In this document: positions 1 to 64,000 of the stretch, in pieces | Layout: each line of letters opens with the position of its first letter | Numbering within the stretch: the stretch's first letter is position 1 | Assembly: GCA_012744435.1 (NCBI GenBank) | Contig: JAAYCA010000007.1 | Span: 1 to 64,000 of the forward strand | Direction of reading: 5' to 3' | DNA from: Bacteroidales bacterium | Lineage (GTDB): Bacteria; Bacteroidota; Bacteroidia; Bacteroidales; UBA932 | DNA: 64,000 nucleotides | Notes under the pieces: model-generated | The model's input: only the letters and a program-made list of their open reading frames with translations | Database searches by the model: none | What the model was told of the DNA's origin: nothing | Position numbers and translations under genes: made by a program

Positions 1-106
1 AGAACTTTCCATAGCCGGCATCGACCCGGTAGAGGCCGAAGAAAACGACGACCGCGAGCAGGGCCATGACGGCCAGGAAAATATAGAATGTTTGCAATGA
101 TACCAC
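1..106 (-). CDS. N-terminal fragment of a membrane protein running off the window (possibly steroid 5-alpha-reductase/DUF1295-like)
   Basis: Reverse strand from a GTG (106) or TTG (97) reads VVSLQTFYIFLAVMALLAVVVFFGLYRVDAGYGKF, a signal-anchor/TM helix. A TATCTTTG -7-like box lies just upstream (117-110, minus). Family guess rests only on the 'DAGYGKF' style motif. Confidence 0.4.
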   Translation of the reverse strand, partial: MVSLQTFYIFLAVMALLAVVVFFGLYRVDAGYGKF

Positions 107-203
107 ATTCAAAGATACGGGAATTCCCGCATTTTTCCAATAATTAGCACCCAAAATACCAAAACAATCAGAATACAAGAAAATATTATTATCTTTGTAT
201 GAT

Positions 204-1937
204 ATGGCGAAAGAGTGCAAGTGGATTTTCAAGGAACCGGCCGACCCCGGAAAGGTCGAGCGGCTGGCCACGGAAGTGGGCATCGACAAGGTGCTCGCCG
301 AACTTCTCGTGAAGCGCGGCGTCGAGACCTTCGAGCAGGCCCGCAGTTTCTTCCGCCCTTCGCTGGAAGCCCTCCATGATCCTTTCCTGATGAAGGACAT
401 GGACAAGGCCGTGGAGCGCCTGCACCGGGCTGTCACCTCCGGCGAGAAAATCCTTGTGTACGGTGATTACGACGTGGACGGCACCACCGCCGTCGCCCTG
501 GTGTATTCCTTTATCCGCCGTTTCACCGAAAAGGTGGATTTCTACATTCCGGACCGCTACGACGAAGGCTACGGCGTATCCTACAAGGGCATCGACTGGG
601 CCGCCGACGGCGGCTTCGGCCTGATCATTACGCTCGACTGCGGCATCAAGGCCATCGACAAGGTGGAGTATGCACGCAGCAAGGGAGTCGAAGTCATCAT
701 CTGCGACCATCACCTCCCGGAAGAGTCGCTGCCGGATGCCGTGGCCGTGCTGGATCCCAAGCGGGAAGACTGCCATTATCCCTTCGACGACCTGTCCGGC
801 TGCGGCGTAGGCTTCAAGCTGGTACAGGCATATTCGCAGAAGTACGACATCCCCTTCGAGTCCCTGATCCCGCTGCTGGACCTGCTGGTCGTCAGCATTT
901 CGTCCGACCTCGTGACGATGGTCGGGGAGAACCGCGTCCTCGCGCACTTCGGGCTCAAACAGCTCAACGAGAACCCCTGCAAGGGCTTGGGAGCCATGAT
1001 CACCCTCTCCAACCTGGAGCCGGGACACATCTCCATCGACGACATTGTCTTCAAGATCGGGCCGCGCATCAACGCTGCCGGCCGCATGGAATCCGGCCGC
1101 ATGGCCGTCGAACTGCTCAAGGCGACGGACGCCCGCACGGCGATGCTGATCGGCGAGAAGATCAACGAAAACAACAACGAACGCAAGAACATCGACCGCG
1201 AGATCACCCAGGAGGCCCTGGAAATGGTCCAGTCCGGCAAGTGCCTGGGCAGCGGCAACGCCACGATCGTCTATAACCCCAAGTGGAGCAAGGGCGTGGT
1301 GGGCATCGTCGCCTCCCGGCTCGTGGAAGCCTATTACAAGCCCACGGTCGTGCTGACCAAATCCAACGGTTTCGTGACGGGCTCCGCCCGCAGCATCGCG
1401 GGCTTCGATCTCTACGAAGCCATCGAAAGCTGTGCCGACCTGCTGGAGAATTTCGGCGGGCACGTCTATGCCGCCGGTCTCACCCTCAAAGAGGAGAATC
1501 TCGCAGAGTTTGCCCGCAGGATGGACGAATTCATCGCCGAAAGGGTGACGGCGGAGATGCTCACGCCCCTCGTGGAGATCGACGCCAAGCTGGATTTCAC
1601 GCAGATCACCCCGAAGTTTTCCCGCATCCTCAAGCAATTCCAGCCTTTCGGCCCCGGCAACAACAACCCGATCTTCATGACGGAAAACGTCTATGACGCG
1701 GGCTCCGGCCGCAAGGTCGGCGGAGGCGGGGTCCACCTCAAGCTGGACCTTATCCAGGAGTCGCAACCCTACCATCAGATCCCCTCGATCGCCTTCAACA
1801 TGGCGAATTTTTACGACTACATCCGCGAGGGCAACCCGATCGACGTCTGCTACGTCATCGTAGAGAATTATTACCGCGGCTCCGCATCCATCCAGCTTCG
1901 CATCCGCGACATGCACGAACGGGAAGATATCCTCTAA
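204..1937 (+). CDS. recJ: Single-stranded-DNA-specific exonuclease RecJ
   Basis: DHH/DHHA1 motifs: VYGDYDVDGTTA, ICDHHLPEE, GGHVYAAGLTL. ATG at 204 preferred over the upstream start in the ORF track because the TATCTTTG box occupies 190-197. Confidence 0.95.
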   Translation: MAKECKWIFKEPADPGKVERLATEVGIDKVLAELLVKRGVETFEQARSFFRPSLEALHDPFLMKDMDKAVERLHRAVTSGEKILVYGDYDVDGTTAVALVYSFIRRFTEKVDFYIPDRYDEGYGVSYKGIDWAADGGFGLIITLDCGIKAIDKVEYARSKGVEVIICDHHLPEESLPDAVAVLDPKREDCHYPFDDLSGCGVGFKLVQAYSQKYDIPFESLIPLLDLLVVSISSDLVTMVGENRVLAHFGLKQLNENPCKGLGAMITLSNLEPGHISIDDIVFKIGPRINAAGRMESGRMAVELLKATDARTAMLIGEKINENNNERKNIDREITQEALEMVQSGKCLGSGNATIVYNPKWSKGVVGIVASRLVEAYYKPTVVLTKSNGFVTGSARSIAGFDLYEAIESCADLLENFGGHVYAAGLTLKEENLAEFARRMDEFIAERVTAEMLTPLVEIDAKLDFTQITPKFSRILKQFQPFGPGNNNPIFMTENVYDAGSGRKVGGGGVHLKLDLIQESQPYHQIPSIAFNMANFYDYIREGNPIDVCYVIVENYYRGSASIQLRIRDMHEREDIL

Positions 1938-1946
1938 CCCCCTCCC

Positions 1947-2711
1947 ATGAAGACCGGCGGCGTCATTATCCGTTTCCTTCTCGGGATGCTCCTGTCTTGG
2001 GGGATCATGGCGGCTTTGCTGTTTTTCAGTCTTCCCCTGGACGGGCCCGGATTCCTTTCACGCGCCTTTGAAGAGGGACCGACGGCGGAAATGATGCAGA
2101 AAACCCAGGACATCTGGGGCTGGGTGCTTTTGGGCATGATCCTCTTGGCGCTGGCGGGTCTGCTGGCCTGTCCGGTCAAGGGTTTCTCCTCGAAAAGGGG
2201 GCGCCAGTCCGGTCTCAGGCTGCTGTTTCCCGCCTTCTGCGGAACGCTCATCCTGCTGGCTTTGCTGGAGATCCTGTGCGTGCCTGCCTTCTTCACCGGG
2301 TTCCTGCAGTTCGGCCGCTGGTACGGCTTCGCGACAATTGCCGGGAGCGTCCTGCTCGTGCTGCTGATGTATTTCCTTGGGTCTCGCTGCGTTCCCCTCG
2401 TCCGTTCCGTCGAAGCGCTCGGGAACGGGTGCCCCCGCGGCATCCGCATCGCCGAGGGGCTGCTCGTCGCCTTCTTCTCCGGAGCCGCGGTTTATTTTGC
2501 CTGGCACACCATGCGCTGGTACCTGCTGCCGGCCGGCATCCTGCTCGCGCTGCTGCCGGGCACGCTCTGCGAGTGGGCCCTCGCAAGGCGCCGTTCCGGC
2601 GTGCGGATCGGGTATCTGTGCCTTCGGACCCTGCGCGGTATCGGGCTGGTCGTTTTCTTCCCGGTCACGATCCCGGTTCTGCTCTACGCCCTGTTCAAAA
2701 ACGGAAGCTAG
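1947..2711 (+). CDS. Uncharacterised multi-pass membrane protein
   Basis: ORF of 254 aa immediately downstream of recJ with several hydrophobic helices; no family recognised. Confidence 0.75.
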   Translation: MKTGGVIIRFLLGMLLSWGIMAALLFFSLPLDGPGFLSRAFEEGPTAEMMQKTQDIWGWVLLGMILLALAGLLACPVKGFSSKRGRQSGLRLLFPAFCGTLILLALLEILCVPAFFTGFLQFGRWYGFATIAGSVLLVLLMYFLGSRCVPLVRSVEALGNGCPRGIRIAEGLLVAFFSGAAVYFAWHTMRWYLLPAGILLALLPGTLCEWALARRRSGVRIGYLCLRTLRGIGLVVFFPVTIPVLLYALFKNGS

Positions 2712-5434
2712 AACAGCGTCGGCTCTTCAAAGAGACCGCCGGGGATGTCCGGGACCTCGTCGAGTTTCGCGGGAGTGGGGGAGTCCTCGACTTCGCCGGG
2801 AATGACAAGCGGTGAATCTCCCTCGTCTTCCGGTTCCGGTTCGGGTTCGGGCTCGGGCTCGGGCTCGTCGATGATCAGCGGTTCGATAAAGCGGACGGAC
2901 TTCACCTCGCCGCGCTCGGCGCATTTCTTGCCCTTGGCGGCGATGCCCTTCTTGGCAATCCAGTTCTCGGCCTCGACGGTTTCCGGCTCTTTGTCGGAAA
3001 GTTTCCAGCTGATCTCGTAGCGGGGATGCGCATCGCCGCTGAGCTCCACGAGGTAGGACTTCGGCGAACTGGAGATGAAGCTGAGCGGGGTGTTGTCGCT
3101 GAGAACGAAAGAGAAGCGCTTGACGTAGAAGTTCTTGACGGAGCCGTCCCAGTACAGGGCGGTAAACACCTTGTCCGGGTCGAACTTCTCGATGAGCAGC
3201 ACGTCGCCCTGATACTTGTTGACCAGCTCGAAGGAGGTGGTGTAGAAGGTGCCGTTGCGGAACACCGCCAATACTTTGTCGCCGTCCTCGAACTGTCCCA
3301 GGTACAGTCCATGGCCGTCTTCATTGAGCTTCTGGATGTCGGTGTCGTACCAGATGTCCTTGCCGGCGATCGTGCTTACGCCCTTGCTGCGGAGGCTGAT
3401 CGTGCGGATGGCGTTCTTGCTCACGAGGTTGCCCCGGGCGGTCTTGCTCTTGATGGCGAGGTTGGAGAAGTCATATTCGAAACTTGTCTTCTTCAGCTTC
3501 GGCTTCGGCCGGAGCGCCACGCGCACGGTCTCGGCCTCGCCGTTGTGGTTGGCCGTGAACCAGACGATCTGCGAGCCGGGCTTTCCGGTCGTGATGTCGT
3601 ACTCTTTGTCACGCGTCACGGAAGTGACGGCGAAACGCTTCGCATAATAGACGGAAGTCTTGCCATCCCGATAGATGACGTTGTAGATGGTGCGGGAATC
3701 GCCGCGGTTGAAAAGCCCCACATACAGCAGGTCCTTGCCGAAGAAGGCTTTGTCTTCGACCTTGGTGATCCGGTACTTGCCGTCCTTGCCGATGACGATG
3801 ATCTCGGAGAGGTCGGAGCAGTCGCAGATGAACTCGCCGCCGTCGTCGCGCTTGAGACCGATGCCCACGAAGCCTTCCGCCAGGTTGGCCTGGAGCTTGG
3901 CGTTGTTGTTGATGACCTTGGTGGCCGCGATGGCTTCAAAATCAGTGAGCTCTGTGCGGCGCGGGAAATCTTTGCCGTATTTCTTTTTCAGGCTCTTGAA
4001 CCAGTCGATGGTGAAACGGTCGATGTGTTCGATCTGATCCCGCACGACGGCCATCTGGCCCTCCAGGGAGAGAATCTTCTCGTCGATGGCTTTCGTGTCG
4101 AACTTGGAGATCTTGCGAACGGGCTTCTCCACGAGTTTGAGGATGTCCTCCATGACGATCTCCCTCTGGAACAGGTCCTGATACATCTTCATCTGCGTGA
4201 AGATGTCCTGCAACTGGGCGTCCCAGTCCTTCTGGTCCTGCTCGAGGACCTTGTAGATGCGGTTCTCGAAGAAGATCCGTTCCAGGGAACTGTAGTGCCA
4301 GTCGGCCTCGAGCTCGTCGAGTTTGATCTGCAATTCCTGCAGGAGCAGGTCGCGGGTGTGGAAAGTGCCGTATTCAAGGATGTCGTGGACCGTGAGGAAT
4401 TGCGGTTTGTTGTCCTTGATCACGCAGGCGTTGGGGGCGATGTTGATCTCGCAGTCGGTGAAGGCGTACAGTGCGTCGATCGTCTTGTCGGGAGAGACGT
4501 CGTTGGGCAGATGGATCATGATGTCCACCTTGTCGGTGGTCATGTCTTCGATTTTCTTGATCTTGATCTTGCCCTTGTCTTTGGCGCGGAGCACGGAATC
4601 GATGATGTCCTTGGTGTATTTCCCGTAGGGGATCTCCGTGATGGCAATCGTGTTCTTGTCGATCTTCTCGATGCGGGCGCGCACCTTGACGGAACCGCCG
4701 CGGCGGCCTTTCAGGTATTTGCTGCAATCGGCGGAGCCGCCGGTGGGGAAGTCGGGATAGATCTCGTAGGGACGGCCCTCGAGAATGGCTACGGATGCGT
4801 CCAGCAGTTCATTGAAGTTGTGGGGAAGGATCTTGGAGGCGAGGCCCACGCCGATGCCTTCCGTGCCCTGCGCGAGCAGGAGCGGGAAGCGGACCGGGAG
4901 CTCCGTAGGCTCCTGGTTGCGGCCGTCGTAGGAGTTCATCCAATGGGTCACCTTCGGATCGAATACCACCTCCTTGGCAAACTTGCTGAGACGGGCCTCG
5001 ATGTATCGCGGCGCTGCATTGGAATCACCGGTGAGGATGTTGCCCCAGTTGCCCTGGCAGTCGATCGTGAAGCCTTTCTGGCCCAGCTGGACAAGGGCGC
5101 CGAGGATGGACTGGTCGCCGTGGGGGTGGTACTGCATGGCCTGCCCCACGATGTTGGCGACTTTGGTGTATGCGCCGTCGTCCATGCGGAACATGGCATG
5201 GAGGACGCGCCGCTGTACGGGCTTCAATCCGTCCGCAATGTGCGGAACGGCCCGGTGCAGGATGACGTATGAGGCGTAGTCCAGATACCAGTCCTTGAAC
5301 ATCCCGGAGAGCTTGAACTTGCGAGCGTCGCTCCCCAGCAATCTGTCATAGCGGCTGGAGGATTCTCCTTCTTCGTCGATGACCTTGTCCTCTTCTTCGA
5401 TTTCTTCAGGTGTTGTGATCTTCTCTTCTTCCAT
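2708..5434 (-). CDS. parC: DNA topoisomerase IV / gyrase subunit A
   Basis: GyrA/ParC motifs: HRAVPHIADGLKPVQRRVLHAM, QYHPHGDQSI, NWGN..GDSNAAPRYIEARLSKFA (active-site Tyr). C-terminal acidic EPEPEP tail. Confidence 0.9.
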   Translation of the reverse strand: MEEEKITTPEEIEEEDKVIDEEGESSSRYDRLLGSDARKFKLSGMFKDWYLDYASYVILHRAVPHIADGLKPVQRRVLHAMFRMDDGAYTKVANIVGQAMQYHPHGDQSILGALVQLGQKGFTIDCQGNWGNILTGDSNAAPRYIEARLSKFAKEVVFDPKVTHWMNSYDGRNQEPTELPVRFPLLLAQGTEGIGVGLASKILPHNFNELLDASVAILEGRPYEIYPDFPTGGSADCSKYLKGRRGGSVKVRARIEKIDKNTIAITEIPYGKYTKDIIDSVLRAKDKGKIKIKKIEDMTTDKVDIMIHLPNDVSPDKTIDALYAFTDCEINIAPNACVIKDNKPQFLTVHDILEYGTFHTRDLLLQELQIKLDELEADWHYSSLERIFFENRIYKVLEQDQKDWDAQLQDIFTQMKMYQDLFQREIVMEDILKLVEKPVRKISKFDTKAIDEKILSLEGQMAVVRDQIEHIDRFTIDWFKSLKKKYGKDFPRRTELTDFEAIAATKVINNNAKLQANLAEGFVGIGLKRDDGGEFICDCSDLSEIIVIGKDGKYRITKVEDKAFFGKDLLYVGLFNRGDSRTIYNVIYRDGKTSVYYAKRFAVTSVTRDKEYDITTGKPGSQIVWFTANHNGEAETVRVALRPKPKLKKTSFEYDFSNLAIKSKTARGNLVSKNAIRTISLRSKGVSTIAGKDIWYDTDIQKLNEDGHGLYLGQFEDGDKVLAVFRNGTFYTTSFELVNKYQGDVLLIEKFDPDKVFTALYWDGSVKNFYVKRFSFVLSDNTPLSFISSSPKSYLVELSGDAHPRYEISWKLSDKEPETVEAENWIAKKGIAAKGKKCAERGEVKSVRFIEPLIIDEPEPEPEPEPEPEDEGDSPLVIPGEVEDSPTPAKLDEVPDIPGGLFEEPTLF

Positions 5435-5438
5435 AAAT

Positions 5439-6320
5439 CTAATCTTCGTATCCGAATTTGCGCAATTCCCGCTTGCTTTCCCTCCAGTCGGGATCCACCT
5501 TTACGTAGATCTGCAGGAAGACTTTCTTCTGGAAGAAGTCTTCCATGTCGATACGTGCCTGGGTGCCCACTTTCTTGAGCGCGGCACCCTGCCGGCCGAT
5601 GACGATGCCCTTCTGCGACTCGCGCATTACGTAGATGACTGCGCCGATGTCGTAACGTTCCGCGCCTTCCTTGAAGGATTCGATGCCCACCTCGCAGCAG
5701 TAAGGGATTTCCTCCTTATAGTTGAGCAGGATCTTCTCACGGATGATTTCCGATGCGAAAAAACGGAGATTCCGGTCCGTGAAGGCATCCTTGTCAAACC
5801 AGGGCGGACACTCCGGCAGCCGCGTCACGACGGCGTCCAGGATGCTGTCGAGGTTGAAGCGCTCCTGCGCCGAAGCCGGTATGACGGTGGCGGCGGGAAG
5901 CTTTTCCTGCCAATACTTGAGCAGCTCCACCACGCGCGGCTGGTCGCTGATGTCTATCTTGTTGACGACCACGATGACCGGACATGTGATACGGGAGAGT
6001 TTCTCCACGTAGTCGGCGTTCTTGTCCGCTTTCTCGACCGTATCGGTGACATACAGTACGATATCGGCGTCTCCGATGGCCCCGTCCACAAAGTTCATCA
6101 TGTTCTGCTGCAGACGGTAGCTGGGCTTGAGGATGCCCGGCGTATCGGAATAGACGATCTGCCAGTCATCCCCGTTGACGATGCCCATGATGCGGTGGCG
6201 CGTGGTCTGCGCCTTGGCGGTCACGATGGAGAGCTTCTCGCCCACCAGCGCATTCATCAACGTGGACTTCCCGACATTCGGGTTGCCGATGATGCAAACG
6301 AATCCGGAGCGGTGTGCCAT
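5439..6320 (-). CDS. era: GTPase Era
   Basis: G1 GNPNVGKST, G3 DTPG, G4 NKID, C-terminal KH domain (IGRQGAALKKVGTQAR). Start taken as MAHRSGF. Confidence 0.95.
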   Translation of the reverse strand: MAHRSGFVCIIGNPNVGKSTLMNALVGEKLSIVTAKAQTTRHRIMGIVNGDDWQIVYSDTPGILKPSYRLQQNMMNFVDGAIGDADIVLYVTDTVEKADKNADYVEKLSRITCPVIVVVNKIDISDQPRVVELLKYWQEKLPAATVIPASAQERFNLDSILDAVVTRLPECPPWFDKDAFTDRNLRFFASEIIREKILLNYKEEIPYCCEVGIESFKEGAERYDIGAVIYVMRESQKGIVIGRQGAALKKVGTQARIDMEDFFQKKVFLQIYVKVDPDWRESKRELRKFGYED

Positions 6321-7651
6321 TACACGTAAGCCCCCATCTTCAAAATATTGGTCTCGCCCTCGGTGAGATATCTCCATTCTCCCTTCTTGAGCCCTTTCTT
6401 GGTCAGGCCCGCGAAGTACACGCGGTCGAGTGCCTTGACGTTGTAGCCCAGGCTCTCGAAGATACGGCGTACGATGCGGTTCTTGCCGGAGTGGATCTCG
6501 ATGCCGAGCTTGCGCTTGTCGTTCGCGTCGATGAACTCCAGTTCGTCGGCCTTGACTTCCCCGTCGCTCAGGACGACGCCGGCCATGATCTTGTCGTAGT
6601 CTTCCTGGGAGAGGGGACGGTCGAGCGCCACCTGGTAGATCTTCTTCTTGTCATAGGCGGGATGGGTGAGACGTTCGGCGATCTCGCCGTCGTTGGTCAG
6701 CATCAGCACGCCGGTGGTATTCTTGTCCAGCCGGCCCACCGGATAGACGCGGTTGGGACAGTTTTTGACCAGGTCGATGACGGTCTTCTCGGCATGGGGG
6801 TCGCTGGCGGTGGTCACGTAGCCCTTGGGCTTGTTCATCACGATATAGACTTTCTCCTCTCCCTTGAGGCGCTCGCCGTTGAAGCGGATGTCGTCGGTAA
6901 AGATATTGACCTTGGTGCCGAGTTCGGTCACCACCTCGCCGTTGACGGTCACGACGCCGGCCTGGATGAGGGTGTCGGCTTCGCGGCGCGAGCAGACTCC
7001 GGAGTTGGCGATGAACTTGTTGAGACGGACGGTATCCTGGATCGGGGAAGGATACGGCACCTCGCTGCTTTCGTTCCCGTTTACGACGGGACGGCGGCTG
7101 ATCATGCGGTTGATGCCTTCGGTGGATTCACGGGTGAAGGCGGGCTTGAAGCCGGGCTTCTTGCCGCCCCTGGGCTTACCCGGGCCCTGCGGCCTGCCCT
7201 GCGGTTTGCCGGCGCCGTACGGGCGCGGCTTGCGGCTGTCGCCATAATTGCTCCGGCTTTCGCCATAGTTGCCCCGGCTCTCGCCATAGCTTCTTTTTTC
7301 GCCATAAGGGCGGCGCTCGCCCTGATCCTGGCGGCTGCCGGTGCCGCGGCTCTCGCCGAAGTAGCGGTTCTCGCCGTAAGGGCGCTGCGGACGGCCTTCT
7401 CCGTAGCTGCGTTTTTCTCCGTAGCTGCGCTTTTCTCCATAGCTTCTTTTTTCGCCATAGGGACGGTTCTCACCGTAGGGGCGTTTCTCGCCATAGGATC
7501 GGCGCTCGCCGTAATGGCTGCCGTGATGTTCGCCGGATGCGCTCTTGTGCGCTTCGGGCGTGTACTCCACTTTTTCGGAGTGGGGGTGATCCCCGGTCGT
7601 TTTCCGTGGTCTAAGTTTGCGACCTTCTTTTGTAAACTGGTCCATTGTCAC
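6320..7651 (-). CDS. RluB/RsuA-family pseudouridine synthase with long repetitive N-terminal extension
   Basis: S4 domain (RLNKFIANSGVCSRREADTLIQAG), catalytic GRLDKNTTGVLMLTNDG, GKNRIVRRIFESLGYNV; N-terminal YGEKRSYGE repeats. Confidence 0.9.
   Translation of the reverse strand: MTMDQFTKEGRKLRPRKTTGDHPHSEKVEYTPEAHKSASGEHHGSHYGERRSYGEKRPYGENRPYGEKRSYGEKRSYGEKRSYGEGRPQRPYGENRYFGESRGTGSRQDQGERRPYGEKRSYGESRGNYGESRSNYGDSRKPRPYGAGKPQGRPQGPGKPRGGKKPGFKPAFTRESTEGINRMISRRPVVNGNESSEVPYPSPIQDTVRLNKFIANSGVCSRREADTLIQAGVVTVNGEVVTELGTKVNIFTDDIRFNGERLKGEEKVYIVMNKPKGYVTTASDPHAEKTVIDLVKNCPNRVYPVGRLDKNTTGVLMLTNDGEIAERLTHPAYDKKKIYQVALDRPLSQEDYDKIMAGVVLSDGEVKADELEFIDANDKRKLGIEIHSGKNRIVRRIFESLGYNVKALDRVYFAGLTKKGLKKGEWRYLTEGETNILKMGAYV
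7220..7510 (-). repeat. Degenerate tandem repeat encoding YGE(K/N/S)R units
   Basis: Protein segment YGERRSYGEKRPYGENRPYGEKRSYGEKRSYGEKRSYGEGRPQRPYGENRYFGESR...; repeated cgccata / tctcgcca units in the DNA. Confidence 0.85.
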
Positions 7652-8427
7652 TTGAGATTAAAATAATAAGTAATTGTGCCCTGCTGCATGGCAGGGGCGT
7701 CCGCACTCATGTTGAAGTGCGTTTCCATCGCAGCCTTGCGGGCCGCGGCATGGAGGGTTTTGTCCAATACGGTGGTGCCGTCGCCTCCCGGCACGGCTCT
7801 CGCTACGTTTCCGTAGTTGTCCACCCAGATGTCCACTACTACTATACCGCTTTCCTGGACGTTGTACACGGGCCGCGGGATGTTGCCCACGGTGTTGCGT
7901 CCCTGAACGTGTGCGTTCGGCTTGCCGTCCGTCCGTCCGCTTTCCGTATTGCCGCGGGCCTGGCCGGCCTTGAAGGCATCGTCCGCCTCGGTTGCATCGT
8001 GGGGCGTCGTGGCGGACGTGTCCTTTCGGGCCATGCCCGGGAACGCGGCGCGCGGATCGAGCGCGGGTTCTTCCTGCGGCGGAGCGGGCACGTCGATATC
8101 ACCGACAGGATCCGGCTCCGTCTGCGGGGTTAGGTTGTCAAGCTCCCCTTCGTAGGGAGAATCGCTCTGTTGCGTCAGCTCCACGGGCCGGTCGGGATCG
8201 ACTTCCCGTGCAAGCGGTTCCCGCCCCTGGGGCTGCTGCATGAGGATGTCGGGCGTCTGCTCGAAATCGATCAGCATGCTTTGCTCCTGCGGCGGGGGAT
8301 AGATGTATTTCAGACCGGAGAACGAGACGAGGACGAGGGTGCAAAGATGGACGACCGCCGACATGACGATGCCGGTGATCCTGGCGTTGCGCTCGCGCTT
8401 CTGCCTGATTATCTGGTCATTCTGCAT
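7648..8427 (-). CDS. TonB-family energy transducer
   Basis: N-terminal TM anchor, Pro/Glu-rich middle, TonB-like C-terminus (GIVVVDIWVDNYGNVARAV...), adjacent to exbD/exbB. Confidence 0.8.
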   Translation of the reverse strand: MQNDQIIRQKRERNARITGIVMSAVVHLCTLVLVSFSGLKYIYPPPQEQSMLIDFEQTPDILMQQPQGREPLAREVDPDRPVELTQQSDSPYEGELDNLTPQTEPDPVGDIDVPAPPQEEPALDPRAAFPGMARKDTSATTPHDATEADDAFKAGQARGNTESGRTDGKPNAHVQGRNTVGNIPRPVYNVQESGIVVVDIWVDNYGNVARAVPGGDGTTVLDKTLHAAARKAAMETHFNMSADAPAMQQGTITYYFNLK

Positions 8428-8431
8428 ATGC

Positions 8432-8842
8432 TTATTCTGGCTGTGTGGCCAGGATGACTTTGTAATGGTTGCGTTTGGCGATGTTCATGACCTGCACGAT
8501 CTCGCCGATCGGCACGCTCTCGTCGGAGAAGATGGAGAAAGTCGGATCCTCTTCGCTCTGGAGCAGGTCCACGAGTTCGTCTTCCACCGCGGAAAAGGAC
8601 ACGGGCTCCTGCGCGCCGTTGATATGGTAGGTATAGCGGTCCCCGCCCCAGTCCTTGATGGAGACGCTCACCGTGGCCTTGGCGCCCACCTGACCGGTGC
8701 TCTTGGGGAGCAGGAGCTTCAGGGCGTTGGGGTTGACCAGGGTGGAGGTCACCAGGAAGAAGATGAGCAACAGGAACACGATGTCCGTCATCGAGGACAT
8801 CGTGATGTTGGGATCCGCCTTGGTGATTCGCTTCAGGGCCAT
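8432..8842 (-). CDS. exbD: Biopolymer transport protein ExbD/TolR family
   Basis: NITMSSMTDIVFLLLIFFLVTSTLV is the ExbD TM signature. Confidence 0.9.
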   Translation of the reverse strand: MALKRITKADPNITMSSMTDIVFLLLIFFLVTSTLVNPNALKLLLPKSTGQVGAKATVSVSIKDWGGDRYTYHINGAQEPVSFSAVEDELVDLLQSEEDPTFSIFSDESVPIGEIVQVMNIAKRNHYKVILATQPE

Positions 8843-8845
8843 CGT

Positions 8846-9532
8846 CTATTCGGTTTTAGGGGTCTCGCCGACCATTTCGAGGAACTTGATGGTGGCGCTC
8901 TCCATGCTGTAAACCAGTTCCGAGATGCGGGCCGTCAGGAAATTGTAGCCGAAGTAGGCGAGGATACCGACGATCAGACCGCCCACCGTCGTGATCATGG
9001 CGGTATAGATACCGCTGGACAGCAATGTGATATCGATGTTGTTGCCGGCGTTGGACATGTTGAAGAAGGCCTGCACCATGCCGATCACCGTGCCGAGGAA
9101 TCCGATCATCGGAGCGCCGCCGGCGATGGTCGCCAGATAGGGAAGGCCCTTTTCCAGGCGGGCCACTTCCACGTTGCCGACATTCTCGATGGCGGCCTGG
9201 ACATCCGTGGCGGGCTTGCCGATCCGCAGGATCCCCGCTTCCACCATCCGGGCCACCGGGGCGTCGTACTTGCTGCAGAGCGTCTGGGCGGACTTGATCT
9301 TGCCGTCGTGGATGTAGTCGCGGATATCCGCTATGAAGTCCTTGTCGATCTTGCCGGCCTGGCGGATGATCCACCACTTCTTGCCGAAGATGTAGATGGC
9401 GATGATCGAGAGGAGGAGGAGGACCCACATGAGCCAGCCGCCCTTCGCGGCCATTTCAAAGAGGGAATACGACATCTCCTGCTGCACGGGCACAGCCTGT
9501 GCGATGTCGGTCTGGAGGAGGGTAAAGAGCAT
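8846..9532 (-). CDS. exbB: MotA/TolQ/ExbB proton channel family protein
   Basis: GTVIGMVQAFFNMS and ..SGIYTAMITTVGGLIVGILAYFGYNFL TolQ/ExbB motifs. Start taken as MLFTLLQ; the longer ORF starts inside the TACTTTTG box. Confidence 0.9.
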   Translation of the reverse strand: MLFTLLQTDIAQAVPVQQEMSYSLFEMAAKGGWLMWVLLLLSIIAIYIFGKKWWIIRQAGKIDKDFIADIRDYIHDGKIKSAQTLCSKYDAPVARMVEAGILRIGKPATDVQAAIENVGNVEVARLEKGLPYLATIAGGAPMIGFLGTVIGMVQAFFNMSNAGNNIDITLLSSGIYTAMITTVGGLIVGILAYFGYNFLTARISELVYSMESATIKFLEMVGETPKTE

Positions 9533-9592
9533 ATTCAGGTGATTTTGACAACTTACAATTGCAAAAAATCTGCCCATTGAGGCATAATCGTA

Positions 9593-9600
9593 CAAAAGTA
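9593..9600 (-). promoter_or_regulatory. Putative Bacteroidota -7 box (TACTTTTG) for exbB-exbD-tonB
   Basis: CAAAAGTA on + = TACTTTTG on -, about 60 nt upstream of the exbB ATG. The -33 element was not resolved. Confidence 0.5.
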
Positions 9601-9661
9601 CGATTTATTTGGGATTTCTGCAAAGATTAAGCTCCTCCTTTTCCTCCGGGAGCGGTGTGAT

Positions 9662-12292
9662 TCAGATGACCTCCAGATCAGCCTCCGGCAACCAGCCTTG
9701 CCTGCCGTCCGCCAACTCGATGTTGCGCCATTCGCCGACACTGTCGAGAAGCTTGACCTTGGTGCCTTCGTGGAGCACGAACAGGTCCTTGGCTGAATCA
9801 CGTCCCGGTGAGCTCTGGACCGTGGTCACGGCCCGCACGACGATGGCCCCGTCGGCCTTGCGGAAATCCGTCCGCTGCCAGAAGGCGAAGTGCAGGCAAA
9901 GCAGGGACAGTACCAGCGCGACGATTCCGGTGATGAAACCGCTTCTGCGTGCGGCCACGCTCCGTCCCAGAAGGAACAGCAACACGCAGCCGAGCGTGCC
10001 GGCCAGCAGGATCAGGAACAGTACCGCCCAGGTGTTGGACGGCAGCAGCCAGCAGAGTTTGCGCGCCCAGATGGACAGGAAAAACTCCGGCACCGCCTCG
10101 ATCTTGTCCTGGACAAGCCCCTGGGCGAATTCGAGGTTGAAACGGGCATCGGAATACGACGGATCCAGTTTGAGCGCACGCTCGTAATTCAGGATCGCGT
10201 GGGCGAGATCGTCCTGCTTGAAACAGGCGTTGCCCAGGTTGTAGTACAGATCGGGCGACTCCAGCCCGAGGGCGCGGATGTCGGACCAGGCCTTGGCGGC
10301 CGTGGCCCAGTCTCCGTCGGAATAGGCGGCCGTGCCTTGGGTCCAGAGCGAGTCCGTGTAGGCGGTCTGCTGCGCGGCGCCCCGCTGGGTGGGCAGCAAC
10401 AGGAACAGGGCGAGCAGCGCCGCCGCCGCGCCGTTGCCCTTCCGGGGATTTCTCTTCATGCTGTCATCGATGGCGGAGATCACGGAGACCGCGGTCTCGT
10501 AATGGGAATTCATGGCCTCGTGCCCGGAATCCGGAGCGTAGCGGGCGAACTCGCAGGCATCCAGCAGGCCGATAAATTCGGCCGCCAGGCCCTCCGGTGT
10601 GCCGTTTTCGACCAGCCGGTCGGAGATGTTCTCCTTGCTCATGTCAGCGGCGTCCAGGTTGAACTTGTCGGAAATGAAGCCCAGCAGGGCGCGGTGCAGC
10701 TCTTCGTAGAAGGCCGTGTAGAGGTTGCCCTTGAGGAAGGATCCGGCCTGGGAGAGCCGCTTCCGGGCCATCTTGGTGGCCGCGCGGTTTTTGCTGCCGA
10801 CCACGTCAGCCCGGCGGGCGGCCAGGGTGCGTAGGGAGAACCAGGCGGCCGCGGCGAGCAGCAGCAGGAGTGCGGAGAGGATCCAGAAGGCGGGCGATCC
10901 GACGAAGAAGTGGCCGATGGCGGACAGGGCCGCCGGTTTGGTGGAGATGAAGCGGATGTCGCTCCCCACGTCGCGCACGTCGCGACGGTTCACGCCCTGG
11001 ACGATCTGGCCGCCGCCGGAGCCGGAGAGATCCGTTCCCCGTTCCACGCGGATCGGAAGCGCCTGGCTGCGCAGGGTCACGTATTTGCGCGAAGCGATGT
11101 CGAAATAGCTGTATTCCACGGGACCGATCGTGAAATCTCCGTGGCTGCGCGGGATGAAGGGGTATTCGAAGGTTTTACCGCCGCCCGTGTCGGAGACCTT
11201 GACGTCATAGACCTCGAAATCCGGGGGGAAGGAGATCTTCGGCGCCTCCAGCAACGAGGTGTTGCCCGAGCCGGTCACCGTGATGCGGAGCGATGCGGCG
11301 TCGTGTGTCTTGAGCGAATCCCGCGTGAGCGCAGCGCTCATCTTGAACGAACCCACGCCGCCGCCGAATGAAGCCGGCGCTCCGGCCGGAAGACCGCTGA
11401 CATGGATGGTAACCGGGGCCGTGGACACGCGTTTGCGGATGGTCTGGTAGTCGTCCTGGAAGAAGCTGTCGAAGATGCTGCCGGTCGAGGCCCGCGGGGT
11501 GCGGACATTCACGAGGCAGACCAGTTCCGCGGCGTCGACGGTGATGTCGCCGGCTTTCTGCGGCACCAGATTCCAGCTTCGCAGCACCGCGGCGTTGTAG
11601 ATCTTCTCGCCCACGCTCTCCCGGTGGAATTCGATGTTGGTCGGCGCCTGGATCTCCTGGCTCCAGAAGCCGTTGAAAGTCGGGAACCTGGCGTCCTCGA
11701 AGCCGGCGATGTTGACTCGCTGGTAGAGCTTGAGCGTGGCGGTGATCGTCTCACCCACCATGGCGCTGCGCTTGCTCAGCGACAGGCGCAGGAACATGTC
11801 CTCGCCGGACACCTGGGCCGAACCGGCGGTGCTCCCGCCGCCCTGGTTTCCCTGTCCCTGGGACTGCTGGCGGCCGCCCTGTCCCTGCGAACTGGCGGCC
11901 GCTCCGTCGCTGACCACCTCGATGGTGGGCCGCGACGAGCTGAGACGGTCGCCCTTGACCGTGGCTTCCGCCGCCTCGATCTGGAAGCGTCCGGTCCCCT
12001 TTGGCAGCAACACGTAGGTATAAGTGGTCTGCGAAGAGGTGGTCCGCTTGCCGTTCACGATGCTGATCGAGGTCGAAGAACCCCTTTGCGGTCCCCACAC
12101 CAGCTGGAAATCATTGCCGGGCTCCCAGCTGAAATCCGACGGCGCATGCTCCCCGCTGATGATAAACGTGATGTTGAACTGTTCGTTCACGCCTACCAGG
12201 TTGGGGGCCTGAACCTTGATCGAGTTCTGGCCGAGGGCGGCAATGGATAGCAACGCCGCTATGAGGATGGTCGTCAATCTTTTCATTACCAA
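9662..12292 (-). CDS. BatD-BatE fusion protein (BatD aerotolerance-type protein with C-terminal TPR and SH3-like domain)
   Basis: N-terminal signal peptide and BatD-like beta domains. Internal Met at 10459 followed by a second hydrophobic segment (MKRNPRKGNGAAAALLALFLLLPTQRGAAQQ), then TPR (LYYNLGNACFKQDDLAHAILNYERALKLDP) and SH3-like terminus (VLHEGTKVKLLDSVGEWRNIELADGRQGWLPEADLEVI). Confidence 0.88.
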   Translation of the reverse strand: MVMKRLTTILIAALLSIAALGQNSIKVQAPNLVGVNEQFNITFIISGEHAPSDFSWEPGNDFQLVWGPQRGSSTSISIVNGKRTTSSQTTYTYVLLPKGTGRFQIEAAEATVKGDRLSSSRPTIEVVSDGAAASSQGQGGRQQSQGQGNQGGGSTAGSAQVSGEDMFLRLSLSKRSAMVGETITATLKLYQRVNIAGFEDARFPTFNGFWSQEIQAPTNIEFHRESVGEKIYNAAVLRSWNLVPQKAGDITVDAAELVCLVNVRTPRASTGSIFDSFFQDDYQTIRKRVSTAPVTIHVSGLPAGAPASFGGGVGSFKMSAALTRDSLKTHDAASLRITVTGSGNTSLLEAPKISFPPDFEVYDVKVSDTGGGKTFEYPFIPRSHGDFTIGPVEYSYFDIASRKYVTLRSQALPIRVERGTDLSGSGGGQIVQGVNRRDVRDVGSDIRFISTKPAALSAIGHFFVGSPAFWILSALLLLLAAAAWFSLRTLAARRADVVGSKNRAATKMARKRLSQAGSFLKGNLYTAFYEELHRALLGFISDKFNLDAADMSKENISDRLVENGTPEGLAAEFIGLLDACEFARYAPDSGHEAMNSHYETAVSVISAIDDSMKRNPRKGNGAAAALLALFLLLPTQRGAAQQTAYTDSLWTQGTAAYSDGDWATAAKAWSDIRALGLESPDLYYNLGNACFKQDDLAHAILNYERALKLDPSYSDARFNLEFAQGLVQDKIEAVPEFFLSIWARKLCWLLPSNTWAVLFLILLAGTLGCVLLFLLGRSVAARRSGFITGIVALVLSLLCLHFAFWQRTDFRKADGAIVVRAVTTVQSSPGRDSAKDLFVLHEGTKVKLLDSVGEWRNIELADGRQGWLPEADLEVI

Positions 12293-12987
12293 TTCTTTTC
12301 TTTCTGCTGGGATTTGAGCAGCGCGGCTTTTTCCCGGTTCACCTTGTCTTGCGTCTCCCGCTCCTTGGCCTGGATGGCGCGCAGCATCTGCTGGGCCTGC
12401 TGGGGGGAGATCTGCGGCTGCTGGTCCTGATTCTGATCCTGCTGGTCCTGATTCTGATCCTGGTCCTGCTGGTCCTGATTCTGGTCCTGCTGATCCTGGT
12501 TCTGGTTCTGGTCTTGGTTCTGATCCTGGTTCTGCTGATTGTCGCCGCCACCGCCTCCTCCTCCATTCTGGCGGTTCTCCAGCATTTTCTTGGCGTAGAT
12601 GTAATTCTCCTTGGCGTCAAGGTCCGCCGGATCGAGCAGCAATGCCTGCCGGAAGGCGTCCACCGCCGCCTGGTAATCCTGCTGCTGCAGGGCGGCGTCG
12701 CCTGCGTTGTAGTGGTATTGCGCGGGCAGCGCTTCCTGTTCTTTCACCGCCGCGAGCGCTTTTGCGGCGCCGGCATAGTCCTGCTGGCGGTAGAGCGCGG
12801 AGGCCAGGTTGTATTCCGCCGTCAGGGAAAGCGAATCCTTGAGCACCGCTTTGCGGTAGTCGATCTCCGCCTCCTTGAAACGGTCCTTGCGGAACTTCCG
12901 GTTGCCGGCACGGACCTCCCCCTTGTCCACCTGGGCAAGGGCGGGCAGGGTGCAGCACAACAGCAAGAATGTCAATATCTTTTTCAT
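12286..12987 (-). CDS. batC: BatC-like TPR protein with low-complexity QDQN tract
   Basis: Signal peptide, TPR repeats, then (NQDQQ)n tract; located between the BatB and BatD reading frames. Confidence 0.85.
   Translation of the reverse strand: MKKILTFLLLCCTLPALAQVDKGEVRAGNRKFRKDRFKEAEIDYRKAVLKDSLSLTAEYNLASALYRQQDYAGAAKALAAVKEQEALPAQYHYNAGDAALQQQDYQAAVDAFRQALLLDPADLDAKENYIYAKKMLENRQNGGGGGGGDNQQNQDQNQDQNQNQDQQDQNQDQQDQDQNQDQQDQNQDQQPQISPQQAQQMLRAIQAKERETQDKVNREKAALLKSQQKEKNW
12418..12545 (-). repeat. Tandem repeat encoding N/D/Q low-complexity tract
   Basis: Iterated ctggtcctgattctgatcctg units encoding QNQDQNQDQNQNQDQQDQNQDQQ. Confidence 0.9.
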
Positions 12988-13988
12988 GCTTCGAACAATC
13001 TCCTGCGCGAACGGCGCTCGCCGGGGAGCATCTCCAGCACGAAGAAGAAGAGCGCCGCGGCAAAGAAATACATATACTGTTCGTCATATTCCTCGAAGAC
13101 GGTCGAGTTGAAACGCTCGTCCTCGAGCTTGCGGATCTCGTCGAGGATGGGGTTGAGTCCGAATTCCTCGTTGCCCGCATGGACATAGGCTCCGTTACCC
13201 ACGGACGCGATGCGCTTCAGCGTCTCCTCGTCCAGGCGGGTCACGACGATGTTGCCGTCTTTGTCCTTCATCAGTTCGCCGTCCATGGGGATCGGCTGGC
13301 CCTGGAGGGAACCTACGCCGACGGTAAAGATACGGATCCCGGTCGAGGCCACCTGTTTCGCGGCCTCCACGGCATCGTCTTCATGGTTTTCGCCGTCGGT
13401 GATCACGATGATGGCACGGCTTTTTTCGCTCTGGGCGCTGAAGCCCTTGGCGGCGGTCACGACCGCATCTCCGATCGCCGTGCCCTGAATGGGTATCGAC
13501 TGGGTGTCGATGGAATTCAGGAACATCTTGGCCGAGATGTAGTCCGTGGTGATCGGGAGCTGCACGAAGGAACTTCCCGCAAAAATGATCAAACCGATCC
13601 GGTCGCCCTGCAGGCGGTCCACGATGCGGGAAATGGCCAGTTTCGCCCGGGACAGGCGGTCCGGCGAATAATCCTGGGCCAGCATCGAATTGGACACGTC
13701 CAGGCAGATCATGATCTCGGCGCCCTTGGTCTCGCGCTCCACCAGTTTCGCTCCGAGCAGCGGCCGTGCCAGGCCGACGATGAAGCAGAAGAATCCCAGG
13801 CAGAACAGTACGATGCGCCACCAGCCCTTGGCCGAAGACCAGGACGGCATCAGGGCGGACACCAGCGACTCGTCGCCGAAACGGCGCATCCGCGCGCGGC
13901 GGCCCCGGCGAATCAGGGCGTAGCCGATGAGGATCACCGGAATGAGCAGCAGCAGCCACAGATAGAAAGCACGTGCAAAGTACAGCAT
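12984..13988 (-). CDS. batB: BatB-like VWA domain membrane protein
   Basis: VWA MIDAS CLDVSNSMLAQDYSPDRL; TM helices at both ends. Confidence 0.88.
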   Translation of the reverse strand: MLYFARAFYLWLLLLIPVILIGYALIRRGRRARMRRFGDESLVSALMPSWSSAKGWWRIVLFCLGFFCFIVGLARPLLGAKLVERETKGAEIMICLDVSNSMLAQDYSPDRLSRAKLAISRIVDRLQGDRIGLIIFAGSSFVQLPITTDYISAKMFLNSIDTQSIPIQGTAIGDAVVTAAKGFSAQSEKSRAIIVITDGENHEDDAVEAAKQVASTGIRIFTVGVGSLQGQPIPMDGELMKDKDGNIVVTRLDEETLKRIASVGNGAYVHAGNEEFGLNPILDEIRKLEDERFNSTVFEEYDEQYMYFFAAALFFFVLEMLPGERRSRRRLFEA

Positions 13989-14995
13989 TACGGCATCCTC
14001 CTCAGCAAAAGTCCCACAAGCAGTTCGAGCAGCAGGCAGACGAGGGCCGCCAGGCCGAAGCGCCCGAACAGTTCCTTATAGACGGGGAAGCTGTCCACGC
14101 TCGTGCGGGCCTTCTCCATCTTGTTGATTTCCGAATAGATTTCCGCAAGCTTGGTGTTGTCCGTCGCACGGAAATAGCGGCCGCCCGTGGCGTCGGCGAT
14201 GTCCTTGAGCAAGCCCTCGTCGATCTCGACCTGCACCTGCTGCATTTCCATGCCCCAGGGGGTCATGACCGGATAGGGGGCCAGGCCGTTGGCGCCGACG
14301 CCGATGGTATAGACGCGCACCCCGTAGGTCCTGGCAATCTCGGCCGCAGTCTGGGGGGCCACCTCGCCGCTGTTGTTGACACCGTCCGTGAGCAGGATCA
14401 CCACCCGGCTGGGCGCGTCGGAATCCATCATCCGGGCCACGGCGGTGGCCAGGCCGTTGCCGATGGCGGTGCCGTCCTCGATGAGGTCAGTCTGCACCTC
14501 CTTCATCAGGTTGATCAGCGTGGCGCGGTCGGTCGTGAGCGGACACTGGGTGTAGCTCTCGCCCGCAAACACCACGATGCCCATCCTGTCGGAAGGGCGT
14601 TGGGAGATGAACTCGATGGCGATATCCTTGGCAGCGCTGATGCGGTCCGGCGTGAAGTCCCGGGCCAGCATACTCGTGGACACGTCCATCGCAAGGACGA
14701 TGTCGATGCCCTCGGCGTCGATCTTCTCGATCTCGCTGGACGAGCGGGGCCGGGCGAGCGCGAGCACGATCAGGCACAGCGCAGCCGTGCGCAGCACCAT
14801 CGGCAGATGGCGCAGCACCCCCAGCGGCGAGCGGCCGCCCTGCAGCCACGGCGCCGCCGTGGACACGCGCAGGTGGGGACGGCGCTCCGCGAGTTCCCGC
14901 CAGACATAGAGCCCGGCCAGGAGCAGCGGGATGACCAGCAGCCACAGCAATGCGGGATTCTCAAAGTTCATCGTCCGTCTTCTGCTCCTCCTCAA
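13988..14995 (-). CDS. batA: BatA-like VWA domain membrane protein
   Basis: VWA MIDAS AMDVSTSMLARDFTPDRI, TDGVNNSG; TM helices at both ends. Confidence 0.88.
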   Translation of the reverse strand: MRRSRRRTMNFENPALLWLLVIPLLLAGLYVWRELAERRPHLRVSTAAPWLQGGRSPLGVLRHLPMVLRTAALCLIVLALARPRSSSEIEKIDAEGIDIVLAMDVSTSMLARDFTPDRISAAKDIAIEFISQRPSDRMGIVVFAGESYTQCPLTTDRATLINLMKEVQTDLIEDGTAIGNGLATAVARMMDSDAPSRVVILLTDGVNNSGEVAPQTAAEIARTYGVRVYTIGVGANGLAPYPVMTPWGMEMQQVQVEIDEGLLKDIADATGGRYFRATDNTKLAEIYSEINKMEKARTSVDSFPVYKELFGRFGLAALVCLLLELLVGLLLRRMP

Positions 14996-15920
14996 GCACG
15001 GTCTGGTAGGTGGAAGTCACGAAACGGACGGCCGTCGGCAGTGCGCGGGCGTTCTCCTCCTGCGAGGCGACGTGTTTCGCAAACTTCACATAGTCGGCAC
15101 ATTCGAAGACCTCCCGCATCTCTTCGCGCAGGTCCGCGTCCAGGTCTTTCGCCTCCGCCAGGGCGGTGAAAAGTTCGGCCGTGGTCATCTCCGGCGCATC
15201 CACGCCGAAACGGTCTTCCATATAGGTTTTCAGGGCATCGGTGATGCCCGAATAGAACGCTTTCTGTTTCTCCGGCGCCCAGAAGGCGTCGCCGCGCCAT
15301 TTGTCCAGTTCGCGCAGCGCTACGATGTAGGCCGGGTCGCGGTTTGCCGCACCGCCGGACTCCCCGCGCCGGCGCCGGAGCGCCCGGATTCCCAGGAAAA
15401 GCAGCGCGGCAAAGAGCAGAACCCCGCCGACCCACGGGAGCAATTCCTTGACGGTCAGCGGATAGCGCATCTGCTCCTTGATGTCGTGGATCTGGAAGGT
15501 GGCGGTGTCCACGGGCATGGTCTTCACCTCCATCTGCAGACCCTCGAACAACAGGGTGTCCTCTCCCCGGAGCACGGGGATGGCGGGCAGGTGATAGGTC
15601 CCTTCCTCGAACGGGGCGATCACGATGCTGCCCCGGACGCTGTACAGTTCCGCGCGGCCCTTGCGGCCGGGCTGGCGGACATGCAGGCGTGCCGTCGTGT
15701 CGAGCTGCCATCCCCGCACCAGCGTGAGGGTGTCGTTGGATGCCTGCGCGAATTCCGGCAGCGCCAGGGCGGTCCCCGCCGCCAGGCTGTCCAGCTGGAA
15801 ACCATATTCAAGCTGGTCTGCGATGAGGATGGAATCCCTGGGCTGGAGCGGCTTGAGGAAAGCCTGTCCGGCCGGGACGATGTCCAGCAAGGCAGCCAAT
15901 ATGAACGTCAGCACTTTCAT
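14961..15920 (-). CDS. BatD-like/DUF4381-like membrane protein in the Bat operon
   Basis: Signal peptide MKVLTFILAALLDIVPAGQA, beta-rich segment, single TM, cytoplasmic helical tail; 4-nt overlap with the DUF58 gene and overlap with batA. Confidence 0.75.
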   Translation of the reverse strand: MKVLTFILAALLDIVPAGQAFLKPLQPRDSILIADQLEYGFQLDSLAAGTALALPEFAQASNDTLTLVRGWQLDTTARLHVRQPGRKGRAELYSVRGSIVIAPFEEGTYHLPAIPVLRGEDTLLFEGLQMEVKTMPVDTATFQIHDIKEQMRYPLTVKELLPWVGGVLLFAALLFLGIRALRRRRGESGGAANRDPAYIVALRELDKWRGDAFWAPEKQKAFYSGITDALKTYMEDRFGVDAPEMTTAELFTALAEAKDLDADLREEMREVFECADYVKFAKHVASQEENARALPTAVRFVTSTYQTVLEEEQKTDDEL

Positions 15921-16819
15921 CTTCGGTTGAACAGGGCCATCAGGCCCTTGACATAGTCTTCGTCCGTGGCAATGTCCACGTGGTCGATCTGGTATTTGTT
16001 CAGCAGGCCGGTCTGCCGGGCCGACAGGGTGGAGAACCACCTTTCGTACGCCGCGCGGACCTTGCGGCTGTCCGTGTCGATCCAGGCGCCGCCGCCCGTT
16101 TCGCTGTCTTTGATGTGCACCAGACCCACGGGCGGCAGCGAACGCTCCCGGGGGTCGTGGACCTGGATGACGCTCAGGTCGTGGCGGTTCACCGCCACCT
16201 TGAGCGCCTCCTCGTAGCGGGGATTGCCCTCCGCGTCCACGTCGATCATGTCACTGAGCAGGAAGGCCGTACACTTCTTCTTGATCGCATTGGTGAGGAA
16301 CTTCAGCGCGGCGCCGATGTCCGTCCCGTCGGAGGCGGGCTGGAGCTGGAGCATCTCGCGGATGATGTGCAGCAGGTGCGAACGGCCCTTGCCCGGCGGG
16401 ATGAATTTCTCGACCCGGTCGGAGAAGAACAGCGCGCCCACCTTGTCGTTGTTGAGGATGGCGCTGAAAGAGAGCACCGCCGCAATCTCGGCCAGGCGTT
16501 CGCGTTTCGTCTGCCCGGCCGTGCCGAACAGGCCCGAACGGCTCACGTCCACGAGCAGCACCACGGTCAGTTCCCGCTCTTCCTCATAGACTTTCACGTA
16601 CGGGGCGCGCAGGCGCGCCGTGACGTTCCAGTCCATCGAGCGCACGTCGTCCCCCCACTGGTACTCCCGCACCTCGCTGAACGCCATGCCCCGGCCCTTG
16701 AAGGCCGAATGGTACTCGCCGGCGAAGATCTGGTGGGAGAGCGCCTTGGTCCGGATCTCGATCTTCCTGACTTTCTTCAGAAGCTCGGTCGCGCTCGTAT
16801 TACGGGACGATGACGGCAT
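15917..16819 (-). CDS. DUF58 domain-containing protein
   Basis: GRGMAFSEVREYQWGDDVRSMDWNVTARLRAPYVKVYEEERE is the DUF58 signature. Confidence 0.92.
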   Translation of the reverse strand: MPSSSRNTSATELLKKVRKIEIRTKALSHQIFAGEYHSAFKGRGMAFSEVREYQWGDDVRSMDWNVTARLRAPYVKVYEEERELTVVLLVDVSRSGLFGTAGQTKRERLAEIAAVLSFSAILNNDKVGALFFSDRVEKFIPPGKGRSHLLHIIREMLQLQPASDGTDIGAALKFLTNAIKKKCTAFLLSDMIDVDAEGNPRYEEALKVAVNRHDLSVIQVHDPRERSLPPVGLVHIKDSETGGGAWIDTDSRKVRAAYERWFSTLSARQTGLLNKYQIDHVDIATDEDYVKGLMALFNRR

Positions 16820-17792
16820 TGATGACCTGCTCGATAATCTCTTCGGTGGTGACGTTTTCGGCCTCGGCTTCGTAGGTCAGGCCGATGCGGTGGCGCAATA
16901 CCTCCGGGCACACGGCGCGCACATCCTCGGGAATGACGTAGCCGCGGCGCTTGATGAAGGCATAGGCCTTGGCCGCCAGCGACAGGCTGATGCTCGCACG
17001 CGGCGAACCGCCGAACGAGATCAGGTCCCTGAGGTTCTTCAGTCCATAGTCCTCCGGGGTGCGGGTGGCATAGACGATGTCCACGATGTAGCGCTCGATC
17101 TTTTCGTCCATGTACACTTCGCGGACGACCTCCCGGGCCCGGACGATATCCTCGGGATTCACGACGGGAGAGGCCTTGGGGAATTCGCCGCTGTTGTTCA
17201 TGCGGATGATGAGCTTCTCCTCGTCCTTCTTGGGGTAGCTCACGACCACCTTGAGCATGAAACGGTCCACCTGGGCCTCCGGGAGGGGATAGGTGCCTTC
17301 CTGCTCGATCGGGTTCTGCGTGGCCATCACCAGGAAGGGACGCGGCAGCGGGTAGGTCTGGTCGCCCAGGGTCACCTGCCGCTCCTGCATCGCCTCGAGC
17401 AGGGCGGACTGGACCTTGGCGGGGGCACGGTTGATTTCATCCGCCAGCACGAAGTTGGCGAAGACCGGGCCCTTGTGCACCTCGAACGACTCTTTCTTCT
17501 GGGAATAGATCAGCGTGCCGGTCACGTCCGCCGGAAGCAGGTCCGGGGTGAACTGGATACGGCTGAATTTGGCGTTCACCGCTTGTGACAACGTGCTGAT
17601 GGCCAATGTCTTGGCCAAACCGGGGACGCCTTCGAGCAGGATGTGCCCGTCGGCCAGCATCGCAATCATCAGGTTTTCCACGAGGTGCTTCTGCCCGACG
17701 ATCACCTTGCCCGTCTCCAGGGAGAGGAGATCCACGAACGCGCTCTCTTTCTGGATGCGGTCGTTGAGCTCCTTGATGTTTACACTTTCCAT
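16800..17792 (-). CDS. MoxR-family AAA+ ATPase
   Basis: Walker A LLEGVPGLAKT, ADEINRAPAKVQSALLEAMQERQVTLG, NPIEQEGTYPLPEAQVDRF. Confidence 0.95.
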   Translation of the reverse strand: MESVNIKELNDRIQKESAFVDLLSLETGKVIVGQKHLVENLMIAMLADGHILLEGVPGLAKTLAISTLSQAVNAKFSRIQFTPDLLPADVTGTLIYSQKKESFEVHKGPVFANFVLADEINRAPAKVQSALLEAMQERQVTLGDQTYPLPRPFLVMATQNPIEQEGTYPLPEAQVDRFMLKVVVSYPKKDEEKLIIRMNNSGEFPKASPVVNPEDIVRAREVVREVYMDEKIERYIVDIVYATRTPEDYGLKNLRDLISFGGSPRASISLSLAAKAYAFIKRRGYVIPEDVRAVCPEVLRHRIGLTYEAEAENVTTEEIIEQVINAVIVP

Positions 17793-17801
17793 ATAATTGA
17801 C

Positions 17802-17809
17802 TAATTTTG
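17802..17809 (+). promoter_or_regulatory. Putative -7 box (TAATTTTG) for truA
   Basis: TAnnTTTG match; truA ATG starts 10 nt after its last base. Confidence 0.5.
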
Positions 17810-17818
17810 CAGTCGGCT

Positions 17819-18616
17819 ATGCGTTATTCCATCAAGCTCTCCTACAGCGGTGCGGATTTCTGCGGGTGGCAGGTCCAACCGGATGCTCCGAGTGTCCAGC
17901 AGACGCTCCAGGAGGCGCTTTCCACCCTGCTCCATGCCGCCGTTGCCGTGACGGGTGCCGGGCGTACCGACACGGGTGTCAATGCAATCGGCTACATCGC
18001 TCATTTCGACGCAGCCGAGGGGCTTGATACGTATCAATTATGCTACAAATTGAATGCCATTCTGCCCGGCTCCGTGGTCGTCCATGACATTGTGCCGGTT
18101 GCGGATGATTTCCATGCCCGGTTCGACGCCACGCGGCGCGAATACACTTACTTCCTGCACCGGGTGAAAGATCCCTTTGTCGCCGGCCATTCCTACCTCT
18201 ACACTTTCCCGGACGTGGATTTCAAGCGGATGAACGAAGCGGCGCAGGCGCTCCTGGGGGAGCACGACTTCCGCTGTTTCGAGAAGACGGGTACTGACAC
18301 GAAGACCTCCCTGTGCACGGTCTTCGAGGCCGGCTGGCATCGCTACACGCCCGTGCACCTGGCCCTGACGGGCCGGGAAGGAGGCGATGATTACTGGTAT
18401 TTCCGCATCGCCGCCGACCGGTTCCTGCGCAACATGGTCCGCGCCGTCGTGGGGACCCTGCTCGAGGTCGGCCGCGGCAAGCGCACGGCCGAAGCGTTCC
18501 GCTCCCTGATCCTCCCCGCGGAGGGTCGTCCTGAGCCTGCCGAAGGTTCTTCCCGTTCTCTCGCCGGCGAATCCGTGCCGGGTCACGCGCTCTTCCTCAG
18601 CGACATCCTCTACTAG
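17819..18616 (+). CDS. truA: tRNA pseudouridine synthase A
   Basis: SYSGADFCGWQVQP, GAGRTDTGVNA (catalytic Asp), RRYTYF-like REYTYFL, FLRNMVRAVVGTLLEVGRGK, SVPGHALFL. Confidence 0.95.
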   Translation: MRYSIKLSYSGADFCGWQVQPDAPSVQQTLQEALSTLLHAAVAVTGAGRTDTGVNAIGYIAHFDAAEGLDTYQLCYKLNAILPGSVVVHDIVPVADDFHARFDATRREYTYFLHRVKDPFVAGHSYLYTFPDVDFKRMNEAAQALLGEHDFRCFEKTGTDTKTSLCTVFEAGWHRYTPVHLALTGREGGDDYWYFRIAADRFLRNMVRAVVGTLLEVGRGKRTAEAFRSLILPAEGRPEPAEGSSRSLAGESVPGHALFLSDILY

Positions 18617-18636
18617 CCCGGGTGGAAGCCCCGGGC
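18616..18636. terminator. GC-rich hairpin between convergent truA and A2M genes
   Basis: GCCCGGG-tggaagc-CCCGGGC, 7-bp stem, no clear T tract. Confidence 0.35.
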
Positions 18637-18662
18637 CGGAGACTCCGCGCCGCCGACAGATC

Positions 18663-21600
18663 TCAAGGCTTGACGGACACGGCCGGATGCCCGCCGTCGT
18701 TCGCGCGGTAGTGCGGGGCGTAGAGGGATTCGATCACCGGAACGGGGCACTGGAAGCTGCCTTCCTGGGTGACGAAATACTCTTCGGTTACCGTGGTATT
18801 CTCCTCGGGATAGCTGTCGAACCAGTACTCCGTACGGTCGGCGAGCACGCTCCGGTAGCCCTGCGGGCTGAAACTCATCCAGCCCGTGATGGAGATCGGG
18901 CGGAGCCGCCAGCCGTAGGGGCCGGAGAGCTGCTCGACCGGGCGGAAGGCCGCGGGACGCGGAGCCGTGAGCCGCACGAAACTGCGGTTCTCCTCGTTCC
19001 AGATGCTATAGGTGGCCACAACCTTGTCGCCGACGTGCAGCAAGTCGCCGTCTGCAAGCGGCTGGCCGTCGCGGGTGAAACTGCGCGAGAGCGTGAAGCC
19101 GTTGCCGGAAGCCTTGATCTGCGGGAAAGGGAGGGTGGTGGAGGCGGTCAGGGCGAGGACTCTGGTCTGCAGGGTCTCTTCCGTACCGCGCAGCACGCTG
19201 CCGATGGCCGGGATATAGGCCGGATCGTCTTCCCAGTGTTGCGTCTCTTTCTGAACCATGATCCACAGGCGGATGCCTTCCGCAACCTCATTGTGTCCGC
19301 AGTCGGTCAGCAGGTCGCAGATCAGCGCGTGTGCGTAGAGTTCGCTCTCCAGCAGCCCCCGCCAGGGCATCACGGCGTTGGGGTAGTATGTGCCGCCGCT
19401 GCGGTGCGGTTCGGCATACTGGAGCAGGGAGGCTATATCCTTGTCCAGGGATTTGCGCAGGCGGGAGGAAGTGAGCAGGGAAATGCCCCAGGACTGGGCG
19501 AGGGAAACCCCGCCGTCCCCGAGCAGCGCCCGCAGCGTCTTCATGCGGCGGGCCTTTGCGAAGACCTGTCCGTTGAGTCCGCGCCTGGTCCCCGGGACAA
19601 GGTAGCTCCGGACCTCCTTCTTGAACAGGCGCATCACCTTGGCGCTCACGCCTTCGGGCGAGAAAGCGACCTGCGGATACCGCGCCCGTACGTGCAGGTA
19701 CTGCTCCAGACTGATGCCACCGCACCAGAAGGGCCGTCTCCGCCCGCCGAAGTACTCGTTGTCGAGATACAGGACGGCGGCGGGAATCTGAGCCGCAAGC
19801 TCCGCAGGGCAGTCTTCTCCCATGTCGGCGAGGCGTTCGAGCAGGGTGATGGTGAGGATGGGCGAGGTGGTCATTCCGGCAAACCATCCGAAGCCGCCGT
19901 CGCTGTTGTGGCAGCCGAGGATCTTATTTACCATATCGGCGCGCTGCTCCGGCGTGGCGCCGGAACCCTTCGAGCCGGGCAGCTTGTCAATCAGGAAATT
20001 GGCGTAGAGCGCCTCGCTCTGGTCGAGCAGGTTCTCGCTCCGCGGGAGGACCTTTTCCGGAATGGCCTCCTGGATCATTCCGAGAATGGAAATCTCGCGC
20101 AGGGCGGCTTCGGAGCCGGAGACATTGACAAACTGGCTGCGGAGGTCGGCGAGGACCGACTCGCGGTCCATCCCGGCGCGCAGCAGGGCGGAGTGGGCTT
20201 CCGTAATCGTCTGCACGGCCGGGCTGACCGGCATCACCACGAACACGGCGTCGGAGCCGTAGTCGGCGTTGTCGGCGGTGAAGCTCACGAGCAGGCCGAG
20301 GTCTCGGACCCCGGGTGCGACGGTCTCGCAGCTGTAATCCACGGTGCCGCCGCCCGGAACGGTAAGGCGGCCGCCCTTGTCGGCGAGAACGGGAGCGGTC
20401 TTGTAGTCCTTCCCGTTCAGGAATTTTACGGAGATGCGGCCGGGGACGGGCGTTTCCTTGCTGTTGGACACGGTCACACGGGCGACGTAGCGGTCGCCTT
20501 CATAAAGGAACTGCGGCTGCACGACGGCGACCTTGACCGGCAGGGTTACGACCATCTCCCGGCGCAGGGTGGCGTTGTGGAAAGCCTTGTCGTGTGCGAA
20601 GAGCTGGACATAATAAGTGGAGAGTTTGTCCGCCGTGGTGAAGTTGAAGGTCACCGTGCCATCCTTGTCGGAGCGCAGGAACGGCTCCCAGGCAATCGTA
20701 TTGGCGAAATTCTCTCGGACGGAGATTTCTTCGGCGCCGCCCTCCTCCGATTCAAGGGACTCCTCGGGCATGGCGTCATCGGCCACCATTGCCTCCCGGG
20801 CCATTTCCGCCATCGGGGCGGCCTCATCCATGAGGACGGCCGAGCCCATTGCGGCGGATTTGGACAGGATGCGATTGCTTTGACGGCGGTTCAGCGCTTC
20901 CGCATCGAAAGCATAAGCCGAGTCGATGCCGAGCGTGTTCCTGTAATAGACCTCGGGCAGGGAACGGGTAGCGGGAAAGACGCTGTTCCACACATTGCGC
21001 CCGATGGTCTCCGTACTCTTGTCGAAGATGGTGGCGGCGAGTTCCACGCCTTCCGCCGTCCGGATGGTAAAACGATAGTCATGGTGCGGCGCCGTGGTGT
21101 CCAGGAAGCGGGTGAAGCCCAGCGGCAGTTCAAAACGGAGCTTGGGTTTGTAAGAGGAAACGGAATAGTCGAAGGCCCGTCCGTCGCGGAACCAGAGAAC
21201 CTTGAGCGTCAGCGTTTCGGGATAATCGGCCTTGCGGTCGAAACGGATGACCTGCAGGGAATTCGGACGGGCGCGGACCCCGGCCAGCTTGACGATGCGC
21301 TTTTCCAGGAGGCGGTTGCCGTCGCCGTACAGCTCCGTGACGATCCACGCGGGGCCCGTGGTGGCGCCGACCTGCAGGGAAATGCCCGTGCCGTCGTCTG
21401 CCAGTTCCTTGAAGAAGCAGTGCACGTCCAGGTCGAGGGCGCTGTCCGCGTCTTCAACCTTGACGATATCATGCTCCATTATGTCGACATACTCCTTGCC
21501 GGTATCGCTCACCGCCGTGGCCCTGACCTCGACGGTATAGAGTCCGGAAGGGTGGCGGGACAGGTCGAGACTGACGTTTTCCCCGTTCTTGGCGTTGCCG

Positions 21601-23855
21601 GAGAGAAGGGTCTTGCCTTCGCGGGAAACCGCATATTCGATGCTGAGCCTCGGGTGCGTTTTCGGGCTGCCGCCTCCGCCGAGCTGGAAGCGGACCTGGG
21701 CGGCGCTGTCGCCGACGATGGATCCGCCGCTGCTGCCGCTCACGCGGTTGAAATGCCCCTGAACGCGATTCATGACGCGGATGTTGAGCGGGAGGCTCTG
21801 GGAGAAGTCGACCGTTTTGCGGAACTCCAGCGTCTCTCCCGTGGCATCCGTCACACGGACGGTGACGACGAGATTATGATACCAGCGGGATTCGTCGTCG
21901 GGGGCCTGGAAGCGGATTTTAAAATCGCCGTTCCCGGCGAGTTCAAGCTTTCCCTCATCGAGGGTTTCGCCTCGGTCCTCGACGCTGTATGTCGCCGTGG
22001 CCGTGCCCAGGTTGTGGCCCGAGTAGCTGCGGATGCCGCCCTCGACGGTGATGAAATCTCCCGGCAGGTAGAAACGGCTGTCGGGCTTCCAGCTCAGCTC
22101 GAAGCTGGGCAGGACGAATTCGTCCGCCCGGACGCGTGTTTCGGCGATGGTTCTGCCGCCCTCGCGGACGGAGATCCTGTACATGCCGCCCCGTTCGCCC
22201 TTTTTCAGGACGAAGGAGCCGGCAGCGGAGCCGAATTCATTGGTGGTCAGCTCCTGCGTGCCGATCTCCTTATCCGTGGGATCGGTCAGGGTGGCGGTCA
22301 GCCTGATACCGGCGGGACGGGTGGCGTATTCGTAGGTGCCTTCGTAGAGGAGGACTTTGTAATAGACGGTCTCGTCTGGGTTGAAGGCGGTGCGGTCCGT
22401 CAGCAGCATGGCGGCGTGCCGGGACGGATTGTCGGTGCTGACGGTGTCGCGCCTCAGGTAGTTGAATTGATGCTGCCGCGACATGCGGGCAAGACCGTCG
22501 ATGCGGGTCGAGGCCTGGATGGTCCAGCCCCATTTGTCGTCGTCGAGCCGCGAGGTCATCGATTCGGGGAGGTAGGTGAAGCCGTCGATCACGAGCCCCT
22601 CCGCCTTGTCCACCTGCCGGCCCTTATTGTCGAAGAGGAGGATGTCGCAGCTTTTCACCGGTTCGCCGGTAATGTAGTCGGCGACATAGACGCCATAGCC
22701 GTCGAGATCGCGCTTGTGTGCGATGGAAAGGGTATATTTGGCATATTCGGTCTCGGTCTCCACCTTCCCGCCGGAGCACTTCAGGGTATAGGTCTTGTCG
22801 TCCAGGTCGGCGAGATCGAGGGTCAGGGTGTCGCGGAGGTAGAAACTCTTGACAGGGTTGTCCACCGTCCGGTCGAAGAGTTCTTTCTTGCCGTCCAGGA
22901 TGCGGACGCGCACCGAAGGGAGGTTGCGGACGACGAAAGTGGCCAGACCTTTCTCCACGTCGAGGGAGATTTCCTGGGCTGTCAGGGTCTCCAGGATGCC
23001 GTCCGGTCCGTTGCAGCAATCGGCGATGGCCTTTTCGTCGCCGGAGAAGTTCTTCCGGTCGGCGATGAACGTCTGGCAGTCCTGTGCGAGCTGGCGGTAT
23101 TCTTCCGAACTGCCCTGGCTCCAGTCCAGCTTGTTGCGGCGGCGCTGGAGCAGATACTGGCGGCCCAGCATGGAGACGGCCTGGCTCCGGTGTGCGCTGA
23201 CGTAACCGGCCATCTCTTCGTCGGCGACAGAGGCGGGTTTCCGGCCGATGACGGTATAATCGACAAAGGCGTCATAGGGATAACGTCCGGTGAAATAGGC
23301 TTTGACGGCGTCGGAGACCGTGTCGGAACGGCTTTTCCCGAGCAGGCTCCACAGGGCGTATTCGTAATCGTTGGCGATCTTCGGCCGCAGGGCACCGGAA
23401 TAAGCGAAATTGGACAAGTCGCTGTCATTGTCGTAGAAACGCGGGTTGCGCGCCTTCAGAAGCAGATCTTTCTTCTCGTTGACATAGGCCAGCAGATCTT
23501 CTGCGGAGGCACTTTCCTTGCGGGTGTAGAAGACGGCAACCGGTTCGCCGTAACGCTCGATGTCGCTGTAGGCCTGGGCGCGGAGTTCGTCATGAAGTTT
23601 CCAGTTGGTGCTGGAACGGGCTTCGACATATTTCCAGCAGGCATCATAGTAATCCCAGGCGAGGTGTCGCGCTGATGCTTCTTTCTTGATTCGTTCGAGA
23701 ATGTCGGCCTGGTCCTTGGGCCGGTCGGCATCGACGGCTTTGCCATATTCTGCCCAGAGTCTTTTCAGGACAGGGTCGTCGCCATCCCTGGCGCAGGAAG
23801 AAAAAGGAGAAATCATTAGGGTTAAGAGTGTTAGTGCTATCAGTTTCGCTTTCAT
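18663..23855 (-). CDS. Alpha-2-macroglobulin family lipoprotein
   Basis: Start MKAKLIALTLLTLMISPFSSC (lipobox). MG2-type repeats (LTDRTAFNPDETVYYKVLLY, LPGDFITVEGGIRSYSG), A2M central domain (WEPFLRSDKDGTVTFNFTTADKLSTYYVQLFAHD), alpha-hairpin repeats (SDGGFGWFAG). Confidence 0.9.
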   Translation of the reverse strand: MKAKLIALTLLTLMISPFSSCARDGDDPVLKRLWAEYGKAVDADRPKDQADILERIKKEASARHLAWDYYDACWKYVEARSSTNWKLHDELRAQAYSDIERYGEPVAVFYTRKESASAEDLLAYVNEKKDLLLKARNPRFYDNDSDLSNFAYSGALRPKIANDYEYALWSLLGKSRSDTVSDAVKAYFTGRYPYDAFVDYTVIGRKPASVADEEMAGYVSAHRSQAVSMLGRQYLLQRRRNKLDWSQGSSEEYRQLAQDCQTFIADRKNFSGDEKAIADCCNGPDGILETLTAQEISLDVEKGLATFVVRNLPSVRVRILDGKKELFDRTVDNPVKSFYLRDTLTLDLADLDDKTYTLKCSGGKVETETEYAKYTLSIAHKRDLDGYGVYVADYITGEPVKSCDILLFDNKGRQVDKAEGLVIDGFTYLPESMTSRLDDDKWGWTIQASTRIDGLARMSRQHQFNYLRRDTVSTDNPSRHAAMLLTDRTAFNPDETVYYKVLLYEGTYEYATRPAGIRLTATLTDPTDKEIGTQELTTNEFGSAAGSFVLKKGERGGMYRISVREGGRTIAETRVRADEFVLPSFELSWKPDSRFYLPGDFITVEGGIRSYSGHNLGTATATYSVEDRGETLDEGKLELAGNGDFKIRFQAPDDESRWYHNLVVTVRVTDATGETLEFRKTVDFSQSLPLNIRVMNRVQGHFNRVSGSSGGSIVGDSAAQVRFQLGGGGSPKTHPRLSIEYAVSREGKTLLSGNAKNGENVSLDLSRHPSGLYTVEVRATAVSDTGKEYVDIMEHDIVKVEDADSALDLDVHCFFKELADDGTGISLQVGATTGPAWIVTELYGDGNRLLEKRIVKLAGVRARPNSLQVIRFDRKADYPETLTLKVLWFRDGRAFDYSVSSYKPKLRFELPLGFTRFLDTTAPHHDYRFTIRTAEGVELAATIFDKSTETIGRNVWNSVFPATRSLPEVYYRNTLGIDSAYAFDAEALNRRQSNRILSKSAAMGSAVLMDEAAPMAEMAREAMVADDAMPEESLESEEGGAEEISVRENFANTIAWEPFLRSDKDGTVTFNFTTADKLSTYYVQLFAHDKAFHNATLRREMVVTLPVKVAVVQPQFLYEGDRYVARVTVSNSKETPVPGRISVKFLNGKDYKTAPVLADKGGRLTVPGGGTVDYSCETVAPGVRDLGLLVSFTADNADYGSDAVFVVMPVSPAVQTITEAHSALLRAGMDRESVLADLRSQFVNVSGSEAALREISILGMIQEAIPEKVLPRSENLLDQSEALYANFLIDKLPGSKGSGATPEQRADMVNKILGCHNSDGGFGWFAGMTTSPILTITLLERLADMGEDCPAELAAQIPAAVLYLDNEYFGGRRRPFWCGGISLEQYLHVRARYPQVAFSPEGVSAKVMRLFKKEVRSYLVPGTRRGLNGQVFAKARRMKTLRALLGDGGVSLAQSWGISLLTSSRLRKSLDKDIASLLQYAEPHRSGGTYYPNAVMPWRGLLESELYAHALICDLLTDCGHNEVAEGIRLWIMVQKETQHWEDDPAYIPAIGSVLRGTEETLQTRVLALTASTTLPFPQIKASGNGFTLSRSFTRDGQPLADGDLLHVGDKVVATYSIWNEENRSFVRLTAPRPAAFRPVEQLSGPYGWRLRPISITGWMSFSPQGYRSVLADRTEYWFDSYPEENTTVTEEYFVTQEGSFQCPVPVIESLYAPHYRANDGGHPAVSVKP

Positions 23856-23868
23856 GGCACATGGTTTT

Positions 23869-25098
23869 TCAAGTGTCGAACAGTCCGATGGCTTCCGCAA
23901 CTACAAAAGTACTGCCACCAATATATAAGATGCAGTCCGGGATGCGGGATGCTGCATCGAGCGCCAGGCGGACGCCTTCCTCCACGGATCCGCAGGCGGT
24001 ACACCGCAGGCCTTCCATCCGGGCGGCGAGCGCCTCGACGGGCAGGGCGCGCTCTCCGCGGGGAGAGACAAGGAAGTAATGTGCGTCCGGCGGCATCAGC
24101 GGCCGGATGGCGGCCAGGTCCTTGTCGGCCATGATGCCATAAACGATCAGCAGCGGCCGGCCGCTCTCCCGCAGGCGGCGGAAATTGATCTCCAGCGCCG
24201 GGGGATTGTGCCCGATGTCGCAGATGACCTCCGGTTCGGCGCAAAGACGCTCCCAGCGGCCGCGCAGACCGGTGCGGGCGGCGGTGGCGATGAGGGCTTC
24301 CTTATCGGGTTCTATCCCCAGAAGATCGAGGGCGGCGAGTACGGTGTGCAGGTTGACGGCCTGGCAGGGACCGGTGAGGTCGGTCCCGAACGATTCTTCT
24401 TCAAAGTCTTCCGCGAAAAACAGCGGACAGGGGGCCGCTGCGGCCTTGGCCTCGAAAACGGGGGCCGTTTCATCGTCGCGTTCGCCGACGAGCGCCGGGA
24501 CGCCGGGCTTGAATATGCCGGCTTTCTCGGCGGCGATCTTCGGACGCGTGTCACCGAGCAGGGCACAGTGGTCCAGCCCGATGCCGGTGACGATGGAGAG
24601 TTCCGGCGTAATGATATTGGTGCTGTCCAGCCGGCCGCCGAGACCGGTTTCGATGACGGCGACGTCCACCTTCCGGTCGGCGAACCAGCGAAAGGCGATC
24701 CCGGTCGTGATCTCGAAGAAGGACAAGCCCTCGAAGTCTTGTCCGTCGAGGAAGCGGAAGACTTCCTCCCGGGGAATCATCTCCCACCCGTCCCGCTCCA
24801 CGAGCTTGATCCGCTCGCGGAAATCCAGCAGGTGCGGGGAGGTGTACAGCCCGACGCGCAGGCCCGCGGCGGAGAGGGCTGCAGCGAGCATCGAGCATAC
24901 CGATCCCTTGCCGTTGGTCCCCGCCACGTGGACGGCGCGGAACTGCCGCGAGGGATGCCCCAGGGAAGCGTCCAGCTGCCTCATGCCCGTCAGCCCCGGC
25001 TTGTAGGCGCCGGGCGTGAATCCTTTGTTCTGCACGCTGGGATGGCGGGCGAACAGCTCCTCCAGGAGCCGGTTGTAACGGTCTTCGAAAATCATCAT
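23869..25098 (-). CDS. folC: Bifunctional folylpolyglutamate synthase/dihydrofolate synthase
   Basis: HVAGTNGKGSVCSMLAAAL, FEITTGIAF, ETGLGGRLDSTNII, DIGHNPPALE. Confidence 0.93.
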   Translation of the reverse strand: MMIFEDRYNRLLEELFARHPSVQNKGFTPGAYKPGLTGMRQLDASLGHPSRQFRAVHVAGTNGKGSVCSMLAAALSAAGLRVGLYTSPHLLDFRERIKLVERDGWEMIPREEVFRFLDGQDFEGLSFFEITTGIAFRWFADRKVDVAVIETGLGGRLDSTNIITPELSIVTGIGLDHCALLGDTRPKIAAEKAGIFKPGVPALVGERDDETAPVFEAKAAAAPCPLFFAEDFEEESFGTDLTGPCQAVNLHTVLAALDLLGIEPDKEALIATAARTGLRGRWERLCAEPEVICDIGHNPPALEINFRRLRESGRPLLIVYGIMADKDLAAIRPLMPPDAHYFLVSPRGERALPVEALAARMEGLRCTACGSVEEGVRLALDAASRIPDCILYIGGSTFVVAEAIGLFDT

Positions 25099-25113
25099 AG
25101 TTGCAACTGAATT

Positions 25114-25121
25114 CAAATTTA
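25114..25121 (-). promoter_or_regulatory. Putative -7 box (TAAATTTG) for folC
   Basis: CAAATTTA on + = TAAATTTG on -, 16 nt upstream of the ATG. Confidence 0.5.
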
Positions 25122-25149
25122 ATTAAATTTACACGATTTTATACATCGG

Positions 25150-26277
25150 ATGGTCGAAAAAGCATCAGCATTGCACGCGATTTACGTCATCGACGGAGTG
25201 CAGGAGGAATATACTCCCGCCCAGTTGCTCGATGCCGTGACGGAGCCCGAAGGACGGCACCCGCATCCGGGGCCGGCCGAGGGACGTGCCGTGGATGAGA
25301 CGCTGGATCCGGTGTTCCGGGACGCCGGCCTCGAACCGGGGTGCACGGACGCCTATCTGGAAGCGGTGTGCAAGGCGCGGAAAGCCGTTCCCGCCGCCGA
25401 GGCCGAGTCGTATACCCGCATCCGGGTGGCCTCGGTCCTTGCCGACACGCTTTGGCGGACGGGGGTTTTCCGCGCCGGCGATCTGCGCCTGGATGCGACC
25501 TGGCGCTGGAATGACGCCCCGGTCGGCGCACGTGCCGCATTCTATGCTTCGGTGCGTGCCGCGGCCGATTATGTCGACGCCCTCGGCATCAAGTTCAGCA
25601 GCTACCGCCATGTACGCACCGCCGGCCTGTCCGAACTGGTCCTGCGCCCCCGCATCGCCCGCGACGCCGAGGAGCAGGACTATGGCTTCATCAGTGAGCC
25701 GTACAGCACCAAACATCCGGTGCTCGGCTCGCGCCGGGCCTGCCCGTCCACCCTGCTGGGAGACGCCCAGAGCTGGGTGGTGTACATTCCCTTCGACACG
25801 GCTGATTTCCGCCTGGGCGGATCGCTCCTGGCACAGGAACTGGGCCTGGGCGGCGGCCCCGCGCCCCAGATTGTGGACGCCGATTATTTCCTGGATTGCT
25901 ATGAGGTGGTGCGGGAACTGGTCGAGGACGGCGTCGTGCTGTCCGGTGCGACAGTCGGGGAAGGCGGGCTGCTCAAGGCCGTCCGGGGAATGGTGGAAGA
26001 GACGGGTATGACCCTGGACCTCTCCGACGTGATGCGCTCCTACCAGGAGCAGAACCCCCTGCGGATCCTGTTCGCCGAGCTGCCGGGGGTCGTGATCCAG
26101 ATCCGCGACGCGGACTTTGACTACCTCGATGCCGAACTCCTGCTGCAGGATGTCGCTTTCTTCCCGCTGGGCCACCCGACCCCGGGTTCATCCGACATCC
26201 GCGTCAAGGCCTCCGCCAAGTCCGGCATCCAGACCATATTGGAATCCCTGATGCAGAACGCGGAAGGGGAAGACTAA
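25150..26277 (+). CDS. Stand-alone PurL/PurM (AIR synthase C-terminal)-like protein
   Basis: WVVYIPFDTADFRLGGSLLAQELG...PAPQIVDADYFLDCYEVVRELVEDGVVLSGATVGEGGLLKAVRGM parallels the PurL AIRS-C 'GGS...P.......LVRELV..GLV.S.HD.SDGGL' arrangement; remainder unrecognised. Confidence 0.6.
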   Translation: MVEKASALHAIYVIDGVQEEYTPAQLLDAVTEPEGRHPHPGPAEGRAVDETLDPVFRDAGLEPGCTDAYLEAVCKARKAVPAAEAESYTRIRVASVLADTLWRTGVFRAGDLRLDATWRWNDAPVGARAAFYASVRAAADYVDALGIKFSSYRHVRTAGLSELVLRPRIARDAEEQDYGFISEPYSTKHPVLGSRRACPSTLLGDAQSWVVYIPFDTADFRLGGSLLAQELGLGGGPAPQIVDADYFLDCYEVVRELVEDGVVLSGATVGEGGLLKAVRGMVEETGMTLDLSDVMRSYQEQNPLRILFAELPGVVIQIRDADFDYLDAELLLQDVAFFPLGHPTPGSSDIRVKASAKSGIQTILESLMQNAEGED

Positions 26278-26289
26278 CACTAAAACCAC

Positions 26290-27630
26290 ATGGGAAAAGC
26301 AAAAATCTTCGTGCTCGACACCAACGTTATCCTGCACGACTACAAGGCCATCCGGAAATTCCGGGACAACAACCTCGTTATTCCCGTCGCCGTGATCGAG
26401 GAGATCGACAAGTTCAAGAAAGGCACGGACACTCTTTCGTACAACGCCCGCGGCTTTATGCGCACGCTGGACAAAATCACCTCAGGCCGCGATTTCGGGG
26501 CCGGCGGCCTGCAGATCGGCAAGGATCTCGGCTGGATCAAGGTGGAGCCGAACCATCCGTTCTCCGGCGAATTCGCCGACTTTTTCAAGGACGACATTCC
26601 GGACCACCGCATCCTCTCTACCGCCATGTGGGTGAGGGACAACAATCCCGGCACCTTCGTGGCCCTGGTCACGAAGGATATCAATCTCCGCATGAAAGCC
26701 AAAGCCATCGGCATGGCGGTTCAGGACTACTTGACGGACAAGATCCAGGATGACCGCATCGAAGAGGCGCAGCGTGAGGTCCAGACGATGACGGCGTCCG
26801 GCGACGTTCTCCAGGAGCTGGCTTACGGCCCCGAGACCGCCGTCGAGTGGCAGCAGGTGCTGAATGTACAGCCGCAACCCAATCAGATGTTCCGTTTCCG
26901 TTGGGAAGGTGACCGCGACGAGTGCATCTGCGCGCGTTACGATGCGCCGCGTGGCCGGGTCGTGCTCGTGAAAGCCCGGGAGGCTTATGGCATCCGTCCC
27001 CGCAATGACGAGCAGAAGTTTGCGCTTGACGCGTTGCTGAATCCGAAGGTGGAGCTGGTCTCGCTGACGGGCGGTGCCGGCACGGGCAAGACCCTGCTTG
27101 CCCTCGCGGCCGCCCTGGAGCAGGAGCAGGATTACGAGCAGATCTACCTCTCCCGCCCGACCGTCATCCTTGGCAATCAGGACCTGGGTTTCCTTCCCGG
27201 CGACCAGAAACAGAAGATGTTGCCGTTCCTGCAGCCGCTGATGGACAACCTCAATGTAATCAAGCATCTGTTCCGTCCCACCTCCAGGGAGGCGCAGCGC
27301 ATCGAGGGCATGCTCACGCAGGAGAAGCTGATCATCGAGCCGCTCGCATACATCCGCGGCCGGAGCCTGGGACGCTGTTTCTTCATTATCGACGAAGCAC
27401 AGAACCTCACCCCGCACGAGATGAAGACCATCATCACCCGGGCGGGCGAAGGCACCAAGATGGTCTTTACGGGCGATATCTTCCAGATAGACCAGCCTTA
27501 TCTGGACCAGTGGTCCAACGGCCTGACGCATCTGGGTGAGAAGATGTACGGTCAGCCCCTGTTCCAGCATGTCTTCCTGCGCAAGGGTGAGCGGAGCGAA
27601 CTGTCCGATCTGGCTGCGAAGTTGTTATAA
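26290..27630 (+). CDS. PhoH-family protein (PIN domain + PhoH ATPase)
   Basis: PIN N-terminus (FVLDTNVILHD) and PhoH Walker motifs (LTGGAGTGKTLLALAAAL, CFFIIDEAQNLTPHEMKTIITRAGEGTKMVFTGDIFQID). Confidence 0.95.
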   Translation: MGKAKIFVLDTNVILHDYKAIRKFRDNNLVIPVAVIEEIDKFKKGTDTLSYNARGFMRTLDKITSGRDFGAGGLQIGKDLGWIKVEPNHPFSGEFADFFKDDIPDHRILSTAMWVRDNNPGTFVALVTKDINLRMKAKAIGMAVQDYLTDKIQDDRIEEAQREVQTMTASGDVLQELAYGPETAVEWQQVLNVQPQPNQMFRFRWEGDRDECICARYDAPRGRVVLVKAREAYGIRPRNDEQKFALDALLNPKVELVSLTGGAGTGKTLLALAAALEQEQDYEQIYLSRPTVILGNQDLGFLPGDQKQKMLPFLQPLMDNLNVIKHLFRPTSREAQRIEGMLTQEKLIIEPLAYIRGRSLGRCFFIIDEAQNLTPHEMKTIITRAGEGTKMVFTGDIFQIDQPYLDQWSNGLTHLGEKMYGQPLFQHVFLRKGERSELSDLAAKLL

Positions 27631-27651
27631 TTAAAAAAAACGCTATTTTTG
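27622..27651 (+). promoter_or_regulatory. Putative Bacteroidota promoter for ppdK (TTG-N19-TATTTTTG)
   Basis: TTG at 27622-27624, 19-nt spacer, TATTTTTG at 27644-27651, 32 nt upstream of the ATG. Confidence 0.6.
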
Positions 27652-27683
27652 CAGTTTTAACACAGTTTACTAAACTATATCCT

Positions 27684-30410
27684 ATGTTTGAAATGAAAAA
27701 ACGCGTCTATCGTTTCGGCGGAAAGACCGCCGAAGGCGATGGCAGTATGCGTGAGCTCCTGGGTGGAAAGGGAGCGAATCTGGCCGAGATGAGCAAACTC
27801 GGCATGCCGGTCCCTGCCGGCTTCACGATTACGACGGAGTGCTGCGCCGAATACTATGAGCTCGGCGGCGGTTACACCGAGGATCTCAAGATGGAGGTGC
27901 GTGGCGCCTTGAATGCCACGGAAGCCCTGATGGGCAGAAAATTCGGCGATCCCAACGACCCGCTTCTGGTGAGCTGCCGCTCCGGTGCCCGCTCTTCGAT
28001 GCCGGGCATGATGGATACCATCCTCAACATCGGTCTGTGCTCCGCGACGATTCCGGGCATGATCAAAAAGACCGGCAATCCCCGTTTCGTGTACGACGCC
28101 TACCGGCGCCTCATCATGATGTATTCCGATGTCGTGATGGAGAAAGCCGAGGGCATCGAGCCGGAGGACGGCCAGGGTATCCGCCAGCAGCTGGACCGCA
28201 TGATGAACGAGCTGAAGGAGAAGAAAGGCTATGCTTCCGATACCGAGATTACCGCGGATGAGCTCAAGGACCTCTGCGTGAAATTCAAGAAGAAGGTCAA
28301 GGAGGTACTTGGCGTCGAATTCCCCGACACGGCCCAGGACCAGCTGTGGGGATCCATCGGCGGCGTCTTCAAGTCGTGGAACGGCAAGCGTGCCATCGCG
28401 TATCGCCGTATCGAAAAGATTCCTGATGACTGGGGCACGGCCGTCAACGTCCAGTCCATGGTGTTCGGCAACATGGGCGATACCTCCGCCACCGGCGTGG
28501 CTTTCTCCCGCAACCCGGCCAACGGCGACAACCGTTTCTACGGTGAGTGGCTGATCAACGCCCAGGGTGAAGACGTGGTCGCGGGTATCCGTACCCCGAA
28601 TCCGCTTAACGAAGCCACCAAGAACGACCATAACCGCAAGCTTGAATCGCTCGAAAAAGCGATGCCGAAGGTTTATGAGGAACTCGACGGTATCCGCAAG
28701 CGTCTGGAAAATCATTTCCATGACATGCAGGACATCGAGTTCACGATCCAGGAGGGCACCCTGTGGATGCTGCAGTGCCGTATCGGCAAGCGCACCGGTC
28801 TCGCTGCCCTGCAGATGGCCGTGGACATGCTCGACGAAGGCATGATCGACGAGAAGACCTGTGTGATGCGCGTCAGCCCGTCCCAGCTCGACGAGGTACT
28901 GCATCCGATTCTCAATCCCGTCTCCGAAAAGAGTGCGAAGGTCATCGCCAAGGGTCTGCCCGCTTCTCCGGGCGGAGCTGTCGGTACGCTGGTATTCACC
29001 TCCGAAGCGGCAATGGAAGCGGCTGCGGCCGGCAAGAAGACGATCCTCGTGCGTGAGGAGACCTCTCCGGAGGACATCCAGGGCATGCGTGCTTCCGCCG
29101 GTATCCTTACCACCCGCGGCGGTATGACCTCCCACGCCGCCCTCGTGGCGCGCGGTTGGGGCAAGTGCTGCATCGTGGGCTGTGAGTCCATGAAGATCAA
29201 CCTCGCGGAGAAGTCGCTTACCTTCACCGGCGACAAGAAGGTTTATAAGGAAGGCGACTGGATTTCCCTCAACGGTTCCAAGGGCTGTGTCTATGCGAAG
29301 CGGATCGAGATGATGGATGCGAGCGAGAACCCCACTTTCCTGCGCTTCATGAGCATTGTGGACAAGTACCGCCGTCTGGGCGTACGTACCAATGCCGACA
29401 CTCCGGAGGATGCCCAGAAGGCCCTTGACTTCGGCGCCGAAGGCATCGGTCTCTTCCGCATCGAGCACATGTTCTACGGCAAGAACTCCGACACCCCGCT
29501 GGCCAAGCTCCGCAAGATGATTCTCTGTGCCACGGACCGTGAGCGCAAGGACGCCCTTGCCGAACTCGAGCCGTTCATCAAGGCTTCCGTCAAGAGCACC
29601 CTCCGTGTGATGGACGGCAAGCCGGTCGTGTTCCGTCTGCTGGATCCGCCGCTCCACGAGTTCGTCCCGACGACCAAGGAAAAGACGGCGGAGGTCGCCA
29701 AGGAGCTGGGTATCAGCGCCGCCGAGGTGGCCCGCCGCGGTGCGACCCTCCACGAAGTCAACCCGATGATGGGTCTGCGCGGCGTGCGTCTGCACGTGAC
29801 CTACCCGCTCATCGCCGAGACGCAGTACCGCGCCATTTTCAACGCCGTCGCGGAGCTTTCCCACGAGGGATTCCACCCGCAGCCCGAGATCATGATTCCG
29901 GTCACGGTCTCCGCCCGCGAGCTGGGCTTCCAGAGAGCCATCTGCGAGCGCATCAAAGCTGAGGTCGAGGTGCATCACGAGATGATCATCACCTACAAGT
30001 TCGGCACGATGATCGAGATTCCGCGCGCCGCCCTGACCGGCGACAGAATGGCCCGCACCGCGGAGTTCTTCTCCTTCGGTACCAACGATCTCACCCAGAT
30101 GACCTTCGGTTTCTCCCGCGACGACGTCGGCACCTTCATGGGCAACTACCTCGGCCATAAGATCATCGACGCCGATCCGTTCCAGACCATCGACACCAAG
30201 GCTGTCGGCAAACTGGTCGAGATCGGAATCCAGACCGGTCGTTCCCGTCGTCCGGAGCTGAAGTGCGGCGTCTGCGGCGAGCACGGCGGCGACCCTGACT
30301 CCATCGCCTTCTTCAACAAGATCGGCGTGGACTACGTCAGCTGCTCTCCGTTCCGTGTGCCCATCGCCCGCCTTTCCGCGGCCCAAAGCGCCATCAGGCA
30401 GGCGGAGTAA
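27684..30410 (+). CDS. ppdK: Pyruvate, phosphate dikinase
   Basis: GGKGANLAEMSKLGMPVPAGFTITTECC, GILTTRGGMTSHAALVARGWGKCCIVGC (catalytic His), LKCGVCGEHGGDPDSIAFF. Confidence 0.97.
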   Translation: MFEMKKRVYRFGGKTAEGDGSMRELLGGKGANLAEMSKLGMPVPAGFTITTECCAEYYELGGGYTEDLKMEVRGALNATEALMGRKFGDPNDPLLVSCRSGARSSMPGMMDTILNIGLCSATIPGMIKKTGNPRFVYDAYRRLIMMYSDVVMEKAEGIEPEDGQGIRQQLDRMMNELKEKKGYASDTEITADELKDLCVKFKKKVKEVLGVEFPDTAQDQLWGSIGGVFKSWNGKRAIAYRRIEKIPDDWGTAVNVQSMVFGNMGDTSATGVAFSRNPANGDNRFYGEWLINAQGEDVVAGIRTPNPLNEATKNDHNRKLESLEKAMPKVYEELDGIRKRLENHFHDMQDIEFTIQEGTLWMLQCRIGKRTGLAALQMAVDMLDEGMIDEKTCVMRVSPSQLDEVLHPILNPVSEKSAKVIAKGLPASPGGAVGTLVFTSEAAMEAAAAGKKTILVREETSPEDIQGMRASAGILTTRGGMTSHAALVARGWGKCCIVGCESMKINLAEKSLTFTGDKKVYKEGDWISLNGSKGCVYAKRIEMMDASENPTFLRFMSIVDKYRRLGVRTNADTPEDAQKALDFGAEGIGLFRIEHMFYGKNSDTPLAKLRKMILCATDRERKDALAELEPFIKASVKSTLRVMDGKPVVFRLLDPPLHEFVPTTKEKTAEVAKELGISAAEVARRGATLHEVNPMMGLRGVRLHVTYPLIAETQYRAIFNAVAELSHEGFHPQPEIMIPVTVSARELGFQRAICERIKAEVEVHHEMIITYKFGTMIEIPRAALTGDRMARTAEFFSFGTNDLTQMTFGFSRDDVGTFMGNYLGHKIIDADPFQTIDTKAVGKLVEIGIQTGRSRRPELKCGVCGEHGGDPDSIAFFNKIGVDYVSCSPFRVPIARLSAAQSAIRQAE

Positions 30411-30423
30411 GCGATTCCGCCGT

Positions 30424-30492
30424 AACGGCAACTGTCCCCCGGATGCTGAGAAAGAACCCTTTCGGGAAAAGCATCCGGGGGACAGTTCCGTT
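30424..30492. repeat. Long imperfect inverted repeat (REP/BIME-like) between ppdK and the DUF389 gene
   Basis: AACTGTCCCCCGGATGCT (30430-30447) is perfectly complementary to AGCATCCGGGGGACAGTT (30470-30487). Outer AACGG/CCGTT extends the stem past one bulge; inner GAAAG/CTTTC stem in the loop; no following T tract. Confidence 0.85.
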
Positions 30493-30542
30493 CCGGGCTT
30501 CCGTCCCAGTAACGGTCAAGTCGGCATCAGCCGGCCGGCCCC

Positions 30543-31883
30543 TTATTGGGTTGTGATAACCCTGACATCATCCACGGAGAGGCGGACGCGGAGCCACTGC
30601 TCGAGACGCTTGCTCTCCGTTTCTTTGAGCGGAATGCCGCTGCGGACGATGGCGATGACGGCCGGACGGGCGGTGCCGCTCTCCGCGTCTATGCTCTCGC
30701 CGATCGTCAGCGTCACCTCCTGCACTCCGGAGTACTGCGCGGCGATCTCGCGGGTAATCAGGGCGGAGGGCAGTTGCCGGGCCTGAAGGAAATCGATGGT
30801 GGCCGACAGGGAATCGACCTGTCCCTTCAAGGCGTCGACCTGCCGGTTGTGGCCGTCGAGAATACCCCGGATGATTTCGGATTCGCTCATCGTTTCACCC
30901 TGGAAGGCGGCGTCTTCGTGGAGGATGATCTGGCTGCGGGTGATGCCGGCTTCTTCCGCGTCGAGGTAAATCCGTTCGCGGGCGGAGGTCTCCATCCGCT
31001 CGCCCGCCAGGTAAATATCCAGTTTATGCGGACGATCCTCGAGATTGACTTTGTAGTCGTAGATGTAGCTCTTGCCGAGGCTCTTGTTCTGCATGACCAG
31101 TTTCTGTGCGCTGCGGGCGAAATTATTGTCCTGGATCATCCGGACGGCGGAATAAACGATCGGTACCAGCAGAATGACGAGGATGACGGAAATCCAGCGG
31201 GCACTGCGCCGGGCACGGGCGTCGTCCGTCCCGATGGCGGAAGGGAAATGCAGGTACTTGACCGTGAAGAACGTGGCCAGGGTGATGAACACCGTGTTGA
31301 TGATGAAGAGGTAGAGGGCGCCGAAGATGAAGCGCGACTCCATGTGTGCAATGCCGTAGCCGACCGTGCACAGCGGCGGCATCAGCGCCGTGGCAATGGC
31401 CACGCCCGGAATTACAGTGCCGCCCTTGTCCTTCCGGGAAGTCTCCAGAATGCCGGCGAAGCCGCCGAACAGGGCGATGAACACGTCGTAGATCGTGGGG
31501 TTGGTACGCGCCAGCAGTTCCGTCTGCTGCTCCAGCTGGAGGGGGGAGATCAGGTAGAAGATCGTGGAGGCGAGGATACTGATCACCACCATCACGGCGA
31601 AGTTCTTGAGCGCGTCCTTGACGAGCATGGTGTCGTTGGTGCCCAGTCCGAGGCCGAAACCGAGGATCGGTCCCATCAGCGGGGAGATAAGCATGGCGCC
31701 GATGATGACCGGGATGGAGTTGAGGTTCAGGCCCACCGAGGCGATGATGATGGCGCAGGCAAGGATGAAGACATTGGGCCCGCGGAACGCCACGCTGCCC
31801 CGGATGTTCGCCGAGGCCGCCTCTGCGTCCACTCGGTCGCGCATGTTGACCAGCGACCGGAAGAAATTTGCAACCTTGTTCAT
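30543..31883 (-). CDS. DUF389 domain-containing membrane protein with C-terminal extension
   Basis: SVGLNLNSIPVIIGAMLISPLMGPILGFGLGLGTND is characteristic of DUF389 (TIGR00341-type); multiple TMs. Confidence 0.88.
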   Translation of the reverse strand: MNKVANFFRSLVNMRDRVDAEAASANIRGSVAFRGPNVFILACAIIIASVGLNLNSIPVIIGAMLISPLMGPILGFGLGLGTNDTMLVKDALKNFAVMVVISILASTIFYLISPLQLEQQTELLARTNPTIYDVFIALFGGFAGILETSRKDKGGTVIPGVAIATALMPPLCTVGYGIAHMESRFIFGALYLFIINTVFITLATFFTVKYLHFPSAIGTDDARARRSARWISVILVILLVPIVYSAVRMIQDNNFARSAQKLVMQNKSLGKSYIYDYKVNLEDRPHKLDIYLAGERMETSARERIYLDAEEAGITRSQIILHEDAAFQGETMSESEIIRGILDGHNRQVDALKGQVDSLSATIDFLQARQLPSALITREIAAQYSGVQEVTLTIGESIDAESGTARPAVIAIVRSGIPLKETESKRLEQWLRVRLSVDDVRVITTQ

Positions 31884-31891
31884 ACGGGGGC

Positions 31892-31899
31892 AAAGATAA
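31892..31899 (-). promoter_or_regulatory. Putative -7 box (TATCTTTG) for the DUF389 gene
   Basis: CAAAGATA on +; ATG begins 9 nt downstream. Confidence 0.5.
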
Positions 31900-31927
31900 G
31901 CAAAAAACGCAAATCTCTGCAGACAGC

Positions 31928-34900
31928 CTACAGAGAACTCGGCGGGATGCCATATTTGTTCTTAAAGGCGCGGGAGAATCCGTTGAGGGTGGAAAAACCG
32001 ACCATGTAAGCCACTTCGCTGATATTGTATTCCCGGTCCAGGAGCAATCCCCTGGCGCGGCTGAGGCGGTAGCCGGTTAGGAACGCTTGCGGCGACTGCC
32101 CGGTGAGGGCCTTGACTTTGGAGAAGAGCCCGCTGCGACTGACGTTCATCTGTCCGGCCAAGTTGGATACGTTGAACTCCTCATCGCCGAGGTGCTCCTC
32201 AATGAGTGCGTACATTTTCTCGAGGAAGGCCTTGTCCCGCTTGCCGAGCTGGAGCGCGGGTAGGACCTCGCCCACATCTTGGGCGGTCTTGTCCGTAAGC
32301 GCCTTTTGGACCTTGCGGCGGGCGCGCAGCAGATTGCGGACCTGGAGCCGGAGCGCCTGCGGGTCAAAAGGCTTTTGCAGATAAGCGTCGGCACCAAGTT
32401 CGAGCCCTTCGAGTTGCGTGGCCTGACTGGCCTTGGCCGTCAGCAGGATGATGGGGATGTGGGAATACTCTTCGCTCTCCTTAATATCGCGACAGAGCTC
32501 GAAGCCGTCTTTGTAGGGCATAATGATGTCGCTGATAACCAGGTCCGGGGCGCTGATGCGGATGAAGCGCAAGGCTTCCTCGCCGTCGCCGGCCAGCATA
32601 ACGTTGTAGATTCCGCGGAAGAGGTCGTGCAGGTAAGTGCGCATCTCGATGTTATCCTCGACGATGAGCAGGCTCATCTGGCTGTCCGTGGCCTTTAGCG
32701 GCGTGGGCTCGGAAAGCTTACCGCTGGCCTCAACCGGGACTTCATGCCAGATCTCCGTATCCGAATAGGCTTCCAGCCCGGCCGGCAGCACGAAGGAAAA
32801 TACGGCACCCTGTGGTTTGTTGGCGCTGACCTTGATGGCGCCGCGGTGCAGCCGGATGAGATAGAAGACATAGTTGAGTCCGATGCCTAATCCGTCAGGA
32901 ATCTTGTTGCCCACTTGCTGGCCAATGCGCTCGAAGCGCTCAAAAATGTGTTCGAGCCGGTCCGGCGGGATACCCACCCCGGTATCGGCCACTCGGATAC
33001 GGAGGTAGGGGCCGTTGTAGCTGTCTTCGGGGAGCTCGTAGGCAGAGAGTACCTCCGGCTTGGACAACTGGACGGCATCGATCATGATAGTCCCGCCGTC
33101 CGGCGTGTATTTGAAGGCGTTGCTGATCAGGTTGAATACGATTTTGGACAGCTTGTCGCGGTCGCACCAAACGCTTAGGTCCCGGGGGAGGGATGCGTCC
33201 ACAGTCAGCTTGTGCTGCTCGCGGACGTAGTCAAAATTGCCGATGATCCCGGAGAGTAAGGCACCTGGGTCGAAACACATGACGGTCAGGTGGTCACCCT
33301 CGCGGGAGAGGCGGTTGAAATTGACTACCTGCTCGGTCAGAGTCAGCATCTTTTCGCTGTTACGCTCGATCACGCGGACCAGGTACCGGTCGTGTTCGCT
33401 GAGGTCATTGTTGCGCGAGAGCTCGCGTGCAGGTCCGTAGATTAGGGATAGTGGTGTGCGGTATTCGTGCGAGATGTTCATGAAGAAGTCTGTCTTCTCG
33501 CGACTGAGCTGTTCGCTCAGCGATCGTTCAATTTCGGCATGCTCAGCGCGCTCCCGGTTGCGGCGATTGCGCCAACTAAGGTTTAGCAGGAGCAGAAGAG
33601 TGCCTAGGATTAGGAGGCTCCAGGCCGTTTTTGCCACTGGAGAGAGCCAGGGAGACGGCTTTCTGTGTAGGCGGAGCAACTCCTGCTCCTCCTGCCATGT
33701 GCCGTCAGGATCCTGGACCCTGACGAGGAAGCGGTAGCGCCCGGCCGGGAGGTTGGAATAGAAGGCCTGCGGGAAAATACCCGTTCGGGCCCACTGCGTG
33801 TCGTGACCTTCGAGCCGGAATTCGTAGGAGAGCTGCTTACCAAAGTCGAAGTCGATGGCGGAAAAGTACAGGTTTACAAGTCGCTCGTCGTGGCTCAAGA
33901 CCAGTTCGCCGGCGGGGATTTCCACGGGTTCATTGTTGACCAGCAGGGCATCCAGCGATACTTGTCGCCGGCTGACGGGTTCCTGCACCCACGGATCGAC
34001 CACGACCAAGTGGCCGTTGGCGCCGAAGACAAGATTGCCGGAACTGTTGCGGGTAACGGCGTTGTTGGCGAAATCGACGCTCTCCTGCCCGCCGACGGGG
34101 ATACCCTGGATCCGGGAGAAGTCTTGCCAAATGAGGGCCAAGTCGTTACGCATGCTTACCCAGATACCGCTTTCGTCCGGCAAGATGGAGCGAATGGCGT
34201 TATCGGGCAGGCCGTCCTTAACCGTAATCCTTACACTCGACTGATCTGTGGGGTTGTAGCAGACCAGGCCCGCGCTCGAGGAGCCAATCCACAAGCGCCC
34301 GTCCGTGTCTTCCGCCAGGCAGGCGGGAGCAGGAATATAGACGGGAACCTCGAGAAACTGGCCGTCTCGGGTGTATTGGTAGATGTGATCCTCGTCGATG
34401 AAATAGGTCTTCCCGCTCAAGGTTGAGAAGACGCGCCAAAACTCGGCTGGACGGCTGATGGGACGGCTGGTTCGCTCCCCGTCCCGGATGGTGTGGATGC
34501 GGCCGTCCTGGATGAAGCACAGGTTGCCTTCTTCGTCCTCCCAAGTGGCGCGGGCGCCGGTTGCCGGCCAGCGGCGCTCCTCGACCATGCGGCCAGACTG
34601 CAACTTGTATAGTAGCAGTGTATCGTAATTGAGGATGAGCCAGAATCTCCCGGCACGGTCCAAACGGAGGTGCGTGATACTCTTGTCGGATGCGGGCAAA
34701 GCGGGGGTGATGTCCTGGGTCTCCCCGGAGCGGGTATTGACCAGAAGGATCCGCTGCCTTGTCTGGACGATAACCGTGTCGTCCGCCCATGAGATCACGC
34801 GGGCGACGGCATCCCTGGCCCCCGTGTCCGGTAGGCGGATGATATCCTGAGTGGAGGCGAAGGACCGGTGCCGGAGCTCGCCCTGGCCGGTGGCGATCCA

Positions 34901-35932
34901 GAAATGCTCTGCGGTTAGCAGGTAGACGGGTTGGCCGGAGAAATCCGGAGATAATTTATCCCAGATTGGCTCAAGCCGCTTCCCTTCCGTGTCGAGCATA
35001 TAGTAGCCCCCGCCCGTTAGCCCATAGATGATGTCGGAGCTGCCCGGAACGGACTGCACGAAACTGACAGCTCCATCCGTCCCCCTTCTATTATCCTCTA
35101 GCAGTCGTCCCCAGAAAGGTTCCGGGGCCCCGTCCGGGCTCCAACTCTGCAGGCCGGCGTCGGTGGCTGCAAATAGGACTCCGTCCGGGGTGAGAGCCAG
35201 ATCGTTGATGCGGGTGGAGCGCTGAACGTTCTGCAGCCGCACGAGGTTGAAATCCCAGTTTAGGACGGCGATCTGCGGCTGGTTGTTGCGGGCGGCATAG
35301 ACCAAACCATGCGCCTCGTCGGCGAGCAGGTGCGTGCAGTAAAAGAACTGTGGTTGGTCGAACACGGTCCTGCTTGTCCCGTCAGCCTTGTCGTAGAGAT
35401 ATAGCCCCAGCGGTCCGGCATACAGCAGTCGATCCCCGCTGAAGTTGAGGATAGCGGTGACGGGGGAGAATCTCGGGTAGGGGCGGCGGATCACTTGGCC
35501 GTCATGGATGAGGTTGAGGCCGCTCTCCGTGCCTACCCATAGGCGGCCTTCCGTGTCCGGACAAAGGGAGAAGATGCGATCGGAACTCAACCCGGTGCTG
35601 TCCGCCATGCTGTATATTTTATAGGTGGAGCCGTTGTAGCGGTTGAGCCCGCGGCGGGTGCCGATCCACAGATAACCGTCCTCGTCCTGCACCAGGGCCG
35701 TGATGGTGGGATTCGATCGCTCCGAACTCACGGAAAGGAGATGGGTCTGCGCCGGGAGTTTTCCACAAAGGGCCATGGCGGCGATCAGGATAAGTAACGG
35801 TTTTTTTATGCGCCGGGTTGAATTGCAATGGTAAAGATAGTGAAAATGTCTGGGGAATAGCAGGATTCTGCCAAAAGCTATCTCATTTACTCTATTTTGG
35901 ACGTTCGGTAGAACTTTCTGTCGATTTCGCAC
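31928..35932 (-). CDS. Hybrid two-component system regulator (HTCS: propeller sensor, Y_Y_Y, histidine kinase, receiver, AraC HTH)
   Basis: Two-component propeller repeats (DEDGYLWIGTRRGLNRYNG, GRLWVGTESGL), kinase H-box FFMNISHEYRTPLSLIYGPA, receiver (LLIVEDNIEMRTYL...DLVISDIIMPYKDGFELC), AraC C-terminus. Start uncertain: track start 35932, possible ATA at 35809, internal ATG at 35776. Confidence 0.92.
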   Translation of the reverse strand: MRNRQKVLPNVQNRVNEIAFGRILLFPRHFHYLYHCNSTRRIKKPLLILIAAMALCGKLPAQTHLLSVSSERSNPTITALVQDEDGYLWIGTRRGLNRYNGSTYKIYSMADSTGLSSDRIFSLCPDTEGRLWVGTESGLNLIHDGQVIRRPYPRFSPVTAILNFSGDRLLYAGPLGLYLYDKADGTSRTVFDQPQFFYCTHLLADEAHGLVYAARNNQPQIAVLNWDFNLVRLQNVQRSTRINDLALTPDGVLFAATDAGLQSWSPDGAPEPFWGRLLEDNRRGTDGAVSFVQSVPGSSDIIYGLTGGGYYMLDTEGKRLEPIWDKLSPDFSGQPVYLLTAEHFWIATGQGELRHRSFASTQDIIRLPDTGARDAVARVISWADDTVIVQTRQRILLVNTRSGETQDITPALPASDKSITHLRLDRAGRFWLILNYDTLLLYKLQSGRMVEERRWPATGARATWEDEEGNLCFIQDGRIHTIRDGERTSRPISRPAEFWRVFSTLSGKTYFIDEDHIYQYTRDGQFLEVPVYIPAPACLAEDTDGRLWIGSSSAGLVCYNPTDQSSVRITVKDGLPDNAIRSILPDESGIWVSMRNDLALIWQDFSRIQGIPVGGQESVDFANNAVTRNSSGNLVFGANGHLVVVDPWVQEPVSRRQVSLDALLVNNEPVEIPAGELVLSHDERLVNLYFSAIDFDFGKQLSYEFRLEGHDTQWARTGIFPQAFYSNLPAGRYRFLVRVQDPDGTWQEEQELLRLHRKPSPWLSPVAKTAWSLLILGTLLLLLNLSWRNRRNRERAEHAEIERSLSEQLSREKTDFFMNISHEYRTPLSLIYGPARELSRNNDLSEHDRYLVRVIERNSEKMLTLTEQVVNFNRLSREGDHLTVMCFDPGALLSGIIGNFDYVREQHKLTVDASLPRDLSVWCDRDKLSKIVFNLISNAFKYTPDGGTIMIDAVQLSKPEVLSAYELPEDSYNGPYLRIRVADTGVGIPPDRLEHIFERFERIGQQVGNKIPDGLGIGLNYVFYLIRLHRGAIKVSANKPQGAVFSFVLPAGLEAYSDTEIWHEVPVEASGKLSEPTPLKATDSQMSLLIVEDNIEMRTYLHDLFRGIYNVMLAGDGEEALRFIRISAPDLVISDIIMPYKDGFELCRDIKESEEYSHIPIILLTAKASQATQLEGLELGADAYLQKPFDPQALRLQVRNLLRARRKVQKALTDKTAQDVGEVLPALQLGKRDKAFLEKMYALIEEHLGDEEFNVSNLAGQMNVSRSGLFSKVKALTGQSPQAFLTGYRLSRARGLLLDREYNISEVAYMVGFSTLNGFSRAFKNKYGIPPSSL

Positions 35933-36044
35933 TCTCTGTGTACACCTAGACGCATTTCAGATTGGTTTCGGCGCGTTCCCCGGGTGGCTATATTGTAACT
36001 TTACAAATGTATAACCACTACAAAATGCACGTAACCGATTCGCC

Positions 36045-36233
36045 ATGTTATCGACCAGTCCCCGCAGACTGATTTCCATCGCTCTTCTGACAGTGGTGCT
36101 CTGCCTATGTGCACATGGGCTCAGCGGAAGTAGCTCCAATCCGGCCGTTCGGTCGCAGCAGGGCTTGCTCCCGCACAATCTTGAAACACTTTCCTTCAAC
36201 CAATTTTATATTAACCAAAAATTAATCGTATGA
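36045..36233 (+). CDS. Possible small ORF upstream of and overlapping susC (62 aa, signal-peptide-like)
   Basis: MLSTSPRRLISIALLTVVLCLCAHGLSG...; its stop overlaps the susC ATG (ATGA at 36230-36233). Confidence 0.3.
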   Translation: MLSTSPRRLISIALLTVVLCLCAHGLSGSSSNPAVRSQQGLLPHNLETLSFNQFYINQKLIV

Positions 36234-39200
36234 TTAAGATGAACAAATCATCCTTGAAGCGCCTGGTTTCGGTGCTATGCGGCTTCCTGCTGCTCTCGCC
36301 CGTAACCTTTGCGCAGCAAACGATTACGGTGAGAGGCAAGGTTATTGATCCGGATAAGCAGCCGGTCATCGGCGCGGCCGTCATCCAGGCAGGCACGACC
36401 AACGGCGCAGCTACGGATATTAACGGTAACTTCACCCTCACCTGTCCGGCAGGAGCCGAACTCGAGGTCTCCTCGATCGGTTACGAAACCGTCACGGTCA
36501 AGGCCGCGACCAACCTGACTATCACCCTCGCAGAGACGGCCTCCGAGCTGGATGAGTCCGTGGTCGTCGGTTACGGCACACAGAAGAAAGCCTCCCTGAC
36601 CAGCGCCATTGCAAACATCCGCGAGGAAGAACTCACCGCCACCAAGTCCCCGGACATGACCGCTTCCCTTCAAGGGAAGGTCCCAGGCTTGTTGATTCAC
36701 CAGAAGTCCGGCGGCGCCGGAGACTTCGATACGGAACTCAATCTCCGTGGCTACGGAGAGCCTATGGTCGTTGTGGATGGTGTCATCCGCACGGCACCTC
36801 GCCGTGGAAGCGGTTTCGGTTACGGCTCCTATAGTAACTCCAGTTCCGCTGTTCTCTCTCAGCTCAATCCCGAGGACATCGAGAGCATATCCGTGCTGAA
36901 GGACGCCTCTGCATCCCTGTACGGAATCGGCTCCCAAAATGGCGTTATCGTGGTCACCACGAAAAAAGGAACGATCGGCAAACCGAACGTGCGCTACTCC
37001 AATACGCTGTCTTTCGGTGTCCCGACCGCCCTTCCCGACGAAGTTGGACTGTATGAATACATGCTGGCCCGCAACGAGATGCTGACCAACACCCGCACGA
37101 CGAGTGGTTTTTTCACCGATGAAGAACTCGGCCATGCCAAGGCCGGTGACCGCGGCTACGAAGGCACCAATTGGCACGAAGTGGTGATGAAACCGTTCTC
37201 CTTTCAGCAGAACCATACCCTTTCCGTCAATGGTGGCAACAACCAGACCCAATACTACCTGAGCACTCGTTTCAACGAGGACCAGGGTATCCTGAACGGA
37301 GATGACCTCGGCTACAAGGCCTTCAACTTTCAGGGCAATCTGACGACCAAGATCACGGACCACCTGACCGCAGTATATCAGTCCTCGTTCGATACGAACA
37401 AGCGCGTGGGTATTTCCACGTCCAACTCCGAAATGAACTTCTACTACTATGTGGGTCTCGCGGAACCGAACCAGGGCCCGACCGTTTTGGACAATCCGTC
37501 CCACTACTCGGAGGCGAACTACGAGCAATGGAACCCCGCTGCCATTCTTGACATTGACACGATGGGGTACAGCAAGACGTTGATGTTTACTTACAACAAC
37601 AGCCTCGACATTAAGTATGAAGCTCCGTTCCTCAAGGGCTTGATTCTCGATGCGTTCGCGTCTTTCAACATCAACCAGCGCCAGACCAACCTGCTTGACA
37701 AGGCGGTGGATATCTATGACTACTGGTCCGACCAATTTGTGATCAGAAAGGGCGAAAGCAAATACAGTGAAACCTGGAATAAGCGTCAGCAACTCTACGG
37801 CAAGCTTCAGGCGAATTACAGCCATCGCTGGGGCAACCACAACTTTACGGGCATGTTCGCTATGGAAACCCGGCTGGGTTGGAACAGCAACATCAATGCT
37901 TCCCGCAAATACGGTGAATTCTTTACACATGACACAATTGGCCAAGGACTGAACGATTCCACTCAAAAAAACGGCGGTTCCCGTTCCGACACGGCGACAG
38001 CCGGCTACATCGCCCGTTTAACTTATGATTATAAGGGCAAGTACCTCGTAGAGCTCACGGGCCGTTACGACGGTAACTACCTTTACGCTCCCGGTCAGCG
38101 CTGGGGCTTTTTCCCAGCTTACTCCATCGGCTGGAGAGTGTCTGAGGAGCCTTTCTTCAAGAACACCTTCCCGTGGATCAACAACTTTAAGTTCCGCTGG
38201 TCTGACGGCCAGACAGGTGGTGCTCAGGGTTCCGCTTATGCCTGGCAGCTTGGTTACACGGCTTCCGGCAGCTATGTACTCGAAAGCGGTACCCCTACCT
38301 CGGGCTATGCCAACAGCTCGGCGGCTGAGACCATCGTCTCATGGAATCATGTTCGCATGTCCGACTTCGGTTTCGACTTTGAGATCAAGCGAGGTTTGAT
38401 CGGCGGTTCGGTTGACTGGTTCTGGCGCAACACTACCGGTATCGCGGCATCCAGTATCTATTCCAACAAGGTTCCTGATTTCTACGGAATCTCTCTGCCG
38501 CAGTACAACCTGAACTCGAGTCAAAACGTGGGTATCGACTTGCAGTTGAGCCATCGCAACCATATCGCTGACTTCAACTACCGCATCACCGCGACCGCGA
38601 CATTCTCCCGCAGCCGCCAGACCTATATCGCTTCTGCGGAAACGGCGACTTTCGGCTCTCACCAGGCCTTCTACAACAGCTTCAGCGAGGGCCGCTGGAG
38701 CAATGCCCGCAACGGCTCCTACTATGAATGGGAGAACGGTGGCGAGCAATTCCACAATTGGGCTGAAATCAATGATTACAGCATCTACACCGGCAAAGCG
38801 GTCAATAACATGATTCCGGGTATGTACAAGATCGAAGACCGGGACGGCAACGGAGTGATCAACAGCATGGACCAGTACTACTCCTGGGGCTCCAGCGCCA
38901 ACGCCTTCATGGGTGGCGGCAACAACCCGCCTCTCCAGTTCGGTCTCATGATCTTCATGAACTACAAGAGCTTTGACCTGAACGCCACGTTCAGCGGCGC
39001 CGGCCTTGACAACAAGTTTATCTCCCTGTCCGGTCCTTATGGCTATGGCTATTTCCGCAAGTTTTACGATACTTATGTGGATCACTACCGTCTTGCGGAC
39101 GGCTACACGGATCCTTTCGACCCGAACTCACAGTGGATTGAGGGCTTCTGGCCCGCTCTCACCACCGCCAACGGAGGCTACAATACGTCCGATAACAACA

Positions 39201-39469
39201 CCTATCGTTACGTCCAACCGTACACTTGGATCAATGCGACCTATCTCCGTCTCAAGAGTCTCGAAATCGGCTACACACTTCCACGCAACCTGACCGGCAA
39301 GATCGGTATCAAAAGCGCCCGCATGTACCTCAGCGGAACCAACTTGCTGACCTTCTGCAACAAACTGCTCAAACCATATGATCCTGAGCGCAATTTCGGA
39401 TGGATCGGCGGTGGCGGTGGCGCTCCGATTATGAAGACGTTCAGCCTTGGTTTGAATCTTAACTTTTAA
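36230..39469 (+). CDS. SusC/RagA-family TonB-linked outer membrane protein
   Basis: Signal peptide, carboxypeptidase-like domain (ITVRGKVIDPDKQPVIGAAV), TonB box region DESVVVGYGTQKKASLTSAI, plug (PEDIESISVLKDASASLYGIGSQNGVIVVTTKKG), beta-barrel C-terminus. Confidence 0.97.
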   Translation: MIKMNKSSLKRLVSVLCGFLLLSPVTFAQQTITVRGKVIDPDKQPVIGAAVIQAGTTNGAATDINGNFTLTCPAGAELEVSSIGYETVTVKAATNLTITLAETASELDESVVVGYGTQKKASLTSAIANIREEELTATKSPDMTASLQGKVPGLLIHQKSGGAGDFDTELNLRGYGEPMVVVDGVIRTAPRRGSGFGYGSYSNSSSAVLSQLNPEDIESISVLKDASASLYGIGSQNGVIVVTTKKGTIGKPNVRYSNTLSFGVPTALPDEVGLYEYMLARNEMLTNTRTTSGFFTDEELGHAKAGDRGYEGTNWHEVVMKPFSFQQNHTLSVNGGNNQTQYYLSTRFNEDQGILNGDDLGYKAFNFQGNLTTKITDHLTAVYQSSFDTNKRVGISTSNSEMNFYYYVGLAEPNQGPTVLDNPSHYSEANYEQWNPAAILDIDTMGYSKTLMFTYNNSLDIKYEAPFLKGLILDAFASFNINQRQTNLLDKAVDIYDYWSDQFVIRKGESKYSETWNKRQQLYGKLQANYSHRWGNHNFTGMFAMETRLGWNSNINASRKYGEFFTHDTIGQGLNDSTQKNGGSRSDTATAGYIARLTYDYKGKYLVELTGRYDGNYLYAPGQRWGFFPAYSIGWRVSEEPFFKNTFPWINNFKFRWSDGQTGGAQGSAYAWQLGYTASGSYVLESGTPTSGYANSSAAETIVSWNHVRMSDFGFDFEIKRGLIGGSVDWFWRNTTGIAASSIYSNKVPDFYGISLPQYNLNSSQNVGIDLQLSHRNHIADFNYRITATATFSRSRQTYIASAETATFGSHQAFYNSFSEGRWSNARNGSYYEWENGGEQFHNWAEINDYSIYTGKAVNNMIPGMYKIEDRDGNGVINSMDQYYSWGSSANAFMGGGNNPPLQFGLMIFMNYKSFDLNATFSGAGLDNKFISLSGPYGYGYFRKFYDTYVDHYRLADGYTDPFDPNSQWIEGFWPALTTANGGYNTSDNNTYRYVQPYTWINATYLRLKSLEIGYTLPRNLTGKIGIKSARMYLSGTNLLTFCNKLLKPYDPERNFGWIGGGGGAPIMKTFSLGLNLNF

Positions 39470-39481
39470 TCTGCGAGTGAA

Positions 39482-41410
39482 ATGAAAAGATTCTTTACAT
39501 ACATTGCCGCTCTTGTCCTCTCCTTCGGCCTGGTCTCATGCGACAAGATTTTTGACAGTCTCGAAGGGGACCTCACGAAAATGGCCGAGTCGGACCTGAC
39601 CTCCAGTGAAGCGGGCTTGCAGAAACTGCTTGCCGCGGCATACAACAACATCCCGATGGGGGCGTTCGCCAACACGGATCATAACACGCTGAATTCAACG
39701 AATTCACACAACGCCAATTATTCCATCACCACGACAGGTTTTTGGAACTACACCCACGTGCGTGCCGTCAACAAGTTATTCAACCAGATCCAGCAGGCGT
39801 TCGACAACGGTGCAATCAACGCTGATACCCGTGACGCGATGCTGGGCGAAGCCCACTTCATCCGCGCCTACTACTATTTCGGCTCCGTCCGTGCCTATGG
39901 CGGCGTCCCTATCGTCGAGGAGCCCCTCGATGATAAATATGACGGTGGAGAAGACGTGAATGCTCTTCTCTTCCCGAGAAAGACGGAAAAGGAGACTTGG
40001 ACCTATGTCCTCGACGAGTTCGAGAAAGCGGCCACCCTGCTGCCAGAGAGCTTCGGCGACGCCAGTTATCGTGCCAACAAGTATGCGGCTTATGCCCTTG
40101 AGGGCCGTGCTGCGCTCTATGCTGCTTCCGTGGCAAAATACTGGAAGAATGCTCCGATTGAGGAGCATTACCAGGCAGTTGCGGAAGACCTGACCAGGAT
40201 GGCCTCCACTGATGCAGATGCGTTCTACAAGCGTTGCATCGAGGCCTGCGAGAAGGTGATAAATTCCAATAATTATAGCCTTTATGGCGCCCATCCCGCC
40301 AGCGTAGCCGAGGCCAAGCAAAATCTTCAGACCCTTTTCCTTGGGCGCAACGGAAGCGAGTTCATCTTCGGCAAGGGCTATGATTCCGGACTGGGCGATG
40401 CGACGAACGGTTTCGATTACAACGCTTCCCCGAACCAAGTTCACGCCACGGGACAAGGCTGGCAGTATGGCCGTTATTCCGTGACTCTTAACCTCGTGGA
40501 TGAGTTCGATGACTATGGTGCAAACGGCGGCCGTGCCGACGGTACGATCAAGACCCGCAACGACGGCAAGGAAGACGACTATGCCATCAACCTGGGGCAG
40601 GGTACGCAGGACGGCTTTTCCGTGGACACCGATTATATCAAGTACGATGACCCTACCGACCCCTTCGTCAATAAGGACGCTCGCTTCCAAGCCCACGTTA
40701 TCTTTCCAGGCTGTTCCTTCCGCAGCACGACGATCAACATCCAGGGCGGTATCATCCAACCTAGCGGGAAATACACCTTCTTCCAAAACGAAAAAGGGGC
40801 CCTCAACGGTAAGGTTTACTGGACGCTGGGCGGTGAATTGGACACTGATTATTCCGCTTTCTATCAGCCGGACAACGACAACGGCGGAAATTGGTACAAT
40901 ACCGGTTTTGGGATTGCGAAGTTTCTCGATCCCGCCGCTGCCAAACAGTACACCGACAACCCCTGGCCAGATATCCGTTACGCCGAGGTCCTGTTGAATT
41001 ATGCCGAGGCCGTAGCCGAGAGTGGCCAGGGCAACGTTGCCAACGCGAAGAAGTACCTCAACGATGTCCGCCACCGCGCCGCTTTTAAGGACGATATCGA
41101 CCTGACGGTTGACAACGTTCTGCACGAGCGCCGCGTCGAGCTAGCCTTCGAGGGAGACTATGCCAGAACCCTCCATCGTCGTCGCGAATACGCATTCGGC
41201 GCCGCCAACGCGGTCCGCAAGCGCGCCCTCGTACCGGTCGTGGACCTGCGGGGCGACAAAGCCAAGTACATCTTTGTCCGTACGAATGTATGGCATAACG
41301 ATGTGGGCAAGAACACGAACGGTCTGTACATTTCCGATTACCGTCTCTACTATGGGTCGATCAGCAACTGGGAAAAGAACCAGATTACGAAGAACCCGAT
41401 TCAGGAGTAA
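39482..41410 (+). CDS. SusD/RagB-family starch-binding-like lipoprotein
   Basis: Lipobox LVSC, RAYYYFGSVRAYGGVPIVEEPL, PDIRYAEVLLNYAEAVAESGQ. Confidence 0.95.
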   Translation: MKRFFTYIAALVLSFGLVSCDKIFDSLEGDLTKMAESDLTSSEAGLQKLLAAAYNNIPMGAFANTDHNTLNSTNSHNANYSITTTGFWNYTHVRAVNKLFNQIQQAFDNGAINADTRDAMLGEAHFIRAYYYFGSVRAYGGVPIVEEPLDDKYDGGEDVNALLFPRKTEKETWTYVLDEFEKAATLLPESFGDASYRANKYAAYALEGRAALYAASVAKYWKNAPIEEHYQAVAEDLTRMASTDADAFYKRCIEACEKVINSNNYSLYGAHPASVAEAKQNLQTLFLGRNGSEFIFGKGYDSGLGDATNGFDYNASPNQVHATGQGWQYGRYSVTLNLVDEFDDYGANGGRADGTIKTRNDGKEDDYAINLGQGTQDGFSVDTDYIKYDDPTDPFVNKDARFQAHVIFPGCSFRSTTINIQGGIIQPSGKYTFFQNEKGALNGKVYWTLGGELDTDYSAFYQPDNDNGGNWYNTGFGIAKFLDPAAAKQYTDNPWPDIRYAEVLLNYAEAVAESGQGNVANAKKYLNDVRHRAAFKDDIDLTVDNVLHERRVELAFEGDYARTLHRRREYAFGAANAVRKRALVPVVDLRGDKAKYIFVRTNVWHNDVGKNTNGLYISDYRLYYGSISNWEKNQITKNPIQE

Positions 41411-41428
41411 TTCAATAAGCAATCTAAT

Positions 41429-42328
41429 ATGAAAAAGGTATTATATTTTCTACCAGTCCTTTTGATGGTCACGGCCTGTGATTGGTTCGTTTTCGACAAT
41501 GTCGAAGGCTACGACGCCACGATCACGGGAACATTCAAAGATGCTACGGGAAATCCTGTCCTGTTCGGTGTACCGGACAACTATGGGTTTACCATCTACG
41601 AAGAGAACTTTACTCCGTCGAAGGGTAAATTCGTTTCTTCCGCCCAGACCTGGTATGCCAAGACCAACGGCACATATACGAACAAAATGGTTTTTGCCGG
41701 GGATTACAAGATTGACACGAAAACCAACAACTTCTATCCCATCACCGAGAGCTTCACCATAGCCAAGGGCGACAACACGCACGATTTCATGGTCACCCCA
41801 TACGCCCGTATCAAGAATGTGCAGATATCGTATGACGCTGCGACGAAAGAACTCGTGGCCAAGTGTACGGTGGAGCATGGCGATGTAACCAAGACCAATG
41901 GTATACAAGTGTTCTTCATGATCGCACAGGACCGTTTCGTGGCCAAAAACAACAACAACGCCAAGGATGCGACGGCAAGCTCTCCGTTTATCGAGGGAGG
42001 CGATGTCGAGCTGCGGATCAAGACCACGGGAGGCAACAACTCCGAGTTTAAGTACACGCAACCGCATTACGTGCGGATTGCCGCACAGGCAGCCCATTGT
42101 GCGATTGTTCCGGCTTATGACGAAGAGACCGTTGACTGGGCCGCTTGGGGAGCCATGGGTTATGCCGGTTATCCCAATGTCCCGGACGAGGTAAAGGTCA
42201 TTGTCCATCACGATGCTGCATATACGAACGACGGTTCGGTGAACCCGAACCAGGCTTACAATTATTCATCCGTTTATAGAGTCTCTGAAGACTTCAGCAC
42301 GATTACTGAGGTTACTGATTGGGACTAA
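41429..42328 (+). CDS. DUF3823-like PUL lipoprotein
   Basis: Lipobox VTAC followed by VEGYDATITGTFKDATGNPV...NKMVFAGDYKI...HDFMVTPYARI; position directly after susD. Confidence 0.8.
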   Translation: MKKVLYFLPVLLMVTACDWFVFDNVEGYDATITGTFKDATGNPVLFGVPDNYGFTIYEENFTPSKGKFVSSAQTWYAKTNGTYTNKMVFAGDYKIDTKTNNFYPITESFTIAKGDNTHDFMVTPYARIKNVQISYDAATKELVAKCTVEHGDVTKTNGIQVFFMIAQDRFVAKNNNNAKDATASSPFIEGGDVELRIKTTGGNNSEFKYTQPHYVRIAAQAAHCAIVPAYDEETVDWAAWGAMGYAGYPNVPDEVKVIVHHDAAYTNDGSVNPNQAYNYSSVYRVSEDFSTITEVTDWD

Positions 42329-42346
42329 TCATGTTAATTTGGTTTG

Positions 42347-42374
42347 GGCCGGGGGGTAACCCCGGCCTTTTTTT
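42347..42374 (+). terminator. Rho-independent terminator after the susC-susD-DUF3823 unit
   Basis: GGCCGGGG-GGTAA-CCCCGGCC followed by TTTTTTT. Confidence 0.88.
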
Positions 42375-42385
42375 AGGGAAACTAG

Positions 42386-44878
<2,493 letters not shown>

Positions 44879-44903
44879 CTTGAGAGAAGTCTTCCAAATA
44901 ATA

Positions 44904-44938
44904 AAAAACGTCCGTGCGAATCTCGCACGGACGTTTTT
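44904..44938. terminator. Bidirectional terminator between convergent esterase genes
   Basis: AAAAACGTCCGTGCGA-atc-TCGCACGGACGTTTTT, perfect 16-bp stem with A tract/T tract on both sides. Confidence 0.93.
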
Positions 44939-44954
44939 GTACAGGTAGGTTTTA

Positions 44955-46169
<1,215 letters not shown>

Positions 46170-46205
46170 TACAACCCGAAAAAGATTTAATCAACAAGCA
46201 TAATT

Positions 46206-48335
46206 ATGGCAAAGAAACAGACCAAAGGCTATCCCTGGAAATACTGCTCCCTGGGCGGTGTGGTCCGGGTCAACATTACTTCCGGTGAGGATATTGCCCA
46301 TCTCGGAGAGCTGGATCAGAAGCTATGGACGGTCCTGAGCTGCCCGACCCGGAATCTCGCGCTCGACAGCCGTACCCTGCAGCTGATCGACTCCGACGGC
46401 GACGGTCGCGTCCGCGTGGCGGAGGTCGTTTCCGCGGCGCAGTGGCTGACCTCCGTGCTCAAGGACAGGGACGCCATCCTCAAAGGAGAAAGCGTGCTGC
46501 GGCTCGACGGCATCGACACGGACTGCGAGGCCGGGCAGAAGCTCTTTGCTTCCGCGAAACAGATTCTCTCCAATCTCGGTTTGGAAAAGGACGAAATCAG
46601 TGTGGAAGAGGCTTCCGACAGCGTCGCCATTTTCGAGAAGACGCAATTCAACGGCGACGGCGTCATTACGCCCGCTTCTGCGGATGATGAGACGCTTCGT
46701 CCGCTGATCGAGACGATTGCCGGAAAGATCGGTTCCACGACGGACCGCAGCGGCGAAGCCGGTATCACGGCAGAGCACATCGAGGCGTTCTACGCCGCCC
46801 TCGCGGACTATGCCGCCTGGCAGGATGCCGCTGAGGCCGGGAAGGCCGCCATCTTCCCGTATGGGGACAATACTGCGGCGGCCCTGGACGCCTGCGAGGC
46901 CGTCAAGGACAAGGTGGCCGATTACTTCATGCGCTGCAAGCTCATCCGTTTCGACGACGCCGTCGCGGGCGCCGTGGATCTGTCGGCGGACCGCGTGGGG
47001 GCGATCAGCGACAAGAACCTTGCGACGCAGGCCGAGGAGATTGCCACTTATCCGCTGGCCCGTCCCGCCAGGGAGGCCGTACTGCCCTTCGATGCCATCA
47101 ATCCGGCATGGCAGGCAGCTTTCGCCGCTGTCAAGGCCCTGGTGCTGGATGTCGATTTCCCGAAAGCGAAAGGCATCACCGAAGAGCAGTGGCAGGGCAT
47201 ACTGGACAAGTTCGCGCCGTACTGCGCCTGGCTTGCGGACAAGAAGGGCGAAGCGGTGGAGGCGCTGGGGCTGGACGAAGTCAAGGCCCAGCTGAAGGCA
47301 GACCGCAAGGCGGAACTGCTCGCGCTGGTCGAATCCGACTTGGCTCTCAAAGAGGAAGCGGAATCCATTGACGGGGTGAAGCGCCTGATGCTGTACTACC
47401 GCGATTTCGCGAAGCTCCTTCGCAACTATGTGATATTTACGGACTTCTATGGACGCAAACAGGGCACGCGCGGCATCTTCGAGGCCGGCCGCTTATATAT
47501 TGACGAGCGCTGCTGCGACCTCTGTATCAAGGTCGCTGACATGGGAGCACATGGCGACATGCCCAAACTCAGCGGGATGTTCCTGCTCTACTGCAAGTGC
47601 ACGTCCAAGGCCAAGGGCGAGACGATGGACATCGTGGCCGTGATGACGGACGGCAAGACCCGCGACCTCCGTCCCGGCAAGAACGGTCTCTTCTACGACC
47701 TTGACGGGGCCGACTGGGATGCCGTGATCACCAAGGTCGTGGAGAATCCCATCAGCATCAAGGCAGCGTTCTGGAGCCCTTACCGCAAGGTGGCGAATTT
47801 CATCTCGGACAAGATCGACAAGTCTGCTGCCGACAAGGACGCCGCGGCGCTGAGCAAGCTCCAGACCACGGCAGATGCAGGCCCTGCCGGCGCCAAGCAG
47901 CCTTTCGATATTGCCAGGTTTGCCGGCATCGCCGCGGCCGTGGGCATGGCCCTGGCCGGTATCGGCGCCGTGCTCGTCGCGCTTGGGGCGGCCGTCAAGA
48001 GCCTGGTCTGGTGGCAATGGATCGTCATCATCGCCGCCGTGATGCTCATCATCTCCGGCCCGTCCTGCTTCATCGCCTGGCGCAAGCTCCGCCGGCGCAA
48101 CCTCGGCCCCGTGCTCAACGCCAACGGCTGGGCCATCAACTCCGTCGTGCTCGTCAACATCCTCTTCGGCAAGATCCTCACGAGCGTGGCCAAATACCCG
48201 AAGATGAAGCTGGATGATCCGTATGCGAAGCGCACGCCCCTGTGGCGCAAGATCCTGTGCTGGGTGCTGGTCCTGCTGGTGATCGCTTTCGGCGTGCTGT
48301 ACTTCACCCATCATCTCGGTTGGCTGGGATTGTAA
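46206..48335 (+). CDS. Uncharacterised membrane protein with EF-hand-like calcium-binding motifs
   Basis: Canonical EF loop DSDGDGRVRVAE; further EF-like FNGDGVITP and DRSGEAGITAEHIEAFYA; C-terminal TM helices (IARFAGIAAAVGMALAGIGAVLVALG, WWQWIVIIAAVMLIISGPS, ILCWVLVLLVIAFGVLYF). Confidence 0.85.
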   Translation: MAKKQTKGYPWKYCSLGGVVRVNITSGEDIAHLGELDQKLWTVLSCPTRNLALDSRTLQLIDSDGDGRVRVAEVVSAAQWLTSVLKDRDAILKGESVLRLDGIDTDCEAGQKLFASAKQILSNLGLEKDEISVEEASDSVAIFEKTQFNGDGVITPASADDETLRPLIETIAGKIGSTTDRSGEAGITAEHIEAFYAALADYAAWQDAAEAGKAAIFPYGDNTAAALDACEAVKDKVADYFMRCKLIRFDDAVAGAVDLSADRVGAISDKNLATQAEEIATYPLARPAREAVLPFDAINPAWQAAFAAVKALVLDVDFPKAKGITEEQWQGILDKFAPYCAWLADKKGEAVEALGLDEVKAQLKADRKAELLALVESDLALKEEAESIDGVKRLMLYYRDFAKLLRNYVIFTDFYGRKQGTRGIFEAGRLYIDERCCDLCIKVADMGAHGDMPKLSGMFLLYCKCTSKAKGETMDIVAVMTDGKTRDLRPGKNGLFYDLDGADWDAVITKVVENPISIKAAFWSPYRKVANFISDKIDKSAADKDAAALSKLQTTADAGPAGAKQPFDIARFAGIAAAVGMALAGIGAVLVALGAAVKSLVWWQWIVIIAAVMLIISGPSCFIAWRKLRRRNLGPVLNANGWAINSVVLVNILFGKILTSVAKYPKMKLDDPYAKRTPLWRKILCWVLVLLVIAFGVLYFTHHLGWLGL

Positions 48336-49531
48336 TGGAACTACCGGAATTCCTTGCGATCGAACGGGCCAACGTAGGCCTTTTCTGTGATGTTTTCCCG
48401 CCCGTGATGGACGGGGTGTCCGTGTGCATGCAGAACTATGCCTACTGGATGCAGAAGAAGGTGGGCGGCGTGTGCGTGGTCACGCCGAATGTGCCGGATG
48501 CGGACTACAGCGTGCATGATTACAAGGTGTACGACTATTTTTCCGTCCCGGTCCCCAAGCGAGCCCCGTATGTGACCGGCATTGCTGAAATCGATCCGGT
48601 CTGGCTCGCGAAAGTCGCCAGGACGCGTTTCAAGATCTTGCATGCGCATTGCCCGTTTGCCACGGGACTTGTTGCGCAGCGCATCGCGCGCCTGCAGGGG
48701 ATTCCCCTGGTCGCGACATTCCACTCCAAGTACCGCGACGACTTCTCCCGCGTGCTGCCCAAGATCGCGGTGGACCTGGCGATCGACGCGATCGTGGAAT
48801 ATTACGAGCGGGCCGACCTCGTATGGGTGCCGCAGGAGTCCACGGTCGAGGTGCTCCGTGAATATGGCTACACCGGCCATGTGGAGGTGATGGACAACGG
48901 TTCCGACCTCGTGGCGGACTATCCCGAAAAGTATTTCGTGGAGGCCCGGCAGCGGCTGGGGATTGCTCCTGAGGAGTTCGTGATGCTGTTCGTGGGCCAG
49001 CATATCTGGGAGAAGAATCCGCGCCTGATCATCGAATCCCTGGCCCGCATTCCGGACATTCCCTTCCGGATGTATTTCATCGGCGTGGGTTATGCGGCCG
49101 AGGAGATGAAGGACCTGGTATCGGAACGGGGACTGGATGAAAAGGTTACCTTCGTGGGATCGATTACCGACCGCGCCCGCCTGACGGATTATTACGCCGC
49201 TTCGGACCTGTTCCTGTTCCCTTCTCTCTACGACAATGCACCGCTGGTCGTCCGCGAGGCGGCGGCCCTGAACACGCCGGCCGTGATGGCGGAAGGGGCC
49301 ACGGCCGCCACCATCCTCCAGGATGGCGAGAACGGGTTCCTGGTGGAGAACGATGCGGACAGGATGGCGGAGTTGCTTCGCAGCCTGATCCATGATCCGC
49401 AGCGCGTACACCGTGTGGGGGTGCAGGCTTCCAAGACGATCGTCCGTTCGTGGGAGGACTGCGTGGAAGAGGTGCTGGACCGCTATAATGCGCTGCTGCG
49501 CAGTCGGGGCTTGCCGCTTGTCGAAAGGTAA
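48335..49531 (+). CDS. Glycosyltransferase family 4 (glycolipid-synthase-like)
   Basis: NVGLFCDVFPPVMDGVSVCMQNYA, LHAHCPFATGLVAQRIAR, ATFHSKYRDDF, FPSLYDNAPLVVREAAALNTPAV. ATG overlaps the preceding stop (TAATG). Confidence 0.9.
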   Translation: MELPEFLAIERANVGLFCDVFPPVMDGVSVCMQNYAYWMQKKVGGVCVVTPNVPDADYSVHDYKVYDYFSVPVPKRAPYVTGIAEIDPVWLAKVARTRFKILHAHCPFATGLVAQRIARLQGIPLVATFHSKYRDDFSRVLPKIAVDLAIDAIVEYYERADLVWVPQESTVEVLREYGYTGHVEVMDNGSDLVADYPEKYFVEARQRLGIAPEEFVMLFVGQHIWEKNPRLIIESLARIPDIPFRMYFIGVGYAAEEMKDLVSERGLDEKVTFVGSITDRARLTDYYAASDLFLFPSLYDNAPLVVREAAALNTPAVMAEGATAATILQDGENGFLVENDADRMAELLRSLIHDPQRVHRVGVQASKTIVRSWEDCVEEVLDRYNALLRSRGLPLVER

Positions 49532-49544
49532 AATGCCGCAAGGT

Positions 49545-49575
49545 TTTGGAAATTCGCGAAATATGTCTAAATTTG
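49545..49575 (+). promoter_or_regulatory. Bacteroidota-type promoter TTTG-N19-TAAATTTG for rpsO
   Basis: TTTG 49545-49548, 19-nt spacer, TAAATTTG 49568-49575. Confidence 0.7.
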
Positions 49576-49636
49576 CACGCTTTTTCCCATGGGGGGATAA
49601 AGCGTTGAGTTTAACCCTTAATTTTTTTGCTGAGAC

Positions 49637-49912
49637 ATGGCTGAATATTTGATGCCTGAGAAGAAGCAAGAGATTTTCGCGAAGTACGGGAAGTCCAATA
49701 AGGACACCGGCTCTCCTGAGAGTCAGGTTGCTTTATTTTCCTACCGTATCGCTCACCTTACCGAGCACGTGAAGAAGAACAAGAAAGACGTGGTCACGCG
49801 TCGTTCTCTTCTCCGCCTCGTCGGTAAGCGCCGCCAGATCCTGGATTACCTCCAGCAGGTGGACATTGAGAGATACCGTAATATCGTCAAGGAGCTCGGT
49901 CTCCGTCGATAA
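49637..49912 (+). CDS. rpsO: 30S ribosomal protein S15
   Basis: [46 protein letters not shown]. Confidence 0.97.
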
Positions 49913-49930
49913 ACAGATAGGAAAAGAGAG

Positions 49931-49963
49931 GGGATGGTTCCCGGGTGGGACCATCCCTTTTTT
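49931..49963 (+). terminator. Rho-independent terminator after rpsO
   Basis: GGGATGGT...ACCATCCC followed by TTTTTT. Confidence 0.85.
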
Positions 49964-50001
49964 GATGAAAAAGACGTAAAAGAAGCAATAGAGAAACAGT
50001 A

Positions 50002-52407
50002 ATGAACGTTATCAACAAAAAGATCGAGCTCGCGGACGGCCGCGTGATCGAGATCGAGACCGGCAAACTGGCCAAGCAGGCCGCCGGCTCCGCCGTTGTC
50101 AAGATGGGAGGCACCATGGTCCTCGCCACCGTGACCTGTGCCGAAGAAGTCAAGGAAGGCACTGATTTCATGCCCCTCACCGTGGACTACCGTGAGAAGT
50201 ATTATTCTGCAGGCCGTTTCCCCGGCGGTTTCCTGAAGCGCGAGAGCAAGCCCTCCGACTACGAGGTGCTCATCGCCCGTCTGGTGGACCGTCCCATCCG
50301 TCCGCTCTGGCCGGATGATTTCCATCTGGAGGTGTTTGTCCAGCTCACGCTTATTTCCGCCGAGAAGGACATCCAGCCCGACGCCCTTGCCGGCCTGGCC
50401 GCTTCCTGCGCCCTCGCCACCTCCGACCTGCCGTTCGGCGGCCCTGTGTCCGAGGTCCGCGTGAGCCGCATCAACGGCGAATTCGTCATCAACCCGACCT
50501 TCTCCCAGATGAAGGACTCCGACCTCGAGCTGATGGTCGCCGCCACCGAGGAGAATATCATGATGGTCGAGGGCGAGATGAACGAAGTGTCCGAGCACGA
50601 CATGCTCGAGGCCATCAAGTTCGCCCACGAAGAGATCAAGAAGCACTGCCGCGTGCAGAAGGAGCTCATGCACGAGCTCGGCACCGACGGCGCGAAGCGC
50701 GAATATCCCCACGATCCGGAGGACGAGGAGCTCAAGAAGGCCGTGCACGAGTTCTGCTATGACAAGTGCTATGCCCTTGCGAAGGCCGCCAAGCCCAAGA
50801 AAGAGCGTGAAGAGGGCTTCAAAGCCATCAAGGAGGAGTTCCTCGCCACGATTCCCGAAGAGGAGCTCGAGGAGAAGACCCCGCTCGTGGAGCGTTACTA
50901 CCATGCCGAGGAGAAGGAAGCCATGCGCAACATGATCCTCGACGAAGGGATCCGCCTGGACGGTCGCGTCTGCGATCAGGTGCGTCCGATCTGGTGCGAA
51001 GTGGACTACCTCCCCTGCGCCCACGGTTCCGCCATCTTCACCCGCGGAGAGACCCAGTCCCTCGCGACCGTGACCCTCGGCACCAAGATGGACATGAAGG
51101 AGATGGACGAAGTGCTGATCCAGGAGGACCAGCAGTTCGTGCTCCACTACAACTTCCCGCCGTTCGCCACCGGCGAGGCCAAGCCGCAGCGCGGCCCCGG
51201 CCGTCGCGAGATCGGCCACGGCAACCTGGCGATGCGCGCCCTCAAGCCGGTCGTGCCCCTCGCTCCCGAGAACCCGTACGCCGTGCGCGTCGTTTCCGAT
51301 ATCCTCGAGTCCAACGGCTCTTCTTCCATGGCCTCCGTGTGCGGCGGCTGCCTCGCCCTGATGGACGCCGGCGTGAAGATCAAGAAGCCGGTCGCCGGTG
51401 TGGCCATGGGCCTGATCACCGACGAGGTGCACCCGAATGACCGTTACGCCATCCTGACCGACATCCTCGGCGACGAGGATCACCTCGGCGACATGGACTT
51501 CAAGGTCACCGGTACCGCCGACGGCATCACCGCCACCCAGATGGACATCAAGGTGGACGGTCTGTCCTACGAAGTGCTGGAGAAAGCCCTCGAGCAGGCC
51601 CGTCAGGGACGTATGCACATCATGGGCGAAATGATGAAGACCATCAGCGAGCCGCGTGAGGACTACAAGCCCTTCGTGCCCCGCATCGTCCAGCTCCGCA
51701 TCGCTGCCGAGTTCATCGGCGCGGTCATCGGCAAGGGCGGCGAAACCATCCAGAAGATCCAGAAAGAGACCGGCACCGTCATCAACATCGACGAGGAGCC
51801 GATCCCCGGGACCAACCTCACCGAGGGCGTGGTGGACATCGCGTCCGACAACGCCGAGAACATGCAGAAGGCCCTCGATTGGATCAAGGGGATCTGCGCT
51901 GTTCCCGAGGTCGGCACGGTCTATCACGGCCGCGTGGTTTCTATCCTCGAGTTCGGTGCCTTCATCGAGATCCTGCCGGGCAAGGAAGGCCTGCTGCATG
52001 TCTCCGAGATCGCATGGAACAAGACCGAGAAGGTCGAGGACGAGCTGTCCGTCGGCGACGAAGTGGATGTCAAACTCCTCGAAGTCGACGCCAAGACCGG
52101 TAAGATGCGCCTGTCCATGCGTGCCCTGACCGAGAAGCCGGAAGGCTACAAGGAGCCGGAGCGCCGGCCGCGCGGCGGCAATGACCGCAATGGCGGCAAC
52201 GGCGGCGAGCGTCGCAATGGCGGTGACCGTCGGGACGGTGGCCGCGGCCGCGACGAGCGCCGTGGAGGCGACCGCCGGGATGACCGCCGCGAGGGTGGCC
52301 GTGACAACCGCCACGGTGACCGCCCGCGCCATGGCAACGGTCCCCGCAACGAAGCCCCTGCGCCGTCCTTCGACGACTTCAAGGAGACGGTCGACGAGGT
52401 CTTCTAG
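50002..52407 (+). CDS. pnp: Polyribonucleotide nucleotidyltransferase with Arg/Gly-rich tail
   Basis: RNase PH domains ([34 protein letters not shown]), KH ([23 protein letters not shown]), S1 ([28 protein letters not shown]). Confidence 0.97.
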
Positions 52408-52427
52408 GAAGATCGGGCCGAAGAAAT

Positions 52428-52476
52428 CGGAATCCGTCCTCAAAACAGGCTGTTTTTGAGGACGGATTCCGTTTTT
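52428..52476 (+). terminator. Strong terminator after pnp
   Basis: CGGAATCCGTCCTCAAAA-caggctgt-TTTTGAGGACGGATTCCG, perfect 18-bp stem, then TTTTT. Confidence 0.93.
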
Positions 52477-52478
52477 CT

Positions 52479-52508
52479 GCCCCTTTGTCCACCATCGGGG
52501 CTTTTTTT
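52479..52508 (+). terminator. Possible second terminator
   Basis: GCCCC...GGGGC with T7 tract immediately after the first terminator. Confidence 0.5.
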
Positions 52509-52561
52509 GTGGATGGACCCCTAGTCAATCAGGCCGTTCTTCTCCGTGGTCCAGCCTTCGT

Positions 52562-53326
52562 TTATTGCAGCCGGAATCCGTCGGCGTCCTCCAGGACCGG
52601 GAACTTGGCGTGATACTCCGCGAGGTGCTGCAGGTCGATTTCGCCGCCGGCGAAGCCTTCCTGTCCGTCGGGGGCACAGGCCAGCGTCTCGCCGTACGGC
52701 CCGATCAGGGCGGTGCCGCCGTCGTAGTTGCAGGTGGGATCCGTGCCTACGCGGTTGGCGGCCAGTACGTAGCAGGCATTTTCAATCGCCCGGGCGCGCA
52801 CGAGCGTGTCCCACGCGAAACGGCGCACGTCGGGCCAGTTGGCCACGAAGATGATGGCGTCGTAGTCATTCCGGTTCCGCAGCCAGACGGGGAAACGCAG
52901 ATCATAACAGACCGCCAGCAGGAAACGCACGCCGCGCCATTCCACGATGATGCGCCGCTCTCCCGCGGCGAAGCGCTCGCCTTCGCCGCCGTAGCCGAAG
53001 AGGTGGCGCTTGTCGTAGTGGTCGAAGCTGCCGTCCGGCCGGACGAAATAAAAGCGATTGACACATTTCCCGCCAGGGATCTCCAGCGCGATGCTGCCGG
53101 CCAGGGCGGTGTCCAGCTGCGCGGCCTTGCGCTGCATCCAGGCGAGACCGGCAGAGGGTTCTTTCTCCACGGTCGCTCCGTCGAGGGTGGCGAAGCCGGT
53201 GGTGAACATTTCCGGGAGGACATGCAGGTCGGCGCGCGGGGCGCCGTCGAGCAACCCGTCGAGATGACGGAGATTGGACTCCGGATCGCCCCAGAGGATA
53301 TCTTGCTGAATGATGTTTACTTTCAT
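52562..53326 (-). CDS. Carbon-nitrogen hydrolase (nitrilase superfamily, omega-amidase YafV-like)
   Basis: Glu LPEMFTTGF, Lys YDKRHLF, Cys AVCYDLRFPVWLRN catalytic motifs. Confidence 0.92.
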   Translation of the reverse strand: MKVNIIQQDILWGDPESNLRHLDGLLDGAPRADLHVLPEMFTTGFATLDGATVEKEPSAGLAWMQRKAAQLDTALAGSIALEIPGGKCVNRFYFVRPDGSFDHYDKRHLFGYGGEGERFAAGERRIIVEWRGVRFLLAVCYDLRFPVWLRNRNDYDAIIFVANWPDVRRFAWDTLVRARAIENACYVLAANRVGTDPTCNYDGGTALIGPYGETLACAPDGQEGFAGGEIDLQHLAEYHAKFPVLEDADGFRLQ

Positions 53327-54780
53327 TTTACTTCAATCGGTTGGTACTTCGGCACGAGGCTCTTCATGATGATCCAGGCCAGCAGATAAGCGATGCCGCA
53401 ATAGCAGAAGATGATGAAATAGCCGGCGGGCTTGCCCTCGAAACCGAGGAAACTGAAGGCGGAGCCGGCATTCTCGGCATAGGTGAAAAGGTTTCCGGCG
53501 ACCTTTTGCACGATCATCGAACCGATGCCGCCCGCCGTGGTGCCGATGCCGGTGATGGAGGCGATGGTGCTCTTGGGGAACATGTCGCCGATGGTGGAGT
53601 AGAGGTTGGCGCTCCAGGCCTGGTGTCCCGCGCCGGCGAGACCGATCAGGATGGCCGGCCACCAGGCGGACTGGAGGCTGATGCCCAGCGGCTGGGCGAA
53701 CAGAGCGGCAATCGGGAAGAATGCAAAGATGAGCATCGCGAGCATCCGGCCCGCATAGGGATCCATGCCTTTCTTCTCAACGAAGATCCTGGGCAGGTAG
53801 CCGCCGACGATGGAAATCACGGTGACGATGGCGTACAGCGTAAAGATCAGCGCCTGGCCCAGTCCGGAAGTGGCGGGTGCGCCGAACTGGTTGCTGAAAT
53901 AGGAAGGTGCCCAAAACAGGAAGAACCACCAGACGCCGTCGGTAAAGAACTTTCCGGTAATGAAGGCCCAGGTCTGCTTGTACTTGAAGCACTGGAGCAT
54001 CGGGATGGATTTCTGATCGGCGACAGCGGCCTTCTCTGCCGCTTCCGCAGCGTCGTCCTGGTGGATGTATGCCAGTTCCGCTTCGTTCACCCGCCGGCTC
54101 TTTTCCGGCTTCTCGTACATGAAGGCCCAGAAGAACATCCAGATGAAGCCCAGGCCGCCGATGATGATGAAAGCCCATTCCCAACCGAGCCTGACAGCCA
54201 GGGGCGGAATCATGAGCGGAGCGGCGAGCGCTCCCACGGAGGCGCCGGCGTTGAAGATGGAAGTCGCGAAAGCGCGGTCTTTCTTCGGGAAATACTCGGC
54301 CGTTACCTTGATGGCGGCCGGGAAGTTTCCGGATTCGCCGAGTGCCAGGATGCCCCGGCAGAGCAGGAACAGGTAGACGGAGGTCGTCGAGACGGCGAGG
54401 GCGACATTGCTGCCCACTTTGACGGCGCGCAGGGCCGCCACGCTGCCCAGTCCCGTCAGCTGGGCGGTGCCCCAGCCGCAGGCGGCGTGCAGGCAGGCGC
54501 CGACGGACCAGACGCCGATGGCGATGAGGTAGCCCTTCTTCGTGCCCATCCAGTCCACGAACTTGCCCGCAAACAGGCAGCAGACAGCATAGAATATGGA
54601 GAAGAAGGAAGTAATGGTGCCGTAGTTGGCATCTGTCCAATGAAACTCCGGCTTGATGAATTCCTCATAGGTCAGCGACAGGACCTGGCGGTCCAGGTAA
54701 TTGACCGTGGTCGCCACGAAGAGCAGCGAGCACAGCCACCAACGCCAGTTGGTGATCAGTTTCTTCTGGGTCTCAGACAT
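53323..54780 (-). CDS. exuT: MFS transporter, hexuronate (ExuT)-like
   Basis: NYLDRQVLSLTYEEFIKPEFHWTDANYGTI...GKFVDWMGTKKGYLIAIGVWS; about 12 TM; next to eda and kdgK. Confidence 0.85.
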   Translation of the reverse strand: MSETQKKLITNWRWWLCSLLFVATTVNYLDRQVLSLTYEEFIKPEFHWTDANYGTITSFFSIFYAVCCLFAGKFVDWMGTKKGYLIAIGVWSVGACLHAACGWGTAQLTGLGSVAALRAVKVGSNVALAVSTTSVYLFLLCRGILALGESGNFPAAIKVTAEYFPKKDRAFATSIFNAGASVGALAAPLMIPPLAVRLGWEWAFIIIGGLGFIWMFFWAFMYEKPEKSRRVNEAELAYIHQDDAAEAAEKAAVADQKSIPMLQCFKYKQTWAFITGKFFTDGVWWFFLFWAPSYFSNQFGAPATSGLGQALIFTLYAIVTVISIVGGYLPRIFVEKKGMDPYAGRMLAMLIFAFFPIAALFAQPLGISLQSAWWPAILIGLAGAGHQAWSANLYSTIGDMFPKSTIASITGIGTTAGGIGSMIVQKVAGNLFTYAENAGSAFSFLGFEGKPAGYFIIFCYCGIAYLLAWIIMKSLVPKYQPIEVK

Positions 54781-55447
54781 AAGCGCGGGCCTCTTCGATG
54801 ATTTGGAGCGATTCTTCGCAGAGTTTCGTGATGCGGGTCCAGTCGCTGTTCGCGATGGCATCTTTGGGGAAGAGCTGGGAGCCCATGCCGACGCACTTGA
54901 CGCCGGCCTTGAACCAGGCTTCGAGGTTGGCCTTTTCGGGCTTCACGCCGCCGGTGACCATCAGATTGCTCCAGGGCATGGGCGCAAGAACGCTCTTGAC
55001 GAAGGACGGGCCGAGGACATCGCCCGGGAAGACCTTGCAGATGTCGCAGCCGGCTTCCTGGGCGGCGCCGATTTCGGTCACGGTAGCGCAGCCCGGGATG
55101 TAGGGAATGAGCCGGCGGTTGCATACCCGGGCCACTTCGGGATTGAAGCCCGGGCTGATGACGAAGTCGGCGCCGAGCTGGATGTAAAGGGCGGCGGTGG
55201 CGGGGTCCGGTACGCTGCCAACGCCGAGGACCATGCCCGGGACCTCGTCCCGGGCGGACGAGGCGAGTTCTTTGAACACCAGCTGGGCGAAGTCGCCGCG
55301 GTTGGTGAATTCGAAGGCGCACACACCGCCCGCATGGCAGGCTTTGAGCACCTTCCTGGCGACATGGATATCGGGATGATAGAATACCGGAACCATGCCC
55401 TTTGTGACCATGGCCTTGAAAACATGATTCTTACTGTATTGTGCCAT
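54773..55447 (-). CDS. eda: Bifunctional KDPG/KHG aldolase-type protein
   Basis: FEFTNRGD, ISPGFNPEVARVCNRRLIPYIPGCATVTEI, ICKVFPGDVLGPSFVK, VTGGVKPEKANLEAWFKAG. Confidence 0.93.
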   Translation of the reverse strand: MAQYSKNHVFKAMVTKGMVPVFYHPDIHVARKVLKACHAGGVCAFEFTNRGDFAQLVFKELASSARDEVPGMVLGVGSVPDPATAALYIQLGADFVISPGFNPEVARVCNRRLIPYIPGCATVTEIGAAQEAGCDICKVFPGDVLGPSFVKSVLAPMPWSNLMVTGGVKPEKANLEAWFKAGVKCVGMGSQLFPKDAIANSDWTRITKLCEESLQIIEEARAYV

Positions 55448-55457
55448 AATTGTCTGT

Positions 55458-56498
55458 TTATCGGGACACCCGTCCGGAGGCGTCGCCCTTCATCAGGGCC
55501 TCGACTTCGGCTACGGTGACCTGGTTGTAATCTCCGAAAACGGTATGTTTGAGACAGGAGGCCGCAACGGCGAAATCCAGCGCGCGCCGGTCGTCGCCGG
55601 GCCAGGTGAGCAGGCCGTAGATAAGCCCGCCCATGAAGGAATCTCCGCCGCCTACGCGGTCCACGATGTGGGTGATGTCGTAGCGGGGGGATTCGAAGAG
55701 CTGCTCGCCGTCCCAGAGCACGCCGCCCCAGGTGTTGTGGTTGGCGTTGATGGAACCGCGCAGCGTGATGATCACTTTCTTCGCCCGGGGGAAGCGTGCC
55801 ATCAGCTGCTCGCCCACGCTGCGGAATCGCTGCTGGTCGATCGCTCCGCCCGTGGACGCCGCATCGAAGCCCTCCGGCTTGATGCCGAAGACCTTCTCCG
55901 CATCCTCCTCGTTTCCGAGGAGGATATCACAGCCTTCCACCAGGGCGGGCATCACCTCGCCGGGCTGTTTTCCGTATTTCCAAAGGTTCTTCCGGTAGTT
56001 GAGGTCGCAGCTGACCGTCAGGCCCAGCCGGTTTGCGGCGCGGATGGCCTCCAGGCAAACCGCCGCCGCGCCCTGGCTCAGGGCGGGAGTGATGCCGGTC
56101 CAGTGGAACCAGTCGGCGCCGGCGAGGACTTTCTCCCAGTCGATCATGCCGGGCTGGATCGTGGCGATGGACGAACCGGCGCGGTCATAGACGACTTTGC
56201 TGGGGCGCGCCACGGCGCCGGTCTCAAGGTAATAGATCCCAAGGCGGTCGCCGCCGGACAGGATGCCGGACGTATCCACTCCATAGGCGCGCAGGTCACG
56301 GAGGCAGGCTTTGGCGATATCGTTGTCGGGAAGGCGGGTCACGAACGCGGCGTCGATGCCGTAGTTCGCAAGGGACACGGCCACGTTGGCCTCGCCGCCG
56401 CCGAAGGTGGCGTCAAAACTGCGGGCCTGGCCGAAACGCAGATGTTCCGGGGTGGAGAGCCGGAGCATGATCTCTCCGAAGGTGATGACTCTGGGCAT
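55458..56498 (-). CDS. kdgK: 2-keto-3-deoxygluconate kinase (PfkB family)
   Basis: FGEIMLRLSTPEHLRFGQARSFDATFGGGEANVAVSLA; VDRVGGGDSFMGGLIYG (PfkB signature). Confidence 0.9.
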   Translation of the reverse strand: MPRVITFGEIMLRLSTPEHLRFGQARSFDATFGGGEANVAVSLANYGIDAAFVTRLPDNDIAKACLRDLRAYGVDTSGILSGGDRLGIYYLETGAVARPSKVVYDRAGSSIATIQPGMIDWEKVLAGADWFHWTGITPALSQGAAAVCLEAIRAANRLGLTVSCDLNYRKNLWKYGKQPGEVMPALVEGCDILLGNEEDAEKVFGIKPEGFDAASTGGAIDQQRFRSVGEQLMARFPRAKKVIITLRGSINANHNTWGGVLWDGEQLFESPRYDITHIVDRVGGGDSFMGGLIYGLLTWPGDDRRALDFAVAASCLKHTVFGDYNQVTVAEVEALMKGDASGRVSR

Positions 56499-56504
56499 TT
56501 GGTT

Positions 56505-57812
56505 TTATTTTTGGCGGCAGTAGATCTGGACCGGACAGCCGGTGAGATTGAAGTTGGTGCGGAGCTGGTTCTCCAGGAAACGCTTGTACGGGTCCTTGAC
56601 GTACTGCGGCAGATTGCAGAAGAAAGCGAAGGCCGGGAAGGCGGTCGGGAGCTGGGTCACATATTTGATTTTCACGTATTTTCCCTTCCAGGCCGGCGGC
56701 GGCGTCTCTTCGATCACGGGCAGCAACGCTTCGTTGAGGCGGGCCGTGGGGATCTTCTGGGAATAGTTGGCGTAGACCTGCGCGGCGGCGTCCAGCACGT
56801 CCTGGATGCGCTGCATCTTCACCACGGAGGTGAAGATCACGGGGACGTCGTTGAACGGGGCGAGCCGCTCCTTGAGCGCGGCGGTATAGTCGCGCAGGGT
56901 GTTGGAATCTTTCAGGAACAGATCCCACTTGTTCACCACGACCACACAGCCCTTCCGGTTCTTGACGATGAGGTTGAAGATGCTCATGTCCTGGGCTTCC
57001 ATGCCGGAGGTGGCGTCGATCATCAGGATGCAGACGTCGGCGTGCTCGATGGCGCGGATGGAGCGCATCACGGAATAGAATTCCAGGTCCTCCCGGACCC
57101 TGGCCTTGCGGCGGATACCGGCCGTGTCCACGAGCATGAATTCGTGGCCGAATTTGTTGTAATGCGTCTCGATGGCGTCGCGCGTGGTGCCCGCCACCGG
57201 CGTGACGATGTTGCGCTCCTGCCCCAGCAGGGCGTTGGTCAGCGAGGATTTGCCGACATTGGGCTTGCCCACGATGGCGATGCGGGGGAGTCCGGCGTAC
57301 GGGTCCTCCGTCTGCCCCTCCTCGGGCAGCGCGGCCACCACGGCGTCCAGCAGGTCGCCGGTGCCGCTGCCGTTGGCCGCCGAGATGCTGTAGATCTCGC
57401 CCAGGCCCAGGGAATAGAACTGGTAGGCGTCGAACATCTTTTCGCCGGTGTCCACTTTGTTGACGCACAGTACGACGGGCTTCCTGGTCCGCCGCAGGAT
57501 GTCGGCGATCCCGGCGTCGTAGTCTGTGATGCCGGTGGCCGCCTCGACCATGAACAGGACCAGGTCCGCTTCGTCGATCGCGATCTGCACCTGCGAACGG
57601 ATGGCCGATTCGAATACGTCGTCGGAATTGGTGGTGTATCCACCCGTATCCACGACGGAGAACTCCCGGCCACACCATTCGCAGCGGCCGTAATGCCGGT
57701 CGCGGGTCACGCCGGCGGTGTCGTCGACGATGGCCTGCCGCATTCCGACGAGGCGGTTGAAAAGGGTGGATTTGCCGACATTGGGCCGGCCGACGATGGC
57801 AACGAGACTCAT
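56505..57812 (-). CDS. der: GTPase Der (EngA)
   Basis: Two GTPase domains: [16 protein letters not shown] and [35 protein letters not shown]. Confidence 0.97.
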
Positions 57813-57815
57813 AGA

Positions 57816-58046
57816 CTATTTGTTGTAAAATTGACAGTCCTGACAGGCTTCGGATTGCCCGCCCCGACAGGATTTTCCGTGCAGTGCGGCATCTTCATCC
57901 TTGAAGCAGCGGATGCCGCGTTTGCGCATTTCCTCGTTGGAGCCTACGTCGTAGTGCGGGAACTCCTTGCCGGAGAGGATGTTGATTCCCAACCCCAGCA
58001 CACAGAGCCCGACCAGGACGAGCACGACGAGGAAGACAGGCCACAT
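57816..58046 (-). CDS. Small membrane-anchored cysteine-containing protein (76 aa)
   Basis: N-terminal TM (MWPVFLVVLVLVGLCVLGLGINIL) and tail CFKDEDAALHGKSCRGGQSEACQDCQFYNK; tightly packed between der and prs. Confidence 0.8.
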   Translation of the reverse strand: MWPVFLVVLVLVGLCVLGLGINILSGKEFPHYDVGSNEEMRKRGIRCFKDEDAALHGKSCRGGQSEACQDCQFYNK

Positions 58047-58052
58047 AGTTCC

Positions 58053-59024
58053 TTATTGGACGAAGTCCGGACTGATGGCTTCGTAGTTGTATACCTTGTG
58101 GATGATCGAGGCGAAGACCTCGGCCATCGAGACGATGCGGATCTTCGGATCGTCGGCGAGCTCCGGGTGGGGGATGGTGTCGGTGATGAAGATCTCTTCC
58201 ATGGGGGAATCGTGGATGCGCTGGAGGGCGTTGCCGGAAAGCATGCCGTGCGTGGCGCAGGCGCGCACGCTGTGGGCGCCCCGGCTCATCAGCACCTCGG
58301 CGGCCTTGCAGAGCGTGCCCGCGGTGTCGATCATGTCATCCACGATGATGATGTCCTTGTCTTCGATCTCGCCGATGGCGGTGATGGAACCGACCACGTT
58401 GGCCCGCTCGCGGGTCTTGTGGCAGATGATCACCGGACACATCAGCTCCCGGGCATAGACGTTGGCACGCTTGGCGCCGCCCATGTCGGGTGCGGCGATG
58501 GCCAGGTTCTTGAAATGACGGTTGCTGATATAGGGGAGGAAGACCTTGCTGGCATACACATGGTCCACCGGGATGTCGAAGAAACCCTGGATCTGGCCGG
58601 CGTGAAGGTCGCAGGTCATGATGCGGTCCGCCCCGGCGGCCCGAAGCAGGTTCGCGACAAGTTTGGCGCCGATGGCTACGCGCGGCCGGTCCTTGCGGTC
58701 CTGCCTCGCCCAGCCGAAGTAGGGTATTACGGCCGTGACCTCGTCTGCCGACGCGCGCTTGGCTGCGTCGATGGAGAGGAGCAGTTCCATGAGATTGTCT
58801 GCCGGCGGGATCGTGGACTGGATGATGTAAACGGAGGCGCCACGGACGCTCTCCGAGTATTGGGGCTGGAATTCGCCGTCGCTGAAGGGGGTGACCTCCA
58901 GTGCGCCCAGATGCAGGTCGGGCTCTTCCGGGGACTTGATGGCGTTGATGTGGTCGATGACCTGACGGGCAAAGTCCTCAGAAGCTCTGCAGGCGAACAA
59001 TTCCAAACGGTGGGTGTGTATCAT
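58053..59024 (-). CDS. prs: Ribose-phosphate pyrophosphokinase
   Basis: YFGWARQDRKDRPRVAIGAKLVANLL; DIIIVDDMIDTAGTLCKAAE. Confidence 0.96.
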   Translation of the reverse strand: MIHTHRLELFACRASEDFARQVIDHINAIKSPEEPDLHLGALEVTPFSDGEFQPQYSESVRGASVYIIQSTIPPADNLMELLLSIDAAKRASADEVTAVIPYFGWARQDRKDRPRVAIGAKLVANLLRAAGADRIMTCDLHAGQIQGFFDIPVDHVYASKVFLPYISNRHFKNLAIAAPDMGGAKRANVYARELMCPVIICHKTRERANVVGSITAIGEIEDKDIIIVDDMIDTAGTLCKAAEVLMSRGAHSVRACATHGMLSGNALQRIHDSPMEEIFITDTIPHPELADDPKIRIVSMAEVFASIIHKVYNYEAISPDFVQ

Positions 59025-59039
59025 GACTGTATGTTGGGT

Positions 59040-59636
59040 TTAAATCGTCTCGAGTATGTTTTCGATGTAGTCCAGGATCTCCTCCTTGCCGCGGTGCGTC
59101 TGCGAGGAGCTGCAGAAGACGGGCGGGAGCTCTTCCCACTGCTCCAGCAGGATCTGCCGGTTGCGCTCGAGCTGCGCCGCGAGGACATTGGGACCCTGTT
59201 TGTCGCATTTGGTCAGGATCAGGGCGAATGGGACCTGGTGTTCGCCCAGTTCTGCAAGGAATTCCCGGTCGATTTCCGTGATGTCGTGCCGGGAGTCGAC
59301 AAGGACGAACAGCAGGACCATTTCTTCCGAGTTCAGGATGTAGTCCCGGATCATGGCGGCGAGTTCTTCGCGGCCCTTCTGGTTCAGCTTGGCATAGCCG
59401 TAACCCGGCAAGTCCACCAGATACCAGCTGTCGTTGATGAGGAAATGGTTTACCAATTTCGTCTTGCCGGGGGTGGATGAGGTCATCGCCAGTTTGCGGT
59501 TGCCGCATAAACTGTTGATGAGAGAGGATTTGCCGACGTTGGACCTTCCGATGAAGGCGAACTCCGGCAATCTGCGCTTGGGCTTCTGTGATATCCGGGT
59601 GCTGCTGCCTGCGAACACGGCCTCGGAAATCTTCAT
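59040..59636 (-). CDS. engB: Ribosome biogenesis GTP-binding protein EngB/YsxC
   Basis: FIGRSNVGKSSLINSLCG, STPGKTKLVNHFLIN, LVDLPGYGYAKLNQKGREE. Confidence 0.95.
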   Translation of the reverse strand: MKISEAVFAGSSTRISQKPKRRLPEFAFIGRSNVGKSSLINSLCGNRKLAMTSSTPGKTKLVNHFLINDSWYLVDLPGYGYAKLNQKGREELAAMIRDYILNSEEMVLLFVLVDSRHDITEIDREFLAELGEHQVPFALILTKCDKQGPNVLAAQLERNRQILLEQWEELPPVFCSSSQTHRGKEEILDYIENILETI

Positions 59637-59660
59637 ACAATACTAACGCTTAAAATCATA

Positions 59661-59668
59661 CAAAGATA
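59661..59668 (-). promoter_or_regulatory. Putative -7 box (TATCTTTG) for engB
   Basis: CAAAGATA on +, 25 nt upstream of the engB ATG. Confidence 0.5.
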
Positions 59669-59751
59669 ATAAAAAAAGTGTAATCTTGACCTTACTTTCC
59701 ATAGCATGTGCACAGGTGGAAAGTTGATGTAGGAAAACCGAAGAATTTACG

Positions 59752-59759
59752 TACTTTTG
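59752..59759 (+). promoter_or_regulatory. Putative -7 box (TACTTTTG) for xseA
   Basis: TAnnTTTG match; ATG begins 8 nt downstream. Confidence 0.5.
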
Positions 59760-59766
59760 TATTGCT

Positions 59767-60870
59767 ATGGAGACGGATTTCATAGACCTGCTCGAATTGC
59801 AGTTGCGGCTGCGGGAGGAGATTGAAGATTCCTTCCCGGAGCGGCTCTGGGTGCGGGCGGAGATCGCCTCCGTGCAGGCCAAGGCCAACGGCCACTGCTA
59901 CCTCGACCTCGCCCAGAGCGAGGGCGGGCGGATCGTGGCGAAGGCCAAGGCCGTGATCTGGCGGAGCCGCTTTGCTCCGTTGCGGGCCTATTTCCGCGAA
60001 GCGACGGGGGGCGAGCTCGCCGCCGGGATGGAGGTGCTGCTGCGGGTGCAGGTGAGCTACAGCGAACTCTACGGCCTGTCGCTGACGGTCGATGAGATCG
60101 AGCCGCGTTTCACCCTCGGCGCCGCCGAACTGCAGCGCCGCAAGACCCTGGAGAAGCTCGAGGCGGACGGTCTGCTGGACCGGCAGCAGGAGTTGGAGCC
60201 GGCACTGCTGCCGTATCGCCTGGCCGTGATCTCCGCGCGGGATGCGGCCGGCTACGGCGACTTCCGGCGCCATTTGGAGGAGAACGCTTACGGTTTCGCC
60301 TTCGAGGTGTCGCTCTTCGAGGCCACGATGCAGGGGGAGGAGGCTCCGGCGAGCATCGTGGACGCGTTGGAGCGCGTGGAATGTGCTCCGGAACCCTACG
60401 ACGCCGTGCTGCTGATGCGGGGCGGAGGTTCTGCGCTGGACCTCGCCTGTTTCGACGATTACGGCCTGTGCTTCGCCATTGCGAACTGCCCGGTGCCGGT
60501 GTACACGGCCATTGGCCATGACCGCGACGTGCATGTCGCGGACCGGGTGGCCCATGATGCCGTCAAGACCCCTACGGCCCTGGCGGACCGCTTCATCGAT
60601 GCGCTTGCCGCCGAGGATGAACGTATCAGCGCCTTCGGCAACCGCCTGCGGATGGCCTTTGCAGCCAGGCTTGCCGGGATGGAGCAGCGGATCCTCGCGC
60701 TTGGCGAAAGGATCCGTGCCGCAGATCCCCGGGGTGTGCTGGCGCGGGGTTATACCCTGGTTACGGATGCCGGCGGGGTGGTGGTCAAATCCGCCCGGCA
60801 GCTCCCGGCCGGGACGAAGTTCAGGCTGCTGTTTGCCGACGGCACGGTGGAAGCCGTTGCCGTAGAATGA
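59767..60870 (+). CDS. xseA: Exodeoxyribonuclease VII large subunit
   Basis: OB-fold N-terminus (LWVRAEIASVQAKANGHCYLDLAQ), VISARDAAGYGDF, RGGGSALDLACFDDYGLCFAIANCPVPVYTAIGHDRDVHVADRVAHDAVKTPTA. Confidence 0.93.
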   Translation: METDFIDLLELQLRLREEIEDSFPERLWVRAEIASVQAKANGHCYLDLAQSEGGRIVAKAKAVIWRSRFAPLRAYFREATGGELAAGMEVLLRVQVSYSELYGLSLTVDEIEPRFTLGAAELQRRKTLEKLEADGLLDRQQELEPALLPYRLAVISARDAAGYGDFRRHLEENAYGFAFEVSLFEATMQGEEAPASIVDALERVECAPEPYDAVLLMRGGGSALDLACFDDYGLCFAIANCPVPVYTAIGHDRDVHVADRVAHDAVKTPTALADRFIDALAAEDERISAFGNRLRMAFAARLAGMEQRILALGERIRAADPRGVLARGYTLVTDAGGVVVKSARQLPAGTKFRLLFADGTVEAVAVE

Positions 60871-60933
60871 TGGATGGCGGCGGACAGCGAGTGAAAAATA
60901 ATCTCCGTCCGGGAAGATAGAAGATAAAGGAAT

Positions 60934-61113
60934 ATGGAAGAAAAATTCGACTACAACGAGGCGATCGCCGAGCTGGAAAGGATCGCCGCCCGGGTGGAAG
61001 ACCCTGCAACCGGTCTCGACGAGATCGACCGCTGCATCAAGCGGTCGGACGAACTCATCGGCCGTTGCCGCGAATACCTGCGCTCAGCACGAACCAAAAC
61101 GGACGAGTTATGA
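60934..61113 (+). CDS. xseB: Exodeoxyribonuclease VII small subunit (59 aa; not in the supplied ORF track)
   Basis: Hand translation: MEEKFDYNEAIAELERIAARVEDPATGLDEIDRCIKRSDELIGRCREYLRSARTKTDEL*, matching XseB pattern; located right after xseA. Confidence 0.9.
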   Translation: MEEKFDYNEAIAELERIAARVEDPATGLDEIDRCIKRSDELIGRCREYLRSARTKTDEL

Positions 61114-63077
61114 TAAAGAAGATCTATCAGACCGACCCCTGGCTGGAGCCGTTCAAGGGCGCGATCGAAGCACGTCACGAGCGGATTCTCGCCGACCGCC
61201 GCAAACTCGCGGGAGAGGGCCCGCTGTCCGCGGCGGTCAACAACCACATCTACTATCCGCTCCACAAAGAAGACGGGGAATGGGTGATCCGCGAGTGGGC
61301 CCCCAATGCCACGCGGATCTACCTGATCGGGGAGGGCAACAACTGGAAGCGCATCGACAGCTATGCTTTCAAGCCCGTCGGCGCAGGCAACTGGGAGCTC
61401 CGCCTGCCGGAGATGTTTCTCCGTCACGGAGAACTGTACAAACTTTGGATCGAGTGGCCCGGCGGGGGCGGGGAGCGTCTGCCCGCCTATGTGACCCGCG
61501 TGGTCCAGGATCCGGAAACCAAGATCTTCTCGGCACAGGTCTGGGCTCCCGCGGAGCCGTTCAGATGGACGGGCCGCAAGCCCGGCCGCCGGCCGCATCC
61601 CCTTATTTACGAATGCCACATCGGCATGAGCTCCGAGCAGGAGAAAGTGGCATCCTTCGAAGAATTCCGCCGCGACGTGCTGCCGCGCGTCGCGAAACTG
61701 GGCTACAACGTCCTGCAGATCATGGCGCTCCAGGAGCACCCCTATTACGGGTCCTTCGGCTACCAGGTGTCCAATTTCTTTGCGTTGAGCTCGCGTTTCG
61801 GCACGCCCGAGGAGTTCAAGGCGCTGGTGGACGACGCCCACCGCCGCGGTATCGCCGTGATTATGGATATCGTCCACTCCCATGCCGTGGAGAACGAAGC
61901 GGAGGGCCTGGGCTGTCTGGACGGCCACGAGGACCTGTATTTCTACAAAGGCCCGCAGGGGCACCACCCCGCCTGGGGCTCGCGCTGCTTCGACTATGGC
62001 AAGGATGAAGTCAAGTATTTCCTGCTTGCCAACTGCAAATACTGGATGGAAGAATACCGCCTGGACGGTTTCCGTTTCGACGGGGTCACGAGCATGATTT
62101 ACTGGGACCACGGTCTGGGCAAGGATTTCGGCAACTATGCCTATTACTTTGACCAGGGCGTGGACGAGAACGCCGTCAGCTATCTGGCCCTTGCCAACCA
62201 GCTGATCCACGAGATCGATCCCGCGGCGATTACGATCGCCGAAGACGTCAGCGGCATGGCCGGCCTGGCCGCGCCTTTCGAGGCGGGGGGCGTGGGCTTC
62301 GATTTCCGTATGGCGATGGGCATCGCCGACCACTGGATCAAGTGGATCAAAGAGCTCTCCGACGACCAGTGGAGCATGGGCGGCATCTGGTGGGAGCTGA
62401 CCAACAAGCGCGTCGACGAACACACGGTGTCTTACGCAGAGTGCCACGACCAGGCGCTCGTGGGCGACAAGACCATCATCTTCCGCCTGGTCGACAAGGA
62501 GATGTACTGGTCGATGGACAAGGCCTCGCAGAACCTGATCGTGGACCGGGGCATCGCCCTGCACAAACTGATCCGGCTCGTGACCCTGGCCACCTCGGGC
62601 GGCGGCTATCTCAATTTCATGGGCAACGAATTCGGTCATCCCGAATGGATAGACTTCCCGCGCGAGGGCAACGGCTGGTCCTGCAAATATGCCCGCCGGC
62701 AGTGGTCTCTCGCTGACAATCCGCTGCTCCGTTATGGCGGCCTGCAGGCTTTCGACGCGGAAATGGTCCACTACGTCAAACGCGAGCGCATCCTCTCCGG
62801 AGAGCTGAAGCAACTTTATGTCGATGAAGCGAGGAAAGTTTTGATTTTCAGCCGCGGAAATAGTATCTTTGCATTCAATTTCAACCCGGTTGCGTCTTTC
62901 GAGGATTTCCGCTTCGGGGCGCCCGACGGAGAGTATGCCCTGGCATTCGATTCCGACGAGCCTGAATTCGGAGGATTTTCGAGGCTGGGGCGAGGCGAGC
63001 GCCATGCCACGGTGGATGGCGTCCTGTCGCTCTACCTGCCCAGCCGCGTCGCAATCGTGTTGAAAAAAACCAAATAA
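61110..63077 (+). CDS. glgB: 1,4-alpha-glucan branching enzyme-like GH13 protein
   Basis: CBM48 (YPLHKEDGEWVIREWAPNATRIYLIGEGNNW) and GH13 motifs (VIMDIVHSHAV, EEYRLDGFRFDGVTSMIYWDHG, ITIAEDVSGM, YLNFMGNEFGHPEWIDFPREGNGWS). ATG overlaps the xseB stop (ATGA). Confidence 0.92.
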   Translation: MIKKIYQTDPWLEPFKGAIEARHERILADRRKLAGEGPLSAAVNNHIYYPLHKEDGEWVIREWAPNATRIYLIGEGNNWKRIDSYAFKPVGAGNWELRLPEMFLRHGELYKLWIEWPGGGGERLPAYVTRVVQDPETKIFSAQVWAPAEPFRWTGRKPGRRPHPLIYECHIGMSSEQEKVASFEEFRRDVLPRVAKLGYNVLQIMALQEHPYYGSFGYQVSNFFALSSRFGTPEEFKALVDDAHRRGIAVIMDIVHSHAVENEAEGLGCLDGHEDLYFYKGPQGHHPAWGSRCFDYGKDEVKYFLLANCKYWMEEYRLDGFRFDGVTSMIYWDHGLGKDFGNYAYYFDQGVDENAVSYLALANQLIHEIDPAAITIAEDVSGMAGLAAPFEAGGVGFDFRMAMGIADHWIKWIKELSDDQWSMGGIWWELTNKRVDEHTVSYAECHDQALVGDKTIIFRLVDKEMYWSMDKASQNLIVDRGIALHKLIRLVTLATSGGGYLNFMGNEFGHPEWIDFPREGNGWSCKYARRQWSLADNPLLRYGGLQAFDAEMVHYVKRERILSGELKQLYVDEARKVLIFSRGNSIFAFNFNPVASFEDFRFGAPDGEYALAFDSDEPEFGGFSRLGRGERHATVDGVLSLYLPSRVAIVLKKTK

Positions 63078-63086
63078 CCCGCACAT

Positions 63087-64000
63087 ATGGCATTTCTGAA
63101 ATTCAACAAATCAGAGCTTGTCAACCTGGCCTACTCGCTCAAGCGGGAAATCTTGAGCGCAAACAAGACGGGCGCGTACTGCAACACCTCCATCGTGACC
63201 TGCAATACGCGCCGCTATCATGGCCTGTTGGCTGTCACGCTGGACCGCTTCGGCGGGGACCGTTTCCTGCTGCTGTCCGACCTGGACGAGACCCTGGTCG
63301 TGAACGGCAAGCAATTCAACCTCGGAATCCACTGCTACGGAGATATTTACGAACCGCGCGGCCACAAATACGTCGTGGACTTCAGCGCCGACCCGGTTCC
63401 GCAGATCACCTGCAAAGTCGGGGAGATCCTCTTCCGCAAGAGCATCGTGCTGGCTCCGGACTGGGACCAGGTCCTGGTCAAGTACGAGGTCCTCGAAAGC
63501 CCGGCGCCGGTCTTGCTGCAGCTTCGTCCGTACCTGGCGTTCCGCAACATCCACGACCTCACGCACGAGAATCCGCAGGCCGACATGTCCGGGACAGAGG
63601 TTCCGGGCGGGATGGTCTTCCGGTTGTACCGGGAGTTTCCCGACCTGCACCTCCAGCTGAGCGACGCCAAGGCGAAGTTCACCGCCAATCCGTACTGGAA
63701 CTACAACATCACCTACTCCGACGAATACCGCCGCGGTTTCGACTGCCGCGAGGACCTCGCGGTCCCCGGCTGGTTCGAAGCGCGCCTGAAAGCCGGAGAG
63801 TCGCTGGTCTTCTCGGCTTCGCTCCAGCAGGAGGAGGCCTCTGCGCTGAAACGCCGCTACAATTCCTGCGTCAGGGCTGCCGGCGAGATCACCAGCTACC
63901 ACGACCAGCTTCGCCGCTGCGCGGATTCGCTGATCACCAACCACAACGGCCGCAGGAAGATCAACGCCGGCCTCTCCTGGCTGTACAACGGCCTGCTCCG
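63087..64000 (+). CDS. Glycogen debranching enzyme, N-terminal part (runs off the window)
   Basis: Hand translation from ATG 63087: MAFLKFNKSELVNLAYSLKREILSANKTGAYCNTSIVTCNTRRYHGLLAVTLDRFGGDRFLLLSDLDETL...; GDE_N-type; open to the window end. Confidence 0.88.
   Translation, partial: MAFLKFNKSELVNLAYSLKREILSANKTGAYCNTSIVTCNTRRYHGLLAVTLDRFGGDRFLLLSDLDETLVVNGKQFNLGIHCYGDIYEPRGHKYVVDFSADPVPQITCKVGEILFRKSIVLAPDWDQVLVKYEVLESPAPVLLQLRPYLAFRNIHDLTHENPQADMSGTEVPGGMVFRLYREFPDLHLQLSDAKAKFTANPYWNYNITYSDEYRRGFDCREDLAVPGWFEARLKAGESLVFSASLQQEEASALKRRYNSCVRAAGEITSYHDQLRRCADSLITNHNGRRKINAGLSWLYNGLL

Follow-up and report, generated by a model that had tools for sequence, protein, structure and literature searches.

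The window analysed here, 64,000 nucleotides of a gut or rumen Bacteroidales genome, contains a gene for a 709-aa EF-hand protein (the EF gene) immediately followed by one for a GT4 glycosyltransferase, and raises the question of whether the two form a system of their own. A sequence-only reading had proposed a translationally coupled pair in which a calcium-responsive membrane protein serves the synthesis of a glycolipid or surface glycan. The overlap of two genes in a single genome was not evidence for a two-gene system.

The EF gene was confirmed as an open reading frame at 46206..48335 (+), and its stop codon overlaps the GT4 start in the sequence TAATG at 48333..48337 (+). The overlap itself is observed, and we infer from it that translation of the two genes may be coupled, which is less than had been claimed. 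A Bacteroidota-type promoter, TTTG-N20-TAAATTTG, lies ahead of the EF gene at 46138..46169 (+). The neighbouring rpsO (ribosomal protein S15; 49637..49912, +), which is outside the unit and varies in position relative to the pair among relatives, has its own promoter, TTTG-N19-TAAATTTG, at 49545..49575 (+). The two ORFs, their overlap, and the promoter of the pair are where they had been reported. The general motif, TTTG-N18..22-TAnnTTTG, occurs four times in the 64 kb compared to 0.14 expected, and two of these occurrences precede the EF gene and rpsO. A TAnnTTTG box is found no more than 80 nt upstream of the EF gene in 23 of 33 loci with an adjacent GT4 gene and in 20 of 57 other homologs, compared to 3.8% in shuffled sequence. 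The stretch directly upstream of the EF gene, 42473-46064 of the window, encodes three PF00756 esterases related to one another, of 394, 401, and 369 aa, with two genes on the + strand and one on the -, and they resemble the feruloyl-esterase part of xylanase/feruloyl esterases.

The second gene (48335..49531, +) encodes a protein of 398 aa, and its assignment to GT4 was borne out by Pfam matches above cut-off to PF00534 (Glycos_transf_1; 4e-29) and PF13439 (Glyco_transf_4; 1e-17). At the catalytic position, where E-x7-E is expected, D-x7-E (DNAPLVVRE) is present in 31/31 aligned orthologs, and because the domains are conserved and this motif is invariant, the enzyme is probably active. The best NCBIfam matches, MshA, GlcN-PG synthase, alpha-MGlcDAG synthase, and BshA, share the GT4 family with the window enzyme; however, its scores of 71-93 bits are far under their cut-offs of 274-480, including the equivalog cut-offs for GlcN-PG and MGlcDAG synthase, and so these activities are not assignable. 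The enzyme probably glycosylates a lipid.

Across relatives, the pair is a real operon in one clade. The GT4 gene is adjacent in 33 of the 42 members of the window's clade, defined on a quick tree with some long branches, and in 0/49 homologs outside it. At the 33 loci the distance from EF stop to GT4 start ranges from -16 to +14 nt, the flanks vary both upstream and downstream, and no promoter box was found in the gap between the genes, which supports co-transcription of EF and GT4 from one promoter in this clade. Most close relatives (L023-L039, L071) additionally carry a four-gene reverse-strand cassette downstream of GT4 that is absent from the window, with genes of ~561, 410, 883, and 240 aa; the first of these matches MG2 below threshold. 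In one relative (L024) a second GT4 gene, ~69% identical, lies upstream at 6725-7885 and is divergent from EF, so that EF stands between two GT4 genes. Several members of the clade without an adjacent GT4 gene (L047, L051, L057, L073) have long branches in the tree, which would fit faster evolution of their EF proteins; L074 and L058 are GT4-adjacent exceptions to this pattern.

Such an arrangement could be operon hitch-hiking, in which a rearrangement brought EF and GT4 together under a shared promoter without linking them functionally. This is a serious, if tentative, possibility, and it bears only on the pairing and is compatible with the explanation of the EF protein favoured below. It is consistent with what accompanies GT4 elsewhere, as a flippase-like LPG_synthase_TM gene lies directly beside GT4 in 7/11 of the EF-less GT4 contexts read. 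These pairs (L106-L109 and L163-L165) come from about four independent lineages, with LPG_synthase_TM called by Pfam for three loci and by similarity for the rest, and involve GT4 orthologs 47-70% identical in other genomes. In contrast, GT4 in the window clade adjoins EF, and the LPG_synthase_TM ortholog of the source genome (54% identity) is on another contig. The simplest history would be that GT4 was separated from LPG_synthase_TM and came to stand behind EF in the clade's ancestor.

The neighbours of EF also argue for hitch-hiking, since in the 49 outside homologs and nine clade members they are many and different and have no common theme: a permease with serine palmitoyltransferase, MATE with a PatB-type lyase, an exo/endonuclease-phosphatase with an OMP, a TetR-like with a FabG-like gene, and others, as well as, outside the class, VTC with DUF4956 in a family there. 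Against it stands the tight spacing of EF and GT4, which has been maintained through genus-level divergence.

Two of these neighbourhoods were followed as possible functional links. In a single other family (L151-L153) EF has VTC and DUF4956 as neighbours, and GT4 adjoins them in one genome. Among 60 genomes EF and VTC co-occur in 3 compared to 2.0 expected, which is not above chance, and this link remains a lead only. At L163 (6258-9841; the genome of L040), a GT4 ortholog that overlaps LPG_synthase_TM was seen beside DUF2490, DUF4956, and VTC-domain genes. Three sister species have a serine-palmitoyltransferase-like gene at a distance of two genes from EF, and the source genome has a near-cut-off match to serine palmitoyltransferase (617 vs 640 bits); the sphingolipid link was dropped, as nothing ties GT4 to this enzyme.

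A dedicated role for the EF protein as a calcium-responsive GT4 partner or regulator, controlling glycolipid or surface-glycan synthesis, is unlikely. The 33 relatives do hold their close spacing despite changed flanks and an altered length of the EF C-terminus, and the gap without a promoter box points the same way, but none of this extends beyond the clade. Besides the lack of adjacency there, genomes with a non-adjacent EF gene rarely contain a matching enzyme at all: among 30 such genomes, a GT4 ortholog occurs elsewhere in 3 (64-71% identity), another 3 have only a relative at 34-35%, and 24 gave no match at 1e-30. Most of the genomes compared are draft MAGs, in which single absences are weak evidence. 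Within 60 genomes of the source's own family, EF is present in 15 and GT4 orthologs in 9, and the 2 genomes with both compare to 2.25 expected by chance. GT4 orthologs are also found in genomes without EF, and the recurrent partner of GT4 elsewhere is LPG_synthase_TM. An obligate EF-GT4 unit was rejected on neighbourhood, co-occurrence, and genome-level searches. The earlier reading had named rare adjacency of homologs to GT4 as grounds for refuting it, and outside the clade this is what is seen. What stands of the two-gene system is a predicted co-transcribed pair within the clade, at best a derived, clade-level arrangement; a Ca2+-glycan system beyond it is unsupported, and the task of the EF protein must be independent of the window-type GT4. 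Conservation of the gene pair makes a regulatory link within the clade possible, and hitch-hiking is at least as likely.

The nature of that task can be approached from the protein itself. Loop 1, DSDGDGRVRVAE (residues 62-73; 46389..46424, +), satisfies the 12-residue EF-hand pattern as DxDxDGxIxxxE and is as canonical as had been noticed. It is nearly invariant in 92 homologs (D62 in 92, D64 in 86, D66 in 92, G67 in 91, I/V69 in 92, and E73 in 85 with D in the other 7), and a counterpart, DTDKDGRIRVPE, is present in another class of the phylum. The two further EF-like segments are conserved but lack canonical ligands at position 1 and/or position 12. Loop 2, QFNGDGVITPAS (residues 147-158; 46644..46679, +), begins with Q/K/R and finishes with S, with NGDG (149-152) present in 90/92 homologs. 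Loop 3, DRSGEAGITAEH (residues 180-191; 46743..46778, +), is non-canonical at positions 5 and 12, with D180 and G183 invariant (92/92) within a conserved DRSG..G at 180-186. Partner loops of non-canonical sequence are known among EF-hand proteins.

AlphaFold2 (AF2) models, with a mean pLDDT of 79 for the whole protein and 86 for residues 1-262, place a helix-loop-helix around loop 1 (helix 55-61, strand 68-70, helix 71-84; pLDDT ~90) and, as in EF-hands, short strands close to the loops. In the PDB, the profile built from residues 1-262 matched hardly anything but EF-hand proteins, and did so at two separate places, residues 55-90 (CDPK AK1, 6.5e-5) and residues 140-200 (the EF-hand pair of EhCaBP, 0.003). 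Weak Pfam EF-hand matches occur in 36-39 of 48 members, and the best single-sequence PDB match was polcalcin (E=0.14). With Foldseek, most of the 50 best matches of residues 1-262 were EF-hand proteins, including MICU, NCS-1, CDPK, calcineurin B, and calmodulin, although none was individually significant (best E 0.15), and the whole AF2 model gave nothing significant against PDB and viral libraries. From these profiles and models, we conclude that residues ~27-260 form a predicted multi-EF-hand domain that is divergent and has a single canonical site, loop 1, at which Ca2+ or Mg2+ probably binds.

The remainder of the protein consists of a helical middle, to ~410, a conserved beta-rich domain at ~425-512, and a C-terminal membrane region at residues ~569-700 (47910..48305, +) identified by conservation, AF2, and hydropathy. 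Hydropathy indicates hydrophobic helices at ~575-593, 606-624, and 683-701 and a weaker fourth at 643-661, and AF2 predicts C-terminal helices at 569-598, 602-629, and 679-700, in keeping with the long helical region and about three transmembrane helices seen earlier. Between the helices at 602-629 and 679-700 lies a conserved segment, R.l.P.LNANGWA.N....FG..LT..a..P. Most EF relatives end in an acidic tail of ~30 aa, which is missing from the window protein and from a few others. Because no signal peptide-like start is evident at the N-terminus and KLRRR follows the second transmembrane helix, hydropathy and charge suggest that the N-terminus and EF domain are probably in the cytoplasm.

The same features could be read as a membrane scaffold or transporter accessory in which an ion merely stabilises the domain and the EF loops are structural, with no sensing. 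The canonical ligands missing from loops 2 and 3 would fit, as would the strong conservation that the C-terminal membrane segment and beta-rich domain share with loop 1. However, the canonical loop 1 hardly varies, and no transporter family matched the 709-aa protein at cut-off, making this reading improbable.

Searches of Pfam and NCBIfam returned nothing above cut-off for the 709-aa protein, and below-cut-off, scattered matches to MFS_1, SLATT, Holin-X, and HlyD were dropped. A single GTDB genome scan yielded 211 candidate stretches, of which the best 80 were retained, all titled Bacteroidota, and 92 homologs were read. Besides the 15 of 60 genomes in the source's own family, sampling across the phylum (396) turned up just five carrier genomes, from two families outside the class. 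Furthermore, an Aeromonas salmonicida plasmid carries a fragment that matches the EF profile over ~148 positions (2e-40), from which the family extends to Gammaproteobacteria, at least as a fragment; no full-length Gammaproteobacterial member was found in the collections searched. This unannotated fragment on plasmid pBY3 (L159, ~4374-4805; 148 aa matched) is near tet(Y) and, across the record start, within 5 kb of sul2. The family spans rumen and gut Bacteroidales and another Bacteroidota class, with a fragment on an Aeromonas plasmid. A phage origin of the EF gene was rejected, as a search gave no phage match. On sequence grounds, the 709-aa protein is a member of a genuine, unnamed, and uncharacterised family, and the earlier description of an uncharacterised EF-hand membrane protein holds.

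The explanation that we consider reasonably probable is an inner-membrane EF protein acting as a cytoplasm-facing Ca2+/Mg2+ sensor, with a GT4-independent task and a clade-level GT4 operon. Its soluble part would lie in the cytoplasm and bind Ca2+ (or Mg2+) at loop 1, and a conformational change in the EF domain would reach either the membrane end or a partner. The conserved membrane end would be the output of the protein, with an activity independent of GT4, and in the window clade EF would be transcribed in one operon with a probable lipid-glycosylating GT4.

EfhP (PA4107) of Pseudomonas aeruginosa is an EF-hand protein with reported Ca2+ binding and Ca2+ regulation (PMC9132961, PMC4053335). 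As described there, it resembles the 709-aa protein in being a bacterial protein with EF-hand motifs, but has two canonical EF-hands compared to one canonical and two divergent loops here, and the window protein differs in its 709 aa, beta-rich domain, and C-terminal transmembrane helices. Bacterial calmodulin-like EF-hand fusions to transmembrane domains, to which a role in membrane-associated signalling has been ascribed, have also been surveyed (PMC7016017) and, like the 709-aa protein, join EF-hand regions to membrane domains; that text mentions neither Bacteroidetes nor glycosyltransferase. A literature search found no description of this domain order and no publication on the EF family or the EF-GT4 pair.

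It is very unlikely that the protein represents an undescribed class of membrane calcium sensor with three unequal EF-hands, recruited in the clade to gate a glycolipid-forming GT4; if true, cell-surface lipid composition would respond to cytoplasmic calcium. The EF protein, probably a cytoplasm-facing sensor, belongs to a real, uncharacterised, and moderately interesting family. Little is understood of calcium signalling in bacteria, and the EF-hand membrane proteins characterised so far are few; this family places a near-invariant canonical EF loop on a membrane protein that is missing from both Pfam and NCBIfam.
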